64,000 bases of DNA from Halorubrum aethiopicum. GTDB lineage: Archaea > Halobacteriota > Halobacteria > Halobacteriales > Haloferacaceae. Shown one piece after another: positions 1-64,000 of this stretch. Positions within the stretch are counted from its first letter, which is position 1, and each line of letters begins with the position of its first letter. The stretch covers positions 1,054,001-1,118,000 of the forward strand of contig NZ_LOAJ01000001.1 of NCBI RefSeq assembly GCF_001542905.1, read 5' to 3'. Both the position numbers and the translations under genes were made by a program. Below the pieces are notes generated by a model. The model worked only from the letters and a program-made list of their open reading frames with translations, was not told the origin of the DNA and ran no database searches.

Positions 1-381
1 GGTCTCGATCCCGCGGCGGTTCGCGACGGTGGTGAGGTGCGTCGCGGTGCCGCCGTACATCTCCTCGCTGGCGACGACGTTGTCGCCGGCGCTCGCGAGC
101 ACCGTGGTGATCGCGTCGAACGCGCCCATCCCCGAGGCGGTCGCGACCGCGCCCGATCCGCCCTCCAGGTCGGCGAGGCGGTTCTCGAGGGCGCGAACGG
201 TCGGGTTCGAGACGCGGGAGTAGACGTCGCCGTCGGCCCGGAGCGCGTACAGGTCCGCCGCCGAATCGGCGTCCTCGAACGCGTACGAGGTCGTCTGGTG
301 GATCGGCATCGCGCGAGCTCCGGTCGCCGGGTCGGCGGTCGACCCGGCGTGGAGACTCCGGGTGTCGAACCCACGTGTCAT
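1..381 (-). CDS. Cys/Met-metabolism PLP-dependent enzyme (O-acetylhomoserine sulfhydrylase / cystathionine gamma-synthase family), N-terminal part
   Basis: The first 127 residues are present and the gene continues beyond base 1. The protein starts MTRGFDTRSLHAG, then IHQTTSYAFED, VYSRVSNPT and a GSGAVATASGMGA segment. This is the N-terminal layout of the Cys/Met-metabolism PLP enzymes, where the SRxxNPT stretch helps build the active site and the ASGMGA loop binds the cofactor phosphate. The lysine that binds PLP lies outside the window. The family makes homocysteine or cystathionine from activated homoserine. The first residues resemble O-acetylhomoserine sulfhydrylases most, but the exact reaction cannot be fixed from this part. 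The ATG at 381 is chosen because an AT-rich promoter with a palindrome sits directly upstream. Confidence 0.85.
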   Translation of the reverse strand, partial: MTRGFDTRSLHAGSTADPATGARAMPIHQTTSYAFEDADSAADLYALRADGDVYSRVSNPTVRALENRLADLEGGSGAVATASGMGAFDAITTVLASAGDNVVASEEMYGGTATHLTTVANRRGIET

Positions 382-390
382 GTGTGTTGC

Positions 391-424
391 GCATATATCT
401 ACGAATATCTATAACTGTCAGTTA
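391..424 (-). promoter_or_regulatory. Promoter of the Cys/Met enzyme with a 13-nt perfect palindrome
   Basis: Read on the minus strand, the AT-rich run TTATAGATATTCG lies about 25-30 bases upstream of the ATG at 381, the right place for an archaeal TATA box with a short or absent leader. Immediately upstream of it lies TAACTGTCAGTTA (412-424), a perfect palindrome. In a GC-rich genome such a site at a TATA box is a plausible repressor or activator operator. The regulator is unknown. Confidence 0.5.
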
Positions 425-506
425 CGGCAAGCCCTGCCGGACCCGTGGCGGTCCGCCCCCCTGCCGCCGGCCGAACGCCTTTGCGCCCGGCGGCCCACGG
501 TCCGGC

Positions 507-2765
507 ATGGCCACGGACGACGCCGTATCCCGGCTGGTCGAGGCGCTCACGCTCGAGGAGGCGGGTCGACTCGTCTCCGGCACGACGGACCCGGCCGGCC
601 GCGCGACGGGCTACCTCGGTGGAGTCGACCGGCTCGAGGTTCCTCCGTTGACCCTGGTCGACGGGCCGCTCGGGGTCCGGATCCCGGGCGAGTCGGCGAC
701 CGCCTTTCCCGCCCCGATCGCGCTGGCCGCGACCTTCGACGCCGACCTGGCCCGCGAACACGGGGCCGCGCTCGGCCGCGAGACGAGGGCGGCCGGGGCC
801 GACGCCCTGCTCGCGCCGGGGACGAACCTGATCCGGGTCCCGCAGGGCGGGCGGAACTTCGAGTACTTCGCGGAGGACCCCGTGCTGTCGGCCGCGACCG
901 CCGCGGGCGTCGTCGAGGGGATCGAGTCCGCGGACGTGATCGCGACGCCGAAACACTACGTCGCGAACTCCCAGGAGACGGACCGCGCGACGGTCAGCGC
1001 CGAGATCGGCGAGCGCGCGCTCCGCGAGCTGTACCTCCCGTCGTTCCGCGCCGCGGTCGCGGCCGGTGCCGGATCGGTGATGTCGGCGTACAACCGCGTG
1101 AACGGGACCCGGATGAGCGACCACCGCCGACTGCTGACGGACGTGTTGAAGGAGGAGTGGGGGTTCGACGGCTACGTCGTCTCCGACTGGTACGGCACCG
1201 AGGGCGCGGTCGACGCCGCGGCCGCCGGTCTCGACGTCGAGATGCCGGGCGTCCCGATGGGAGACGAGGCGGACGGGGCGGACGAGCCCGGAGACGACGG
1301 CGACGACGTGGAGGCCGGCGACGACGGGACCGACGGGGCCGACGGAGACGACCCCGCCGACCCGCTCCCGCCCGAGATCGCCCGCGGGATGCCCGACCCG
1401 GAGACGTGCGAGCCGTTCGACGAGGCGCTCCCCGCCGCGGTCAGGGACGGGTCGCTCCCGCGGGAGCGGCTCGACGACATGGCGGCGCGCGTCCTCCGGA
1501 CGATGGACCGGGTCGGCCTGCTGGACGGGGACCGAGCCCCCGCTGACGTCGACGCCGACGCCCACCGCCGGCTGACGTTTCGGGTGGCGACGCGGGGGTC
1601 GGTCCTCCTGGAGAACGACGGCGTCCTCCCGCTTCCGGCCGACGCCGACGTCGCGCTCGTCGGTCCCGCGGTCGACGAGGCGGTCCTCGGCGGGGGCGGC
1701 TCCTCGGAGACGACGCCGGAGACGACCACGACGCCGCGGGAGGGCCTCGAGGCGCGCGCGGACGGAACCGTGACCGTCGCGCCCGGTCACCCGCCGGTCG
1801 AGGGGATCTCGATGTTCGACTTCCTGGGCGGTGACGACGTCGGCGGCGACGGCGGCGACGGGGAGAACGAACCCGGCGAGAAGGAGACGCGCGAATCGGA
1901 CGACTCCGCGGACGACCCCGCGACCGACGACGCCGCGGACCTCGACGCGGCGGTCGCGGCCGCCGAGGTCGCGGACGTCGCCGTCGTCGTCGTCCGCGAC
2001 GCCACCACGGAGGCGCTCGACCGGGACGGGATCGGGTTCCCCGACCGCCAGGACGAACTGGTCGAGGCGGTCGCCGCGGCCGCCGACCGGACCGTCGTCG
2101 CGGTCGCCGCGAGCGGCCCGGTCGAGCTCCCGTGGCACGACGCGGTCGACGCGGTCCTCCTCAACTGGTACCCCGGACAGGTCCACGGCGACGCGCTCGC
2201 CGCGCTGTTGTACGGCGATGCCGATCCGGGGGGCCGGCTCCCGGTCACGTTCGCGCCGGAGTCCGCGTACCCGACGGCCGACCGCCGGCGCTTCCCCGGC
2301 GTCGACGGGCGCGTCAGCCACGACGAGGGTGTCCTCGTCGGCTACCGCTGGTTCGACGCCCGCGACCCCGATCCGACCTACCCGTTCGGTCACGGCCGCT
2401 CGTACGCGGCGTTCGAGTACCGCGACGCCGCTCTCGACGTCGACGAGGAAGGCGAGGAAGTGGGTGACGTCGCCGTCACGGTCACGGTCGAGAACGTCGC
2501 CGACCGCGACGGGCGCGAGGTGGTCCAGACGTACGTGCGGCCGCCGCGCGTCGCGGGCGTCGACCGCCCCGTCCGCGAGTTCGCCGGGGCGGAGAGCGTC
2601 GCCGTCGCCGCCGGCGGGACCGAGACGGTCACGATCCGCCTCGACGACCTCGCGTTCTCCCGGTACGACCCCGAGGCGGGGTGGACCGTCGATCCCGGCG
2701 AGTACGTCGTCGAGGTCGGTCGCTCCGCGCGGGACGCCCGGATCGAACTGACGGTGGAGCGGTGA
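507..2765 (+). CDS. Glycoside hydrolase family 3 beta-glucosidase
   Basis: The protein has 752 residues. The N-terminal (beta/alpha)8 domain shows the GH3 signatures GPLGVRIPG, the KHYVANSQE block and GYVVSDW, whose Asp (about residue 227) is the catalytic nucleophile of the family. A second alpha/beta domain follows (GSVLLENDGVLPL, then NWYPGQVHGDALAALLYGD), and the C-terminus is a fibronectin-III-like domain with PFGHGRSYAAFEY. This is the full domain set of secreted or cytoplasmic beta-glucosidases/beta-xylosidases. No signal peptide is visible, so action on imported oligosaccharides inside the cell is inferred. Two acidic Asp/Gly-rich insertions (about residues 253-280 and 442-472) are halophilic additions. 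The ATG at 507 is chosen because homology to the GH3 fold begins shortly after it. Confidence 0.9.
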   Translation: MATDDAVSRLVEALTLEEAGRLVSGTTDPAGRATGYLGGVDRLEVPPLTLVDGPLGVRIPGESATAFPAPIALAATFDADLAREHGAALGRETRAAGADALLAPGTNLIRVPQGGRNFEYFAEDPVLSAATAAGVVEGIESADVIATPKHYVANSQETDRATVSAEIGERALRELYLPSFRAAVAAGAGSVMSAYNRVNGTRMSDHRRLLTDVLKEEWGFDGYVVSDWYGTEGAVDAAAAGLDVEMPGVPMGDEADGADEPGDDGDDVEAGDDGTDGADGDDPADPLPPEIARGMPDPETCEPFDEALPAAVRDGSLPRERLDDMAARVLRTMDRVGLLDGDRAPADVDADAHRRLTFRVATRGSVLLENDGVLPLPADADVALVGPAVDEAVLGGGGSSETTPETTTTPREGLEARADGTVTVAPGHPPVEGISMFDFLGGDDVGGDGGDGENEPGEKETRESDDSADDPATDDAADLDAAVAAAEVADVAVVVVRDATTEALDRDGIGFPDRQDELVEAVAAAADRTVVAVAASGPVELPWHDAVDAVLLNWYPGQVHGDALAALLYGDADPGGRLPVTFAPESAYPTADRRRFPGVDGRVSHDEGVLVGYRWFDARDPDPTYPFGHGRSYAAFEYRDAALDVDEEGEEVGDVAVTVTVENVADRDGREVVQTYVRPPRVAGVDRPVREFAGAESVAVAAGGTETVTIRLDDLAFSRYDPEAGWTVDPGEYVVEVGRSARDARIELTVER

Positions 2766-2847
2766 CTCTCGAGGCACGATCCGCCCCTCTCCCCGACCCG
2801 TCGAGCGAAACGTGCGTTTATCCCCGATGCCGCCCCACGGACCGGTA

Positions 2848-4269
2848 ATGGCAGCCGCCGACATCCCCGTTCCCGCGCTCGGCGATCGGGCCCGCGCCTG
2901 CGCCCGTCGCCTGCGCGAGGCCGACCGCGTCCTGCTCGCCTCACACATCGACGCCGACGGGCTCACGAGCGCCGCCGTCGCGTCGGCGGCGCTCGCGCGG
3001 GCGGGGATCGACCACGAGGTCGTCTTCGAGAAGCAGCTCGACGCCGAGTCGATAGCGGGGATCGCCGCCCGCGGGTTCGAGGTGGTCTGCTTCACCGACT
3101 TCGGCTCCGGCCAGATCGACGTCATCGCCGACCACGAGGCCCGCGGCGACTTCGTTCCCGTGATCGCCGACCACCACCAGCCCGCCGACGCCGACACGAC
3201 GTTCCACCTCAATCCCCTGCTCGAGGGGATCGACGGGGCGAGCGAGCTCTCGGGGGCGGGCGCGAGCTACCTCCTCGCCCGCGCGCTCGAGGGGCCCGAC
3301 GGCGACAACCGCGACCTCGCGGCGCTGGCGGTCGTCGGCGCGGTCGGCGACATGCAGAACGGCGACGGCGGGCTCGTCGGCGCGAACGAGGCGATCGTCG
3401 CGGACGGCGTCGACGCGGGCGTCCTCGAGGAGCGCACCGACCTCGACCTGTACGGCCGACAGACCCGGCCGCTCCCCAAACTGCTGGAGTACGCCTCCGA
3501 CGTACGGATTCCGGGGATCTCCAACGACGAGGCGGGCGCGATCGGCTTCCTTCGGGACCTCGACGTCGACGCGCGACGCGACGGCGAGTGGCGGCGCTGG
3601 GTCGACCTCGACGACGCGGAGCGGCGGACGCTCGTCTCCGCGCTGATACGGCGCGCCGTCGCCTCCGGCGTTCCCGCGGACCGGATCGAGCGGCTCGTCG
3701 GCACCTCCTACACGCTGCTCGACGAGGAGTCGGGAACCGAACTGCGGGACGTCAGCGAGTTCTCGACGCTGCTCAACGCGACCGCGCGATACGAGCGCGC
3801 GGACGTGGGGCTGGCGGTGTGTCTCGGCGACCGCGACGCCGCGCTCGCGGAGGCGCGACGGCTGCTCCGGAACCACAGGCGGAACCTCTCGGAGGGGCTC
3901 CAGTGGGTGAAATCCGAGGGCGTGACCCACGAGGAGCACCTCCAGTGGTTCGACGCCGGCTCGCGGATCCGCGAGACGATCGTCGGGATCGTCGCGGGCA
4001 TGGCCGCCGGTTCGCCGGCCGTCGACCGTTCGAAGCCCGTGATCGCGTTCGCGGAGAAGAACGCGGAGGAGCTGAAGGTCTCCTCGCGCGGGACCGGACG
4101 GCTGGTTCGGCGGGGGCTCGACCTCTCGGCCGTGATGCGGGAGGCGAGCCGGTCCGTGGGCGGCGACGGCGGCGGCCACGACGTCGCCGCCGGCGCGACG
4201 ATCCCGAGCGGCGAACGCGACGCGTTCCTCGCGTCGGCGGACGCGCTGGTCGGGGATCAGCTCTCGTAA
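2848..4269 (+). CDS. DHH-family phosphoesterase, RecJ-like single-strand exonuclease
   Basis: The protein has 473 residues. It contains the DHH-family motifs SHIDADG (motif I), CFTDFGSGQ and the signature DHHQP, which coordinate the catalytic Mn2+ ions. A DHHA1-type C-terminal domain follows, ending in a GGDGGGHDVAAGA segment typical of this domain. Haloarchaeal proteins of this type are annotated as RecJ-like single-strand DNA or RNA exonucleases; a role in replication and repair is inferred from family. The ATG at 2848 (MAAADIP) is preferred to the in-frame ATG at 2827 because the intervening residues are not family-like. It stands 82 bases after the beta-glucosidase and probably has its own promoter (TTTAT at about 2817). 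Confidence 0.85.
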   Translation: MAAADIPVPALGDRARACARRLREADRVLLASHIDADGLTSAAVASAALARAGIDHEVVFEKQLDAESIAGIAARGFEVVCFTDFGSGQIDVIADHEARGDFVPVIADHHQPADADTTFHLNPLLEGIDGASELSGAGASYLLARALEGPDGDNRDLAALAVVGAVGDMQNGDGGLVGANEAIVADGVDAGVLEERTDLDLYGRQTRPLPKLLEYASDVRIPGISNDEAGAIGFLRDLDVDARRDGEWRRWVDLDDAERRTLVSALIRRAVASGVPADRIERLVGTSYTLLDEESGTELRDVSEFSTLLNATARYERADVGLAVCLGDRDAALAEARRLLRNHRRNLSEGLQWVKSEGVTHEEHLQWFDAGSRIRETIVGIVAGMAAGSPAVDRSKPVIAFAEKNAEELKVSSRGTGRLVRRGLDLSAVMREASRSVGGDGGGHDVAAGATIPSGERDAFLASADALVGDQLS

Positions 4270-4314
4270 GCGACCGGCGGCGAGTCCGGCGAAACCCCGC
4301 CGAAACGGGACCCG

Positions 4315-4614
4315 TCACTTCAGGGTGACGTACGTCAGAAACGAGATCGCGAGCAGTTCGAGCACGCGCATCCCCAGGACGACCCGTCCGACGAGCGGGT
4401 CCATGGCGTAGAGCGTGTTCATGCTGCTGAAGAAGAACGCGATCGCGACCAGGTTCTCGACGAGCAGGACGGCACTGAACCCAACCAGTCCGAGCACCAG
4501 CGTCGAGCGGAACTGGCGGTAGTTGTCGAGCCAGACGGCGGCCAACACCGCGAGCAGCACGCTGTTGACGCCGGTGAGCAGGATCCCGGCCAGCGTCGGC
4601 GCTCCCATGGCCAT
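4315..4614 (-). CDS. Small membrane protein, DUF7521-like
   Basis: The protein has 99 residues with three hydrophobic segments (around 8-26, 37-57 and 70-92), so it is predicted to be an integral membrane protein. Its start ATG (4614) lies just after the stop of the winged-helix gene; a GTG at 4620 overlapping that stop is the alternative start. A small three-helix membrane protein translated with an ArsR-like regulator is a common haloarchaeal arrangement (DUF7521 by recollection, not verified). The molecular function is unknown. A second protein of the same architecture lies at 9808-10146, also beside a winged-helix gene. Confidence 0.7.
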   Translation of the reverse strand: MAMGAPTLAGILLTGVNSVLLAVLAAVWLDNYRQFRSTLVLGLVGFSAVLLVENLVAIAFFFSSMNTLYAMDPLVGRVVLGMRVLELLAISFLTYVTLK

Positions 4615-4616
4615 CG

Positions 4617-4892
4617 TCACGTCACCCGCTCCGTGATCTCCTCGAAGGTGTCGGCGTGTCGCTCGAACCGGTCGGTCAGGAAGTACAGCTTCCCGTAGTC
4701 GTGGTCGCTCGGCTCGACGACGTCGTGTTCCTCTAGCATCTCCATGTGGTGTGTGATCGTGTTGTAGTCGACGTCCAGTTTCTCGGCCAGCTCGTTCGCG
4801 TTCCGCGGCCGGTTCCGCAGTTCGCGGACGATCCGGACCCTGTTTGCGCCACCGCGGCTCGCGGCGAAGAGGTACCACAGGGCCTTCTCCAT
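4617..4892 (-). CDS. Winged helix-turn-helix transcriptional regulator, ArsR-like
   Basis: This 91-residue protein begins MEKALWYLFAASRGG. The helix-turn-helix spans about residues 17-65: ANRVRIVREL, then the recognition region NANELAEKLDVDYNTITHH, followed by a beta-wing with HDYGKLYFLTD. The fold is that of ArsR/MarR-type DNA-binding regulators. No metal-binding cysteines are visible, so a metalloregulatory role is unlikely. It is immediately followed by the small membrane protein at 4315-4614, suggesting co-transcription and perhaps sensing through that partner (inference). Target genes are unknown. Confidence 0.85.
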   Translation of the reverse strand: MEKALWYLFAASRGGANRVRIVRELRNRPRNANELAEKLDVDYNTITHHMEMLEEHDVVEPSDHDYGKLYFLTDRFERHADTFEEITERVT

Positions 4893-4975
4893 TTGGTGTG
4901 TGTCAGTGTCTCGGGGGCGGTCAAAGTCGTTTCGACGTCCGCGGGTTCGCTCGAAGGTCCACGGGCCGTCCCCGC

Positions 4976-6469
4976 TCACCCGCCGACCGTCCGCCGGACC
5001 CACCCGGACGCGCCGGTCGGCGAGGGGTCGGACCTCTCGTGCGTCTGGAGCGTCCCGGTCCCGTCCGTCGCCCGGACGACCACCTCGTGTGTCCCGTCCG
5101 GTTCGAAGACGTGACGCCACTGTCGCCAGACGTCCTCGTCCGCGAGCGGCTCCGAGAGCGTCGCGTCGGTCCACGACTCCCCTCCGTCCGTCGAGACCTC
5201 CACGCGGTCGATCCCGCGCGTCCCGGCGTACGCGTGACCGGCGAGCTCGATCCGTCCGTCGGGGAGGTCCGTGATACCCTCCTCCCAGAGCTTCGCGACG
5301 GTCTCGACCTCGCCCGTTCCCTCCCAGCCGCGCTCCTCCCAGTAGCCCTCCTCCTCCGTCTCCAGCAGCTCGATCTCCGTCAGCCACTTCACGTTCGTCT
5401 CGCCCCAGTGGCCCGGGATGAGCACGCGAACCGGATGTCCGTGACTCGGGGGAAGCTCCCGCCCGTTCATCCCCCACGCCAGGAAGCCGTCGGCGAGGAC
5501 CTCGACCGGGAACTGGACGTAGTAGCCGTCCGCCCCGTGTAACATCGCGCAGTCGCAGTCGCCCGAGGGATCGACGGACTCGAGCAGCGGCCGGATCGGC
5601 GTTCCGGTCCAGACGGCGGTGTCTAGCTTCCGTCCGTTCAGCGGCTCGCCGACGCACCGCAACGAGATCGCCCGGTGTTCGACCGGTCGGTCGATCAGGT
5701 CGTCGAACGCGACCGTTCGTTCCGCCCCGGTCTCGCCGGTGAACGTCAGCGACCACTCCTCGGTGGTGACCTCCGGGTCAAACTCCGAGATGTCGACGTT
5801 GTAGAACCCGTCGATGGGGCTCACCAGTCCGTGGAGGTCGTCGCTTTCGAGCTCGAGCGACGCCGACCCCAGATCCCGGATCCGCGACTCGGCGCCCGCC
5901 GACCGCGGCGCGCCGGCGAGCGGATCGTCCTCCGTCGCGAGCGCTCGCCGCCCGCCGACCGACGAGACGACGAACCCGAGCGCTCCCGCGACCGCCCCGA
6001 GCGTCCGTCGGCGCGCCGAGTCGACCGACGTCGACGAACCGTCGGCGCTCGCGATCGGACCGTCGCCGATCGCGACGACCGCCGCCGCGGGCAGGGCCGG
6101 TCCGATCGCGAGCGCCGGCTCTCCCGTCAGTCCGGCCGCGAGGAGCCACGCGCCCGCGCCGGTCGCGACGCCGGCGAGCGGCCGGGAGCCGACCCGATCG
6201 GCGAGGCGTCGTCCGACGAACGACACCGCGCCGAACAGTCCGATCGCGGTCGCGATCGCCATCGCGACGTGAAGGAGGTGTCCCGCGTCGCCGACGGTCT
6301 CGATCGCGGCGGTCACGATCGGTCCGGGCGTGAGATCGACGATGACCCGATCGACGGGCCGGACGACGAACGACGGCGACCATCCCGTGACGAGATACGA
6401 ACCGGCGACCGCGGCCGTGCCGGCCGCCGCCGCGAGCAACGCGTCTCGCCGTTCGATGTCGTCGATCAC
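4976..6469 (-). CDS. Membrane-anchored molybdopterin-dependent oxidoreductase (sulfite oxidase family)
   Basis: The protein has 497 residues. The first ~170 residues hold several hydrophobic segments (about 8-28, 50-85, 93-135, 158-175), and the catalytic half follows them. The oxidoreductase molybdopterin domain (about 215-385) carries SLRCVGEPLNG; Cys272 is the expected molybdenum ligand. HGADGYY and the GMNGRELPPSHGHPVR stretch bind the pterin. A C-terminal dimerisation (Mo-co_dimer) domain includes RIELAGHAYAG and EVSTDGGESW. The fold resembles sulfite oxidase and YedY/MsrP. The substrate is not evident, and no heme domain is present. A GTG start at 6469 lies three bases after the stop of the spondin-domain lipoprotein gene, so the two are probably one operon. 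Confidence 0.88.
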   Translation of the reverse strand: MIDDIERRDALLAAAAGTAAVAGSYLVTGWSPSFVVRPVDRVIVDLTPGPIVTAAIETVGDAGHLLHVAMAIATAIGLFGAVSFVGRRLADRVGSRPLAGVATGAGAWLLAAGLTGEPALAIGPALPAAAVVAIGDGPIASADGSSTSVDSARRRTLGAVAGALGFVVSSVGGRRALATEDDPLAGAPRSAGAESRIRDLGSASLELESDDLHGLVSPIDGFYNVDISEFDPEVTTEEWSLTFTGETGAERTVAFDDLIDRPVEHRAISLRCVGEPLNGRKLDTAVWTGTPIRPLLESVDPSGDCDCAMLHGADGYYVQFPVEVLADGFLAWGMNGRELPPSHGHPVRVLIPGHWGETNVKWLTEIELLETEEEGYWEERGWEGTGEVETVAKLWEEGITDLPDGRIELAGHAYAGTRGIDRVEVSTDGGESWTDATLSEPLADEDVWRQWRHVFEPDGTHEVVVRATDGTGTLQTHERSDPSPTGASGWVRRTVGG

Positions 6470-6472
6470 GGT

Positions 6473-7444
6473 CTACCTCGGGTTCACGGTCACCCGGATA
6501 ACGTCCTCGACGGCGGGATACTCGTGGCCGTCGTCGACGTCGCTCAGCCGGCGCACGACGCCGTCCTCGTCGTCACCTTGGTCGGGCGCGTCCTGTGCGG
6601 GTGCCTGATCGGGGCCGGTTCCGGGCGGTTCCGCGTTCGGCTCCGTGCCGGCGTCGAACAGCGCCACGTCGTCGGTGACGTCCCCCTCGACGGGGTCGCC
6701 GTCCGCCGGCCGGAGTTCGATCCCCGCCTCGCCCGGCGACACGAACACGTCGTTCGAAGGGACGAACATCGAGGCGAACGAGAGCCGCTGGCCGGGCGCC
6801 GCCTCCACCTCGAACTCGAAGGCGCCGCCCGGCGCGACCGGCGGGGCCCCCGGGACCTCGCCCGTCGGATCGTTCGGGTCCGCGACCGTGTCGGCGGGGG
6901 TGTACGCCCCCGCGTCGTGGACCTCCATCGACGCGGCGAGTTCGTCGACGAGTCCGTCCTCGCCCTCGAAGCCCGTCGGCGGCCCGGCCTCGGCGAGCGC
7001 TTCGAGCCCGATCGAGGCCGGCTCCCCGACCGCGTAGATCGGGTTCTCGCCCGTGTGGACTCCATACGCACCGGGAGTGAGCCAGACCTGCCCCCCGGTC
7101 GACGTGTCGTCGGGATAGACGTCCGTCGAGGCGACGTTCTCGATCCTGACGCCGAACGTCTGCGGCTCGGCGTTCCCCTCGCCGTCGTCAGTTCCGTCCT
7201 CCTCCATCCCTCCGCCGTCGTCCATTCCCTCGCCGTCACCCATCTCCCCGTCGCCGTCCATGTCCTCTCCGTCGCCGTCCATACCGTCGCCCGTCTCGCC
7301 GTCCGTGCTCTCGTTCCCGTTCATCCCCTCGCCGTCGTTCATGCTCTCGCTGCTCCCGTCGTCACCGAGACATCCGGCGAGCCCGAGCGCCGCGAGACTC
7401 CCTGCCGCTCCCAACAGCCGCCGCCGTGGTACGTGATCGGACAT
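6473..7444 (-). CDS. Spondin-domain lipoprotein
   Basis: The protein has 323 residues. The N-terminus MSDHVPRRRLLGAAG is a twin-arginine-like signal ending in a lipobox (LAGC, Cys at about 24), so it is probably exported and anchored by a lipid. Residues about 30-110 are a Glu/Asp/Gly/Met-rich low-complexity linker. From about 110 to the end is a spondin N-terminal-type domain (FGVRIENV, LTPGAYGVH, FASMFVPSNDVFV, then VTDDVALFDAGTEPN). Such domains occur in secreted proteins of many microbes without a defined role. It is placed upstream of, and likely co-transcribed with, the molybdopterin oxidoreductase, so the two may act together at the outer face of the membrane (inference). The ATG at 7444 is chosen because the signal peptide begins there. 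Confidence 0.8.
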   Translation of the reverse strand: MSDHVPRRRLLGAAGSLAALGLAGCLGDDGSSESMNDGEGMNGNESTDGETGDGMDGDGEDMDGDGEMGDGEGMDDGGGMEEDGTDDGEGNAEPQTFGVRIENVASTDVYPDDTSTGGQVWLTPGAYGVHTGENPIYAVGEPASIGLEALAEAGPPTGFEGEDGLVDELAASMEVHDAGAYTPADTVADPNDPTGEVPGAPPVAPGGAFEFEVEAAPGQRLSFASMFVPSNDVFVSPGEAGIELRPADGDPVEGDVTDDVALFDAGTEPNAEPPGTGPDQAPAQDAPDQGDDEDGVVRRLSDVDDGHEYPAVEDVIRVTVNPR

Positions 7445-7681
7445 ACACTCGCCGCCTCGACGGGGACCGGAAAGTACGTTTTTCAAGGATCGGGCGGGTT
7501 CCGTTCGGAGTCGGATCGGCGTCGGTCCGAACGCCCTTCGAACTCCGTTCAAACTTCGCCCCGAAACGGTCGCGCCGATCGGGGCACGCGACGAAAAGAT
7601 GGTCTCGGAACCAACGGTCACGGAACCGAAGCCGGAACGAGGGCCGCTCGCCGCGGTTCCGGCCGTCCCGACCGCGCGGCC

Positions 7682-8245
7682 TCACGCCTCGCCGATGTCC
7701 CGGAACATCGCGCGGTAGTCGTCCGTCGACAGCGACTCCGCGATGGCGTCCATGTCGGCGTCGATCTCCTCGAGCCGGTCGACGAGTTCGGCGAACGCCT
7801 CGTTGCCGTCCAGTTGGGCGGCCGGCTTCTGTGCCTTGAGGACCGCCCGCTTGGTCGCCAGCGACGCGGCCTCCTGGAGGAGGTCGTCGTACTCGTCGCG
7901 GGTCAAGAGCGTCTCGAGCGCGGCCAGAAGGTTCGCCCGGCTCACCGGCTTGGTCAGATACAGGTCGAAACCCATGCCGATGATGTCGAAGTCGGGCTCG
8001 ACCGCGGTCACCATCGCGACCCGGCAGTCGAGGCCCTTCGCGCGGATGTGTTCGAGCACGTCGTCGCCGCTGCCGTCGGGGAGCCGACGGTCGAGGAGGA
8101 CGGCGTCGACGCGTTCGTCGACGACGTCTTTCGCCTCGGCGGCCGTCTCGGCGACGGTGACGTCGTAGCGCTCCTCGAGGAAGCCGGCGTACAGCGCCGC
8201 GATATCCGGCTCGTCCTCCACGACGAGGACCGTCGCTTCGCTCAC
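7682..8245 (-). CDS. HalX-type response regulator
   Basis: The protein has 187 residues. Residues 1-115 form a receiver domain with the acidic pocket EDE (10-12), phospho-acceptor Asp52 in VLLDRRLP and the conserved Lys in LYLTKPVS. Residues about 120-187 form the alpha-helical HalX domain found after receivers in halophilic archaea, whose output mechanism is not settled. A GTG start is used. It is transcribed divergently from the RecA-superfamily ATPase at 8423, with a shared 177-base intergenic region, so the two may be linked functionally. The cognate kinase is not adjacent. Confidence 0.88.
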   Translation of the reverse strand: MSEATVLVVEDEPDIAALYAGFLEERYDVTVAETAAEAKDVVDERVDAVLLDRRLPDGSGDDVLEHIRAKGLDCRVAMVTAVEPDFDIIGMGFDLYLTKPVSRANLLAALETLLTRDEYDDLLQEAASLATKRAVLKAQKPAAQLDGNEAFAELVDRLEEIDADMDAIAESLSTDDYRAMFRDIGEA

Positions 8246-8387
8246 CGTCGATCACCGTCGGAGACGACGGGATACGCTTCACCGAACATACTGGACGTGG
8301 CGGCGTGTCGACGAATAAAGCTGTCGCCGTCTGTCCACCCGCAAAAATCCGGTCGTCTCCCGGCTCCACAGCGACTCGAACGGATCG

Positions 8388-8422
8388 TCTTTTATGTACT
8401 CCGGCCGCGAAGACCGACGCGA
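8388..8422 (+). promoter_or_regulatory. Promoter of the RecA-superfamily ATPase gene
   Basis: TTTTATGTA (about 8390-8398) lies roughly 27 bases upstream of the ATG at 8423, as expected for an archaeal TATA box driving a leaderless or nearly leaderless transcript. Confidence 0.55.
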
Positions 8423-9151
8423 ATGTCAGAACTCGTCTCTACCGGAGTCGAGGGGCTCGACTCGATCCTCACCGGCGGCATCACGGAGCAGTCGACCGTT
8501 CTGGTCTCCGGCAACCCCGGCACCGGAAAGAGCATCTTCGGGATCCAGTACCTCTACACGGGCGTCACCGACCACGACGAGCGCGGCGTGTACGTCTCCT
8601 TCGAGGAGGACGAAGCGGACATCCGCGCCGCCGCCGAGTCGGTCGGGTTCGACGACTTCGGCGAGCTGGTCGACGACGACCAGATCGTGATCCTCGACAA
8701 ACGGCAGATGCTTCGCGAGACCGACTTCTCGACGGCCGTCGACAAGCTGCTCGACACCATCGAGGGCGAGGACTTCGACCGGCTCGTGCTCGACTCGCTG
8801 TCGATGTTCCAGCTGTTCTTCGAGAACGAACAGGAGAAGCGGACGTACCTGCTCAAGTTCTCGGATATCCTCAAGGCCAACGGACTGACCTCGCTTCTCA
8901 TCAACGAGCAGGGAGCGGTGTTCCCCGACACCGAGGTCGGACTGGAGAACTTCCTCACCGACGGCAACATCTACTTCATCCAGACGCCGACGGACTCGGG
9001 AGTGAACCGCTACGTCTGGGTCGCGAAGATGCGCAAACAGGACATCGACACGGACATCTTCCCGATGGAGATCGGGCAGGGCGGGATCACGGTCCACGAG
9101 CGGGCGGGCGGCTTCTCGATGATGAGCCGGTCGGACGAGCCGTCGTTCTGA
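8423..9151 (+). CDS. RecA-superfamily (KaiC/RAD55-like) ATPase
   Basis: The protein has 242 residues. It has a single RecA/KaiC-type ATPase domain: the opening STGVEGLDSILTGGI, Walker A SGNPGTGKS (about 29-37), YVSFEE after the second strand, and a Walker B-like RLVLDSLSMF. It has one domain, unlike the double-domain cyanobacterial KaiC, and is close in size to archaeal RAD55-like signalling ATPases and to ArlH. The function is unknown; in haloarchaea such genes often accompany response regulators and motility genes, as here with the HalX regulator and the archaellum island. It ends with a Ser/Asp-rich tail. Confidence 0.85.
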   Translation: MSELVSTGVEGLDSILTGGITEQSTVLVSGNPGTGKSIFGIQYLYTGVTDHDERGVYVSFEEDEADIRAAAESVGFDDFGELVDDDQIVILDKRQMLRETDFSTAVDKLLDTIEGEDFDRLVLDSLSMFQLFFENEQEKRTYLLKFSDILKANGLTSLLINEQGAVFPDTEVGLENFLTDGNIYFIQTPTDSGVNRYVWVAKMRKQDIDTDIFPMEIGQGGITVHERAGGFSMMSRSDEPSF

Positions 9152-9250
9152 CCGGCGGCGGGGGAGCGCCGGTCCGATCGGCTTGGGACGGTTCGTGGTT
9201 CAGTCCGGTTCGCGGCTCGGTACGGTCCAAGATCCGGTCCGATCTACCCT

Positions 9251-9592
9251 TCAGTCCCCTCTCGCCGAGAGGTCGCGCCACACGTCGTCGAGGCGGTTCT
9301 TGACCGCGGAGCGCTCCTCGACCTCGACGGTAAGCCCGTCCCGGAAGTCGACGTCGACGCCGTCGACCTTCCGGCGGTACACCTTCACGCGGCGGTGTTC
9401 GTCCGAGAGCGGTCGGTCGTGAAGCTCGAGCAGGTCCGCCTCCTCCAGCTCGTTGATCCGCCGGTAACACGTCGCGATGGGCACGTCCAGCTCCTCGCTC
9501 AGGTCCTGTGCGGACTTGGCGTCGCCCGTCGCTGTCAGGATGTCCGTGTTGTACTTGTTCCCGAGCACCGTGATCAGGTCGTCCCCCACCAT
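9251..9592 (-). CDS. Winged helix-turn-helix regulator
   Basis: The protein has 113 residues with the ATG start at 9592 (an upstream TTG at 9604 is in frame but less likely). A helix-turn-helix lies at about residues 5-60: DLITVLGNKYNTDIL, SAQDLSEELDVPIATCYRRI, then a wing with RVKVYRRKV. The C-terminal segment EVEERSAVKNRLDDVWRDL looks helical and may support dimerisation. A TATA-like GATATCTTTTT lies about 30 bases upstream. It is divergent from the small membrane protein at 9808 and lies only about 750 bases before the first archaellin. Control of the membrane protein or of the archaellin genes is possible but not shown. Confidence 0.82.
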   Translation of the reverse strand: MVGDDLITVLGNKYNTDILTATGDAKSAQDLSEELDVPIATCYRRINELEEADLLELHDRPLSDEHRRVKVYRRKVDGVDVDFRDGLTVEVEERSAVKNRLDDVWRDLSARGD

Positions 9593-9807
9593 TATCGTTA
9601 TCAATTGTGAGTTTCCGACCCAAAAAGATATCGGTAGGTACTCTCGTCGCCGCCGGTGCTCGTCGAGTCGTCGACGCAGAACGGTCGGATTTGGGTGTCT
9701 GCGGTCGTGCGGTGCTCGGTCGCGATCGGGCGATCGAGATACAGGAATATTATCGGTATTGATACGCGTTACCGGAGGTTTATCGTGGCCGGACGGGCAG
9801 GCCGCGT

Positions 9808-10146
9808 ATGGACCCCATCGAAGGCCTGTATCTCGTGACGACCGTCGTGCTCGCGGGGGCGAGCGCGACGCTGTCGGCGTTCGCGGTGACGGCGTACCGC
9901 TCCTCGGGGCGGACCGCCATGGCGTACCTCGCCGTCGGGTTCGGCCTCGTCGTCGTCGCCGCGCTCGCCACGCCCCTCGCGGCGTTCCGGACCGCGTTCG
10001 CGAACCCCCGAGCCTTGCTCTTGGTCAACACCGGGCTGCTCGCCGGGTCGATGGCGCTCGTCGCGGGGAGCCTCGCGGTCTACGAGCCCGGCACGCGCGA
10101 GTTCGTGATCTCGGAGTCGGAGATGGCCGAGCTTCGAGAGCGGTGA
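9808..10146 (+). CDS. Small three-helix membrane protein, DUF7521-like
   Basis: The protein has 112 residues with hydrophobic segments at about 6-29, 38-62 and 70-92, and an acidic cytoplasmic or external tail (SESEMAELRER). The architecture matches the protein at 4315-4614, and again a winged-helix gene is the neighbour, here divergent. TTTATCG at about 9779 serves as a likely TATA element, giving a leaderless transcript. Function unknown. Confidence 0.72.
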   Translation: MDPIEGLYLVTTVVLAGASATLSAFAVTAYRSSGRTAMAYLAVGFGLVVVAALATPLAAFRTAFANPRALLLVNTGLLAGSMALVAGSLAVYEPGTREFVISESEMAELRER

Positions 10147-10179
10147 GTCGCGGATCCAGATCTGATAGTCGGTTCCCTG

Positions 10180-10196
10180 TTTCGTTCTTCTTTTCT
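10180..10196 (+). terminator. T-rich transcription terminator
   Basis: A run of thymines (TTTCGTTCTTCTTTTCT) follows 35 bases after the small membrane protein gene. Archaeal RNA polymerase terminates at such oligo-T tracts without needing a hairpin. It separates this gene from the archaellin promoter. Confidence 0.45.
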
Positions 10197-10342
10197 GTAA
10201 TTACTTATGTAATATAATCCCAAAAACCGCACGACAGCAGTTGTTTATCAGATTGAATAACCAGCCCCGTGTCTTTAATAGGTGATTCCCGCTCCGTAGC
10301 GATAACGCCCGCCGGGCGGACCGCGGGCCCACACAACAACCA
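10197..10342 (+). promoter_or_regulatory. Promoter region of archaellin pair 1, with an ATTAC-N4-GTAAT palindrome
   Basis: This stretch is strikingly AT-rich for the genome. Two TATA candidates are seen, TGTTTAT (about 10240) and TTTAATA (10274-10280); the latter would give a leader of about 40 bases before the ATG at 10343. Upstream, ATTAC (10200-10204) and GTAAT (10209-10213) form an inverted repeat with a four-base spacer, a candidate binding site for a motility regulator (inference). Confidence 0.5.
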
Positions 10343-10942
10343 ATGTTCGAAACCATACTGGACGAGGAAGAGCGCGGTCAAGTGGGGATCGGGACGCTCA
10401 TCGTGTTCATCGCGATGGTGCTGGTGGCGGCGATCGCCGCCGGCGTCCTGATCAACACCGCCGGGTTCCTCCAGACGCAGGCGGAGGCAACGGGCGAGGA
10501 GAGTACGAGCCAGGTGAGCGATCGGCTCCAGGTAGTGAGCCAATCCGGAACCTTCGACGACAGTAGTTTCACTCCTGGCCAGATCGACACGCTCCAGTTC
10601 GTTGTCGCTCAATCACCGGGGGCTACTAACGTTGATCTCTCGCAGGTCTCTGTTGAGCTCATCGGTACTGATGGTCAGGAGACGTTCGTTTTGGGAGATT
10701 CCGGAACTAATATTAACATTTTCAAGGGAGATAATACAAACGTCCTGACGGATACTAGCGATCGAGCTGAACTGACGGTCAATCTCGACGATGGAGGATC
10801 CAATCCTGATCAGATCGGTAGCGGCTACGTACTACAAGAAGGTGATTCACTCTCCGTGACGTTCACGACCGCGAGCGGTGCGACGACGACGACGGAGATC
10901 CGCGTGCCAAGTACCGTCGTCAGTGATTCCGTGAGGCTGTAA
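10343..10942 (+). CDS. arlA1: Archaellin (archaellum filament protein), pair 1 first copy
   Basis: The protein has 199 residues. The class III (prepilin-like) signal peptide ends in EERG followed by QVGIGTL; PibD-type peptidase would cut after the Gly, leaving a long hydrophobic helix (about 13-45) that forms the filament core. The rest is a beta-rich, Asp/Thr/Ser-rich outer domain. The first 54 and last ~28 residues are nearly or fully identical to the archaellin at 11847, while the middle differs and has lower GC. The stop is followed two bases later by the next archaellin start, so the pair is co-transcribed. The number in the symbol is positional. Confidence 0.95.
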
Positions 10943-10988
10943 CAATGTTTGAGTTCATCACCAACCCTGAAGAGCGCGGTCAGGTGGG
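10856..10988 (+). repeat. Long exact repeat across the archaellin junction, copy 1
   Basis: Bases 10856-10988 (3' end of the first archaellin, the two-base spacer and the 5' end of the next gene) appear identical to 12369-12501. After one mismatch the identity continues through the conserved core-helix codons for about another 75 bases. Such a repeat is a substrate for homologous recombination or gene conversion between the two archaellin pairs. Confidence 0.85.
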
Positions 10989-11670
10989 TATCGGGACGCT
11001 CATCGTGTTCATCGCGATGGTGCTGGTGGCGGCGATCGCCGCTGGCGTCCTGATCAACACGGCCGGGTTCCTCCAGACGCAGGCGGAGGCAACGGGACAG
11101 GAAAGTACCGATCTCGTCTCCGAGCGGATCGACGTGACGAGCGAGGTCGGTATCGTCTCGTCGAGTAACACTAACGAACTAGCTGAGATCCGTCTGAGCG
11201 TCTCGGGTGCGCCCGGTGCTGACCAGATCGATCTGAGTGAGACGACGATTCAAGCAGTCGGTCCCAACGGACAGGCAAATCTCGTCTTTACATCCGTTGA
11301 CGCAGATGACCAAGACCTCAGTTCGGGTGATGCGGACTTCGCCTACAAAATCGAGCAAGGCGAATTCGCGGTGCTGAAAAGTGATGGTTCTATCGCTACT
11401 GACAGCGACGCAGTTCTCGGTGATCAGGACCAGTTTACCATCGTCGTGAATCCCGCAGCCCAGCCGTTCGGTTCTTTAGATGACGGTGATACTGCTTCGT
11501 CAGTGTACGGTAGTAGCCAATTCAATGCCATCGCTGGCGACCCGAGCAATATCTTTGGAGAGGGAGAAACGTCTTCGCTCACCATCGTTTCGCCGTCTTC
11601 GGCGACGACATCGGTTGAACTGACGGCACCTGATCTGTTCAACACCAACGGCGAAGCGGTTCGGCTGTAA
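10945..11670 (+). CDS. arlA2: Archaellin, pair 1 second copy
   Basis: The protein has 241 residues. It begins [12 protein letters not shown] followed by the same processing site and core helix as the preceding archaellin, but belongs to a second sub-type (N-terminus FEFITNP, C-terminus [17 protein letters not shown]). The central surface domain is unlike that of the first sub-type and is rich in Asp, Ser and Gly. Several N-x-S/T-like sites may be glycosylated, as known for haloarchaeal archaellins. Having two sub-types per transcription unit suggests a mixed filament (inference). Confidence 0.95.
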
Positions 11671-11674
11671 CGGC

Positions 11675-11701
11675 TCTTCTTTCGACTGTCTCTTTTGTTT
11701 C
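11675..11701 (+). terminator. T-rich terminator after archaellin pair 1
   Basis: The sequence after the second archaellin contains CTTCTTTC, then CTCTTTTGTTTC, an oligo-T-rich stretch typical of archaeal termination. It supports separate transcription of the two archaellin pairs. Confidence 0.45.
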
Positions 11702-11775
11702 TAAAATCTGCCACGTTTTAGAAGCATTCTAATCGGATGGTTCTTGCTTGTTATCGATATAGATAATCTAGACCT

Positions 11776-11846
11776 ACCGCTTATATGACTGTTCATATTT
11801 CTCATGAGTACGGCCCGAGATCGGTACTCACGGGCGCAAACACACG
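11776..11846 (+). promoter_or_regulatory. Promoter of archaellin pair 2
   Basis: CTTATATGAC (11780-11789) is a good archaeal TATA box and would place the transcript start near 11815, some 30 bases before the ATG at 11847. The flanking 11740-11800 segment is AT-rich, as upstream of pair 1. Confidence 0.55.
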
Positions 11847-12455
11847 ATGTTCGAAACAATACTGGACGAGGAAGAGCGCGGTCAGGTGGGCATCGGGACG
11901 CTCATCGTGTTCATCGCGATGGTGCTGGTGGCGGCGATCGCCGCCGGCGTCCTGATCAACACTGCCGGGTTTCTTCAAACACAGGCAGAGGCAACGGGCG
12001 AAGAGAGTACAGCACAGGTGAGCGATCGGCTCCAAGTCGTGAGCCAATCCGGAACATTTGACGACGCTCTTGACCCAGGGCAGATTGTCGAGCTTGATTT
12101 CGTGCTTGCTCAGTCACCGGGTGCATCCAACGTTGATCTGAGTGAGACTTCGGTCGAACTCATCGGACAGGACGGTCAGGAGACGTTCACACTCACTACT
12201 GCTGATGATGGGACCGGTATTGACATGTTCAAAGGTGAGAACTCACCCGTCCTAACCGACAGCAGTGACCGCGCCCAAGTGACGATCGGACTTGATTCGA
12301 GTAGTACCTTGGTCGACAACAACGCAGGTAGTAGCGCCTACGTTCTTGAACAGGGTGAGTCGCTTACGGTGACGTTCACGACCGCGAGCGGTGCGACGAC
12401 GACGACGGAGATCCGCGTGCCAAGTACCGTCGTCAGTGATTCCGTGAGGCTGTAA
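11847..12455 (+). CDS. arlA3: Archaellin, pair 2 first copy
   Basis: The protein has 202 residues and is the paralogue of the archaellin at 10343: same signal (DEEERG / QVGIGTL), same core helix, and the same C-terminal segment ending [10 protein letters not shown]. The centre (about residues 72-170) has diverged by substitutions and small indels. The conserved ends and variable centre are what is expected when filament packing constrains the termini while the outer surface varies. It is followed two bases later by the fourth archaellin. Confidence 0.95.
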
Positions 12456-12501
12456 CAATGTTTGAGTTCATCACCAACCCTGAAGAGCGCGGTCAGGTGG
12501 G
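12369..12501 (+). repeat. Long exact repeat across the archaellin junction, copy 2
   Basis: This is the partner of the repeat at 10856-10988, lying in the same orientation about 1.5 kb away. Recombination between the copies would delete or duplicate one hybrid archaellin pair. Confidence 0.85.
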
Positions 12502-13465
12502 CATCGGGACGCTCATCGTGTTCATCGCGATGGTGCTGGTGGCGGCGATCGCCGCTGGCGTCCTGATCAACACGGCCGGATTCCTTCAGTCACAGGCGGA
12601 AGCAACGGGACAAGAAAGTACGGACCTCGTCTCCGAGCGGATCGACGTGACGAGCGAAGTCGGTATCGTGGGTAGCGAGGCCAACGGTGAGCTATCGGAG
12701 ATCCGTCTGAGTGTTTCGGGCGCACCCGGTGCCGACCAAATCGATCTAACTGAAACCACTATTCAGGCTGTCGGGCCTGGTGGGCAGGAGAATCTTGTGT
12801 TCACAAGCTCGGCTTCAAACGCAAACGAAGTAACACAGCTATCTGTTCCAGCAATATCAACAGGTGACTCCACCACTAGCGTAACTATCAATTACGACAA
12901 CATTGATGGACTCGCTTCCGGTGATTCCGATCAAGATCTGGTTGTCGAATATGACGCTGGTGGTGATGGTTCGGTAGAAGACACTACCACGGTAACGGGG
13001 ACGGCCCTTGACGGCCAAACGATTACCTTTGACTCGAGTGGTACAGGCGACAGTGAGATCAACACCGGAGGATCTCTTGCCGACGGTGACGAATTCACGT
13101 TCGACTTACAGGACACTTCCGATAGCACTGTGCTTGAAGAGAGCCCTGTCACGGCAGTTGTTGGAGGCAGTCTCGCCGAGTCTACCACTCTTGATGGCGG
13201 CAACAGTGTGGCTAACCTCGGTCCGAATGAATTCGCCGTCGGTTCTGACGGCAGCTTCGAGTCGTCGCCGGTACTTGACGATCAGAACGACTACACGATC
13301 CTGATCAATCCCGACGCCGGCGCGCTCGAAAACGATGACGACAGCCCCTTCGGTGAGGGACAGAGCGCCACCCTCGACATAGTTTCGCCCGCGGGTGCGA
13401 CAACCTCGGTCGAACTCCGCGCTCCCGACCTGTTCAACACCAACGGCGAAGCGGTCAGGCTCTAA
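12458..13465 (+). CDS. arlA4: Large archaellin with an inserted surface domain, pair 2 second copy
   Basis: The protein has 335 residues and is the paralogue of the 241-residue archaellin at 10945: the same [11 protein letters not shown] signal, and C-terminus ending [11 protein letters not shown]. Compared with that paralogue, residues about 118-255 are a different and longer segment rich in Asp, Ser, Thr and Val with alternating beta-strand patterns (for example [10 protein letters not shown] and [12 protein letters not shown]). It probably forms an extra domain on the filament surface. Its lower GC and relaxed codon use relative to flanking genes suggest either diversification or acquisition of this segment. 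Confidence 0.92.
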
Positions 13466-13549
13466 CGAGCTTCGAACCGCCCGCTAACCACTTTCCCGGC
13501 GGCACGTCCGCCCGGAACACCTATTTTCTCGCGCGACAACGCCTACGCC

Positions 13550-14188
13550 ATGAGTGACCACGACGCACCGCCGGCCGACCCCGACGATCTCGATTTCACC
13601 GACGACGAGAACGTCGTCGAGATCGGGGAGGGCCGGTACGTCGTCGGAACCAACGGCCGGCCAAACGTCCGGCAGCGATCCGCCGAGTCGGAATCCGATC
13701 CCGGCCCGGCGGACGGCTCGGAGTTCCGGTCACCTGCGGATCCAGCGTCTCCCGCCGAGCGCGAGCCGGTCGCCGGCGGGGACGACGCGGGCGGTGTGAG
13801 CAGTGCGGGCGGCTCCACGGGCGGGGACGCGGATGTCGACCGCCAAGCCGTGAGCCGGTGGCTGGCCGAGTCCTTCGACGGCGACGGCTTCGACTACGGC
13901 GTCGACGTGACGCTCCACGCGAACGGCTCGACCGCCCGCAACCGTATGGTCTCGAACGACGTGACCGCGACGTTCGACACCACCCTCTCGTGGTTCGTCG
14001 CCAACGCCGGACCGGGAACCGACCCGGCCGAGGCGCTCGGCCTGCTGCTCGTCGCCGCCGACACGCCGATCGACCTGCCGCCGGTGGTGATCAAGCGGTT
14101 CGCGGCGAGCCAGGGTCTCTCCGCCGACGACTCCATCGGCGAGTTGATCCGGGCCGCCGAGGACGCCGGCGGCTTCCGGATCGAGTGA
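13550..14188 (+). CDS. Uncharacterised haloarchaeal protein of the archaellum region
   Basis: The protein has 212 residues and is soluble. Residues 1-100 are a disordered, acidic, Gly/Ser-rich region around a short ordered segment VVEIGEGRYVVGTNGRPN. Residues about 105-212 form a compact alpha/beta domain (AVSRWLAESFDG, FDYGVDVTLHANG, TATFDTTLSWFV, PPVVIKRFAASQGL). I recall haloarchaeal proteins of this type near archaellum genes (possibly DUF7500, unverified). TATTTTCTC at about 13520 could be its promoter. No enzyme motif or membrane segment is visible; a role in motility is suggested only by position. Confidence 0.65.
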   Translation: MSDHDAPPADPDDLDFTDDENVVEIGEGRYVVGTNGRPNVRQRSAESESDPGPADGSEFRSPADPASPAEREPVAGGDDAGGVSSAGGSTGGDADVDRQAVSRWLAESFDGDGFDYGVDVTLHANGSTARNRMVSNDVTATFDTTLSWFVANAGPGTDPAEALGLLLVAADTPIDLPPVVIKRFAASQGLSADDSIGELIRAAEDAGGFRIE

Positions 14189-14237
14189 GATCGGGCGATC
14201 AGTTGGTCGCGGTCTATTCTAACGCACTGAACACCGC

Positions 14238-14600
14238 CAAAGCCCCAGCCGTGAGGACTCGCGCGGCTCGTTGTCGTTCGAGACGGCTTCGCCGTCTCGT
14301 GATGACGAGAGAGCGAAGCTCTCTCGAACCACGGTCCTCGCTCAGTCGCTATCGCTCCTTCGCTGCGGTGCTTCCTTCGCCGTGCTTCGTCCTCACGGCA
14401 GCGAGGCGCTACGCGCCTCTGGAAGCCGGCGGCGTTGCCGCCGGCGACTGCCCCTTTGAGTCCCACCCAACCGCTCCGCACAGCACCTCACGCCTCCCCA
14501 GCCTCGTCGGCCGCCCTCCGCTTCGCTTCGGCCGGCCGACTCCCTCGCGTTCCGGTCGCGGGCCTTCGGCTCACTCCCGGGCGCAGGGCGAGAGCGAAGC
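14238..14600 (+). repeat. Structured intergenic repeat element, long form (possible non-coding RNA)
   Basis: The 478-base gap after 14188 holds no convincing gene but shares blocks with 29186-29345. Shared are CAAAGCCCCAGCCG, TGCCCCTTTGAGTCCCACCC, CCGCACAGC, CCTCCCCAGCCTCG and GCGGGCCTTCGGC. CAAAG (14238-14242) can pair with CTTTG (14454-14458). Inside this loop GCCGTGAGGAC (14249-14259) pairs with GTCCTCACGGC (14389-14399), and several short perfect hairpins are seen (GACGGC-TTC-GCCGTC, GAGAGC-GAA-GCTCTC, CCGGCGGC-GTT-GCCGCCGG). The conserved ends and paired but unrelated interior suggest an RNA structure or a mobile non-coding repeat. A TATA-like CTATTCTAA lies at 14213. Confidence 0.65.
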
Positions 14601-14666
14601 TCTCGCGTGAAGCCGGCGCGCAGCGCCGGCGACGCCAACCGCACCGCGTATCTATCTCGTCTTGAA

Positions 14667-15149
14667 CTATAGCACGAAGAACAGCACTGCGCCGAGGATC
14701 ACGAGGACCGCGTACAGCCCCGCCATCGCCTCGCGCTTGAACGTCCCGCCGACCGGCAGCCCGAGCAGCCGCCGGGTCGGCGGGAGGATCGCGATCCCGC
14801 CCAGAAGCAGGAACCACGCGCCGGGGTTCGTGATCTGCGTGAGCGCGATCACGATCGTCGCGTATCCGAGCACGTAGCTCCCGCGCCGCCACAGCTGCTC
14901 GCGCTCGGTGAGCTCCTCGGCCGCGACGCCGAAGACGTCGGCCGCGGTGACGTCGCCGCTTCCACCCCCGCCGGCTCCGCCAGTACCACTTCCCTTGCCC
15001 GACTCCGCGGCCATCTGCTTCGCCTGCCGCTTTACGTACTGGTCGAGCTCCTCGGCGGCCTCCTCGTTCTGCGGCGCGCCGCACTGCGAGCAGAACCGGG
15101 CGGAGTCGTCGATCGACGCTTCACAGCGGGGACAGGACTTCATCCTCAT
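14667..15149 (-). CDS. Zinc-ribbon membrane protein
   Basis: The protein has 160 residues. A zinc ribbon at the N-terminus (CPRC at 6-9, CSQC at 20-23) is followed by a charged/Gly-rich linker and, from about residue 88, three hydrophobic segments (YATIVIALTQI, WFLLLGGIAIL, AGLYAVLVILGAVLFFVL). Proteins with this zinc-ribbon plus helices plan are frequent in haloarchaea and their function is unknown. The start is either of the ATG codons at 15149 or 15143. It is transcribed against its neighbours, with the repeat element downstream of it. Confidence 0.75.
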   Translation of the reverse strand: MRMKSCPRCEASIDDSARFCSQCGAPQNEEAAEELDQYVKRQAKQMAAESGKGSGTGGAGGGGSGDVTAADVFGVAAEELTEREQLWRRGSYVLGYATIVIALTQITNPGAWFLLLGGIAILPPTRRLLGLPVGGTFKREAMAGLYAVLVILGAVLFFVL

Positions 15150-15371
15150 CGGAACGGCACCGCGGTCGGGCTTAACTCTTCGGTCCGTATCGCGGATCGA
15201 CTACGATCTCGTTTCGTTCATTTGGGTCTTCGACCCCTCTATCGACGGTACACGACCGATCCGATAGTTTTCCGATCTGATAATCAGGGGGGCACGTTTT
15301 AGTCGGCACGCGGTCGAGTCGTCTCCATCGACTGGCGGCCCGCCGTCCGGCCGGCCGCGCGGACCACGCTA

Positions 15372-17774
15372 ATGTCACAGCCACCCCTGCCCCCATCGAC
15401 GAACGCGTCCGGTCTCTCGGACGACTCGCCCTCCCTCGACAGCGGATCTATCGGTGCGTCGCTTCTCCGTGGCGTTCTCCTCGTCGTCGTCCTCCTTGGC
15501 CTCCTACTCATCGGAACGATCCCGGTCGTCGGGATGTCTTCTCCCGCAGGTGAAGGGACGTCCGTTGACGCCGGAGCCGACGCGATGGCGCTCGACGCGG
15601 GAGCGGCAGACGGCCCGGCCACGATCAACGCCTCGTTCGGGTCTGACACGTACACCACGACAGCCGGTGATCTCGTCGAGATGACCGTGAGCGTCGAAGA
15701 CGGGCCCAAGTACCTTCTCATCGGCGGGAATCGTTTGAGTGATCCGAACGTGCCGGTGGGGTTCGTCGACGTGATCGAGATTAACGGCGAGGGATCGATC
15801 AGTCTGACGCTCAACACCCGTACGGCCGGAACGGGGGTGGAGTACGTCTCCGTCACGAGTGAGGAAGGGAGCGCGTCAAGCTGCTCCGTCTCCAGCTGCT
15901 CGCTCGAGTTCATCGACGAAGACGGCGAGCCGGTCGGAAGTTCCCTCTCCGAGCTTCCGTCGAGGGCGGGTGCGGACGGATTGGTCCGCCCGCTCGCCTC
16001 AGAGCGCTACCGTCTATCGATCGTTGATAATGCGACGTTCACCGTCGACGAGACCGGTATCGTTGCTCCCGCAGCCGGCTCCAGTCGGGCGGATCTCGTC
16101 GTGATCGAGCCGGAACGACAGATGATGGAGGAAGTTGAGGTATTCACAACGATGCCGGCCGATCCGGAATCAGATTCTGGCATCGAGTCGATCGGTTCCT
16201 TGCGGAGCGCGGGCCTCGAGCGATCGGCCGTCACGAAGGGAGATCGCCTCGTGATCGGCGTCGAGGCCGCCGGGATCTGGGGTGCGATGTCACACCTCGC
16301 CGACGACCGGGATGCGGGACCGGTCACTGCTGGCGGGAACGCAACTGGTGCGATTCTCGCCGATCTTCTCACTGCTGAGGAGGGAATTCGCCTACGAATC
16401 GAGCAAACGAACCGACCCAATCACGCGACTCCGATCGGACCTGACGAACTCGAGGACGCCACGCTGATCTTCGAGTCGGCGAACGAACTCGAGTCGGCAC
16501 CGGACGACCCGACCGCCGGCCGTCTCTATCTCGTGATCGACACGAGCGACGGGAACGCGATCGGCGACCGGCTCGATCCCGGCGAGGAGTATCGCGTCGA
16601 GTTCGGGCTCGAGGGAGTCGACGGCGAGCGGTATCGCTTTGCCGAGGATCCCGGTGCCGTCGACGCCGATCCTCCCTTCGCCGCCGCTTCCGTCGGCGAC
16701 GACGGGACTCCCGAGCAGTTCCCGTACCTCTCGACCGACGAGACGGGCGTCTCCGCCGAGGCGACGTTCTCGGTCGAGGAGCGATACCTCCGGTACGACC
16801 ACGTCACCGACGACGGCGAGATCCTCGTCGACGGCGAGGGCGTCACCGGAACCACCACGCTGTTGCCCGCAACCGAGCTGACGGCCGTGTTCGCCTACGA
16901 CGGCGGCGAGACGCCGCGAACCTCGGAGTCGACGGTCCGGATCGATGACGGTGGAAACTTCAGCGTCGATCCGGGTATCGGCGAGGCGAAGCCCGGCGAT
17001 CGTCTAACCGTCGATCTGTACGCCGATTCGATACCCTACGACAGCAGGACGGCGATCGTCGTCGCGGACGCCGAGGAGCCGGACCGGCTGCGGCTCGCCA
17101 ACGAGACGACCGATCTCAACGTGACCCGCGGCGACACGCTCTCCGAGCTGTCCGTGACGGTTCGAAACGCCGGCGTCGTCGAGAACCGAGAACTCCTGTC
17201 GCTCGACGTCGCCGGCGGGGAACTGTACGAGGAGCGGTACGTGACCGTCGCTCCGGACGAGCCGGAAAACGAGACGTTCGACGGGACGACCGTCGATCTC
17301 GACCCCGGCACGTACTCGTACACGCTGGCGATCGACGGCGACGAGACGACGGGCACCCTGCGAGTCGAGCCCGATCCCGCGGTGACCCAGATCGACGACG
17401 GGACGGACGGCGGCGAGGCGGACGACGCGAACGGGACGGGGACCGGAAACGGAACCAACGTCGCGAACGGCACGGAGCCCGACGACACGGGATCCGGAAG
17501 CGAACCCGACTCCGGGAACGGAACGGACCCCGGAGACGGCACCGGGAGTGGGAACGACGCGGCGTCCGGAGACGACGCGGACTCCGGAAACGACGGTGAA
17601 ACCGCGAACGGCACCGCGGCCGGAGCCGAACCCGCTCCCGACGGAAACGACGGCGACAACCCGGGAACTCCCGCCGGGCCGGCGTCGACTCCCCTCATTC
17701 CGGTCGGCACCCGCGAGGCGTTCGGCGGGACGGTCGTCGTGGGCGCGACGTACCTGATCGGTCACTGGGTGTGA
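15372..17774 (+). CDS. Large cell-surface protein with S-layer-like (BGTF/DUF7827-type) domains
   Basis: The protein has 800 residues. Residues about 30-55 form one hydrophobic segment (VLLVVVLLGLLLIGTIPVVG) acting as signal or anchor. The bulk is Asp/Glu/Thr-rich beta structure in repeated units (INASFGSDTYTTTAGDLVEM, then later EEYRVEFGL, ERYLRYDHV, DDGGNFSVD). The first unit resembles the domain found in haloarchaeal S-layer glycoproteins. Two cysteines occur at SCSVSSC. Residues about 680-770 are a Gly/Asn/Asp/Thr linker with many N-G-T sequons, as in O/N-glycosylated spacers, and the end (PLIPVGTREAFGGTVVVGATYLIGHW) is weakly hydrophobic. An adhesin or surface scaffold is inferred. It sits inside the motility island just before cheY. 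Confidence 0.72.
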   Translation: MSQPPLPPSTNASGLSDDSPSLDSGSIGASLLRGVLLVVVLLGLLLIGTIPVVGMSSPAGEGTSVDAGADAMALDAGAADGPATINASFGSDTYTTTAGDLVEMTVSVEDGPKYLLIGGNRLSDPNVPVGFVDVIEINGEGSISLTLNTRTAGTGVEYVSVTSEEGSASSCSVSSCSLEFIDEDGEPVGSSLSELPSRAGADGLVRPLASERYRLSIVDNATFTVDETGIVAPAAGSSRADLVVIEPERQMMEEVEVFTTMPADPESDSGIESIGSLRSAGLERSAVTKGDRLVIGVEAAGIWGAMSHLADDRDAGPVTAGGNATGAILADLLTAEEGIRLRIEQTNRPNHATPIGPDELEDATLIFESANELESAPDDPTAGRLYLVIDTSDGNAIGDRLDPGEEYRVEFGLEGVDGERYRFAEDPGAVDADPPFAAASVGDDGTPEQFPYLSTDETGVSAEATFSVEERYLRYDHVTDDGEILVDGEGVTGTTTLLPATELTAVFAYDGGETPRTSESTVRIDDGGNFSVDPGIGEAKPGDRLTVDLYADSIPYDSRTAIVVADAEEPDRLRLANETTDLNVTRGDTLSELSVTVRNAGVVENRELLSLDVAGGELYEERYVTVAPDEPENETFDGTTVDLDPGTYSYTLAIDGDETTGTLRVEPDPAVTQIDDGTDGGEADDANGTGTGNGTNVANGTEPDDTGSGSEPDSGNGTDPGDGTGSGNDAASGDDADSGNDGETANGTAAGAEPAPDGNDGDNPGTPAGPASTPLIPVGTREAFGGTVVVGATYLIGHWV

Positions 17775-17823
17775 GCGTCGGCCGCGCGCCGATCGCGTAT
17801 CGATCGCGCGCCGCTCGGCGACC

Positions 17824-17885
17824 GTTCTCAACGATGAGAACCGCGGGCGAGCGGTTAAGTGGACGCCTGCGCCGAGTTCGTGTAT
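17824..17885 (+). promoter_or_regulatory. cheY promoter with upstream inverted repeat
   Basis: GTTCTCA (17824-17830) and TGAGAAC (17835-17841) form a perfect 7-base inverted repeat around ACGA. Directly after it GGTTAAGT (17853-17860) is a TATA-like element about 28 bases before the cheY ATG. The inverted repeat could be an operator, or a small terminator hairpin for the surface-protein gene. Confidence 0.45.
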
Positions 17886-18242
17886 ATGGCGACGCGCGTG
17901 CTCATCGCGGACGATTCGGAGTTCATGCGGAACCTGCTCCGTGAGATACTCGAGGGGGAGTTCGAGATCGTCGGCGAGGCGGAGAACGGGGTGGAAGCGG
18001 TGAACATGTACGACGAACACGGCCCCGACCTCGTGATGATGGACATCGTGATGCCCATCCGCGACGGGATCGAGGCGACGACGGAGATCAAAGGCGACGA
18101 TCCGGAGGCGACGGTTATCATGTGTACGAGCGTCGGCCAGGAGGAGAAGATGAAGGCGGCGATCAAGGCCGGCGCGGAGGGGTACATCACGAAGCCGTTT
18201 CAGAAGCCGAACGTCCTCGACGCCATCGGGTCGGCGGTCTGA
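17886..18242 (+). CDS. cheY: Chemotaxis response regulator CheY
   Basis: The protein has 118 residues and is a stand-alone receiver. The acidic pair is D9 D10, the phospho-acceptor is Asp53 in MMDIVMP, the switch Thr is T81 and the conserved Lys is K103 (YITKPF). In archaea phospho-CheY acts on the archaellum motor through adaptor proteins such as CheF and ArlCE. The stop overlaps the cheC start (TGATG), so cheY-cheC-cheD form an operon. The ATG at 17886 is used because residues encoded upstream are not family-like and a promoter ends there. The kinase cheA is not in the window. Confidence 0.95.
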   Translation: MATRVLIADDSEFMRNLLREILEGEFEIVGEAENGVEAVNMYDEHGPDLVMMDIVMPIRDGIEATTEIKGDDPEATVIMCTSVGQEEKMKAAIKAGAEGYITKPFQKPNVLDAIGSAV

Positions 18243-19444
18243 TGCGCGTCGACGTTCGAGCGCTCGGCGCGTGTAACCGGCTCGCGGAACGCGGCGCCGA
18301 ACGCGCCGCCAACGCGCTGGGCGAGCTGACGGGGTCGGACCTCGCGGTCGAGGTGACGGGCGCGAGCGTCGCCACCGGCGAGGACCTCGCGGAGGCGTTC
18401 GCCGGCCGCGAGTCGATCGGCGTGCGGGTCGGGCTCGACGGCGGCCTCGAGGGCGCGGCCGTGCTCGCGTTCGACGCCGAGCAGATCGACGGGCTGCTCT
18501 CGGTGTTACCCGGCGGCGCGTCGATGGGTCGGAGCGCGGTGACGGAGGTCGGCAACATCGCGCTCGGCGGCTTCCTCGACGGCTGGGCCAACTACCTCGG
18601 GCGGGCGATCGACATGACCCCGCCGCGCTACTTCGAGGCCGACGGCGCGGCGGTCCTGCCGGACGGCGCGCTCGCCGGGGACGGCGTCTTCCTCTTCGAG
18701 AGCCGGCTCGACGCGACGGGGACCGACCTCGACTTCTCGATCTACATGCTGCCCGACTCGGGGCCCTTCCGCGACCTCGTGGTCGGGAAGACCGCCGCGG
18801 CGGCGACCGCGGGCGCGGAGGGTGCCGGCGGCTCCGCCGGGGGCACGAGCGCCACTGCGGTCCCGTACGAGTCGCTCTCGACGTTCGCGTCGCTGGCGAA
18901 GCGCGGCTCGGCGAACGCCGCCGACAACATCGCCATGATGACCGGCCTCGAGACCACCGTCGACGTGAGCCGGCTCCGGTTCGTCCCGCTCGCGGACGTG
19001 CCGAGCGAGGTCGGGACGGAGCCGCACGCGGGGACGGTGTTTGAGCTTCGGGGCGAGCCGAGCGGCTACCTCGCGATCCTCTTCTCGGAGGAGTCGGCGG
19101 CCGCGATCGCCGAGGCGATGCTCCCGATGGAGCCGGACGAGCCGCTCGGCGACATGGCCGAGAACGCGCTCTGTGAGCTCGGCAACGTGATGACGAGCGG
19201 CTTCATCGACGGCTGGGCGAACGTCCTCGGCACGTCCATCTCGCACTCGCCGCCGGAGTTCGTCCACGACATCGGGTCGGCGACGGTCAGCCCGCTCGTC
19301 GCCTCGCTGAGCCGGCGTCAGGACTACGGCTTCGTCATCGACGCCGCCATCCGGACGGAGGGGGTCCAGGCGCGGTGTGACGTGTACGCGCTCCCCGACG
19401 AGCGCGAACTGGCGGCGGCGCTGGAGCGACTCTCCGGGACATGA
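18242..19444 (+). CDS. cheC: Chemotaxis protein CheC, tandem two-domain form
   Basis: The protein has 400 residues and contains two CheC/FliY-type units. Each shows the E-x2-N active-site pattern: EVGNIALGGFLDGWAN (near 101) and ELGNVMTSGFIDGWAN (near 316), each followed by a P-P turn. CheC proteins dephosphorylate CheY-P and bind CheD. Retention of both Glu/Asn pairs suggests two functional sites, or one catalytic and one structural. The units are joined by a Gly/Ala-rich linker (about residues 185-205). It overlaps cheY by one base and cheD by four. Confidence 0.93.
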   Translation: MRVDVRALGACNRLAERGAERAANALGELTGSDLAVEVTGASVATGEDLAEAFAGRESIGVRVGLDGGLEGAAVLAFDAEQIDGLLSVLPGGASMGRSAVTEVGNIALGGFLDGWANYLGRAIDMTPPRYFEADGAAVLPDGALAGDGVFLFESRLDATGTDLDFSIYMLPDSGPFRDLVVGKTAAAATAGAEGAGGSAGGTSATAVPYESLSTFASLAKRGSANAADNIAMMTGLETTVDVSRLRFVPLADVPSEVGTEPHAGTVFELRGEPSGYLAILFSEESAAAIAEAMLPMEPDEPLGDMAENALCELGNVMTSGFIDGWANVLGTSISHSPPEFVHDIGSATVSPLVASLSRRQDYGFVIDAAIRTEGVQARCDVYALPDERELAAALERLSGT

Positions 19445-19962
19445 CCCACCTCACGCCGTCGGGAGACGGGACCGCTCCGGACCGGGGCGATCCCCCCCGA
19501 CGCGTGAAGGTCGGCGTCGGCGACCTCGCCGTCGCGAGCGACGGGGCCACGCTGACGACGAGCGGGCTCGGCTCCTGCGTCGCGATCGCGATCGTCGACC
19601 CGGAGACCGACACGCGCGGACTCCTCCACGCGATGCTCCCGTCCGCCGACGGGGACGCCTCCCGCACGCCCCGTCCGGCGAAGTACGTCGACGCGGGGCT
19701 CGACGCGCTCCTCGACGAGCTGGCGTCGGCCGGCGCGTCGCCCGGTCGGCTCGAGGCGCGGCTCGTCGGCGGCGCGGAGATGCTCGACCTCACGGCCGCG
19801 GTCGGTCCGCGGAACGTCGAACGCGCCCGCGAGAGCCTGGAGCGCGCCGGGATCCCGATCGTCGCCGCGGACGTCGGCGACGCCGTCGGCCGGACGGTGC
19901 GGTTCCTGTCCGGCGGCGACCTCGCCGTGCGGGCCGCGGACGGCTTCGAACGGACGCTGTAG
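19441..19962 (+). CDS. cheD: Chemoreceptor glutamine deamidase CheD
   Basis: The protein has 173 residues. The catalytic Cys is C46 in TSGLGSCVAI and the His is H63 in LLHAMLP, both characteristic of CheD. CheD deamidates glutamines on chemoreceptors and is controlled by binding CheC, which is encoded immediately upstream with an ATGA overlap. The length is close to the family norm. The C-terminus VRFLSGGDLAVRAADG is less conserved. Confidence 0.94.
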   Translation: MTHLTPSGDGTAPDRGDPPRRVKVGVGDLAVASDGATLTTSGLGSCVAIAIVDPETDTRGLLHAMLPSADGDASRTPRPAKYVDAGLDALLDELASAGASPGRLEARLVGGAEMLDLTAAVGPRNVERARESLERAGIPIVAADVGDAVGRTVRFLSGGDLAVRAADGFERTL

Positions 19963-20054
19963 GGGCCGCCGGGGGCGCTCCCGTCCCGCGCGTGTTCTCA
20001 CGCCTGATATTTTGAGGGGTGGGTTGAAGTGTCGTCTGGCGGTTGCTGTGATCA

Positions 20055-21862
20055 ATGGGCCTCGAACTATCGGCGTGGGGCGTCTCGACGGTCGCTTGGA
20101 CAGTCGCCACGCTGGGGCTCGTCGGTGCGAGCGTTCTCGACCGGTTCCTCGACGACGACGGCGACGACGCGGACGGTGGCGACGAGGTCTTCGGCGGCGG
20201 AACAGGAGGAGGCGGCGGCATGGCCGGTGGTATGGGAGGCGGCGACGGGATGGGCGGTGGCGGTATGGGGGGAGGCGGTGGCGGTATGGGGGAGGCGGTG
20301 GCGGTATGGAGGGAGGCGACGGAATGGGTGGCGGGATGGGCGGCGGCGGCTTCGACGACTTCGACGGGATGGACGAGTGGGACGACGACTTCGGCGACGG
20401 CGGGGACGGGAGCGGCTCCGGCACCGACGAGCTGGAGAAGCGGCTCGACGACCTCGAGGCGGAGGTCGCCACCCTCTCCTCGACGGTGTCGACGGTGCGC
20501 TCGGAGAACGAGGAGATCTCCGCCGCGGTCGACGACATCGAGGAGGACGTTCGGAACCTCCTCGACATCTACGAGATGGTCACCCGCGGGATCAACCCCT
20601 TCGTCGACGAGTCCGGCGGCTTCAACGGCGGCGGTGCCGCGGAGAACTCCTTCGGCCTCTTCGACGACGACGGCGACGACGAGGCCGAAGCGGAGCTCGA
20701 CGACGACGTCGCGAGCGCGGACGCGGACGGGTTCTTCGACGAGGAGCTGCTCGACGACGACCTCGAGGACGACTTCGACGACCTCGAGGAGGCGGACGAC
20801 GGGGGCGAATCGAGCGGCGAACCGGACGACGGCGAACCCGCCGACGCCGCGTCCGAGACCGACCCGGCGGAGGAAGACGACGACATGAACGACGACGGAA
20901 AGAGCTTCAGCGAACTCAAAGAGGAGTACGACGCCGGGGAGGCCGACTGGGCCGACGACGCCGGCGACGAGACGGCGTCCGGGGAGGACGCCTTCGAGGA
21001 CGGGACGGACCCGTTCGACGACGACTTCGACGACGACTTCGAGGACGGCATCGGCAACGACGGCCTCGACGAGGACTCCCGAGACGGGATCGGATCCGAC
21101 GCCGACGGGGAGTTCGAGGACGACGCCGTCGAGACGCAGCCGGGACCGGGGACGGATCCGCACGGGGAGTCCGCCGCCTCCCCCGGCCCGAAGCCGGGCG
21201 GCGACCCCGCCGAGGCGAACGGGGACGGCTTCGAGTACGTCGGCCGCGACGACCTCTCGGGCCGGCGCGGCAAGCCGTACCTCACCGAGCTGCCCGGCGA
21301 CTACGTCGGCGACCTGCTCGTGATGGAGTGGCTGGAGTTCCTCGTCTCCGAGAGCGACGTCACCGACGCGGTGCGGGCGGTGAACTACTACGAGCGCATC
21401 GAGTGGGTCGGCTCCGACGCCGCCGCGCGGCTCCGCGACTTCCTCTCGGGCTTCGGCACGATCGACCGCAACCTCGTCGACCGGCCGGGAACCGACCGGC
21501 TCGTCCGCGAACACCACACGCGGAGTCTGCGGTACATCACCCAGCTCAACGGGACGGGCGGCCACCTCGTCCTCCTCGACCGATGGGACGACCTCGCGGG
21601 CGGATCGATGGTCGGCGGCGGACCGCCGGCCGCGCCCCGTGGCTCCCGTGGCCGGGACCGACGCGGAGCGCCGTCCAACGGAACCGCGGAGACCGCCGGA
21701 GAGCGGTCGAACGGGACGGATACGCGGGACGGAACCGGTCGTCGCTCGCGGACGGGCGACGGTCGCGGCCGGAACGGCGGGTCCCCCCGACCGATGAACG
21801 ACCCGGATCCGCATCCCGACCGAGCCGACCCGGCGGACGGAGGGTGGGGAGATGGGCGTTAG
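20055..21862 (+). CDS. arlCE: Archaellum cytoplasmic protein ArlCE (FlaC/E), interrupted by an apparent frameshift
   Basis: The start MGLELSAWGVSTVAWTVATL lies in one frame and the rest lies in another, shifted near 20288. The switch occurs in an imperfect tandem repeat (GGCGGTATG followed by G's): the first unit has six G's (20267-20272), the second only five (20288-20292). Restoring one G gives a continuous 602-residue protein. After a Gly/Met-rich stretch come a coiled coil (DELEKRLDDLEAEVATL), a long acidic region and a C-terminal FlaD/E domain (YLTELPGDYVGDLLVMEWLE, then DAVRAVNYYERIEWVG). This domain receives CheY/CheF signals at the motor. An alternative is a shorter product from an internal ATG near 20320. 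The gene overlaps arlF by 11 bases. Confidence 0.85.
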
Positions 21863-22313
21863 CGTCTCGGCGTCGACGGCCATCATCGTCGCGGGGATGT
21901 TCTTCGCCTTTACCGCCTTCTACCCCGTCGCGGCCAACGGGTTCGACCGCGTCACCGAAGGCGAACGCGACGTCCACGAGCGGGCGCTCGAACGACAGAA
22001 CACGGCCTTCTCCGTCGACTCCGCGACGTTCAACGCGAGCGGGAACGACCTGCTCGTGGTGAACGCGACCAACGAGGGCTCGGTCGGGCTCGTCGTCGTC
22101 GACGCCACGCTGGTCGTCGACAACGAGTACGTCGACGTCGCCGAGGCGACCACGACCGTCGACGGCGACGGCGACACGGACCTCTGGCTCGGCGGGGAGA
22201 CGCTCTCGATCGAGGTCGACGCCACGTCGCTCGAGACGACGGTCACGAGCGACTCCCGCGTCGTGCTCGTCGTCGAGTCCGGCGTCAGGTCCGCCACGGG
22301 GGTGAGCGCGTAG
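21852..22313 (+). CDS. arlF: Archaellum stator-like protein ArlF
   Basis: The protein has 153 residues. An N-terminal hydrophobic helix (SASTAIIVAGMFFAFTAFYPV) is followed by a beta-sandwich with TFNASGNDLLVVNATNEGSV. ArlF anchors the motor by binding the S-layer and forms a complex with ArlG. It starts inside the end of arlCE and its stop directly abuts the arlG start. Confidence 0.92.
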   Translation: MGVSVSASTAIIVAGMFFAFTAFYPVAANGFDRVTEGERDVHERALERQNTAFSVDSATFNASGNDLLVVNATNEGSVGLVVVDATLVVDNEYVDVAEATTTVDGDGDTDLWLGGETLSIEVDATSLETTVTSDSRVVLVVESGVRSATGVSA

Positions 22314-22799
22314 ATGGCGTCCGTTCCGGTCTCCCACCTCATCCTGTTCGTCGCCAGCCTCGTGATCGCCGCCGGCGTCGTCGGCACGGTCACCACCGGC
22401 GTCGACCGGGTGAGTTCGGCCGTCGAGGACGGCAGCCTCGACGCGACCCAGCAGCTCCGCACCGACGTGACGGTGATCTCGGATCCGAACGGCGGGGTGT
22501 ACAACGGGACCGAGAACAACGTGACTCTTCTCGTGAAGAACACCGGTACACAGCGGCTGGCACCCGACGGCTCCGGGGTCGACGTCGTCTTCGACGGCCA
22601 GTACGTGCGGCCGGACGCGACGACCGGCGAGGTCGTCTCCGTCGACGGCGCGACCGCCTGGAGCCGCGGCGACGTGCTCCGGCTCACTATCGACCTCGAC
22701 GTGGTCGGCGTCGACCCCGCGGGCGGGACGAGCGACCACCGAGTGTACCTCACGGTCAACGGTGACGAGGAGCTGTTCCGGTTCCGGGTGGAGGCGTAG
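22314..22799 (+). CDS. arlG: Archaellum stator-like protein ArlG
   Basis: The protein has 161 residues. The N-terminal helix VSHLILFVASLVIAAGVVG lies in the membrane; the remainder is a beta-sandwich domain (VTLLVKNTGTQRLAPDGSGV) exposed in the pseudoperiplasm. ArlG forms filaments capped by ArlF and connects the motor to the cell envelope. The gene is packed without spacer between arlF and arlH. Confidence 0.93.
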   Translation: MASVPVSHLILFVASLVIAAGVVGTVTTGVDRVSSAVEDGSLDATQQLRTDVTVISDPNGGVYNGTENNVTLLVKNTGTQRLAPDGSGVDVVFDGQYVRPDATTGEVVSVDGATAWSRGDVLRLTIDLDVVGVDPAGGTSDHRVYLTVNGDEELFRFRVEA

Positions 22800-23552
22800 A
22801 TGCCCCGCGCCGACAACCTGCTGTCTCTGGGCTTAGGCGAGCGCGACCGGCTGAACAAGGAGCTCGGCGGCGGGATCCCCCGCGGGAGCATCGTGCTCGT
22901 CGAGGGCGACTACGGCGCGGGGAAGAGCGCGATGTCCCAGCGGTTCTCCTACGGGCTCGTCCAGGAGGGGGCGTCGGTGACGCTGATGTCGACGGAGCTC
23001 ACCGTCCGCGGGTTCATCGACCAGATGCACTCGCTGGAGTACGACGTGGTGAAGCCGCTGTTGAACGAGGAGCTCCTCTTTTTACACGCCGACTTCGACT
23101 CCGGCGGGGCCTTCTCCGACGACGACGGCGAGCGCAAGGAGCTGCTCAAGCGGCTGATGAACGCGGAGGCGATGTGGAACTCCGACGTGATCTTCCTCGA
23201 CACCTTCGACGCCATCTTCCGGAACGACCCCACCTTCGAGGCGCTCGTCCGGAAGAACGAGGAGCGACAGGCGGCACTCGAGATCATCTCCTTCTTCCGG
23301 GAGATCATCTCCCAGGGGAAGATCGTCGTCCTCACGGTCGACCCGTCCGCCGTCGACGACGACGCGATCGGGCCGTTCCGGTCGATCGCCGACGTCTTCA
23401 TCCAGCTCCAGATGATCGAGGTCGGCAACGACATCCGCCGGCAGATCAACGTGAAACGCTTCGCGGGCATGGGCGAACAGGTCGGCGACACCATCGGCTT
23501 CTCCGTCCGATCGGGGACGGGGATCGTCATCGAGAGCCGCAGTGTCGCCTGA
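22800..23552 (+). CDS. arlH: Archaellum regulatory ATPase ArlH
   Basis: The protein has 250 residues with a RecA/KaiC-like fold. Walker A is EGDYGAGKSAMSQR (about 35-45) and the Walker B strand is VIFLDTFDAIF. ArlH binds ATP, forms a ring and interacts with the ArlI motor ATPase and ArlCE. The Asp/Tyr variant of Walker A (GDYGAGKS) is usual for the family. The start immediately follows the arlG stop. Confidence 0.94.
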   Translation: MPRADNLLSLGLGERDRLNKELGGGIPRGSIVLVEGDYGAGKSAMSQRFSYGLVQEGASVTLMSTELTVRGFIDQMHSLEYDVVKPLLNEELLFLHADFDSGGAFSDDDGERKELLKRLMNAEAMWNSDVIFLDTFDAIFRNDPTFEALVRKNEERQAALEIISFFREIISQGKIVVLTVDPSAVDDDAIGPFRSIADVFIQLQMIEVGNDIRRQINVKRFAGMGEQVGDTIGFSVRSGTGIVIESRSVA

Positions 23553-23606
23553 GGCGCCCGTCGAGGAAGCGTCCCCGTCGAGAACCGACATCACGAGACA
23601 CGAACG

Positions 23607-25280
23607 ATGACCGAACACGGCACCGCGAAACCGTCCGACGAGCTCCGGAAGGCCGCCATGCGCCGGCCGCACCTCCGGGAACACCTCAAGGAGTTCAAAC
23701 AGATCACCGGGGAGTTCCCCCTCTTCATCGAGGAGCCGAAAAGCGAGTACGAGTCGAACCGGCCGAACGTGCTCTACCCCGTGGGCGGGCCGATCTACTG
23801 TCACGTGTACGGCGACCTCGGCCAGGAGACGAAGTACTACGCCATCGAGCCGGAGATGTCCGGGCCGCAGGCAACCGTCCTCGACCGGGTGAAGAACAAA
23901 CTGCTCGCCGCAAGCGGCGACCACACCGCGCCGGCCTCCGAGGCCGAGTACGACGACCTCATCGAGGAGCTGCTGGAGGACGTCACCTACATCCAGAACG
24001 GTCGGACGGGCTGGAAGTCGACCGTCTCGAAGCTCCTCAACGTCGGGAAGCTGTCGGTCACCGAGGAGACCTACGAGAGCATCCGGTACCGGCTCAACCG
24101 CGACATCGTGGGGCTCGGCCCGCTCGAACCCGTGATGCGCGACCCGGCGAACGAGGACATCCACGTGATCGGCCCCCACGAGTGTCACGTCGATCACGGC
24201 ACGTTCGGCATGCTCGAGACCACCGTCGACTTCGGGACGCCCCAGGAGTTCGACAACTGGCTTCGCAACATGGGCGAGCGGATCGGCGACCCGCTCTCCG
24301 ACTCCGACCCCATCGTCGACTCGACGCTGCCGGACGGCTCGCGTATCAACATCATCTACTCCGACGACGTCTCGCTCAAGGGCTCCTCGCTCACGATCCG
24401 GCAGGGCGAGGACGTTCCGCTGTCGGTCAACCAGATCACCAACTGGGGGACGCTCTCGCCGCAGCTCGCGGCGTACCTCTGGCTCTGTCTGGAGAACGAA
24501 CAGACCGTCTTCGTCGTCGGGGAGACCGCGTCCGGGAAGACGACGACGCTGAACGCCATCCTCTCGTACATCCCGCAGGACTCGAAGATATACACCGCCG
24601 AGGACACCGCGGAGGTCGTCCCGCCGCACAACACCTGGCAGCAGCTGTTGACCCGCGAGGGCGGCGGCGAGGGATCCTCCGATGTCGACATGTTCGACCT
24701 CGTCGCCGCCGCGCTGCGGTCTCGTCCCGACTACATCATCGTGGGCGAGGTCCGGGGCGCGGAGGGTCGCATGGCGTTCCAGGCGGCCCAGACGGGCCAC
24801 CCGGTGATGTTGACGTTCCACGCCTCGGACATCGTCTCGATGATCCAGCGGTTCACCTCCGAGCCGATCAACGTCCCGGAGACGTTCATGGACAACGCCG
24901 ACGTGGCGCTGTTCCAGAACCGGGTGAAACAGGGCGACGACGTGCTCCGGCGGGTGACGAGCGTCCAGGAGATCGAGGGGTACTCGAAGGAGATGGAGGG
25001 GGTCGTCACCCGCGAGGTGTTCAGCTGGGACCCCGTTGAGGACGAGATCGTCTTCCAGGGGATGAACAACTCCTACGTGTTAGAAGAGCAGATCGCGACG
25101 CTCCTGGGGTACGCGGACACCCGCGACATCTACGACGACCTCGAGTTCCGCGCGGAGCTGATAGAGCGGATGATCCAGGAGGGGATCTTGGGCTACCACG
25201 AGGTCAACGGGGCGATAGACGCCTTCCAGCGCGACGGCGTCGAGGGGCTCCCCTTCGAGATGCACCGGAACGTCAGGTGA
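23607..25280 (+). CDS. arlI: Archaellum motor ATPase ArlI
   Basis: The protein has 557 residues and belongs to the type II/IV secretion (PilT/VirB11-like) ATPases. Walker A is VGETASGKTTT (about 303-313), followed by the Asp box YTAEDTAEVVPP, Walker B IIVGEVRG and the His box TFHASD. It drives both filament assembly and rotation, pairing with ArlJ in the membrane. The N-terminal ~120 residues (RRPHLREHLKEFKQITGEFP) form the domain that docks to the platform. A 54-base gap separates it from arlH. Confidence 0.95.
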   Translation: MTEHGTAKPSDELRKAAMRRPHLREHLKEFKQITGEFPLFIEEPKSEYESNRPNVLYPVGGPIYCHVYGDLGQETKYYAIEPEMSGPQATVLDRVKNKLLAASGDHTAPASEAEYDDLIEELLEDVTYIQNGRTGWKSTVSKLLNVGKLSVTEETYESIRYRLNRDIVGLGPLEPVMRDPANEDIHVIGPHECHVDHGTFGMLETTVDFGTPQEFDNWLRNMGERIGDPLSDSDPIVDSTLPDGSRINIIYSDDVSLKGSSLTIRQGEDVPLSVNQITNWGTLSPQLAAYLWLCLENEQTVFVVGETASGKTTTLNAILSYIPQDSKIYTAEDTAEVVPPHNTWQQLLTREGGGEGSSDVDMFDLVAAALRSRPDYIIVGEVRGAEGRMAFQAAQTGHPVMLTFHASDIVSMIQRFTSEPINVPETFMDNADVALFQNRVKQGDDVLRRVTSVQEIEGYSKEMEGVVTREVFSWDPVEDEIVFQGMNNSYVLEEQIATLLGYADTRDIYDDLEFRAELIERMIQEGILGYHEVNGAIDAFQRDGVEGLPFEMHRNVR

Positions 25281-25307
25281 GTTCACGCGTATGGACCAGG
25301 TGAGTCG

Positions 25308-27044
25308 ATGAACGTGAAGGCGGCGGGAGACGGGCTCGCGACAGCGATGCGGCTCACGGAGGAGGTGCTCGACTCCTACGAGAAGCTCGACATCTCCAAG
25401 CGACAGTACGTCGGGTACGTGCTCGTCCCAGCGGTCGTCGTCTTCGCCGCCACCGTGGTCGGGGCGTTCGTCCTCCCCCTTCCCGTCGCCGCCCGGGTGC
25501 CGATCCCCATGTTCGGCGCGCTCACGCTCGTGTCGGCGGTCGTCTACCCGAAGATCTACCTCAGCGGCGTCGAGAACCGGATCGACAACCAGCTCCACCT
25601 CGTGATGACCCACATGACGGTGCTGTCGACGACGAACATCGACCGCATGGAGGTGTTCCGCACGCTGGCGCGCGAGGAGGAGTACGGGGTCGCGGCCGAG
25701 GAGATCGCCCGCGTCGTCCACCTCGTCGACACCTGGAACCAGAGCCTCGACGACGCGTGTCGCCGCCGCGCCAAGGAGGTCCCCTCCGACGCGATGGCCG
25801 ACTTCTTCGACCGGCTCGGCTACACTCTCGGGGCCGGCCAGTCGCTCGAGGACTTCCTCGTCTCCGAACAGGACGTCATGCTCGCGAAGTACGAGACGCT
25901 CTACGAGTCGTCGCTGTCGAACCTGGAGGTGATGAAGGACCTGTACATGTCGATGATCCTCTCGATGACGTTCGCGTTGGTGTTCGCCATCGTGCTCCCG
26001 ATCCTGACGGGCAACGACCCGACGGCGACGGTCGCGGCCGTCATCGTCCTCTTCGTCTTCGTCCAACTCGGCTTCTACGCGATGATCCGGGCGACCTCGC
26101 CGTACGACCCGATCTGGTACCACCCCGAGGAGCGCGCGCCCGGCGACCTGAAGCTGTGGGCGTCGCTGGGGATCGGAGCCGGGCTCTCGTTTCTGCTCAT
26201 CGGCTTCACCGCCGCCGGGATGTTCGGCTACGGCCCGGGACTTCCCGGCCTCCTCTTCTTCCTCGACGACGTGCGGCTCCCGCTGTACGTCGCGGTCCCG
26301 ATCACCCCGCTTTTCCTGACCGGCGTGATCCTCCGGACCGAGGAGCGGGCCATCACCGCCCGCGACGCGGAGTTCCCCTCGTTCGTCCGGGCGCTCGGCG
26401 CGACCGAGAGCGCGAAGCAGTCGACGACCTCCGACGTGTTGACCACGCTCCGCGACAAGGACTTCGGCGCGCTCTCGCCGTCCATCACCCGGCTGTACCG
26501 CCGGCTCAACATGCGGATCAGCACCGAGGGGGCCTGGCGCGCCTTCTCGCGTGACACGCGGTCGTACCTCATCCAGAAGTTCTCCGAGATGTACCTCGTC
26601 GGCCGACGGATGGGCGGGGACCCGAAGCTGCTCGGCGAGCTGATCTCGGCGAACATGAACGCCGTCAACCAGCTCCGCGAGCAGCGCCGACAGTCGGCGG
26701 TGACGTTCATCGGACTCCTGTACGGGATCACGGCGGCGGCGACGTTCGCCTTCTTCATCGGGCTGGAGATCGTCGCCATCCTCGCGGACCTGACCGCGGA
26801 CTTCGGGATCGACCAGATGGACATCGGCCAGATCGTCTACCCCGGCGCGTACGACATCCCGCTCATCGAGTACCTGCTCCTCACGGTCGTCCTCTTCAAC
26901 GCCGCGCTCTCCTCGCAGATGATCCGCAAGATCGACGGCGGCAACCCCGCGAACGGCTACATCCACTTCGTACTGTTGACGTGGCTCGGTGCGGCGACCG
27001 CGATCGCGACCCGGACGCTCGTGAACGCGATCCTCTCGATCTGA
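25308..27044 (+). CDS. arlJ: Archaellum membrane platform protein ArlJ
   Basis: The protein has 578 residues with two type II secretion F-type cytoplasmic domains (around 85-220 and 350-480) and about nine hydrophobic segments (for example VLVPAVVVFAATVVGAF, TFALVFAIVLPILTG and, near the end, YLLLTVVLFNAALSS). It is the polytopic protein around which archaellins are assembled and through which ArlI acts. It is the last gene of the arl operon in this window. Confidence 0.95.
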   Translation: MNVKAAGDGLATAMRLTEEVLDSYEKLDISKRQYVGYVLVPAVVVFAATVVGAFVLPLPVAARVPIPMFGALTLVSAVVYPKIYLSGVENRIDNQLHLVMTHMTVLSTTNIDRMEVFRTLAREEEYGVAAEEIARVVHLVDTWNQSLDDACRRRAKEVPSDAMADFFDRLGYTLGAGQSLEDFLVSEQDVMLAKYETLYESSLSNLEVMKDLYMSMILSMTFALVFAIVLPILTGNDPTATVAAVIVLFVFVQLGFYAMIRATSPYDPIWYHPEERAPGDLKLWASLGIGAGLSFLLIGFTAAGMFGYGPGLPGLLFFLDDVRLPLYVAVPITPLFLTGVILRTEERAITARDAEFPSFVRALGATESAKQSTTSDVLTTLRDKDFGALSPSITRLYRRLNMRISTEGAWRAFSRDTRSYLIQKFSEMYLVGRRMGGDPKLLGELISANMNAVNQLREQRRQSAVTFIGLLYGITAAATFAFFIGLEIVAILADLTADFGIDQMDIGQIVYPGAYDIPLIEYLLLTVVLFNAALSSQMIRKIDGGNPANGYIHFVLLTWLGAATAIATRTLVNAILSI

Positions 27045-27070
27045 CGGGTCGGCTCGAGGTCGCTCCCGGC

Positions 27071-27994
27071 CTACGCGTCGAACAGCGTCGGCTCCGCCAC
27101 GTCCGCCTCCGCCGCCTCCCGCCAGGAGTGATCCGGCTCCCAGCCGAACAGCGCCTCGGCCTTCGCGACCGCGTACGCGCCCCGGTCGTCGCCCTCGGCG
27201 ACCGCGCACTCGTCGGGGACGCCGCCGTACCTCTCGCGGAGGAGGTCGAGCAGGGGGCGGCCGAGCGCGTTGTCGGCGGCGACGCAGTTGACCGCCTCGT
27301 GGCGTCCCGGATCCACGGCGGGGTCGTCGCCGAGGAGGTCGTCGACCGCGACGGCGACGAGGTCGGCGACGTCGCGGGCGTCGACGTACGACCAGAAGTT
27401 GCCCGCGCCGGCCGCGAGCTCCTCCACGTACTCCGCCTCCCGGCAGGCGTACGCGCCGGGGTACTGGATCCACGACGGGCGGACCGAGACCGCCGGGACC
27501 CCGTCCCGCCGGGCGACCGCGGCCGCCGTCTCCTCCGCGGCCACCTTCGAGAGCCCGTAGGGGTCCTCGGGTCGCAGCGGGTGCGCCTCGGTCACCGGCA
27601 GTTCGTCCGGCAGCGGCGTGGGGTCGGCGAAGAAGAAGCCGTACGCGCCGTCGCTCGACGCCTGGACGACCGGGGCGTCGGCGCGTCCCGCGGCCGTCAG
27701 GACGTTGTGGGCGGCGAGCGCGTTCGTCTCGAAGACGCGCCCCTCGGGGTGGGTGCCGGCGACCGGGATCGCCGCCCAGTGGATTACTGCATCGGGGTCG
27801 ACCGCGCCCACGACGTCGAGCGCCTCCCCGCGCTCGGCGAGGTCGGCCGCGCGGAACGAGACGTTCGGGGCCGGGTCGACGCCGAGCCCCGGATGCTCGC
27901 GGTCGACGACGACGACCGCGTGCTCGTCCGCGAGCCGGTCGACCACCCACCGCCCCGACGCCCCGAGCCCGCCCGTGACCAGGACCGTTGCCAT
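27071..27994 (-). CDS. NAD(P)-dependent epimerase/dehydratase (extended SDR)
   Basis: The protein has 307 residues. The Rossmann nucleotide-binding motif TGGLGASGRW (7-16) is at the N-terminus, and catalytic Tyr/Lys are in DPYGLSKVAAEE; an upstream QASSDGAYG supplies the Ser. This is the extended short-chain dehydrogenase/reductase plan of UDP-sugar epimerases and dehydratases. A VRPSWIQYPGAY segment marks the substrate domain. The substrate cannot be told. Given adjacent archaellum genes, a role in glycan precursor synthesis is possible, but it is on the opposite strand and not part of that operon. Confidence 0.82.
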   Translation of the reverse strand: MATVLVTGGLGASGRWVVDRLADEHAVVVVDREHPGLGVDPAPNVSFRAADLAERGEALDVVGAVDPDAVIHWAAIPVAGTHPEGRVFETNALAAHNVLTAAGRADAPVVQASSDGAYGFFFADPTPLPDELPVTEAHPLRPEDPYGLSKVAAEETAAAVARRDGVPAVSVRPSWIQYPGAYACREAEYVEELAAGAGNFWSYVDARDVADLVAVAVDDLLGDDPAVDPGRHEAVNCVAADNALGRPLLDLLRERYGGVPDECAVAEGDDRGAYAVAKAEALFGWEPDHSWREAAEADVAEPTLFDA

Positions 27995-28113
27995 GCCCGA
28001 GGCTCGGCCGAGCCGGACTAAAGGACGACGGTGTTCGGGACGCGCGCGTCGGGACTCCCCGCGGATCGCCCGCCTCCGGTAGGTTTTACCGCGCCGAGCG
28101 GTTATCTCCGGGC

Positions 28114-28989
28114 ATGCAGTGGGACACCGACTGGGGACTGCGTGGGCGCATGGCGTTCACCATGTTCCTGCTTTTCGCCCTCTACGTCGTGTTCGTCGGG
28201 GTGTTGACCGTGTACTTCGGGGACTTCCTGTTCCCGATGATCATGCTCGGCGGGTTCGCGATCGCCCAGTTCTTCTTCAGCGACAAGCTCGCGCTCCGGG
28301 GGATGGGCGCGCGCGAGGTGAGCGCCGACGAGTACCCGGAGCTTCACCGTCGGATCGAGCGCCTCTCCCAGCAGGCGGACCTCCCGAAGCCGACGGTGGC
28401 GGTCGCCGACACGAACGTCCCGAACGCGTTCGCGACCGGCCGGAACAAGAAGAACGCGACCGTCGCCGTGACGACCGGCCTGCTCCGCACCCTCGACGAC
28501 GACGAGCTCGACGGCGTGCTCGCTCACGAGCTCGCGCACGTCAAGAACCGCGACGTGATGGTGATGACCATCGCGTCGTTCCTCTCGACCATCGCCTTCT
28601 TCATCGTGCGCTGGGGGTGGCTCTTCGGCGGGAACAACCGGCAGGGCGGCGCGCCCGTGATCGTCGCCATCGCGGTGTCGATCGTCGTCTGGATCGTCTC
28701 GTTCCTGCTCATCCGCGCGCTCTCCCGGTACCGCGAGTACACCGCCGACCGCGGCGCGGCGGTCATCACCGGCAAGCCCGGCGCGCTGGCGTCCGCGCTC
28801 GTGAGCATCGACGGCCGGATGGATCGGGTTCCGGATCAGGACCTCCGCGACGGCAGCGCCGAGATGAACGCCTTCTTCATCATCCCGATCAGCGCCGGCT
28901 TCCTCAGCCGGATCGCCTCCACGCACCCGCCGACCGAGAAGCGGATCGACCGGCTCCGCGAGCTCGAACGCGAGATGGAGACGGCCTGA
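28114..28989 (+). CDS. htpX: Membrane zinc metalloprotease HtpX (M48)
   Basis: The protein has 291 residues. Two N-terminal membrane segments (MFLLFALYVVFVGVLTVYF and the next at about 39-53) precede the catalytic domain with HELAH (His138, Glu139, His142); the third zinc ligand lies in YREYTADRGA. Two further hydrophobic segments lie between them. HtpX degrades misfolded membrane proteins. The ATG at 28114 is preferred because the first membrane helix begins soon after, with a TTTTA TATA-like element about 30 bases upstream. Confidence 0.93.
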   Translation: MQWDTDWGLRGRMAFTMFLLFALYVVFVGVLTVYFGDFLFPMIMLGGFAIAQFFFSDKLALRGMGAREVSADEYPELHRRIERLSQQADLPKPTVAVADTNVPNAFATGRNKKNATVAVTTGLLRTLDDDELDGVLAHELAHVKNRDVMVMTIASFLSTIAFFIVRWGWLFGGNNRQGGAPVIVAIAVSIVVWIVSFLLIRALSRYREYTADRGAAVITGKPGALASALVSIDGRMDRVPDQDLRDGSAEMNAFFIIPISAGFLSRIASTHPPTEKRIDRLRELEREMETA

Positions 28990-29185
28990 TCGGGGAGGCG
29001 AGCGCTCCTTCGTTCGCGACGAACCGACCGATTTCCGCGGATCTCGCGGATCGGTTCACGAGACGTTCGTTCCGGAAGGCCGTTCAGTGGATCATCCACT
29101 AGGGTCGAAGTGCTTATAGAACGGGTATTTCATCGGTGATCGAGGTGACGAAAAAGAGATCGTTGCCGGGGCGGTGAACTCTTTC

Positions 29186-29345
29186 AAAGCCCCAGCCGTC
29201 TTCCCGGAGACGGCTGCCCCTTTGAGTCCCACCCCGCACAGCCCCGCACCTCATACCTCCCCAGCCTCGCGGTTCGCGCTCTCCGAGCGCTCACCGCGTC
29301 CCTCGCGGGCGGTTCGCGGGCCTTCGGCCCGCTCACCGGCGCGCC
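29186..29345 (+). repeat. Structured intergenic repeat element, short form (possible non-coding RNA)
   Basis: This is the second copy of the element at 14238-14600, same orientation. CAAAG (29186-29190) pairs with CTTTG (29221-29225), then CCCC faces GCCC, then AGCCGTCT (29195-29202) pairs perfectly with AGACGGCT (29209-29216) around TCCCGG. Downstream are the shared blocks GAGTCCCACCC, CGCACAGC, CCTCCCCAGCCTCG, and a hairpin GCGGGCC-TTC-GGCCCGC. CTTATAG at 29113 could be a TATA box starting a transcript near 29140. The gap 28990-29453 holds no convincing gene. Compared with the long form, about 180 bases inside the hairpin are missing. Confidence 0.65.
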
Positions 29346-29453
29346 ACCGCGATCGCTCGTTTCTTCATCTGTACTGAGTGATCCACCGTGATTCCAGGGG
29401 ACGTATAACGTGGTCCGTTGCTCTCGCCCCCGGTACCTTCTCATACTGCCCCT

Positions 29454-31100
29454 TTACCGCTTCTCGCCGCGCAGCCAGACGTACTCGTGCGGCCCCAACT
29501 CGACCGTGATGCCGCCGTCCGCGACCCGGTAGTCGCCCTCGCCGACGACGCGCTCGGCCGCGTCGGGGTCGACGTCGAACCCGAAGACGGCGTCGCGGGG
29601 CTCTGCGGCGAAGTTGTGCGCGCACAGCAGGACCGTCCCCTCGCGGTCGAAGCGGTGAGCCCACACCTCCTTCGGCTCCGCGTCGACGATCCCGAAGTCG
29701 CCGCGGGCGATCTCGGGGCAGCGGTCGCGGGCGCGCGAGAGCTCGCGAACCCGCGAGAGCAGCGAGTCGGGGTCGTCGCGCTGGGCGGCGACGTTCACCC
29801 GGTCGTACGCGTACTCGCCCTCGTCGACGACGGGGTTGTAACAGTCGTCGGGGTCGGCCGTCGAGAAGCCGCCGTTCGCCGAGTCGTCCCACTGCATCGG
29901 CGTGCGGACCGCCTCGCGCTCGGGCAGCGAGAGGTCCGCGCCCATGCCGATCTCGTCGCCCGACTGGAGCGCGACCGATCCCGGCAGCGCGAACAGCAGG
30001 GCGTGCGCCAGCGCGATCCGGTCGCGGTCGCCGTCGTACAGGTCCGCGAGCCGGAGCCTGTGGCCCCGCTCGAAGATCCACGAGTCGCCCGCGTCGTCGC
30101 CGAAGTACTCGCGGGCGTGCTCGAACGCCTCCTCGGGCAGCTTCAGCAGGTTCCACTCGTCGTGGTTCCGCAGGAAGTTCACCCACGTGCCGACCCCCTC
30201 GATCTCGGGCAGGATCTCGTGGGCCCGGTAGAGCGGCCACGCGTCGCGCACGCCGACCGCGTACGTGAGGTGCGCGTTCATCACGAAGTTGAACTGGAGG
30301 TGGAACGCCTCGCCGTCGCCGAAGTAGTAGTCGAGGTGTTCCGGCTCGTCGTCGGCCTCCGCCAACAGGACGGCGTCGGATTGCTCGGCCTCGACGACCT
30401 CGCGCATGCGCTTGAAGAGGTCGATCGGCTCGTCGAGCTCGGTGTCCTCGAGCGTCGTCGCGTTGTGCCCCTTCGGCATGAGCATCGGGTGGGCGGCGTC
30501 GATCCGGAACCCGTCCGCGCCCTGGTCGAGCCAGAAGCGGAGCACGTCGTACAGCTCCTCGCGGACCGCGGGGTTCGCCACGTTGAGGTCGGGCTGGTGG
30601 GAGTAGAACTGGTGGAAGTAGTGTTTCCCCGCGAGCTCGTCGTACGACCAGACGCCGTCCTCGTACTCCGGGAAGATGTTGCCGCGGTGGTGGGCGTCCT
30701 CGAGGTGGCTCGTCCACAGGTAGTAGTCGTGGTACTCGGAGTCGGGGTCCTCGCGGGCCCGCCGGAACCACTCGTGGTCGATCGAGGTGTGGTTGAAGAC
30801 GAGGTCGGTGATCACGCGGATCCCGCGGTCGTGCGCCCGATCGGCGAACTCGCGGAAGTCCGCGAGCGTCCCGAGCCGCTCGTCGACGCCGTAGTAGTCG
30901 GCGACGTCGTACCCGTTGTCCCGGAGCGGACTCGGGTAGAACGGGCGGATCCAGACGGCGTCGACGCCGAGCTCCTCGAGGTACGGCAGCCGGTCGATCG
31001 CCCCCCGGAAGTCCCCCCACCCGTCCCCGTCGCCGTCGTCGAACGTCTTCACGTCGAACGAGTAGACGGTCGCGTCCTCGTACCAGTCCGGATCGCTCAT
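29454..31100 (-). CDS. GH13 alpha-amylase family enzyme, trehalose-synthase-like
   Basis: The protein has 548 residues with a full GH13 barrel: DLVFNHTS (region I), GFRIDAAH with nucleophile Asp201 (region II), LLAEADDEP with acid/base Glu248 (region III) and NFLRNHDEW with Asp314 (region IV). The opening segment (WYEDATVYSFDVKTF) and the D-E-W pattern resemble trehalose synthase and related alpha-glucosyl isomerases rather than endo-amylases. No signal peptide is visible, so it acts in the cytoplasm. Maltose/trehalose interconversion would fit osmolyte metabolism, but hydrolase activity is also possible. The C-terminal beta domain ends EYVWLRGEKR. Confidence 0.85.
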   Translation of the reverse strand: MSDPDWYEDATVYSFDVKTFDDGDGDGWGDFRGAIDRLPYLEELGVDAVWIRPFYPSPLRDNGYDVADYYGVDERLGTLADFREFADRAHDRGIRVITDLVFNHTSIDHEWFRRAREDPDSEYHDYYLWTSHLEDAHHRGNIFPEYEDGVWSYDELAGKHYFHQFYSHQPDLNVANPAVREELYDVLRFWLDQGADGFRIDAAHPMLMPKGHNATTLEDTELDEPIDLFKRMREVVEAEQSDAVLLAEADDEPEHLDYYFGDGEAFHLQFNFVMNAHLTYAVGVRDAWPLYRAHEILPEIEGVGTWVNFLRNHDEWNLLKLPEEAFEHAREYFGDDAGDSWIFERGHRLRLADLYDGDRDRIALAHALLFALPGSVALQSGDEIGMGADLSLPEREAVRTPMQWDDSANGGFSTADPDDCYNPVVDEGEYAYDRVNVAAQRDDPDSLLSRVRELSRARDRCPEIARGDFGIVDAEPKEVWAHRFDREGTVLLCAHNFAAEPRDAVFGFDVDPDAAERVVGEGDYRVADGGITVELGPHEYVWLRGEKR

Positions 31101-31223
31101 ACGAGCCGCTAGGGCGGCCGGGGGTGTGATTCCTTTCGATCCGCCGAACCCGCGGGCGCTCGGTTTCCTCGGGCCGCCCCCCGTCTGACGGGGTTTTTAA
31201 TCGATGAGCCCCCAGTACCGGTC

Positions 31224-31535
31224 GTGAGCGTCGTCGTCGCGGTCAAACCCTCCGCCCGCAAGCGCAACGCGAAGGTCGGCCGGATCGTCTTCGAGGACGG
31301 CCCCCGGCACGCCTTCGAGAGCCGCGAGGCCGCGGAGCGGTGGGCGGACGACCTCTCGGCGGGCGACGGCCACGTCTGGGTCGCCGCCGCCCATCCCCGA
31401 GACGACGGGGACGCGGACCTCTATCTGCTCTCGCGGGCGACGAACGCCAAGCTCGAGGCGGCCTACGACAAGCGCCGGCGGCGGCTCCGCGGCGACGCCG
31501 ACCCCGAGCAGGCGTCCCTCGAGAGCCCGCTCTGA
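31224..31535 (+). CDS. Uncharacterised small haloarchaeal protein
   Basis: The protein has 103 residues and starts at GTG. It has no membrane segment. It begins SVVVAVKPSARKRNAKVGRIVFEDGPRHAF, with a basic patch and a later WADDLSAGDGHVWVAAAHP. The C-terminal part RATNAKLEAAYDKRRRRLRGD is a basic helix, unusual against the acidic proteome and suggestive of nucleic-acid or ribosome contact (inference). The function is unknown. A TTTTTAA TATA-like element at 31194 lies about 30 bases upstream. Confidence 0.68.
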   Translation: MSVVVAVKPSARKRNAKVGRIVFEDGPRHAFESREAAERWADDLSAGDGHVWVAAAHPRDDGDADLYLLSRATNAKLEAAYDKRRRRLRGDADPEQASLESPL

Positions 31536-31574
31536 GTCCGAGAGGCCGGGTCCGGGCCGGTCCGATCCGGCCCG

Positions 31575-31940
31575 CTACGCCTCCTCGACGGTCGCGTCGC
31601 GATACTCCTCGACCGCCTCGATCACCGCCCCGCGGTCGGCGTCGTCCACGTCGAACTCCCGGAGCGCGTCGTCGAGGTGTTCCGCGACCGCGTCGAACTC
31701 GGCGTCGGTGATCGCGAGCCCCTCGTGGGCGACGTCCATCTCCTCGCCCTCGTACCGCATCGGGCCGCCGGTGACCGCGGAGAGGAACTTCGTCTGGTGT
31801 GACCGCTGGTCGGCCATGTCGACGTCGTCGAAGTGGTGACTCACTCGCTCGTCCGCGAGCACGCGGTCGTAGAACTCGCTGACGACCGCCCCGACGGCCG
31901 GTTCGCCGCCGAGGCGGTCGTACAGCGTTCCGTCGGACAT
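31575..31940 (-). CDS. Group I truncated hemoglobin
   Basis: The protein has 121 residues with the 2-on-2 globin pattern: LYDRLGGEPAV at the N-terminus, FYDRVLADERVSHHF, and the proximal heme-binding His72 in MDVAHEGLAI. The length is that of group I truncated globins. Such proteins bind O2 or NO and are linked to NO detoxification or oxygen handling. It is a monocistronic gene between a small unknown gene and tRNA-Ser. Confidence 0.88.
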   Translation of the reverse strand: MSDGTLYDRLGGEPAVGAVVSEFYDRVLADERVSHHFDDVDMADQRSHQTKFLSAVTGGPMRYEGEEMDVAHEGLAITDAEFDAVAEHLDDALREFDVDDADRGAVIEAVEEYRDATVEEA

Positions 31941-32056
31941 ACGGTCCGGTCACGTCCCGGCCGTATCCCTCTTTCGCCGACTGGAGCCGGACACGGTCGC
32001 TCTCGCACGCGTCTCCTCTCGACCGCGTGGCTATCGGTTCGAGGGTCGCGAGAAAG

Positions 32057-32141
32057 CGCCGAGGCGGAGATTTGAACTCCGGTGTCCGAATGGACAGTAG
32101 ATTTCGAATCTACCGCCTTGGCCAGGCTAGGCTACCTCGGC
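32057..32141 (-). tRNA. tRNA-Ser (anticodon CGA)
   Basis: On the minus strand the acceptor stem GCCGAGG (5') pairs with CCTCGGC (3'), followed by discriminator G. The anticodon stem GTAGA/TCTAC encloses TTCGAAA, giving anticodon CGA for UCG codons. A long variable arm (TGTCCATTCGGACA) and the T loop TTCAAAT confirm a serine-type class II tRNA. There is no intron, and CCA is not encoded. Confidence 0.95.
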
Positions 32142-32259
32142 TCGTCTCCCGGTTCGGCGCTTCCGATGTTATGGGTTTCGATCGCGGTCGGTCCGTCCTC
32201 CCGTCCCCGAACCCGCCGCCCGCGACAACCCTTTTGCCGTCTCCGCCGTTGACGCTCGT

Positions 32260-33228
32260 ATGGACGTCCCCGACGCGGCCGAGGCCTGCTCGCGGGTGAT
32301 AGACGAGATCGGATCCGCGGTCGTCGCCGACCGCGAGTTCCTCGAGCGGGTCACGCTCGGCATCATCGCCCGCGGCCACGTCCTCTTAGAGGACGTGCCC
32401 GGAACCGGAAAGACCCTCTCGGCGCGGTCGTTCGCGACCGCGCTCGGCCTGGAGTTCTCGCGGATCCAGTTCACGCCGGACCTGCTCCCCTCCGACGTGA
32501 CCGGCACGAACGTCTTCGACGAGCGGGACGGCTCCTTCACCTTCTCGCCGGGGCCGATATTCGCGAACGTCGTGCTCGCCGACGAGATCAACCGCGCCCC
32601 GCCGAAGACGCAGGCCGCCCTCCTGGAGGCGATGGAGGAGGGCCAGGTCACCGCCGACGGCGAGACCCACGACCTCCCCGACCCCTTCTACGTCATCGCG
32701 ACCCAGAACCCGGTCGAGAGCGAGGGGGCGTTCCCGCTGCCCGAGGCGCAGCTCGACCGGTTCATGATCAAGACGTCGCTCGGCTACCCCGACGAGGCCG
32801 GCGAGGCCGAGATCCTCCGCCGGCGCGCCGGCCGCACCGACCGGAGCCCGACGGTCGAGCGCGTGCTCGACCCCGCGGACGTGGCCGACCTCCGGACGGT
32901 CCCCGAGACGGTCCGCGTCGACGACGATCTCCTCGCGTACATGGCCTCCATCGTCCACCGGACCCGCGAGGACCGCCGGGTCGAGGTCGGCGTCTCCCCG
33001 CGCGGGACCCAGCGGCTCTTCGAGGCCGCCCGCGCCAGCGCCACCGTCGCCGGTCGCGACTTCCTCACCCCGGACGACGTGAAACGCGTCGCGGAGCCGA
33101 CGCTCGCACACCGGCTCGTGTTGACGCCGGACGCGACCGTCAACGACGTGGCGAAGGCCGACGTGATCGCCGACGCGCTCGACCGGGTCGCGGTGCCGAC
33201 GGTGGAGTCGCCGGAATCGACGGCGTGA
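32260..33228 (+). CDS. MoxR-family AAA+ ATPase
   Basis: The protein has 322 residues. Walker A is EDVPGTGKTLSAR, Walker B is VVLADEINRAPPK, followed by sensor 1 ATQNPVESEG and the C-terminal helical lid (SPRGTQRLFEAARASA). MoxR ATPases act as chaperones that activate or assemble metal-containing or cell-envelope complexes, usually with DUF58/VWA partners. The DUF58 operon in this window lies about 5 kb away instead of adjacent. TTTTGCC at about 32231 is a possible TATA region. Confidence 0.92.
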   Translation: MDVPDAAEACSRVIDEIGSAVVADREFLERVTLGIIARGHVLLEDVPGTGKTLSARSFATALGLEFSRIQFTPDLLPSDVTGTNVFDERDGSFTFSPGPIFANVVLADEINRAPPKTQAALLEAMEEGQVTADGETHDLPDPFYVIATQNPVESEGAFPLPEAQLDRFMIKTSLGYPDEAGEAEILRRRAGRTDRSPTVERVLDPADVADLRTVPETVRVDDDLLAYMASIVHRTREDRRVEVGVSPRGTQRLFEAARASATVAGRDFLTPDDVKRVAEPTLAHRLVLTPDATVNDVAKADVIADALDRVAVPTVESPESTA

Positions 33229-33264
33229 CGCTCTCTACGACGCGATCGACGAAGTAAGCCGGGT

Positions 33265-33810
33265 TCAGGCGTCCCGGTCGGCGAGCAGCTCCGAGGCCGT
33301 CAACAGCGCCTCGAGTTCCACGTCGTGGTCGGCGAGCAGCTCCGCGGCGCCCTCCTCGCGGTCGACGACGACGAGGACGCGCTCGACGGTCGCGCCCGCC
33401 TCCCGGAGCGCCTCGACCGCGTCGACGGCCGACCGCCCGGTCGTCGCGATGTCCTCCAGGACGACGACCTCCTCGCCGTCCTCGAGTCGCCCCTCGATCC
33501 GGTTCCCGGTGCCGTACTCCTTGGCCTGCTTGCGCGCGATGACGTACGGGCGGCCGAGCTTCTCGGCGGTCACCGCCACGAGCGGGACCGCGCCGAGGGC
33601 GACGCCGGCCAGCTTCGCGTCCGTCTCCGCCAGCCGGTCGGCGAACGCGTCGGCGATGCGGCCCAGACACTCGGGGTCGGTCTCGAAGAGGTACTTGTCG
33701 ACGTAGTAGTCGCTCGTGCCGCCGTGTGAGAGCTCGAACTCGCCGAACCGAACCGCGTCGGCCGCGCGCAGCGCCGCGATCAGCTCGTCCCGTCGGTCGT
33801 CGTCGGTCAT
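33265..33810 (-). CDS. pyrE: Orotate phosphoribosyltransferase
   Basis: The protein has 181 residues. The PRPP-binding loop is [13 protein letters not shown], and the substrate region carries [20 protein letters not shown]. The enzyme converts orotate and PRPP to orotidine 5'-phosphate in pyrimidine biosynthesis. The length fits short archaeal PyrE proteins. It is convergent with the MoxR gene, with only 36 bases between the two stop codons. Confidence 0.95.
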
Positions 33811-33901
33811 GTCCGATCCGGCACGCGGAGGGCGTATAAACCGGTCGGAACGCCGGAGACGGCCGGGGACCGTTCGTCGGCGCGCCGACGCGGATGTCGC
33901 C

Positions 33902-36900
33902 TCACTCGAATCCGTCGGCGGTCGGGAGGCGGAGCCGGACCGTCGTTCCCTCCCCGTCGATCCCGGCGTCGAACCGGACGCTCCCGCCGTACGCCTCGAC
34001 CACCCAGGCGACGATCCACAGCCCGAGCCCGGAGTTGTGCCGGAGCTGGGTCACCGGCGCGTCGCCGGAGACGACCTCGCGGATCCCCTCGGCGATCCCG
34101 GGGCCGTCGTCGGCGACGGTCACCGTGACCCCCCGCCGTCGGGGTCGCGCTCCGCCCCGATCCGCACCCGCGGCGACGCTGAATCCCCGTGGACGATCGC
34201 GTTCTCGACGAGGTGATCGAGCACCCGCTCGAACCTGTCGTCGGCGCGGATCTCGACCGACGCCGGCACCTCCGTCTCGATGCGGGCGTCCGGCCGCTCC
34301 TCCCTCCAGCGGTCGGCGACGCGCTCCGCGACCGACGCGACCGCGACGCGTCCGGGTTCGCCCTCGAGCCCCTCGTCGACGACGCGTTTGATCTCCCGCG
34401 CGCCGTCGCCGAGGCTGGTGAGCCGCTTCGCGGTCGTCTCGATCCGCTCGGCGTAGTCGACCACCCGGTCGTCGCCCGCGAGCCGCTTGATCTCGCTCGC
34501 GAACCCGAAGACGACGTTCAGCTCGTTCCGGAGGTTGTGTCTGAGGATCCGGTTGACGACGGTGAGGTAGCGCTCGCGGTGTTTCCGCTCCGTGATGTCC
34601 GTGTAGATGCCGAACGCGTGGATCTCGTCGGACGCCTCGTAGGTGAACCCGCGAAAGAGGAACTCGCGGGGGCCGTCGACGGTCCGTCGGCGGACCTCGT
34701 CGGTGACGAACCCCTCCTCGCGGACGCGGCGGTCGAGCGACTCCTCCGCGGTCTCCCCCTCGTCGTCGAGCGTGTCGTACCGGAGGTCGAGCTCGGCCAC
34801 CGACCGCCCCCGGATCCCCGACTCCTCGTAGCCGAACCGGGAGGCGAACGCGGGGTTGATCGCCCGGATGACCGTGTCGTTCGCGCGGTGGATCACCTCT
34901 ATCGCCGGGTCGGGGAGCCGCTCGAACAGCCGGTTGAACCGGTCGCGTTCCGACGAGAGCTCGCTTCGGGCGCGGTAGAGGTCGGTCGTGTCGACGAGCG
35001 ACCCGACGACGCCCGTGGACTCGTCGCCGAGCCCGGAGAGGCGGAGCTCGCCCCGACGGGGGCCCGCGTCCCCCTCGCCCATCCCGGCTCCGTCGCCCGT
35101 CCCGCTCCCGTCCCCCGCCCTGCCCCGGTCGCCCGCCCCGCCCTCCGCGACGCGGTCCTCGATCCGCACGTCTACCGTCGTCGCGCCGCCCCCGCTCGAC
35201 CCTTCGCCGGCATCCCCGTTCGCGACGGAGCCGATCGCGTCCTCGATCCCGCCGGCGTCCGGCTCGTCGAAGTGCGCCGGGAGCGGCCGGCCGACGAGCG
35301 CCTCGCGGTCGACGCCCAGCCACGCGGCGAACGGGGGCGTCGCATACGTGAGCGTCCCGTCCGCGTCGAGCACGCACACCATGTCGTCGACGTTCTCCAG
35401 CGCCAGCTCGTAGGTCCGCAGCCGCCGTTGTCTCTCGACCCGATCGAAGGCGGCCGCCGCGTTCGTCGCCAGCAGCTTGACGATCGAGACGTCCGACTCG
35501 TCGAACGCGTCCGGTTCCGTCGCCGCGACGGCGAACACGCCGTGTTCCCCGAGCGGAACGGCGATCGCGGAGCGCACGCCGCCGTAGTCCCGCCCGTCGT
35601 CGCGCGACGAGACGTCCCGAGCGATCACGGGCTCGCCCGTCTCGAACGCCTCGCCGATGACGCCGTCGCCGGTCTCCCTCGCGGACCGCACCCCGAGCCG
35701 CGCTTCGGCCCCGTCGCTCAACGCGACCACCTCGAGCGCGTCGGCGGCGGCGTCGTACAGCCTGACGCCGTTTATCCCGTAGCCGAGCACCTCTTCGGCG
35801 GCGTCGACGAGGCGCTCCGCGATCTCCTCCGTGGACGCCGCGCGCTGGAGTCCCTCGGCCGTCCCGAGGAGCCGCTCGAGTCGCTCCTCGCGTCGCTTCC
35901 GGTCGGTCACGTCGGCGAAGAAGACGGAGAGCCCCTCCTCCGAGGGGTACGCTCGGACCTTCGTCCACAGATCCAGCGGCTCGTAGTGGTCCTCGAAGGA
36001 GACCGACCGCTGCGTCTCCATGGCCTCGCGGTAGGCGGACTCGTACCGCTGGCCGAGCGCCTCCGGGAACTCCGACCAGACGTCGCTGCCGACGAGGTCG
36101 TCGGCGTCGCGTTCGAGCAGCGCCGCGGCCTTCCCGTTGACGTAGGTGAACCGCCACTCGTCGTCGACCGCGAAGAAGGCGTCGTCGATCCGTTCGAGGG
36201 TGTTCTCCAGGCGCTCGGTCGCCGCCTCGCGGTCCTCGCGGGCCCGTCGGCGTTCGAACTCCTGGCCCAGCCACTCGGCCAGCAGCTCGACGAACAGCCG
36301 CTCGTCGTCGTCGAACGGTCGGTCCCGCGGCCTCTCGTCGGCGAAACAGAGGGTTCCGAGCACCTCGCCGTTCACGACCACCCGGCCGCCGATGTACGTC
36401 TCGAGCCCGAACAGCTCGTGGGCCGGGTCGTCCTCCAAGCCCGCCTCGTCGGCGTCCGAGAACGCCGTGACGCCGCCGTCCTCGACCGTGCGGCGACAGT
36501 ACGTCGTCTCGAGCGGGAGGGTGCCGTCGGGGTCCACGGACCCCGCCTCGATGAACGACCGCAACAGCTCGTCGGCACCCAGCTGCCGGGTCAGCTCGAA
36601 CTCGCCGTCGTCGATCCGGGAGGTGAACCCGATCGTCAGGTCGAGCCGCTCGCGGCCGAGGTTCAGGAGGCGGTCCACCTTCGTTTCGACGTCCGCCGAG
36701 CGGTCGGCCGTGATCCGGAGGAACCGCTCGAGGAACTCGTCGTTCCCGCCCCCGTCGACCGCGAGTCCCACCCGGTCCGCGAGCGTCTCGCCGTCGGCCG
36801 CGAGCCGGCGACCGGAGACGTACTCGGCCTCCCGGCGTCCCGCGGCGATCGCGGCGTCGACGTCGTCCTCGACGGTGTACGCGAGGACGGGCGCTGCCGG

Positions 36901-37188
36901 GAAGCGGTCGCGGACCCGATCGAGGAGGGTCTCGGTGCCGTCGGCGTCGGGTTCGTCGTTCTCGGTGCCGTCGGCGTCGGATTCGTCGTCCTCGGTGCCG
37001 TTTCCGTCGCCCTCGGTGCCGTCGCTCTCGTCACCGCCGCCCCCGTCGAGGCGGACGACGACGGCGTCCGTGCTCCCGGTGGCGGGCGTCTCCGGAAGCG
37101 CCGCCGCAGTTCGCGTTCCCTCGGGAAGGTCGCTCCACGGCGCGTCGGCCACGGGGCCGACGTGGAGGATTCGACGCTCAGGCCCCAT
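33902..37188 (-). CDS. Multi-sensor histidine kinase (GAF/PAS), interrupted by an apparent frameshift near its C-terminus
   Basis: Reading from 37188, about 1,017 residues are open and then the frame breaks at a six-base C run (34129-34134, G on the coding strand); adding one base joins it to the C-terminal catalytic part for a 1,095-residue protein. In order: N-terminal domain with acidic Glu/Asp/Gly repeats (30-70), GAF (about 190-310), PAS (about 325-430), GAF (about 445-575), two more PAS domains, then the haloarchaeal-type phospho-acceptor segment [14 protein letters not shown], the N-box VENAIVHGD and, after the shift, [15 protein letters not shown] and NSGLGLWIV. It is soluble, probably sensing redox or small molecules. 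No response regulator is adjacent. Confidence 0.85.
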
Positions 37189-37288
37189 CGTTCGAAACCG
37201 CTCGCCGACGTGTCGATCCGATCACGTACGTCCCTCGCGGCAGCGTCTCTTAATCGTTTTCCCGTGGTTCGCGGACGCGAGAACCGGG

Positions 37289-37342
37289 CGACCGGGAGAC
37301 CGAGCGATCGAACGACCGGGCGATCCGACGACCGGACGATCG
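37289..37342. repeat. Short degenerate tandem repeat upstream of the histidine kinase
   Basis: The gap before the kinase promoter side contains several adjacent variants of a CGACCGGGCGATC-like unit (for example GACCGGGAGACCGAGCGATC, then GACCGGGCGATCC, GACCGGACGATCG). It may be simple sequence drift or a small iterated site; it has no known function. Confidence 0.4.
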
Positions 37343-37349
37343 GCTGACG

Positions 37350-38306
37350 CTACCGGTCGATCCCGGCTCCACCGTCGATGACGCGGTCGACCTCCTCGGG
37401 CGTCACGACCGCGATGTCGCCGCCGACGGTGCGTTTGAGAGCCGCGGTCGCGGCCGCGCGCTCGAGGGCGGCGGGCACGTCGCCGCCGTCGATCCGCTCG
37501 GCGAGGTAGCCCGCGACGAACGCGTCGCCGGTGCCGATCGCATCGAACGTCTCCGCCTCGAAGACGCCCTGCTCGTGGACCGAGCCGTCGCGGAGCGCGA
37601 TCGCCCCGCCGCTCCCGCGGGTGACGATCACGGACTCGAAGCCGTGCTCGGAGGCGAGGCCGTGGGCGATCTCGACCGCGTCGCCCTCGCGGTCGAGCAC
37701 CTCGCGGGCGTCCCGCCGCGGCACGAACAGCACGTCGACGTCCGCGAACAGCGCCTCGTAGGTCTCCCGCGCGGTCGCCGGGTCCCACAGCTTCGCCCGG
37801 TAGTTCAGGTCGAACGTCCGGGTCACGTCCGCCTCGCCCGCCGTTCGCAACAGCGTCCGCGTCGTCTCCCGCGTCGTCTCCGAGAGGGCCGGAGTGATCC
37901 CGGTGGTGTGGAAGTACGCGGCCGACTCCAGCGCGCCCGTCGGCAGTTCGGACGGCTCGACGGTCGTGACCGCGGCGTCCGCGCGGTCGTAGATCACGTT
38001 CGTCCCCCGCGGCTCGCCGCCGTGCTCGAGGTAGTAGGTGCCGACGCGGCTCGAGTCGGCATCGTCCCACGCCACGCCCGTCCGGACGCCGTGGCTCCGG
38101 AGCTCGCTCACGATCCGGCGGCCGAGCGGCGAGTCGGGGAGCTTCGAGAACCAGACCGCGTCCGCGCCGAGCCGGGCCGCGCCGACCGCGACGTTGCTCT
38201 CCGCGCCGCCGGCCTGGACGTCGAGATCGCGGGTCCGCTCCAGCCGCTCGCCCCGCGGCGGCGAGAGCCGGAGCATGGTCTCGCCGAACGTCACGAGGTC
38301 CGTCAC
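37350..38306 (-). CDS. kdgK: 2-keto-3-deoxygluconate kinase (PfkB family)
   Basis: The protein has 318 residues and starts at GTG (38306). It opens [17 protein letters not shown] and contains the PfkB signatures [15 protein letters not shown] and [13 protein letters not shown], whose Asp is the catalytic base. The closest architecture is haloarchaeal KDG kinase, which phosphorylates 2-keto-3-deoxygluconate in the semi-phosphorylative Entner-Doudoroff pathway; ribokinase or fructokinase activity cannot be excluded without comparison. An upstream ATG near 38343 is out of frame and rejected. Confidence 0.85.
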
Positions 38307-38401
38307 GCCGACCACCCCGTCGGCGCGGTCGCGTCGGTGTCCATGTCCGTCCGTCGACCGCCGGGTACAAAAGCGACGCCGATCCCGACCCGGCGGAGTC
38401 C

Positions 38402-38982
38402 TCACCGGAACGCCGACGCCAACACGACCCCGCCGAAACACAGCAGCGCGAGCGCGGCGATCGGCTGGCCGCCGGCCGCGGTCACGTACGTCCCGTAGAC
38501 GACGCCGGCCGAGATCGTCCCCGCGAGCAGGCTCGTCCCGGCGTGGACGGCCACGTTCCGGCGGCTCCGGGCCCCTCGGCCGACCTGGCGGCCGAGCGAG
38601 AGCCCGTGGTCGGCGACGTCCCACGCGACCGCGAGCGCGACGCCGGCGACGAGCAGCGGCTCCGCGCCCCCGCCGAACCCCGCGGCGAGCGCGATCCCGC
38701 CGATCCCCGCGGCCGCCCCCACGACAGGACGCGCGCGGACCCGAGGAGCGACCCGCCCGCGAACGCGACGATCGACGCCCCGACGACCGCTCCGCCCGTC
38801 GGATCGGCGACGAGCGCGGCGAGCGTCGCGACCGCCGCGGCGACGAGGCTCACGACGACCGCGAGGATCGGGGGGCGCGAGTCGCGCTCGCGGCTCCCCT
38901 CCGCGTCCGGTTCGCCCCCTCGGCCCGCACCCGAGCCGCGGGTCCCGCCCGAACCCGCTCCGCGGCCGCGGTCCGCGCTCAC
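38402..38982 (-). CDS. DUF7519-like membrane protein, interrupted by an apparent frameshift
   Basis: A GTG at 38982 overlaps the DUF58 stop and opens a Gly/Arg-rich N-terminus followed by two hydrophobic segments ([22 protein letters not shown] and the next). At a five-base C run (38716-38720, G on the coding strand) the frame breaks; adding one base yields a 193-residue protein continuing [14 protein letters not shown], two to three more membrane segments and the end [14 protein letters not shown]. It is the last gene of the DUF58 operon. The family label (DUF7519) comes from recollection of similar haloarchaeal operons. Confidence 0.65.
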
Positions 38983-40463
38983 CGCGACCACCGCCCGCTC
39001 GCGCTCGCGACCGCGGCCGGGAAGGACCGGTCGCCCCACTCGACGACCCGGATCCCCGCGCCCCGGAGCGTCCGGATCCGCTCGCGCCGCTCGATCGCGG
39101 CGAGCCTCCGGCCGGGCGTCGTCGACCCCGACGGCGACGCGGTCGGGTCCGGCGAGAGGACCGTGACGAGGTGGCCGTACGCGTCGAGCCGCCGCGCGGT
39201 GTCGACGGGAACGTCGTCGGCGAGCGGCGTGAAGAACAGCACCTGGGCGTCGCCCGGAAGCCGCCGGCGGAACCGGCGACGCCAGAGGGTGCGGTAGAAC
39301 CGGTCCTCGGCGGGCGTCGGCGCGAGCGCCGGGTCCGTCGCCAGCGTCTCGCGTCCCCGGACCTCGTGGTCGGTCCCCGCGCCCGGCGGCAGCCAGCAGT
39401 CCCGCGGCCCCATCGTCGCGATCCCGACCCGGTCGCCGCCGGCGAGCAGCGCGGTGAAGACGGCCCCCGCGGCCTCGACGCTCGCCTCCACCGCGGTGTC
39501 GGCGTCCGGCCGCGCCGCGACGTACGCCTCCTCGCGGGCGTCGACGAGCAGGACGACCGTCGCGGCGCGCTCCTCGCGGAGCTCCAGCGTCGCCAGCTCC
39601 CCGGTCCGCGCCCGCCGGTTCCAGTCGATCCGCTTGAGCGGGTCGCCCCGCCGGTACTCGCGGGTGGCGTGGAACTCGACGCCGGACCCCCCCACGTCGG
39701 TCGGGACCCGACCGTGCGAGACGGTCGTGAGTCCCCGCAGCGGGAGGTCGGCTCCCGCCGCCAGCTCCGGCGTACACGTCAGCCGGGTCGGCGTCTCGAG
39801 CTCCGTCAGGCGCTCGCGCGAGCCGGCGGCGTTGCGGACCACCGCCCGCGCCGTCCCCCACTCGTGGTCCCCGCGGCTCGCCCGGACGACGTACGAGAAC
39901 GTCACGCTCGCGCCCGGACGGAGCGCGGTGGCGACCCGCGCGGGCCCGTCGACCACCTCGAGGCCGGGCGGCACCCCGTCGACGATGCGGAGGTCGAGAC
40001 ACGGCGCGTCCCCGGCGTTTCGCGCGCGGACCGTGACGGTCACCTCGTCGCCCGGGTCCGGGGTCCGGTCGCTCACCTCGCGGTCGAGCGCGAGTTCCGC
40101 CTCGCCCGCCTCGCCGAGGCGCGCGTACAGCCCGTACCCGACCGCCGCCGCCCCGACGACGACCATCGCCGGCTGCCTGAGTGCGACGCCGAACCCGACC
40201 AGAGTGAGCGCGACGCCGGTGACTCCCACCCATCGCCCCGTGTCGAACGGGCGAAGCGCCCGGCGGTCGGTCGGGCGGTCGTCGCGGTCCGCCTCGCGGC
40301 TCGAGCGACCGCCGACCGCCGTCGATTCGTCGCCGGTCATCTCCTCGTCGTCAGTCGTCCCCTCGTCGTCGTCCGGGTCCGTTCCGCAGTCGTCCGAGTC
40401 CGTTCCGCCGTCGACCGGGCCGGTCGCCGTCGGGTCGGCCCGCTCCCGTTCGGCGGCCGTCAT
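38979..40463 (-). CDS. DUF58 domain protein
   Basis: The protein has 494 residues. An acidic Asp/Thr-rich N-terminus (1-75) is followed by two close membrane segments (VGVTGVALTLVGFGVAL, AMVVVGAAAVGYGLYA), a beta-domain (EVTVTVRARNAGDAPC) and the DUF58 core with GVEFHATREYRRGDPLKRIDWNRRAR, the family hallmark. The C-terminal half is VWA-like (TVVLLVDAREE). DUF58 proteins work with MoxR ATPases at the cell envelope. The start overlaps the DUF7269-like stop (ATGA), and the stop overlaps the start of the following gene, so translation is coupled. Confidence 0.88.
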   Translation of the reverse strand: MTAAERERADPTATGPVDGGTDSDDCGTDPDDDEGTTDDEEMTGDESTAVGGRSSREADRDDRPTDRRALRPFDTGRWVGVTGVALTLVGFGVALRQPAMVVVGAAAVGYGLYARLGEAGEAELALDREVSDRTPDPGDEVTVTVRARNAGDAPCLDLRIVDGVPPGLEVVDGPARVATALRPGASVTFSYVVRASRGDHEWGTARAVVRNAAGSRERLTELETPTRLTCTPELAAGADLPLRGLTTVSHGRVPTDVGGSGVEFHATREYRRGDPLKRIDWNRRARTGELATLELREERAATVVLLVDAREEAYVAARPDADTAVEASVEAAGAVFTALLAGGDRVGIATMGPRDCWLPPGAGTDHEVRGRETLATDPALAPTPAEDRFYRTLWRRRFRRRLPGDAQVLFFTPLADDVPVDTARRLDAYGHLVTVLSPDPTASPSGSTTPGRRLAAIERRERIRTLRGAGIRVVEWGDRSFPAAVASASGRWSR

Positions 40464-41083
40464 CGGCTCCCCTCCTCGACCGTCGTCCGGGGGTGTCCGT
40501 CGCCGTCGAGCGCCTCCGGAGCCTCCGCGCCGTCGATCTCGACCGACGTCCGCTCGAGGGCGTCGACGGCGGCGGTCGTCCCGATCCGGAACGTCGACCG
40601 GCCGGGCAGGCTCCCCCGGACCTGGTCGCGGACCGGGTACGCGGTCGACCGCGAGAGGAAGGCCGCGGCGGTTCGGTCGTCGGTCCACGTCCCGTCGTCG
40701 ACGAGCTCCGCGGCCCGCTCGCGCGAGCAGTTCCGCCGCCGCGCGACCGCCCGGACCGCCGCCTCCCGCACCCGCGACCGCACGTCGTCGCGGGCGGTGC
40801 GCCCTCGCCGTCGCCGGGCCGACGCGGCGCGCGAGACCGCGGCGTCGAAGTCGCTTCCGGGGACCGCGGCCCGCTCCCGCCGCTCGGGCTCGCCGAGGTC
40901 GGTCGACCGCCGCTCGCGACCCCGCCGCGCGCTCGCGTACCGGACGCCCTGGAGGACGCCGAGGATCCCGATCAGCGTGACGACGACGAACGAGAGGTCG
41001 AGCGCCCCGGCGAGCCCCCGGTCCACGGCGACGAGGAAGCCCGCGACGACCGCCGCGATCCCGACGGCCGCGAGCGGGCGCAC
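40460..41083 (-). CDS. DUF7269-like membrane protein
   Basis: The protein has 207 residues and starts with GTG, overlapping the DUF4129 stop by one base. Two hydrophobic N-terminal segments (LAAVGIAAVVAGFLVAV and LSFVVVTLIGILGVLQG) are followed by an Arg-rich cytoplasmic domain with a REAAVRAVARRRNCSRERAAELVDDGTWTDD stretch. It is a constant member of haloarchaeal DUF58/DUF4129 operons; function unknown. The family label is from operon resemblance. Confidence 0.72.
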   Translation of the reverse strand: MRPLAAVGIAAVVAGFLVAVDRGLAGALDLSFVVVTLIGILGVLQGVRYASARRGRERRSTDLGEPERRERAAVPGSDFDAAVSRAASARRRRGRTARDDVRSRVREAAVRAVARRRNCSRERAAELVDDGTWTDDRTAAAFLSRSTAYPVRDQVRGSLPGRSTFRIGTTAAVDALERTSVEIDGAEAPEALDGDGHPRTTVEEGSR

Positions 41084-42033
41084 TACTCGTCACCCCCGTG
41101 TTCGGCCTCGATCCGGCGGAGTGCGGCCGCGGCCCGCCGCTCCCGGTCGTCGGTCGGGGCCGCGCCGCCGTACCGCACCCGCTCGAAGACCTCGGTGAGC
41201 TCCGAGACGGGCTCCTCGTCGACGCCGGCCTCGACCGCGGCGGCCGCGAACTCCGCCGGCGTCGCGGAGGCGGGGCGATCGATCTCGAGCGCCTCGGTCA
41301 TCTCGCGCCACGCGCGGTACACCCCGTTGTCGCCGGCGTCGCCCTCGATCCGGGCGGCCGCCGTGCCCGCGGTCCGCGCGACCTCGGCGAGGTCCGGCTC
41401 CGTCGGCTCCGGCTCGGGCTCCGCGCGCCCGCCGCTCCCGGCGTCGTCGTCGTCTCCGGCGGCCGTCACCAACACGAGGAGGCTGACGAGGATCGATCCC
41501 ACGATCACGACGAGAAAGACCGCCTCGGGCGTCGAGACGCTTCCGGAGCCCCCGCTGAGCCCGGCTCCTCCACCGCCGCCCGCCGGGAGCAGCCCCTCCT
41601 CCTCGCCCGCGAGCCCGAGGTCGAGATCGCCGGCCGTCTCGGGGTCGCGACAGCTCGCGAGTCCGTACCACACCACGCCGACGGGGAACCCGACCGTGCC
41701 CGCGACGACGGCCGCGGCGAACCGCGATCCGGTGTCGTGGTAGGCGAACGCGCCGATCGCGAGCAGGCCCGCCGCGAGGAGCAACAGCGCCGGCGGCCGC
41801 CGCAGGACGGGGTAACAGATCGGCGGCAGCGCCAGCGTCGTCGCGCCGCCAGGCGACTCCGAGGGGCTGATCTCGCCGGACTCCTCGGTCGGCCCGGCAC
41901 CGCTCTCGACGCCGCCGCTGAACCCGCCGCCCCCGTCGATGGCGACCGCGGAGTCGAGCGTCGCGGCCGCGACGCCGAGGGCGACGACCGCGAGGAGAGC
42001 GAGGAGGGCGGTCGAGAGGGTCTCCCGCTTCAC
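41083..42033 (-). CDS. DUF4129 domain membrane protein
   Basis: The protein has 316 residues. It has an N-terminal signal or anchor (TALLALLAVVALGVAAATL), further membrane segments at about 70-90, 98-115 and 175-190, an acidic linker, and a C-terminal DUF4129 domain (YRAWREMTEALEID, TPAEFAAAAVEAG, ELTEVFERVRYGG). In other microbes DUF4129 follows transglutaminase-like enzymes in MoxR/DUF58 clusters and is thought to act in envelope processing. It is the first gene of this four-gene operon. GTG start. Confidence 0.82.
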   Translation of the reverse strand: MKRETLSTALLALLAVVALGVAAATLDSAVAIDGGGGFSGGVESGAGPTEESGEISPSESPGGATTLALPPICYPVLRRPPALLLLAAGLLAIGAFAYHDTGSRFAAAVVAGTVGFPVGVVWYGLASCRDPETAGDLDLGLAGEEEGLLPAGGGGGAGLSGGSGSVSTPEAVFLVVIVGSILVSLLVLVTAAGDDDDAGSGGRAEPEPEPTEPDLAEVARTAGTAAARIEGDAGDNGVYRAWREMTEALEIDRPASATPAEFAAAAVEAGVDEEPVSELTEVFERVRYGGAAPTDDRERRAAAALRRIEAEHGGDE

Positions 42034-42157
42034 GACGGACCATGCGCGCTCGCGCGGGAATAGCTTTCCGGCGACGGCGGCGCGTTCGACGACGGCGGCC
42101 CCCGCCGCGTTCGTCGTCGCGCTCGGAGCGCTCGGACGGACCTCCGACGTGACCGAA

Positions 42158-43228
42158 CTATCGGCCCGCCGCGTCGAGCGTCGCCGTCGGGAACAGATCG
42201 TCCACGTCCGGGTCCGGATCGACGAGGCGGTAGGCGGTCCCGTCGCGCTCGAGGACGCCGGCGCGCTCGAGGTGGTCGAGGTGCGCGAACGCCTCGCCCG
42301 GACCGTGAAGCGTGTGGATCCCCTCGAGGTCGCCGAACAGTGCCGCCGACACCTCCCAGGCGGTGGCCGGTCCGGACGCCACGACGCCGATCACCCGCCG
42401 GGTGCGGTCGCGGTGGTGATCGAGGATCTCCGCGGCCCGCCGGCTCGGCTCGTCGATCCGCTCGCGGTGGCCCGGATGGGCGGCGTCCCAGTCGCGCTCG
42501 ATCATCCGGACGAGGCTGTCGGCGTAGGCGGCGAGCGGCTCCTCGACGCGGACGTCCGCCCCGCCGACGTTCGGGGTGTACCGCGGGAGCAGCGCGTCGC
42601 CGGTGAACGCCTCCGCCGGGGGGTTCGCGCCGTCCCCCTCGTCGCCCGATCCGGCCCCCCCGTCGCTTCCCCGAACGGGGTCGTGTCCCGGAACCGTCCG
42701 CGGGTCGAACGCGAACGCACAAAGGCCCGCCGTGTGACCGGGAAGGTGGACCGTCTCCAGCGCCACCCCGCCGAGGTCGATCGTCTCGCCGTCCGTGATC
42801 GGCGTCACGTCGGCCTCGCGGCCGTAGATGTCCGTTCCCGCGCGCTCGAAGAACGCGGTCAAGCGCTCTCGCGCCTCCGCGGGCATCCCCCACCGCTCGA
42901 ACGTCTCGCGCTGGACCGCCGGGTCCCTCGCGAACGGGCGCTCCCGGCCGTCGACGAGCGGCGCGTCCGCGTCGTGGACGTACACCGCCGCGCCGCTTTC
43001 CGCCTGGATCTCGCCGGCCAGCCCGGCGTGGTCGGGGTGCCAGTGCGTCAACACCACCGCGTCGACGTCGGCGAACTCGACGCCGTACTCCGAGAGCCCC
43101 TCCCGCAGATCCGCGCGTACGTCCGGGGTCGCGACGGCGGTGTCGACGAGCGTGGTCCGGTCCGCCTCGATCAGGTAGGCGTCGTTTTCCCCCTCGAAGA
43201 CGGTGTTCCCGAGCTGGATCCGTTTCAC
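42158..43228 (-). CDS. MBL-fold metallo-hydrolase
   Basis: The protein has 356 residues. The metal-binding motif is THWHPDHAG (His62, His64, Asp66, His67), followed by LPGHTAG and AFTGDALL, and a later AHPGHRE supplies the last ligand. The C-terminal part (about 285-345) is helical with an AWEVSAALFGDL segment resembling a winged-helix tail, as in MBL hydrolases acting on thioesters or similar small substrates. The substrate is unknown. An acidic Gly/Asp insertion (about 185-205) is present. GTG start. Confidence 0.85.
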   Translation of the reverse strand: MKRIQLGNTVFEGENDAYLIEADRTTLVDTAVATPDVRADLREGLSEYGVEFADVDAVVLTHWHPDHAGLAGEIQAESGAAVYVHDADAPLVDGRERPFARDPAVQRETFERWGMPAEARERLTAFFERAGTDIYGREADVTPITDGETIDLGGVALETVHLPGHTAGLCAFAFDPRTVPGHDPVRGSDGGAGSGDEGDGANPPAEAFTGDALLPRYTPNVGGADVRVEEPLAAYADSLVRMIERDWDAAHPGHRERIDEPSRRAAEILDHHRDRTRRVIGVVASGPATAWEVSAALFGDLEGIHTLHGPGEAFAHLDHLERAGVLERDGTAYRLVDPDPDVDDLFPTATLDAAGR

Positions 43229-43344
43229 GTCCGTCGATCGACGGGATCACCCTTCAGGGTTGCTACCGCGCGCTCGAGTCGGCGCGGCCGACCGCCCCCG
43301 CCCGGTCGCGACGCCCTTTTGCTCGCGGCGACCGACGATCCGAC

Positions 43345-43728
43345 ATGGAGTATCAACCCGGGGTCTGTAACATCGGGCCGACCCAGCGGCGGCGACGGCT
43401 CCTGCTCGGCGTCGTCTCGCTTCTGGCCGCGGTCACGTACGTCGTCGCGGCCGTCGCCGTGGGCTGGCCGCGCTGGACGCTCCTCCTCGTCGTCTTCCCG
43501 CTGTACGGGACGGCGATGGGGTACCTCCAGCACCGCGAGCGGTTCTGCGTCGGCTTCGCCGGGATCGGGGTCTTCGACGTGGGCGAGGGAACGGAACGGA
43601 TCGACGATCCGGAGGCGCTCGCGGCCGACCGGCGGCGTGCGGTTCGCCTGAACCTCACGTCGCTGGCCGCCGGCGGCCTCGGCGCGCTGGCGATCTACGG
43701 GGTCGCGGTCGTGGTCGCGGGACCGTAG
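43345..43728 (+). CDS. Uncharacterised small membrane protein
   Basis: The protein has 127 residues. The N-terminal segment MEYQPGVCNIGPTQRRRR is followed by two helices (LLLGVVSLLAAVTYVVAAVAV and WTLLLVVFPLYGTAMGYLQ), a soluble loop (RERFCVGFAGIGVFDVGEG) and a C-terminal helix (LAAGGLGALAIYGVAVVVAG). The Arg cluster before the first helix orients it with the N-terminus inside. No function is known. Confidence 0.75.
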   Translation: MEYQPGVCNIGPTQRRRRLLLGVVSLLAAVTYVVAAVAVGWPRWTLLLVVFPLYGTAMGYLQHRERFCVGFAGIGVFDVGEGTERIDDPEALAADRRRAVRLNLTSLAAGGLGALAIYGVAVVVAGP

Positions 43729-43764
43729 CTCGCCGCCGGCCGGAACGGCTCACCCCAAGACGGC

Positions 43765-45657
43765 TCACTCCAGGACGACGAGCACGTCGCCCATGTCGAC
43801 GCCGTCTCCCTCCGCGACGTGGACGCTCGCGACGGTGCCGCCGCGCTCGGCGACCACGTCGTTCTCCATCTTCATCGCCTCGAGGACGCAGACCACGTCG
43901 CCGGCGGCGACCTCGTCGCCCTCCGCGACGTCCACCGAGAGGATCGTCCCCTGCATCTCCGCCTCGATCGCCTCGCCGCCCTCCGCGACGTCGACGCCGC
44001 CGTCGCCGCCCTCATCGTCGTCGGTCGCCTGCGGGGGGCGCTGCCGTCGGCCCCCGCCCGATCCCGCGGCGGATCCGCCGGCGCCGGCGGTCGGGATCGC
44101 GGGCGCGCCGCGCTCCTCGAGGTCGACCCGGAAGCGCTTGCCGTTCACCTCGACCGTGAACTCGCGTTCGGTCACCTCCTCGCCCTCGTCGTCGCTCGAG
44201 GACGAGGGCTCCGTTCCCCAACGCTCCTGCGCGTCGGCGATCAGGTCGGCGTCGACCTCCTCGTCGAGGTACTTCGTCGTGTGCGTCCCGGCGAGGAACC
44301 GCTCGTCCGAGAGCATGAGCCGGTGGAACGGGACGATCGTGACGACCCCCTCCAGGTCGTACTCGGCGAGCGCGCGCCGCGAGCGGGCGAGACACTCCTC
44401 GCGGTCCCGTCCCCACACGATCAGCTTCGCGATCATCGAGTCGTAGTCGGTGACGAGGTCGTCGCCCTGCCGGAGCGCGTCGTCGACGCGGACGCCGATC
44501 CCGCCCGGCGGGTCGTAGGTGTCGAGCGACCCCTCGCTGGCGGGCTGGAACCCCTCTGCGGCGTTCTCGGCGTTGATCCGGAACTCGATCGCGTGCCCCT
44601 CGAGTTCCACGTCCGCCTGCTCGATCGAGAGCCCCTCGCCGCTCGCGACCCGGAGCTGTTCTTTCACGATGTCGATGCCCGTCAGCGCCTCCGTCACGGT
44701 GTGTTCGACCTGGATGCGGGTGTTGACCTCGAGGAAGTAGAAGGGCGTCTCGGGGCCGAGCGGCTCCTCGGGGTCGCGGTCGGGGTCCTCCTCGACGAGG
44801 AACTCGACCGTTCCGGCGTTGGTGTAGTCGGCGGCGGCGACGCCGCGGCGGGCCGCCTCGCCGATCCGCTCGCGCAGTTCGTCGGAGAGCGCGGGGGAGG
44901 GCCCCTCCTCTATCACCTTCTGGTGGCGGCGCTGGAGCGAGCAGTCGCGCTCGCCGAGGTGGACCACGTCGCTCTCGCCCGCGGGACCGTCTCCCCGCGG
45001 GCCCGAATCCGCGACGACCTGGACCTCGACGTGCCGCGGCGTCTCGAGGTAGCGCTCGAGGTAGACGGAGTCGTTCGAGAAGTACGCCTCCCCCTCGCGT
45101 CTGGCGGACTCGAGTGCCTCCTCGGCCTCCTCGGGCGACTCGACGATCTTCATCCCGCGGCCGCCGCCGCCGCCCTCGGCCTTGATCGCGACCGGGTAGC
45201 CGTGCTCCGCGCCGAACTCACGGACCGCTTCCGGCTCCGTGACGGGCTCCGTCGTCCCCGGCACGATCGGCACGTCGGCGTCGGCCATCGCGCGCCGGGC
45301 GTGGGTCTTCTCGCCGAGCCGCTCCATCGCGCCGCTCGCGGGGCCGATCCAGGTGATCCCCTCCGCGGCCTCGACGCGCGCCGCGAAGTCGGCGTTCTCG
45401 GCGAGGAAGCCGTAGCCGGGGTGGATCGCGTCGGCGTCGGCCGCGCGCGCGGCGTCGACGACCGCCTCGCCGTCGAGGTAGGAGTCGGCCGCGCGCGCCG
45501 GCCCCACGTTGTACGCCTCGTCGGCGTAGCGGACGTGTCCGGCGTGTCTGTCCGCGTCGCTGTAGACGGCGACCGTGTCGACGCCCAGCTCCTCGCAGGC
45601 GCGCATCACGCGGACGGCGATCTCGCCGCGGTTCGCGACCAGTACCGTGTCGAACAT
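43765..45657 (-). CDS. pccA: Propionyl/acetyl-CoA carboxylase, biotin carboxylase and biotin carrier subunit
   Basis: The protein has 630 residues. Biotin carboxylase occupies about 1-450: [20 protein letters not shown], the ATP-grasp loop [10 protein letters not shown] and the signature [15 protein letters not shown] linker of about 100 residues rich in Gly/Asp precedes the biotinyl carrier domain (555-630) with EAMKMEND, where Lys596 carries biotin. It works with PccB to carboxylate propionyl-CoA or acetyl-CoA using bicarbonate and ATP. The ATG at 45657 is chosen because family homology begins there. It is separated from pccX by a gene on the other strand. Confidence 0.93.
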
Positions 45658-45768
45658 TCCTGTCGACCCTTCTCGGAAAGCGCACCTCATTCTGTCGGTC
45701 CGGGGCGATCGGCGGGACCCCGGGCGCTCCCGGGACGGTTAAGGGGTATCGTCCCCGGATCCCCGGAT

Positions 45769-45993
45769 GTGATCTCCGCAGGGAACCCCTACGTGTTGCC
45801 GTCGGTGCTCGTCGGCGCGGCCGTCTACCTCGGGCTCTCGTTTCTGACCGACGCATCCGTGCTCGTCCGGGTCGGCGTCCTCCTCGCCATCGCCGGCGTC
45901 GTCCCCGTCGTGGTGAACCGGGTCGTCGGGGCGGTCCGCGGCGAGGACGCGGGCGACGCCGAGGTCGATCCCGCCGCCGACCCGGAGGAGTGA
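45769..45993 (+). CDS. Small two-helix membrane protein
   Basis: The protein has 74 residues from a GTG start (45769; the overlapping ATG at 45767 is followed directly by a stop). Helices are VLPSVLVGAAVYLGLSFL and VLVRVGVLLAIAGVVPVVV, with an acidic C-terminal tail (EVDPAADPEE). It lies on the opposite strand between pccX and pccA. TTAAGGGG at 45739, about 28 bases upstream, could be a TATA element. Function unknown. Confidence 0.62.
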   Translation: MISAGNPYVLPSVLVGAAVYLGLSFLTDASVLVRVGVLLAIAGVVPVVVNRVVGAVRGEDAGDAEVDPAADPEE

Positions 45994-46026
45994 GAGGGGG
46001 CCGAGGGTGGTCCGGGGGCCGCGAGC

Positions 46027-46338
46027 TCAGAACCGGTCGAGCCGGCCGGCCGCCGCCCACGGGTCCGAGGGAGCGGTCTCCGGGACGCGAGCGCGGCGGC
46101 CCCGCACCGACTCCAGCCGCCCGACGAACCCCCAGCGGTCGCCGCGCCACCCCGAGTCGCCGGCCGCCTCGCCCTCGTCGGCCGCGGCGACCTCGCGGTC
46201 GCGGAGGTGCGCCGCGACCGCGACCGCGATGGCCGCGGCCTCCTCGTCGTCGGCGTCGTCGGGGATCCGCAGGTCGCGCCCCGCGAGCGGATCCTCGGAC
46301 GACGAGCCGGTCTCCCCGGCGGGTGCGTCCGTCGCCAT
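46027..46338 (-). CDS. pccX: Propionyl-CoA carboxylase small subunit PccX
   Basis: The protein has 103 residues and is acidic. The position, one base after pccB, matches the third, small subunit described in haloarchaeal propionyl-CoA carboxylase (established for Haloferax), which is needed for activity. The central segment [20 protein letters not shown] is a helix like those in acyl-CoA carboxylase epsilon subunits, and [12 protein letters not shown] resembles their C-terminal W-x-x-x-R stretch. Assignment rests on context and this pattern. Confidence 0.8.
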
Positions 46339-46339
46339 C

Positions 46340-47884
46340 TCAGATCGGGATGTTGCCGTGTTTCTTGTCGGGCCCTTCCTCGCGTTTCCCCGCCAGCATC
46401 TCCAGGTCGTCGATCAGGCGGGCGCGGGTCTCGGTCGGCTCGATCACGTCGTCGACGAAGCCGCGGTCGGCCGCAGTGTAGGGGTTCGCGAACTCCTCGC
46501 GGTACTCGTCTATCAGCTCCTGTCTGTGCGCCTCCGTGTCGTCGGCCGCCTCCAGCTCCTCGCGGTAGAGCACGTTCACGGCTCCCTTCGGTCCCATCAC
46601 CGCGATCTCCGCGGTCGGCCAGGCGTAGTTCACGTCGCCGCCGATGTGCTTCGAGGACATCACGCAGTAGGCCCCGCCGTACGCCTTCCGGGTGATCACG
46701 GTGAGAAGCGGCACGGTCGCCTCCGAGAAGGCGTACAGCAGCTTCGCGCCGTGGCGGATGATCCCGCCGTGTTCCTGATCCGTCCCGGGCATGAAGCCGG
46801 GCACGTCCTCGAAGGTGAGGATCGGGACGTTGAACGCGTCACAGAAGCGGACGAACCGCGCGGCCTTCTGGCTCGACTCGATGTCGAGCGTGCCGGCGTT
46901 CACGCGGGGGTTGTTGGCGACGATCCCCACCGAGCGCCCGTCGAGGCGGGCGAAGCCGACGACGACGTTCTTCGCGAAGTTCTCCTGTACCTCGAAGAAG
47001 GAGCCCTCGTCGACGACCCGCCCGATCACCTCCTTCATGTCGTACGGCTTCCGGGGGGCGTCGGGGACGATCTCGGTCAGCTCCTCGTCGGCGCGCTCGG
47101 GGTCGTCCCACGACTCGACGCGCGGGGGGTCCTCGACGTTGTTCTGCGGGAGGTACGAGAGCAGCCGGGCGATGCCGTCGAGGGCGTCCTCCTCCGACTC
47201 CTCGGCGAAGTGGGCGACGCCGGACGTCGAGGTGTGGGTGACCGCGCCGCCGAGTTCCTCGAAGCTCACCTCCTCGCCGGTGACCGTCTCGATCACGTCC
47301 GGCCCGGTGATGAACATGTGGGAGGTGTCCTTCACCATGAACGTGAAGTCGGTGATGGCGGGCGAGTACACCGCGCCGCCCGCACACGGGCCCATGATAG
47401 CCGAGATCTGCGGGATCACGCCCGAGGCCTCCGTGTTGCGCCGGAAGATCTCCGCGAAGCCGCCGAGCGAGGCGACGCCCTCCTGGATCCGCGCGCCAGC
47501 GGAGTCGTTGAGCCCGATCACGGGCGCGCCGACGTCCATCGCCTTGTCCATCACCTTACACACCTTCTCCGCGAACACCTCGCCGAGCGAGCCGCCGAAG
47601 ACGGTGAAGTCGTGTGCGAACACGAACGTCTTGCGCCCGTTCACCTCGCCGTACCCCGTCACCACGCCGTCGCCGGGGATCCGCTTTTCCTCCATCCCGA
47701 ACGTGTGGTTCCGGTGGGTGCGGAAGCGGTCGAACTCGTGGAACGTGCCGTCGTCGAGGAAGTAGTCGATCCGCTCGCGGGCGGTCATCTTCCCCTTCTC
47801 GTGTTGGGAGGCGATCCGTTCCTCGCCGCCGCCCTTCACGGCCCGCTCGCGGCGCTCCCGGAGGTCCTCGATCCGCTCGTCCAT
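46340..47884 (-). CDS. pccB: Propionyl/acetyl-CoA carboxylase carboxyltransferase subunit
   Basis: The protein has 514 residues from ATG 47884 (GTG at 47890 is an alternative). It shows the crotonase-like carboxyltransferase signatures: [13 protein letters not shown] and [13 protein letters not shown] in the first half, and [21 protein letters not shown] plus [15 protein letters not shown] in the second. It transfers the carboxyl group from biotin to propionyl-CoA. The propionyl versus acetyl preference is not decidable here. The stop is followed by one base and the pccX start. Confidence 0.93.
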
Positions 47885-48079
47885 CGTCACGTCGGACCAC
47901 CCTGAGTCATTGGATCACGGGTCGGCGACCGCCGCCAAAAGGGTTCCCCTACGCGACGAGACTCGGGTTCGACGCGCGTCGTATTCGCCGCGGTCGTCCC
48001 TCGCGTCGCCAGCGGAGCCGCGTCAGCGTTCCGCCGCCGAGAGGACTGTCGCCGGTTCACACGGGGACGGGGGCTTCGA

Positions 48080-48173
48080 CGGTTTTAAGCGTCCGATGGG
48101 CCACTCTCCGATGAGACAGGCTTCGCCTGTTTCACTGACCCGTAGGAGCGACCTGCGTACTACGGAGGTGAAA
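48080..48173 (+). promoter_or_regulatory. Promoter and structured leader of the L1-L10-L12 operon
   Basis: TTTTAAGC (48083-48090) is a TATA box; transcription would start near 48112, giving a ~62-base leader. The leader folds into a 9-bp hairpin GAGACAGGC-TTC-GCCTGTTTC (48113-48133) and ends with GGAGGTG, a strong Shine-Dalgarno sequence, just before the ATG. In Halobacterium the same leader resembles the L1 binding site on 23S rRNA, suggesting autogenous control by L1 (recalled literature, not tested here). Confidence 0.55.
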
Positions 48174-48812
48174 ATGGCAGACACAATACAAGAGGCCGTG
48201 ACCCTCGCACTCGATGAGGCCCCCGAGCGGAACTTCCGCGAGACGGTGGACCTCGCCATCAACCTGCGAGACCTCGACCTCAACGATCCGTCGAATCGCG
48301 TCGACGAGTCCGTCGTGCTGCCGGCTGGAACTGGACAGGAGACACGCATCGTCGTCTTCGCGGAGGGCGAAACCGCCGTCCGCGCCGCCGAAGTCGCCGA
48401 CGAGGTCCTCGACGCCGAGGAGCTCGCCGACCTCGGCGACGACGACGACCGCGCGAAGGACCTGGCCGACGAGACCGACTTCTTCGTCGCGGAGGCCAAC
48501 CTGATGCAGGACATCGGTCGGTACCTCGGTACCGTCCTCGGTCCGCGCGGCAAGATGCCGACTCCCCTACAGCCGGACGACGACGTCGTCGAGACAGTAA
48601 ACCGGATGAAGAACACGGTGCAGCTCCGGTCGCGTGACCGGCGCACCTTCCACACGCGCGTCGGCGCGGAGGACATGGACGCCGAGGACATCTCGAGCAA
48701 CATCGACGTCATCATCCGCCGGCTCGAGGCCGACCTCGAGAAGGGCCCGCTCAACATCGACGGGATCTTCGTGAAGACCACGATGGGTCCCGCCAAGGAG
48801 GTGCCCGTATGA
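48174..48812 (+). CDS. rpl1: Large ribosomal subunit protein uL1
   Basis: The protein has 212 residues and is clearly L1: [20 protein letters not shown], then [11 protein letters not shown] and the C-terminal [13 protein letters not shown]. It forms the L1 stalk and releases deacylated tRNA. It is the first gene of the operon with L10 and L12; its last codons overlap the L10 start (ATGA). uL11, sometimes adjacent, is not found next to it. Confidence 0.97.
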
Positions 48813-49843
48813 GCTCCGCCCGCAAGACCGAGACGATCCCGCAGTGGAAACGCGAGGAGGTCGACGAGCTCGTCGAGTTCATCGACTCGTTCAACTCCGT
48901 CGGGATCGTCGGCGTCGCCGGCATTCCGAGCCGCCAGCTCCAGGCCATGCGCCGCGAGCTCCACGGCTCCGCGGACGTCCGGATGAGCCGCAACACGCTC
49001 ACCGTCCGCGCGTTGGAGGAGGTCGACGAGGGCGTCGAGGAGCTGACCGAGTACGTCGCCGGACAGGTGGCGCTCATCGGCACCAACGACAACCCCTTCG
49101 GGCTCTACAAGCAGCTCGAGGCCTCGAAGACGCCGGCCCCGATCAACGCGGGCGAGGTCGCCCCGAACGACGTCATCATCCCCGAGGGCGACACCGGCGT
49201 CGACCCGGGACCGTTCGTCGGCGAGCTCCAGACCGTCGGCGCGGCCGCGCGCATCATGGACGGATCGATCAAGGTCACCGAGGACTCGAAGGTCCTCGAG
49301 GAGGGCGAGGTCGTCGACGACGACCTCGCGAACGTCCTGACCGAGCTCGGCATCGAGCCGAAGGAGGTCGGGCTCGACCTGAAGGGCGTCTACTCCGAGG
49401 GTGTCCTCTTCGAGCCGGACGAGCTCGCCATCGACGTCGACGAGTACCGCGCGGACGTCCAGTCCGCCGCGGCCGCCGCGCGCAACCTCTCCGTCAACGC
49501 CGCCTACCCGACGGCCGCCACCGCCGGCACCCTTCTCGCGAAGGCCGCCGGCGAGGCGAAGTCGGTCGGGCTGTTCGCGGAGATCGAGAGCCCCGACGTC
49601 GTGCCCGACCTCATCGGGAAGGCCGACGCCCAGCTCCGTGCGCTCGCGGCACAGATCGACGACGAGGAGGCGCTCCCCGAGGAGCTCCAGGGCGTCGAAG
49701 CCGCCCCGGCTCCCGAGACGGACGACGCCGACGACGAGGAGGAACAGGCGGACGAAGAGACGGAAGACGCCGAGGAGACCACCGACGACGACGCCGACGA
49801 CGGCGACGACGGCGGCGAGGGACTCGGCGCGATGTTCGGATAA
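48809..49843 (+). CDS. rpl10: Large ribosomal subunit protein uL10 (P0)
   Basis: The protein has 344 residues. The N-terminal rRNA-binding domain ([31 protein letters not shown]) is followed by an archaeal extension and a highly acidic C-terminal tail ending in GEGLGAMFG, which resembles the L12 tail. It forms the stalk base that binds L12 dimers. The 344-residue length with a ~45-residue acidic stretch is usual for haloarchaea. Confidence 0.97.
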
Positions 49844-49858
49844 CACGAGGTTACACCA

Positions 49859-50191
49859 ATGGAATACGTTTACGCTGCGCTCATCCTGAACGAGACTGGC
49901 GAAGAGATCAACGAGGACAACATCACCGGCGTGCTGGAAGCCGCCGGCGTCGACGTCGAGGAGTCCCGCGTCAAGGCGCTCGTCGCCGCGCTGGAGGACG
50001 TCGACATCGAGGAGGCCATCGAGACGGCCGCCGCGGCCCCCGCCGCGGGCGCCGCCTCCGGCGGCTCCGCCGACGAGGCCGAGGAGGCCGACGACGGCGA
50101 CGACGAGGAGGAGGAGGCCGAGGCCGAGGAGGCCGACGACGACGAGGACGAGGGCGACGGCGGCGAGGGTCTCGGCGAGCTCTTCGGCTGA
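49859..50191 (+). CDS. rpl12: Large ribosomal subunit protein P1/L12 (stalk)
   Basis: The protein has 110 residues. It starts [21 protein letters not shown], the dimerisation domain of archaeal P1, followed by an Ala/Gly hinge and an extremely acidic C-terminus ending GEGLGELFG that recruits translation factors. It is 15 bases downstream of uL10 and the last gene of the operon. Confidence 0.97.
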
Positions 50192-50334
50192 GTCCGCCCC
50201 CAGCACCGCTTCACCGCGTCGAGTTCCGGGGCGAGACCGCCCCGCAGTACCGCGTTTTTTTCGACCCGTCCCGTTCCGCCGAGTGATAACCTCGGCCGCG
50301 AGCTTTTATACCGGTTCGACGAACCGACCGTCGA

Positions 50335-50526
50335 ATGAAGATCGTCGACGGCGACAAGGCGGAGTGCGCTCGGTGCGAGTCGGTCCTCCCGCTCGAGGCG
50401 GTGTCGCTCCTCGAGAAGGAGACGAACCGGGACTACGAGCGGGTGCTGTGTGCGGAGTGTCTCGACGCCGTCGGCGTCCCCCGAGGGTACTCGCTGCGGC
50501 GGGACATCACGCATCTCGGCGGGTGA
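50335..50526 (+). CDS. Small zinc-finger protein
   Basis: The protein has 63 residues with two Cys pairs, CARC (11-14) and CAEC (39-42), likely binding one zinc. A helix ESVLPLEAVSLLEKETNRDYERVL lies between them. Such small zinc-finger proteins are abundant in haloarchaea and their functions are mostly unknown. A CTTTTATA TATA box at 50301-50308 gives a leader of a few bases. Confidence 0.78.
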   Translation: MKIVDGDKAECARCESVLPLEAVSLLEKETNRDYERVLCAECLDAVGVPRGYSLRRDITHLGG

Positions 50527-50568
50527 CCGGTGCCGACGTCGGTTTCGGGTTCGAGCGGGGAGGCGGTC

Positions 50569-52146
50569 TCACTCGGCGTCGTCGACGAACCCGACGCCCG
50601 TGATCTCGAAGCGCGCGCCGCCGGTCTCGCTCTCGGCGGCCGCGATCTCCCACCCGTGTGACTCGACGATCCGCTCGACGATCCGCAGGCCGAAGCCGGT
50701 GCCCTCGTGACTCGTCGAGTAGCCGGCGTCGAAGATCTGCTCGCGCCGCTCCGGATCGATCCCCGGTCCGTCGTCCTCGATATAGATACCCGATCCGTCG
50801 GCGAGTTCGCCGACGGTGACGGTCACGTCGTCGCCGGCGCGCTCGACGTCGTCGCCGGACGCAGTCCGGCTGCCAGTCGAACCATGCTCGACACTGTTCC
50901 GGATCAGGTTCTCGAAACACTGGCGGATCCGGCTCTCGTCCGCGTAGATCGACCGGTCCGTCGCCACCCGGAGGGTCGCGCCGTCGGTGTCGACGGCCCC
51001 GCGACAGTGGTCGACCAGCTCCGACAGTCGGATCGGCTCGAGGTCGGGCTCCTCGGTCGCCTCGCGGGCGAGCCGCAACAGGTCGTCGATCAGCGTCTCG
51101 ATCCGATCCAGAGCGTACTTGGCGGCCTCCAGATGCTCCTTCGCGGGGGAGTCGGGGTCGACGTCCGCGCGCGCCAGGTCGAGCCGTCCGCTGGCGACCG
51201 ATAGCGGATTCCGGAGGTCGTGGCCCACGACGCTGGCGAACTCGTCCAGCCGCTCGTTCCGGCGGGCCAACTCCCTCCGTCTGTCGACCTGTTCGAGCGC
51301 GGCGACGACGTTGCCGGCGAGGATCCGTCCGAGCGTCACGTCGCGCTCGTCGAACGCGTTCGGTGCGTGCGACCCGGTCACGAGGACCCCGTACTCGTCG
51401 AGCGGGACGGTGAGCTGGCTTCGGATCGTCGTCTCCGGATTGGCGGCGTCGGGGTCGGCCGGGACGTTCCCGACCCGTTCCGCCTCTCCCCGCTCGAAGG
51501 CGCGCCAGACGATGCTCTCCCCGGGTCCGTACGTCGGCGGCTCGCCGGTGTCCCAGGAGAGTTCCAGGGCGGCCTCCGTCGACGCGGTCGGCTCGACCAC
51601 GTTCGCCTCCTCGTCGTACAGGTAGACCGTGCTCGCGACCAGCCCGTGGATGTCGCTCACCGCCTCGACGGCCACCTCCGCGACCTCCTCTCTGGTGGTC
51701 GCAGTGATGAGCGCCGCGCTCGCCTCGTGGAGCGCGACCAACTGTCGGTCGCGGTCGGCCGCCGTGTGGGCGTCGTGCCGGCCGACCGCCTCGACGACGC
51801 GGGCGGCGATCGCCGTGCTCCGGTCCTCGGGCGCGTCGGACGGCACGTATCCGGTGACGCCGGCGGCCACCGCCGCCGCGGCGATCCGTTCGCTCCCCGC
51901 TCGCGGCGCGAGGACGAACGGGAGGGAGCCGTACTCCGCGCGAACGGACGAGAGGAGGTCGACGCCGTCCCTATCGGGGAGTTCGTAGACGCTGACGACG
52001 CACTCGATCGGCTCGGCCGCGAGCAGTTCGAGCGCCCGGTCGGCCGTGGACGCCGGGTGGAGCGTGACGTCGGCGAGCTCCCGCTCCAACCCCGCCGCCG
52101 TCCGCTCGAAGGAGTCGGGATCCCCGTCGACGCAGAGGACGTCCAT
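50569..52146 (-). CDS. Histidine kinase with degenerate receiver and GAF domain
   Basis: The protein has 525 residues. The N-terminal receiver-like domain (1-115) has the acidic DGDPD pocket but Val53 stands where the phospho-acceptor Asp would be (CVVSVYELPDRDG), so it cannot be phosphorylated there. A GAF domain follows (about 135-275), then HisKA with EFASVVGHDLRNPLSVASG (His about 306), and HATPase with FENLIRNSVEHG, IEDDGPGIDPE and GTGFGLRIVERIV. The cognate regulator is not adjacent. The ATG at 52146 begins the receiver fold. Confidence 0.88.
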   Translation of the reverse strand: MDVLCVDGDPDSFERTAAGLERELADVTLHPASTADRALELLAAEPIECVVSVYELPDRDGVDLLSSVRAEYGSLPFVLAPRAGSERIAAAAVAAGVTGYVPSDAPEDRSTAIAARVVEAVGRHDAHTAADRDRQLVALHEASAALITATTREEVAEVAVEAVSDIHGLVASTVYLYDEEANVVEPTASTEAALELSWDTGEPPTYGPGESIVWRAFERGEAERVGNVPADPDAANPETTIRSQLTVPLDEYGVLVTGSHAPNAFDERDVTLGRILAGNVVAALEQVDRRRELARRNERLDEFASVVGHDLRNPLSVASGRLDLARADVDPDSPAKEHLEAAKYALDRIETLIDDLLRLAREATEEPDLEPIRLSELVDHCRGAVDTDGATLRVATDRSIYADESRIRQCFENLIRNSVEHGSTGSRTASGDDVERAGDDVTVTVGELADGSGIYIEDDGPGIDPERREQIFDAGYSTSHEGTGFGLRIVERIVESHGWEIAAAESETGGARFEITGVGFVDDAE

Positions 52147-52233
52147 GCCCACAGCACGGAACTCCAAGGGAAATACGCTTCGACGGGATCGGGGGAACGC
52201 GGGACTCCGCCGCCGGGGATCCGCGGCCGGGAC

Positions 52234-53055
52234 TCACTCGTCGTTCGTACGGTACACGTCCTCGAGGTCCTCCTCGACGTGCGCGTGCTCGTCGGCGGGG
52301 AACTCGCCGCTCTCGACGGCGTCCCTGTACCCCTCGATCGCCCGCTCCATCTCGCCGCGGACGTCGCCGAACTGCCGGGAGAAGGGCGGCGACCACTCGC
52401 CGAGCCCGATCACGTCGTCGACCACGAGCACCTGCCCGTCGCAGTCGGAGCCCGCACCGATCCCGATCGTCGGCGTCTCGAGGGCCTCCGTCACCGCGGC
52501 GGCGAGGTTGGACGGGACGTGTTCCAACACCAGCGCGAACGCGCCCGCCTCCTCGTGGGCGCGGGCCAGATCGAGGATCTCCGCCGCGGCCTCCTCGTCG
52601 GTTCCCTGTCGAGTGTACCCGCCGAGCCGGTTGACGTGCTGGGGCGTGAGCCCGAGGTGGGCCATCACCGGAATTCCGACCTCCGTCATCCGCCGCGTGG
52701 TCTCGACGGTGTGCGGCCCGCTCTCGATCTTCACCGCGTCGGCGTCGGCCTCCTTGAGGAGTTCCCCCGCGTTGCGGACCGACTCCGCCTCCTCGAGTCC
52801 GAACGAGAGGAACGGCATGTCGGCGACGACGAGCGCGTCCTCGACCGCGCGCGCGACGGCGGCGGTCCGGGAGCGCACGTCCGCCATCGTCACCGGGAGC
52901 GTCGAGTCGTAGCCGAGGGCGGTGTTGCCCATGCTGTCGCCGACGAGGACGACGTCGATCCCCGCCTCGTCGACGACCGCCGCGGTCTGTGCGTCGTAGG
53001 CGGTGAGCATCGTGATCGGCTCCTCGCGGTCCCGGAGTCCCCGCGTCGTGGTCAT
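52234..53055 (-). CDS. panB: 3-methyl-2-oxobutanoate hydroxymethyltransferase
   Basis: The protein has 273 residues. The ketopantoate hydroxymethyltransferase motifs are VVLVGDSMGNTALGY (metal-binding Asp), DADAVKIE, MAHLGLTPQ and IGIGAGSDCDGQVLV. It makes ketopantoate for coenzyme A synthesis using methylene-tetrahydrofolate or a C1-pterin equivalent. The C-terminal tail is acidic. The ATG at 53055 is chosen; the longer in-frame extension upstream lacks family character. Confidence 0.94.
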   Translation of the reverse strand: MTTTRGLRDREEPITMLTAYDAQTAAVVDEAGIDVVLVGDSMGNTALGYDSTLPVTMADVRSRTAAVARAVEDALVVADMPFLSFGLEEAESVRNAGELLKEADADAVKIESGPHTVETTRRMTEVGIPVMAHLGLTPQHVNRLGGYTRQGTDEEAAAEILDLARAHEEAGAFALVLEHVPSNLAAAVTEALETPTIGIGAGSDCDGQVLVVDDVIGLGEWSPPFSRQFGDVRGEMERAIEGYRDAVESGEFPADEHAHVEEDLEDVYRTNDE

Positions 53056-53159
53056 CGATCGGCGGTCGTTCCCCGGCCGATTAAAACCGCCGGGATCCCG
53101 AGCGAGGCGTCGATCGCCTGCGGGGGCGTCCACCGAGCGCGGCGCCGACCGCCACCGAT

Positions 53160-53459
53160 ATGTCCGTTCGCCCCGCTACCTCACCCGTGCAACCCGTCGA
53201 GGAGGTCGAGGTCGAGGGCGTCGACTACGGCTGGGTGATGCAGACGACGTTCGTCGTCACGATCCTCGTCGGGGCCCCGGTCGTCGCCGTGCTCTCTTTT
53301 TTCGTCACGCTGGAATCGTGGGGGGCCCGCGCTGCCTTCGCGGTCCGGGTCGGCGCGCCCATCTGGTTCCTCACCGCGGTCGCGGTCGCAGTGTACGCGA
53401 GACGCACCGAGGCCGGCGACGGGTACTCGGATCCGGACGGGGAAGACGACGAGGAGTGA
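53160..53459 (+). CDS. Small membrane protein
   Basis: The protein has 99 residues with two hydrophobic helices (MQTTFVVTILVGAPVVAVLSFFV and APIWFLTAVAVAVYA) between an N-terminal VQPVEEVEVEGVDYGW stretch and an acidic tail. The short conserved-looking VEGVDYGWVMQTTF suggests an interacting motif before the helix. Function unknown. Divergent from panB. Confidence 0.7.
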   Translation: MSVRPATSPVQPVEEVEVEGVDYGWVMQTTFVVTILVGAPVVAVLSFFVTLESWGARAAFAVRVGAPIWFLTAVAVAVYARRTEAGDGYSDPDGEDDEE

Positions 53460-53570
53460 GAGGAGGGTTCGGGCCGATCGCCGGATTCGTCGAGTCTCGT
53501 CGTTTCGCGGTGAACGGCTCTGAAACAGCGAGTATATCCTGCGTGCGAGTTGAATAACCATGTCACCGAC

Positions 53571-53603
53571 ATCTATATCAGTATGAAAAAAGTATGAACG
53601 AAT
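53571..53603 (+). promoter_or_regulatory. Promoter of the AbrB/MazF module with a direct repeat
   Basis: ATCTATATCA (53571-53580) is a TATA-like element about 28 bases before the start codon. AGTATGAA occurs twice (53580-53587 and 53591-53598), spaced 11 bases apart, about one helical turn, between TATA and the ATG. It is a plausible operator for the antitoxin, as toxin-antitoxin modules are commonly self-repressed. Confidence 0.5.
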
Positions 53604-53873
53604 ATGCCCGAACACAAACGGAAAGTCGGAGATCGGGGGCAGGTGACGATTCCGAAGGAACTGCGGGACCGTCGTGGCATCGAGGGCGGTGACGAAGTCG
53701 AATTCGTCGAAGTGAATGACGAGATCATACTCAAACCGCCGACGGATGAGGAACGACTTGCTGAAGGATATCGAAAGAGGGCCGAGCGGTCTCGTGAGTT
53801 GGCTGAAGAAATGGAAGAAGTATCCGCAGAAGCAACCGGGCATCTCGGTGACGCGCCCGGCTGGAGCGAATGA
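53604..53873 (+). CDS. AbrB/MazE-type antitoxin
   Basis: The protein has 89 residues. The N-terminal swapped-hairpin AbrB domain covers about 5-48: KVGDRGQVTIPKELRDRRGI, then GDEVEFVEVNDEIILKPP. The helical C-terminal tail (EERLAEGYRKRAERSRELAEE) would contact and neutralise the toxin encoded 15 bases downstream. The codon use is AT-richer than that of the neighbours, suggesting transfer. Confidence 0.88.
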   Translation: MPEHKRKVGDRGQVTIPKELRDRRGIEGGDEVEFVEVNDEIILKPPTDEERLAEGYRKRAERSRELAEEMEEVSAEATGHLGDAPGWSE

Positions 53874-53888
53874 ATACTGGAGTCAAGT

Positions 53889-54239
53889 GTGCAGATACGC
53901 CGCGGCGACATCGTCATCGTTGAACTGAATCCCACGAAAGGGAGTGAGCAGCAAGGAACGAGCCGGCCCTGTGTCGTCATCCAGAACGATGTTGGGAACC
54001 AGTACTCACCGACGACCATCGTCGCTCCGTTCACAACGCAGTACACGTCCGGAGACACGTATCCGTTCGAGGTGGAAGTACGGGCTTCGGATACCCCCCT
54101 CGATCACGATTCAGTGGCAGATTTCAGTCAAATCCGGGTCGTCGACATCGATGAACGTGTGAAAAAGAACATTGGATCCGTCCCGTCATCGGATATGGTG
54201 AAGATCGACTCGGCAATCAAAGATAGCCTCGGCATTTGA
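53889..54239 (+). CDS. MazF/PemK-type toxin endoribonuclease
   Basis: The protein has 116 residues with a GTG start. MQIRRGDIVIVELNPTKGSEQ is the classic N-terminus, RPCVVIQNDVGN the catalytic-fold loop, and DSVADFSQIRVVDIDERV the region holding conserved Ser and Arg. The family cuts mRNA sequence-specifically. It forms a type II toxin-antitoxin module with the upstream gene. No mobile element is nearby. GC content is lower than flanking genes. Confidence 0.9.
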   Translation: MQIRRGDIVIVELNPTKGSEQQGTSRPCVVIQNDVGNQYSPTTIVAPFTTQYTSGDTYPFEVEVRASDTPLDHDSVADFSQIRVVDIDERVKKNIGSVPSSDMVKIDSAIKDSLGI

Positions 54240-54287
54240 GCGAAACGTTCCGTCAGTATATAGTCTGAGTTGAGCGATCCGGCGTGA

Positions 54288-54845
54288 CTACTCGCCGAGC
54301 GCCTCGACGACGGAGACGAAGGGGACGCCGGCGCGGTCGGCGGTGACCCGGTCGCTCTCGGAGTCGCCGACGAAGACGGCGCGCTCCGGCTCGCCGCCGA
54401 GCGCCTCGACCGCCGCGAGCAGCGACTCCGGCTCGGGCTTGTGCGTCTCGACGGTGTCGCGGCCGACCACGGCGTCGACCGCCTCCTCGAGGTCGTGGGT
54501 CTCAAGGGCGATCCGGCAGGCCTCCTCGCAGTTGAGCGAACAGACCGCCGCGGGGCGGTCGGCGTCGATGTCGGCAGCGAGCCGCTCGCCGAGCGGCAGC
54601 AGCGTCGACTCGCGCGCGCCGGCCCGCTCGTGGTCGGCGATCGTCTCGTGGACGACCGCCTCGATGTCGTAGTCGGCGGCGGCGTCGAGCAGCGACCAGA
54701 GGTCGTCCGTCGGCGCGATCAACGCGCGTTCGGCGTACGCGCCGACGACGTCGTCGGCGACGGCGTCCCAGTCGACCGCGAGTTCGAGGAGGGTGCCGTC
54801 GAGGTCGTACACGATCGCGTCGGCCGCGTCGAGGGCGGTCGTCAT
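54288..54845 (-). CDS. HAD-superfamily hydrolase
   Basis: The protein has 185 residues. Motif I is YDLDGTLL (nucleophile Asp), motif II is the CSLN strand, and motif III/IV is HKPEPE followed by FVGDSESDR. It belongs to the phosphoglycolate-phosphatase-like class. The substrate is not evident. The start overlaps the end of the acyl-CoA dehydrogenase gene (ATGA), so translation is coupled and the two may share a function or simply an operon. Confidence 0.88.
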   Translation of the reverse strand: MTTALDAADAIVYDLDGTLLELAVDWDAVADDVVGAYAERALIAPTDDLWSLLDAAADYDIEAVVHETIADHERAGARESTLLPLGERLAADIDADRPAAVCSLNCEEACRIALETHDLEEAVDAVVGRDTVETHKPEPESLLAAVEALGGEPERAVFVGDSESDRVTADRAGVPFVSVVEALGE

Positions 54846-56002
54846 CGTGTGTCGAAGACGCCCCGAGCGATGACTTCCTTTTGGATCTCCGTCGTCCCCT
54901 CGTAGATCTCCGTGACCTTCGCGTCGCGGTAGAACCGCTCGACGTCGTACTCGCGGGTGTAGCCGTAGCCGCCGTGGATCTGGATCGCCTCGTTCGTCAC
55001 CGACATCGCGGCCTCGCTCGCCCGATACTTCGCCCGCGCGGCGGCGACGCGGGCGTCCTCGCCCGCCTCGGCCTTCCTCGCCGCCTCCCGGACGAGCAGC
55101 CGCGCGGCGGCGACGTCCGTCGACATCTCCGCCACTTTGTGGCGGATGGACCCGATCTCCGAGAGCGGTTCGCCGAACTGCTCCTGTTCTCCGGCGTACT
55201 CGCGTGCCGCCTCGAGGGCGGCCCGCGCGACGCCCACGGCCTGCGCCGCGATGCCGATCCGGCCGCCGGTCAGGACCTCCAGCGCGGCCGCGAGCCCCCG
55301 TCCCTCCGGAGTCAGCCGGTTCTCGGCGGGGATCCGACAGCCGTCGAACGTGATCGGCGTCGTGTCGGAGGCGCGCAGACCGAGCTTCTCCTCCTTCGGG
55401 CCGACTGCGACGCCCTCCGCGTCCATGGGGACGAGGAACTGGGTGATCGAGTCGGGGTCGTCGGGGTCGACCTTCGCGAAGACGACGGCGACGCCCGCGC
55501 GCGAGCCGTTCGTGATCCACTGTTTCTCGCCGTTCAGGACGTACTCCCCCGCGTCCGGGTCGTGCTCGGCGGTCGTCGACATGCCCGCCGGGTTCGACCC
55601 CGCGTGCGGCTCGGAGAGGCAGAACGCCCCGACCGGTCGACCGTCGGCCATCTCCGGAAGCCACCGCTCCCGCTGGGTCTCCGTGGCGAACTCGGCGAGA
55701 CAGGACGCGACGAGACAGTGGACGGAGAGGGCGGTCGCGACCGCGAGCGAGCCGTGCGCCAGCTCCTCGTTGACGACGGCGTACGTCGTCGCGTCCGCGT
55801 CGAACCCGCCGTACGCCTCGGGGACGGCCAGTCCCGTGAGTCCGAGCTCGGCGAGCCCGTCCCACACGTCCTCGGGGAACGACCCCGTCGCGTCCGCCTC
55901 CCGAGCGGTCGGGCGAACCTCCTCGCGTGCGAACTCGCGGACGAGGTCGCGGACCGCCCGCTGTTCGTCGGTGAGCGCCGACCCCACGCGCGCGCCAGTC
56001 AT
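54842..56002 (-). CDS. Acyl-CoA dehydrogenase
   Basis: The protein has 386 residues. Signatures include AFCLSEPHAGSNPAG and VLNGEKQWITNG (FAD/substrate), and the C-terminal QIHGGYGYTREYDVERFYRDAKVTEIYEGTTEIQ, where the Glu in YEGTTE is the catalytic base. It oxidises acyl-CoA thioesters to 2-enoyl-CoA. The length and GYGYTREY motif fit short- or branched-chain enzymes. It could feed propionyl-CoA to the pcc enzymes elsewhere in the window (inference). Confidence 0.93.
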   Translation of the reverse strand: MTGARVGSALTDEQRAVRDLVREFAREEVRPTAREADATGSFPEDVWDGLAELGLTGLAVPEAYGGFDADATTYAVVNEELAHGSLAVATALSVHCLVASCLAEFATETQRERWLPEMADGRPVGAFCLSEPHAGSNPAGMSTTAEHDPDAGEYVLNGEKQWITNGSRAGVAVVFAKVDPDDPDSITQFLVPMDAEGVAVGPKEEKLGLRASDTTPITFDGCRIPAENRLTPEGRGLAAALEVLTGGRIGIAAQAVGVARAALEAAREYAGEQEQFGEPLSEIGSIRHKVAEMSTDVAAARLLVREAARKAEAGEDARVAAARAKYRASEAAMSVTNEAIQIHGGYGYTREYDVERFYRDAKVTEIYEGTTEIQKEVIARGVFDTR

Positions 56003-56096
56003 GTTCCGACGTTCGACCCCGCCGGGCAAAAGCGCGCGGGGCGGGTCGGGCGAGTCGGGCGAGTCGGGCGGGTCGGGAGTAGCGGGGGGAAGCCGG

Positions 56097-57086
56097 TCAC
56101 TCCCAGAGCCGGTACAGCTCGTCGCGCGGCGGCTCGCGGATCGCCTCGCCGTCGAGGAGGAGGGTGCCGGCCGGCTCGCCGTCGGGGCCCGCTCCGGGCT
56201 CGCGGACCGACCCGATCCCGGCGGCCGACACTCCGACCGCATCGAGCGCGTCGAGCGCGTCGTCGACGCGGTCCTCGGGGACCGCCGCGAGCAGCGCGCC
56301 GGAGCCGAACGCGCGGAGCGGGTCGACCCCGAGCGCGTCACAGCAGGCGCGCGTCTCCGGGCGGACCGGCACCCGTTCGCGCTCGACCTCGAGGACGGTG
56401 TCGCTGGCCGTCGCGAGCTCGACGAGCGCGCCCGCGACCCCGCCCTCCGTCGGGTCGTGCGCCGCGGTCGCGACCCCCCGAACCGCGGCGGCGTCGGGGA
56501 CGACGCTCACCGCCTCGAGAAAGCGCGCCGCCGATTCCAGCGTCTCCGCGGGGACGCCCGCGTCCGCGCACTCCTCGCGGAAGTCGGTCGCGAGGATCGC
56601 GGTCGCCTCGATACCCGCGCCCTTCGTGAGCAGCAGCCGGTCGCCGGGCGACGCTCCCCCGGTGGAGAGGAAGCGATCGGTCGTCCCGAGCGCCGTCATC
56701 GAGAGCAGCGGGCGCTCCAGCGCCGGCACCGTCTCGGTGTGGCCGCCGACGACCGCCGCGCCGACCTCGGCCGCCGCCGCGTCGACCTGTTCCGCGATCG
56801 TCTCCAGGCGATCGGGGTCGTCGTCGGGGACGAGGACGGTGTTCGTCAGCCACCGCGGGTCCGCGCCGCTCGCGGCCACGTCGTTACAGGCGACGTGGAC
56901 CGCCAGCCGGCCGACCGCGTCGGCCGCGAGCGACAGGGGGTCGGTGGCGACGACGAGCGTCCGATCGCCGAGGTCGATCGCGGCCGCATCCTCGCCGTAG
57001 GCGGGGCCGACCGCGACCGCCGGGTCCGTCGTCCCCGTGGCCGCGAGCAGGTCCGAGAGCGCGTCGGGCGGGACCTTCCCGGTCAT
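56097..57086 (-). CDS. AIR-synthase-family (PurM/HypE-like) protein
   Basis: The protein has 329 residues with the two halves of the PurM fold: YGEDAAAIDLG and VATDPLSLAADAVG (metal/ATP-binding Asp), NDVAASGADPRWL, GGHTE, and the second-half DPTEGGVAGALVE plus GSGALLAAVPE. The family includes HypE, ThiL, SelD and PurM. This one is closest to the archaeal HypE-like group with unclear substrate; no hydrogenase genes are nearby. It overlaps the AlaX-like gene by four bases. Confidence 0.85.
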   Translation of the reverse strand: MTGKVPPDALSDLLAATGTTDPAVAVGPAYGEDAAAIDLGDRTLVVATDPLSLAADAVGRLAVHVACNDVAASGADPRWLTNTVLVPDDDPDRLETIAEQVDAAAAEVGAAVVGGHTETVPALERPLLSMTALGTTDRFLSTGGASPGDRLLLTKGAGIEATAILATDFREECADAGVPAETLESAARFLEAVSVVPDAAAVRGVATAAHDPTEGGVAGALVELATASDTVLEVERERVPVRPETRACCDALGVDPLRAFGSGALLAAVPEDRVDDALDALDAVGVSAAGIGSVREPGAGPDGEPAGTLLLDGEAIREPPRDELYRLWE

Positions 57087-58306
57087 CGGCTCCGCAGCCA
57101 GTCGACGACCTCGTCGGGGTCGGCGTCGAGTCCGCCGCCCTGCGCGAACGTCGGCCCGCCCCCGCCGCCGCCGCCGAACTCGTCGGTGGCCGCCTCGACG
57201 ACCGCGCCGGCGTCCGCGTCCGCGTCGGGCGCGGCCGCGACGACGACGAACGGCGCGCCCCCCTCCCCGACCGCCGCGAGCGCGTCGACGTCGGGATCCG
57301 CCTCGAGCAGCGCCGTCGCGGGCTCTCGGAGGTCGTTGGGGTCGGCGTCCGCGACGGTCCCGACCGCCCAGACCGTTCCGTCGACCTCGCTCGTCGGGAA
57401 CTCGCCGAGCCGGGCACGGAGGAGGTCCGACTCCGCCTCCCGGAGCGCCGCGTCGAGCCGGTCGACCTCGCTTCGGAGCCGCCGGACCTCCTCCGGGAGG
57501 TCCTCGACGTTGGTGTCGGCGGCGGCGGCCGCCTCCAGCGCGGCGGCGTGGATCGCGGATCCGCGGTCGATCGCGGTCGGGCCGACCGCGAACTCGACGC
57601 GGGTCACCCCCTCGCCCGGGTTCGACCGGTCGAGCGCCGTGATCTGACCGATCTCGGCCGTGTTCTCGACGTGCGTGCCGCCGCAGGCCGCCACGTCCCA
57701 GTCCTCGACGGTGACGACGCGGACCGACTCGCCGCCGCTCATCGCGCCCTCCTCGGTCTTGGTGTTGAACGCGATCCCGTCGCGGTCGCGCGCCTCCGCC
57801 TCGGGGAGCACCTCCCAGGACACGGGTCGGGAGTCCCACACCGCCCGGTTCGAGAGCCGTTCGAGCTCGACGAGGTCCTCGTCGTCGAGCGGGTCGGCGG
57901 TCGTGAGGTCGACGCGGACCTTCTCGGGCGAGATGTCGAAGCCGGCGTAGCCGAGGTCCTCGCAGGTCCGGCGGGCCGCGCCGTAGAGGACGTGCGAGGC
58001 GGTGTGCGCGCGCATACAGTACGTGCGGAAGTCGTCGTCGACGACGCCGGCCACGGTGGCTCCGGGTTCCACGTCGCCTGCGCTTCCCGCGGACGGGTCC
58101 TCCGCGAGGACGTGGACGACCTCGCCGTCGCGCTCGACCACGTCGTCGACGAGGACGCCCGCGAGGGTGCCGCGGTCGGCCGGCTGGCCGCCCGACTCGG
58201 CGTAGAAGTACGTCTCCGCCAGGACGACCTCGCGGCCGTCGACCCGTTCGACCGTCGACTCGAACTCGCGGACCGCCGGCTCGGCCGGCGCGCGTGATGC
58301 CGTCAT
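57083..58306 (-). CDS. Alanyl-tRNA editing protein (AlaX-like with DHHA1)
   Basis: The protein has 407 residues. Zinc ligands are HTASH (His101, His105) and CGGTH (Cys208, His212), the AlaRS editing-domain pattern, and the N-terminal beta-barrel contains TYFYAESGGQPADRG. A C-terminal helical plus DHHA1 domain (about 250-407, with GGGGGGGPTFAQGGG) completes the long AlaX form. It hydrolyses Ser- or Gly-mischarged tRNA-Ala. It is translationally coupled to the PurM-like gene. Confidence 0.92.
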   Translation of the reverse strand: MTASRAPAEPAVREFESTVERVDGREVVLAETYFYAESGGQPADRGTLAGVLVDDVVERDGEVVHVLAEDPSAGSAGDVEPGATVAGVVDDDFRTYCMRAHTASHVLYGAARRTCEDLGYAGFDISPEKVRVDLTTADPLDDEDLVELERLSNRAVWDSRPVSWEVLPEAEARDRDGIAFNTKTEEGAMSGGESVRVVTVEDWDVAACGGTHVENTAEIGQITALDRSNPGEGVTRVEFAVGPTAIDRGSAIHAAALEAAAAADTNVEDLPEEVRRLRSEVDRLDAALREAESDLLRARLGEFPTSEVDGTVWAVGTVADADPNDLREPATALLEADPDVDALAAVGEGGAPFVVVAAAPDADADAGAVVEAATDEFGGGGGGGPTFAQGGGLDADPDEVVDWLRSR

Positions 58307-58397
58307 GGAGGTGTCGTCGTCGCGGTCGGGTAAATAGGTGGTCGGTCGCGCCCGCCGTTCGCCCCCCTCGTCCGTCCCTCGCGCGTTCCCCCGCCGA

Positions 58398-58700
58398 TCA
58401 CGACGCCGAGAGCAGCTTCAAGCGGAGCTCCCGCTCGTCGACCTCGTATTTGAACGCCGGGGTGCCGTCGACGAACACGTACGGGACGCGCTCGCCGTAC
58501 TCCTCGGCGAGTTCGGGGTCCTCGTCGACGTCGACCGTCTCGAGGTCGACCTCGACGGCCAGATCGGCCGCGACCCGCTCGACCGTCTCGCGGGCGACGA
58601 CGCACAGCGAGCAGTCCTCGCGGGTGTAGATGGTGACCGGGACCGGGTCCGTGTCGCTCGGGTTCGACGCGGACCGGTCCGGATCGTCCGTGTCGCTCAC
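58398..58700 (-). CDS. Glutaredoxin-family protein
   Basis: The protein has 100 residues with a GTG start. The active site is CSLC (near 31-34) within TIYTREDCSLCVVARE, followed by the cis-Pro region VPYVFVDGTPAF. It is a thioredoxin-fold redox protein, similar to small archaeal glutaredoxin-like thiol reductases. Partners are not shown by the sequence. Confidence 0.85.
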   Translation of the reverse strand: MSDTDDPDRSASNPSDTDPVPVTIYTREDCSLCVVARETVERVAADLAVEVDLETVDVDEDPELAEEYGERVPYVFVDGTPAFKYEVDERELRLKLLSAS

Positions 58701-58762
58701 GACCGCGAGAAGGGCCTCGAGGGGCCAGTCCGTTTCGGTTCGCGCTCGCCGCCCGATCCTCG

Positions 58763-58966
58763 TCACTCGCCGTCGGCGTCCACGAAGAACTCCACGTCGC
58801 CGGCGATGACCGCGCTGGCGACGACCGCGGTGCCGACGGCGAGCGCGACGACCAGCGTGGTCAGCGTGACCCGAACCGGGTTCCCGCCGATCGCGACGCC
58901 GACGAACGCGCCGACGGAGCCGCCGACCCCGCCCGCGAGCACGGCGAGCGTGTTGGCTTCGCCCAT
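58763..58966 (-). CDS. Small membrane protein
   Basis: The protein has 67 residues with two hydrophobic segments (NTLAVLAGGVGGSVGAFVGVAI and VTLTTLVVALAVGTAVVASAVIAG) and a short acidic tail. The Gly-rich first helix (GGVGGSVGAFVG) suggests close helix packing. Function unknown. Confidence 0.7.
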   Translation of the reverse strand: MGEANTLAVLAGGVGGSVGAFVGVAIGGNPVRVTLTTLVVALAVGTAVVASAVIAGDVEFFVDADGE

Positions 58967-59085
58967 GGCGTGGGATCGGCCGATGCGGGGTATAAGCGTT
59001 CGCGCCGGATTCTCCCGGCTGATAACGTGAACCGGCTGACGTGTCGGGGCGGAGCCGGCTCCCCGGACGGCCTCCTCTCGGGGCG

Positions 59086-60075
59086 TCAGCGCGGGTACCG
59101 GCGGTCGAGATCGAGTCCCTCGGCGTCGGCGGTGTCGTCTCCGTCGCCGGCCGCGTCGTCGTCACCGTCGCCGGCCGCGTCGTCGTCGCGTTCGGCCGTT
59201 TCGCCGCCGCCGGGGCTCACGCTCCCGGTCCGGTAGCCCGCCATGTCGAGGGTGACGTACTCGAAGCCGATCTCCGTGAGGTGCTCGTGGACCGCGTCGG
59301 CGAAGGCGGGATCGAGCGCGCGCTCCAGCTCCTCCGGAGCGATCTCGATGCGTGCGAGCCCGTCGTGGTCGCGGACGCGGAACCCCTCGAATCCCCACTC
59401 GCGGAGCCGGTTCTCCGCCCGCTCGACGCGCGAGAGCCGCGCCTCCGTCACCTCGAGCCCGGTCGGGATCCGCGAGGAGAGACACGCCATCGACGGTTTG
59501 TCCGCGACGGAGAGGTCGTACGCCTCGGCGACCGCACGGACCTCCTCTTTCGTGATCCCGGCGTCGAGAAGCGGCGAGGAGACCTCGAGCTCCTCGACCG
59601 CGCGCAGGCCGGGGCGGTGGCCCTCGCCGGGGTCGTCCGCGTTCGTCCCGTCACACACCGTCTCGATCCCGAGTTCGCGGGCGCGGTCGTACATCCGGCC
59701 GAGCCGCATCGTCCGGCAGTGGTAACACCGGTCGCCGTCGTTGGCGACGAAGTTCGGGTCGTCGAGCTCCGAGAAGGTCACCGTGTCGTGGCGGATCCCG
59801 ATCTCTTCCGCGACCCGTTTCGCGTCGTCGAGCTCGGCCGCCGGCAGCGTCTCGCTGCGGGCCGTACACGCGACCGCGTCCTCGCCGAGCGCGTCGTGGG
59901 CGAGCGCCGACACCACGGAGGAGTCCACGCCGCCGGAGAAGGCGACGAGCACCCCGTCGCGAGCGGCCAGCGCCTCGCGAGCGGCTCGCGCCTTCTCCGC
60001 CGTCTCGGGGTCCAGACGGTCGGTTCCCGCCGCGATGGGGTCGTCGGTCCCGGTCGCGGGAGCGTCCTGATCCAT
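59086..60075 (-). CDS. larE: ATP-dependent sacrificial sulfur transferase LarE family
   Basis: The protein has 329 residues. The PP-loop is AFSGGVDSS (45-53). Cysteines occur in DRCYHCRT and in KPSMACLSSRIPTG; one of these groups would supply sulfur in the LarE mechanism. LarE-type enzymes make the pincer nickel cofactor, but archaeal relatives may act in other thiolation reactions; no larB/larC or racemase genes are seen here. The last 30 residues contain an imperfect Asp/Ala/Gly tandem repeat. Confidence 0.88.
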   Translation of the reverse strand: MDQDAPATGTDDPIAAGTDRLDPETAEKARAAREALAARDGVLVAFSGGVDSSVVSALAHDALGEDAVACTARSETLPAAELDDAKRVAEEIGIRHDTVTFSELDDPNFVANDGDRCYHCRTMRLGRMYDRARELGIETVCDGTNADDPGEGHRPGLRAVEELEVSSPLLDAGITKEEVRAVAEAYDLSVADKPSMACLSSRIPTGLEVTEARLSRVERAENRLREWGFEGFRVRDHDGLARIEIAPEELERALDPAFADAVHEHLTEIGFEYVTLDMAGYRTGSVSPGGGETAERDDDAAGDGDDDAAGDGDDTADAEGLDLDRRYPR

Positions 60076-60243
60076 GCGCGCGGTTCGTCGTCGTCGGGAA
60101 AAAGGGCGTCGGCGTCGGATCGCCGCCGGGACCGCGGCGGCGAGGTCCGATCCCCTCCCCGACGGGGTCCGACCCTCTCCCCGGCGAGGAACGCCCCGCC
60201 GGCACCCGCATCCTTTTGCGGGTTGCCGCGATATGAGGCGTGA

Positions 60244-62268
60244 ATGGATCTGGAGGCGATCCCCGGCGTGGGCGAGAAGACGGCGCGGGCGCTCCGCGAG
60301 CTGGAGGAGCCGGCGGCGACCGTCGAGTCCGGCGACGTGGCGGCCATCGCCCGCGCGCCGGGCGTGAACGAGGCGCGCGCGGCTCGCGTCGCCCGCGGCG
60401 CGATCCGCCGCCGCCACGACGACGCGAGCCGCGTGCTGGCGACCGACCGCGCGCGGGAGGTGTACCGCGACGCGCTCGGCCTGCTGAAGGAGCGCACGGT
60501 GACCGACTACGCCGAGAAGCGGCTGGAGACGTTCTACCCGAGCGCGTCGGCCTCCCGGATCGCGGAGGCGCAGGCGTTCGCGACCGCGGCGACCGATCGC
60601 GACCCCGACCCGGCCGTCCTCGAGGCGCTCTCCGGCGTCGAGCCGCTCGCCGACCCGCCGACCGTCAGGGTGCGCGACCGCTGTCTGGCGACCGCCGACG
60701 CCGAGGTGTACGCCCGCGCCGAGGCCCGCGTGCCCGAGCTCTCGGTCGAGACGGCGGAGGACACCCGGGACGTCGCGGAGCTCGCGCGGTCGTACGCGAC
60801 CGTGATCGTCCTCGACGAGGAGTTCGCGGGAATGGACGTCGAGGGCGACGTCCACGTGCGGCCGGACGCGCTCGAGACGCCCGCCGAGACCGTCCCCGAG
60901 CGCCTGCTCGCGTTCTTCGCCGCGAACCGCGAGCGGCTGGAGGCGGCCGCGGCGGTCCACGAGGCCGCCGACATCCCCGCGGCCGCCGACCTCGACGCGC
61001 TCCGGGACGCCCTCTCGCGGCTCGACGACGACGGGACGATCGTCGGCGACGCGGAGCTCGAGCGGCTGACGGCCGCCGTCGACGACCTCGACGCGGCGGT
61101 CTCGACCGCGGAGTCCGTCGCCGACGACCACCTCCGCGAGGCGATCCGCGAGCGTGACGTCACCATCGAGGGGACCGACTTCCTCTCCCTGGTCGAGCAG
61201 GGCGCGCGCGTCGACTCGCTTCTCGACCGCGAGCTCGCCGACGAGTACGACACCGCGATGGAGCGCGCCCGCGACCACCTCGTCGACGCGCTCGATCTCG
61301 CGCCCGAGGAGGCCGACCTCGCCGAACGCGTCTTCGACGACGACCCCTCGTTTCCGGTCGAACGCGACGAGTCGGCCGTCTCGCGGCTCCGGACCGAGCT
61401 GGCCGCCGGCCGGGACCGGCGGGCCGCCCGGCTGAAGGCCGACCTCGCGGCGGATCTGGGCGACCTCCGCGAGCCCGTCGAGGAACTCGTGCGGGACGCC
61501 CTCGAGCTCGACGTGGAGCTCGCGATCGCCCGCTTCGCCCGCGACTTCGACTGCGTCATGCCCGAGGTCCGCGATCCGGGTGAGGTCGGTGAGGAGGACG
61601 GAGCGGACGACGCCGGATGCGGCGCTCCCGGCGGCTTCCGGCTCGAGGGGGGCCGCTCGCCGCTTCTGGACGTGGCGTTCGAGGCGGTCGAGCCGGTCGA
61701 CTACGCCGTCGACGGGGTGCGGCTGCTCTCGGGGGTGAACTCCGGCGGGAAGACGTCGACCCTGGACCTGGTCGCTCTGGTGGTCGTCCTCGCGCAGATG
61801 GGGATGCCCGTCCCGGCCGAGAGCGCCGAGATCGACCGCTTCGAGGAGATCCACTACTACGCCAAATCCCAGGGCACTCTCGACGCGGGCGCGTTCGAGG
61901 CGACGCTGCGAGACTTCGGCGACCTCGTCGAGGGCGCGGACGGCCGGCTCGTGTTAGTCGACGAGCTGGAGTCGATCACGGAGCCGGGGGCGTCCGCGAA
62001 GATCATCGCCGGGATCCTGGAGGCGCTCTCCGACCAGCAGGCGACCGCCGTCTTCGTCTCCCACCTGGCCCGCGAGATCCGCGAGGCCGCCGACTACGAC
62101 GTGGCCGTCGACGGCATCGAGGCGGTCGGGCTCGTCGACGGCGAGCTCCGCGTGAACCGCTCGCCGCGGGAGGGCCACCTCGCGCGGTCGACGCCGGAGC
62201 TCATCGTCGAGAAGCTGGCCGAGGACCGCGGCGGCGGGTTCTACGGAGACCTGTTGGAGAAGTTCTGA
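60244..62268 (+). CDS. MutS-related DNA repair ATPase (archaeal MutS5/MutS2-like)
   Basis: The protein has 674 residues. It opens with a helix-hairpin-helix-like region (MDLEAIPGVGEKTARAL), then a long helical core (about 150-470) and the MutS ATPase domain: Walker A GVNSGGKTST (about 497-506), Walker B RLVLVDELESITEPG and HAS-like VFVSHLA. No N-terminal mismatch-recognition domain is present, so it belongs with MutS2/MutS5-type proteins that bind branched or recombination DNA. No Smr nuclease tail is visible. Confidence 0.87.
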   Translation: MDLEAIPGVGEKTARALRELEEPAATVESGDVAAIARAPGVNEARAARVARGAIRRRHDDASRVLATDRAREVYRDALGLLKERTVTDYAEKRLETFYPSASASRIAEAQAFATAATDRDPDPAVLEALSGVEPLADPPTVRVRDRCLATADAEVYARAEARVPELSVETAEDTRDVAELARSYATVIVLDEEFAGMDVEGDVHVRPDALETPAETVPERLLAFFAANRERLEAAAAVHEAADIPAAADLDALRDALSRLDDDGTIVGDAELERLTAAVDDLDAAVSTAESVADDHLREAIRERDVTIEGTDFLSLVEQGARVDSLLDRELADEYDTAMERARDHLVDALDLAPEEADLAERVFDDDPSFPVERDESAVSRLRTELAAGRDRRAARLKADLAADLGDLREPVEELVRDALELDVELAIARFARDFDCVMPEVRDPGEVGEEDGADDAGCGAPGGFRLEGGRSPLLDVAFEAVEPVDYAVDGVRLLSGVNSGGKTSTLDLVALVVVLAQMGMPVPAESAEIDRFEEIHYYAKSQGTLDAGAFEATLRDFGDLVEGADGRLVLVDELESITEPGASAKIIAGILEALSDQQATAVFVSHLAREIREAADYDVAVDGIEAVGLVDGELRVNRSPREGHLARSTPELIVEKLAEDRGGGFYGDLLEKF

Positions 62269-62318
62269 GCGTAGCGAAGGTCCGAGACCGGGTGTCGGTT
62301 CCGCTCGGCCGATCGGGG

Positions 62319-62702
62319 TTACTCGCCGCCGTCGAGCTCCGCGTCGACCGTGATCTCGACGTCGAGCGGCGCGGGGAGCCGCGACACCTCGACGCAGGTC
62401 CGGGCGGGATACGGCTCGGAGAGGTACGACCGGTACGCCTCGTTCACCTCGTCGTAGTCGTCCATGTCCGTGAGATAGACGGTGGCGCGGACGATCGCGT
62501 CGGCGTCCGTGCCGGCCGCCTCCAGGATCCGCTCGACGTTCGCGAGCGTCTGGGTCGTCTGTTCGCCGACCGACTCCGGTGCCTCCCCGGTCTCGGGGTC
62601 GACGCCGGTCTTGCCCGAGACGTGGACGGTACCGTCCGAGACGATGGCCTGCGAGTACGGGCCGAGCGCGTCCGGGACGTCGTCGCTGGTGATCTCCCTC
62701 AT
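62319..62702 (-). CDS. Rid-family (RidA/YjgF) enamine/imine deaminase
   Basis: The protein has 127 residues from ATG 62702. It has the YjgF pattern: GPYSQAIV near the N-terminus, VHVSGKTGVDPETG, and VRATVYLTDMDDYDEVNEAY; the usual catalytic Arg falls in PARTCVEV. It hydrolyses reactive enamines from PLP enzymes. Monocistronic between the MutS-like gene and uvrA. Confidence 0.9.
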   Translation of the reverse strand: MREITSDDVPDALGPYSQAIVSDGTVHVSGKTGVDPETGEAPESVGEQTTQTLANVERILEAAGTDADAIVRATVYLTDMDDYDEVNEAYRSYLSEPYPARTCVEVSRLPAPLDVEITVDAELDGGE

Positions 62703-62772
62703 CGTTCCGAGCGACGACACAGCGGCATATCAAAGTGCGGGTCGGCGGGGAGGGTCCCGAAGTATCCCCGTC

Positions 62773-64000
62773 TCAGTCGTCGTCCGCGGCCGTCGCGGGC
62801 TTCCGCCGGTCGTTTCGGGGCCCCTCGATGTCGACGTCGGGGAGGAGGTCGCGCAGGTACCGTCCGGTGTGGGAGTCGTCCTCGCGGGCGACCGCCTCGG
62901 GCGTCCCGCGCGCGACGAGCTCGCCGCCGCCCTCGCCGCCCTCGGGACCGAGGTCGATCACGCGGTCGGCGTTCTTCACGAGGTCGAGTTCGTGTTCGAT
63001 GACGACGACCGTGTTGCCGGCGTCGACGAGCCGGTGGAGCACCTCGATCAGCTTCCGCTCGTCCTCCTTGTGGAGCCCGGTCGTCGGCTCGTCGAGGAGG
63101 TAGAGCGTGTCGCCGGTGGCCTTCTTGCCGAGCTCCTCGGCGAGTTTCACGCGCTGGGCCTCGCCGCCGGAGAGGGTGGTCGAGGGCTGTCCGAGATCCA
63201 TGTAGCCGAGCCCCACGTCCTTCAGGAGCTTCAGGCGGCGCTGGAGCCCCTGGTGGCTCTCGAAGAAGTCGTACGCCTCCGCGACGCTCATCTCGAGCAC
63301 GTCGGCGATGGTCGCGCCCTTGTAGGTCACCTCGAGCGTCTCGTCGTTGTAGCGCGCCCCGCCGCACTGCTCGCAGGGGACGTGGACGTCGGAGAGGAAG
63401 TTCATCTCGATCTTCACGGTGCCCTGGCCGCCGCACTCCTCACAGCGGCCGCCCTTCACGTTGAAGGAGAACCGGCCCTTCTCGTAGCCGCGGCGCTTCG
63501 CGAGCTTGGTCTCCGCGAACAGCTCGCGGACGTGGTCGAACACGTCGGTGTACGTCGCGGGGTTCGACCGGGGCGTCCGGCCGATCGGCGACTGGTCGAT
63601 GAGCCGCACCGTCTCGATCCCGTCGATTCCCTCGATCGCGTCGTGCTCGCCGGGGTCGACCGAGGTGTTGTCGTTCATCTCGCGGGCGAGCCCCTTGTAG
63701 AGGACGTCGTTGACGAGCGTCGACTTCCCGGAGCCGGAGACGCCGGTGACGGTCGTGAGCGTGCCGAGCTCGATCGGCACGTCGAGGTCCTTCAGGTTGT
63801 GCTGGCGCGCGCCGCGCACGACCAGCTCGCCGTCCGGATCGCGCCGCTCGTCGGGGACCGGGATCGACTTCCGGCCCGCGAGGTAGTCGGCGGTGACGGA
63901 GTCGTCGGCCGCGACGATGTCGTCGAAGTCGCCCTGTGCGACCACCTCGCCGCCGCGCTTCCCCGGCCCCGGCCCCATGTCGACGATCTCGTCGGCCCGC
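62773..64000 (-). CDS. uvrA: Excinuclease ABC subunit A (UvrA), C-terminal part
   Basis: The window holds the last ~408 residues. Second ABC unit: Walker [14 protein letters not shown], zinc module [11 protein letters not shown] ... [10 protein letters not shown], signature [10 protein letters not shown] and Walker [13 protein letters not shown]. UvrA recognises bulky DNA lesions and loads UvrB. The end is a lysine-poor, acidic tail. The 5' part lies beyond base 64000. Confidence 0.96.

Follow-up and report, generated by a model that had tools for sequence, protein, structure and literature searches.

Palindrome-associated transposable elements (PATEs) were described in Haloquadratum walsbyi, where 177–194 copies per genome occur (PMC3119063). 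They are non-coding, palindromic and heterogeneous in sequence, are too short for a transposase and host smaller mobile repeats; they have no inverted ends, and their terminal sequence ties them to IS605-type transposons (PMC3119063). From the same genus short, non-coding SMR-A repeats are described, which have been inserted predominantly into a single class of non-coding elements, carry terminal inverted repeats and show high identity between copies (PMC3119063). In bacteria, REP/REPIN sequences with their RAYT transposases represent high-copy intergenic palindromic repeats (PMC2817692, PMC3116915).

Within the window, i.e., the whole 64,000-nucleotide stretch of Halorubrum aethiopicum DNA that was analyzed, an initial annotation had drawn attention to one pair of structured intergenic copies. 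Based on the present analysis these are two of about 105 copies of a folded non-coding repeat which is apparently undescribed. The folded dispersed element is real and widespread across haloarchaea, measures about 150–450 bp and contains palindromes; like PATEs, it is multi-copy and too short for a transposase gene. Rfam 15 returned no match at gathering scores, and none at E ≤ 1 for one copy of the window and one taken from a different genus. A literature search, mostly of journals outside subscription, found no description of the element either, so that within this scope the statement that no described family has this pattern stood.

Anatomy of the element and its two copies in the window

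The core TGCCCCTTTGAGTCCCACCC was found with up to three mismatches at 105 places of the 3.3-Mb genome, 47 of them in forward and 58 in reverse orientation, and the reversed core pattern, which served as control, had no match in it. For the comparison 96 stretches around copies were taken from the genome and 101 copies were read. All 101 copies listed (of 105) are located on the main contig and none of them on the two small contigs. The closest pair is 95.4% identical and most are 85–90% identical.

In the orientation of the initial annotation the element reads CCAAAGCCCCAGYCG, hairpin 1, TGCCCCTTTGAGTCCCACCC, a short linker, CCTCACGCCTCCCCAGCCTCG, hairpin 2, TCCCTCGCG, hairpin 3 and GGCGCGCCACCGC. 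Extensions to the left and right are optional, being present in many copies and missing in others. In addition to the three hairpins of each copy, many show weak basal pairing between the ends; in the MFE fold of the minus strand of copy 2, GAUCG and neighboring bases of both optional flanks are paired, and this pairing is absent in some copies.

Copy 1 was delimited by eye from the blocks and the end motif to positions 14238–14642 (minus strand) and is matched by the covariance model R1 at 14451–14595 (minus, 75 bits, E = 3.9e-14). Copy 2 comprises positions 29185–29350 (minus strand) with optional flanks beginning at ~29157 and reaching to ~29385, and its R1 match extends over 29217–29350 (minus, 121.8 bits, E = 1e-23). 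The four ordered blocks which had been reported as shared were confirmed, with CAAAG at 14238 and 29185, TGCCCCTTTGAGTCCCACCC at 14449 and 29215, and CCTCCCCAGCCTCG at 14493 and 29256; in copy 1 the latter block covers 14493–14506 and reads CGAGGCTGGGGAGG on the minus strand. Other parts of the initial description required revision. The right limits had been set too short, as hairpins 2 and 3 and the conserved GCGCCACCGC end reach ~14642 and ~29350, respectively, and instead of two length forms there is a continuum of hairpin-1 sizes, the distance from CCAAAG to the core ranging from 24 to 263 bases over the copies (most commonly 96–112). With 31 bases the 29185 copy is unusually short, and the 212 bases of the 14238 copy are due to nested cassettes.

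Hairpin 1 of copy 1 (14238–14458, minus) is composed of the outer CAAAG/CTTTG pairs, a CCC/CCC internal loop (GGG/GGG on the minus strand) and a long interior. It is followed by hairpin 2 (14507–14540, minus) in a 34-nt form without a TC/TC loop and by hairpin 3 (14550–14581, minus). In copy 2, the short form of hairpin 1 (29185–29224, minus; CCAAAG-to-core distance 31 nt) precedes hairpin 2 (29270–29298, minus) and hairpin 3 (29308–29339, minus), both with a TC/TC internal loop, which is GA/GA on the minus strand.

Three double-hairpin cassettes are nested in copy 1. Two are located in hairpin 1, one with the linker TGATGA at 14279–14326 (strand not assigned) and one (GAGGCGCTACGCGCCTC ... 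GCCGGCGGCGTTGCCGCCGGC) at 14399–14448, whose first arm of 7 bp lies under the cut-off of our scan and which was recognized from the sequence; the third is situated past hairpin 3 at 14588–14630 (strand not assigned). Scanning for hairpins with arms of at least 8 and loops of 3–5 revealed a tenfold higher density inside element copies than outside (2.46 vs. 0.25 per kb). All 21 double-hairpin cassettes, defined as two such hairpins 2–9 nt apart, lay inside copies, which make up 5% of the scanned sequence. The cassettes consist of two perfect hairpins with varying stems and a linker of 4–6 nt, and hairpin-1 interiors gain and lose them freely. For the triplets of the loops both orientations are found (TTC/GAA, TCC/GGA, GTT/AAC), which amounts to an inversion at the DNA level. 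Comparable small and mobile double-hairpin elements are said to have been described by Paquin et al. in 2000 from the mitochondrial DNA of Allomyces; these are organellar, and we know of no confinement to one host element such as that of the cassettes.

Covariation and the structured strand

Covariation was analyzed with 255 distinct Halorubrum copies in comparison with shuffles, which account neither for relatedness nor for DNA hairpin correction. Stem letters change on both sides while the base pairs are kept: pair 2 of hairpin 2 is Watson-Crick in 88 of 94 cases (44 GC, 24 CG, 20 TA; shuffle mean 34, maximum 47) and pair 4 of hairpin 3 in 81 of 81 (shuffle mean 35, maximum 49). For 46 copies of the own genome RNAalifold gave 25 pairs, 11 of them with double-sided changes. 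This strong covariation supports the selected secondary structure that had been proposed initially, and the compensatory changes anticipated for haloarchaeal genomes were thereby found above shuffles, relatedness being unaccounted for. The closing stem, too, differs between genera by paired changes (GAAAG/CTTTC 36, CAAAG/CTTTG 5, GGAAG/CTTCC 4; n = 50). The impression that conserved ends enclose unrelated yet paired interiors holds true even across families, where a second hairpin-1 interior, unrelated in sequence, occupies the same frame in other genera.

The internal loops are conserved together with the pairs. The mismatched CCC/CCC loop is present in 155–156 of 159 unique hairpin-1 stems, and TC/TC was found in 94 of 112 hairpins 2 and 81 of 169 hairpins 3 of the tested lengths. 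Since palindrome correction at the DNA level is expected to erase such mismatches, it is unlikely to account alone for loops that are nearly fixed.

Plus and minus strand of each window copy are more stably folded than shuffles (z −3.7 to −4.3), so that folding energy cannot tell which strand is structured. On the strand considered by the initial annotation A.C exceeds G.T, with 95:52 in unique hairpin-1 stems (94:33 without the last position, 21), 9:7 in hairpin 2 and 11:5 in hairpin 3, as would be expected if the other strand tolerates G.U pairs. Moreover, TC/TC on the plus strand corresponds to GA/GA on the minus strand, and the polarity of the hairpin-1 interior is fixed (249 forward and 5 inverted, partial motif matches counted), whereas the triplets at the tips occur freely in both directions. 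All three features, i.e., the wobble pairs, the GA/GA loops and the polarity of hairpin 1, are thus suggestive of the minus strand, opposite to the one initially favored, as the likelier structured strand at both window sites; mutational strand bias may be another source of this signal. The five Halorubrum copies whose interior was scored as inverted (among them L408:1029) have an unchanged frame, and two of the five were scored by both motifs.

Distribution, placement and turnover of the copies

With up to three mismatches the core was detected in 51 of 52 Halorubrum genomes in 1–193 copies, several genomes having one copy and one genome none. Core variants are species-specific, and the core in its Halorubrum form hardly occurs outside this genus. 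A covariance model of the right half yielded matches outside Halorubrum, in 26 genomes from ten genera of the same family; these scored 33–53 bits and were accepted because the best background match in the window reached 14 bits and the sequences share the blocks. A strict two-block pattern was found in 87 of 392 genomes of the order, spread over 29 of 95 sampled genera, with no control matches. On 52 haloarchaeal plasmids, matches were found to relatives of a copy that stems from a different genus. Copy 2 had no match among phages and plasmids, and viral matches reached a 14-mer only, so that viral carriage of this Halorubrum copy was not found. A viral scan with the zinc-ribbon neighbor protein gave nothing.

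On six haloarchaeal plasmids (e.g., L399:1585-2445 and 2446-3110) a hairpin-1-like unit was observed downstream of a well conserved non-coding stretch of ~480 nt. Both adjoin a gene encoding an OB-fold, RPA-like 'DNA-binding protein' of 285–299 aa. This is possibly a large non-coding RNA or a plasmid control region of its own.

In the own genome, 100 of 101 copies could be assigned to a position between two predicted genes. The two window copies, which had been thought to replace coding sequence, are intergenic and lie between convergent genes (DUF7500/zinc-ribbon for copy 1, M48 peptidase/alpha-amylase for copy 2). Convergent gene pairs are over-represented, flanking 40 of 100 copies in comparison with 102 of 450 adjacent pairs, and the left neighbor gene points toward the element in 68 of 100 copies. 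Among 686 flanking proteins no recurrent gene family was detected; hence nothing marks the element as the regulator of one gene, and an autonomous partner adjoining the copies was rejected. A recurrent transposase beside the copies was not seen, and a TnpB partner was dismissed, as the genome has only four TnpB-type genes, none of them near any copy.

Relatives were compared at three orthologous sites, and at these the element is present in some and absent in others. At site 1 it was found in its own orientation in five near relatives and three farther ones, and in the opposite orientation in a further one (L238). In one of the farther loci (L239) the gene match and the element are both on the minus strand of the locus; the two thus have the same orientation, and an inverted insertion is not present there. 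At site 3 a relative with a 98% identical neighboring gene has lost hairpin 1 cleanly. Neither a target-site duplication nor a clean empty site was found at these sites, the empty sites differing by more than the element. Site polymorphism suggests gain and loss together and hence mobility, without proving insertion, and ancestral presence followed by many losses could alternatively explain why distant clades have the element at the same convergent sites.

Further sequences were noticed around the copies. In several other Halorubrum species (five loci) copies are flanked on both sides by TTTATAAG-like sequences resembling archaeal TATA boxes. A second dispersed repeat (GAGCATCCGCGAGCGAAGCGAGCGGTTCACCGACGG...TTTTTCCCTCCAGGTTTTTCGAGGAG) follows in the right flanks of five copies, and a tandem unit of 51–57 bp with TCGTTGCTGGCGCGGTGAACACCTCCAAAGCCCCAGTCGCTCGGCTGTACG occurs to the left of six full copies.

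Interpretation and relation to known systems

We interpret the element as a non-autonomous, dispersed and probably mobile repeat whose folded strand is recognized by a trans-acting factor, a reading to which we assign a probability of slightly under one half (about 0.48). One strand, the minus strand at the window sites, would fold into three hairpins, and weak basal pairing of the ends would close many copies. Most likely, a trans-acting factor would recognize this folded strand, as RNA or single-stranded DNA, during copying of the element into further intergenic places. The base pairs, the fixed GGG/GGG loop of hairpin 1 and the fixed GA/GA loops of hairpins 2 and 3 would be maintained by selection for this recognition, the stem sequences being free to drift; small double-hairpin cassettes would be taken up by hairpin tips and interiors. 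In favor of this reading are the copies in both orientations, the presence in 51 of 52 congeners with species-specific core variants, the polymorphic sites, the intergenic placement, the covariation with its fixed loops, the lack of a recurrent neighboring gene family and the confinement of cassettes to the element. The missing target-site duplication, the lack of an identified mobilizing enzyme, end pairing that is not universal, possible ancestral presence with repeated loss (one relative having lost hairpin 1 at one site) and copies at best 95.4% identical, i.e., no recent burst, count against it. We infer gain beyond loss at the polymorphic sites, use of the minus strand and recognition of the fold by a protein or enzyme.

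A more far-reaching version is tentative, and we would rather bet against it: the mobile repeat could encode an undescribed class of structured RNA in many Halobacteriales genera, whose fold as RNA or single-stranded DNA would promote the copying of the repeat itself; its hairpin-1 domains would be exchangeable, and it would have a class of double-hairpin parasites of its own.

It is rather improbable that the minus strand of many loci provides the host with one or more structured non-coding RNAs which bind a protein or RNAs, the copies having risen by duplication and gene conversion. Such RNAs would fit the complex, conserved purine-rich motifs GACGYAAGCACCGCAG / GAGGAGCRCAGCGAG inside hairpin 1 of most other genera examined, the wide distribution in the order, the fixed interior polarity and the A.C excess of 94:33, which is G.U on the minus strand. 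However, they are difficult to reconcile with presence and absence at orthologous sites and with Halorubrum genomes that have no or a single copy. Moreover, no constant promoter adjoining the element was visible by eye, there is no constant neighbor gene, and interiors gain and lose cassettes freely.

Unlikely, and the least probable of these readings, is an element at gene ends that acts on the DNA or on transcript ends, i.e., a terminator or insulator that separates convergent genes or a binding place of chromosome proteins, with pairs kept by DNA-level hairpin correction instead of an RNA function. The frequent position between convergent genes, the orientation of the left neighbors, the inverted loop triplets and the two small contigs without copies among the 101 listed are in line with it, but correction of imperfect palindromes should have erased the TC/TC and CCC/CCC mismatches, the fold is more complex than a terminator needs, and selection against hitting promoters can also lead to placement at gene ends. 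A coding function was rejected because hairpin lengths vary freely, the CRISPR-repeat likeness of GGGACTGAAAG because the compensatory change from CAAAG/CTTTG to GAAAG/CTTTC shows that pairing matters, and box C/D motifs in the flanks (TGATGA left, CTGA right) because the flanks are missing in some copies and the box is not conserved.

High-copy folded repeats with such covariation seem undescribed in haloarchaea, and a recurrent partner gene is not visible. The element opens to testing how a non-coding element spreads through an archaeal order and which factor reads the fold under molar KCl, and raises the question why the insertion of small double hairpins is restricted to it. RNA-seq and genome annotation of haloarchaea are affected too, since its stretches are left unannotated or yield spurious small ORFs.

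Among known systems, REP/REPIN sequences resemble the element as high-copy intergenic palindromic repeats; they are single or paired short palindromes that lack its three-hairpin body and nested cassettes (PMC2817692, PMC3116915). The PATEs and SMR-A repeats of Haloquadratum are the nearest published precedent (PMC3119063). The element is not filed as a PATE because its ends are unsettled and a link to IS605, looked for in TnpB-type genes near copies, was not found. Judged by the published description of PATEs, it may differ in the weak inverted end pairing of many copies, differs in a multi-hairpin core conserved over many genera, and shares with them the non-coding, palindromic, high-copy and heterogeneous character as well as the smaller repeats it hosts. 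The latter resemble SMR-A in being short and non-coding and in being concentrated in a single class of non-coding element, but they are built from two perfect hairpins with varying stems, whereas SMR-A copies have terminal inverted repeats and are highly identical.
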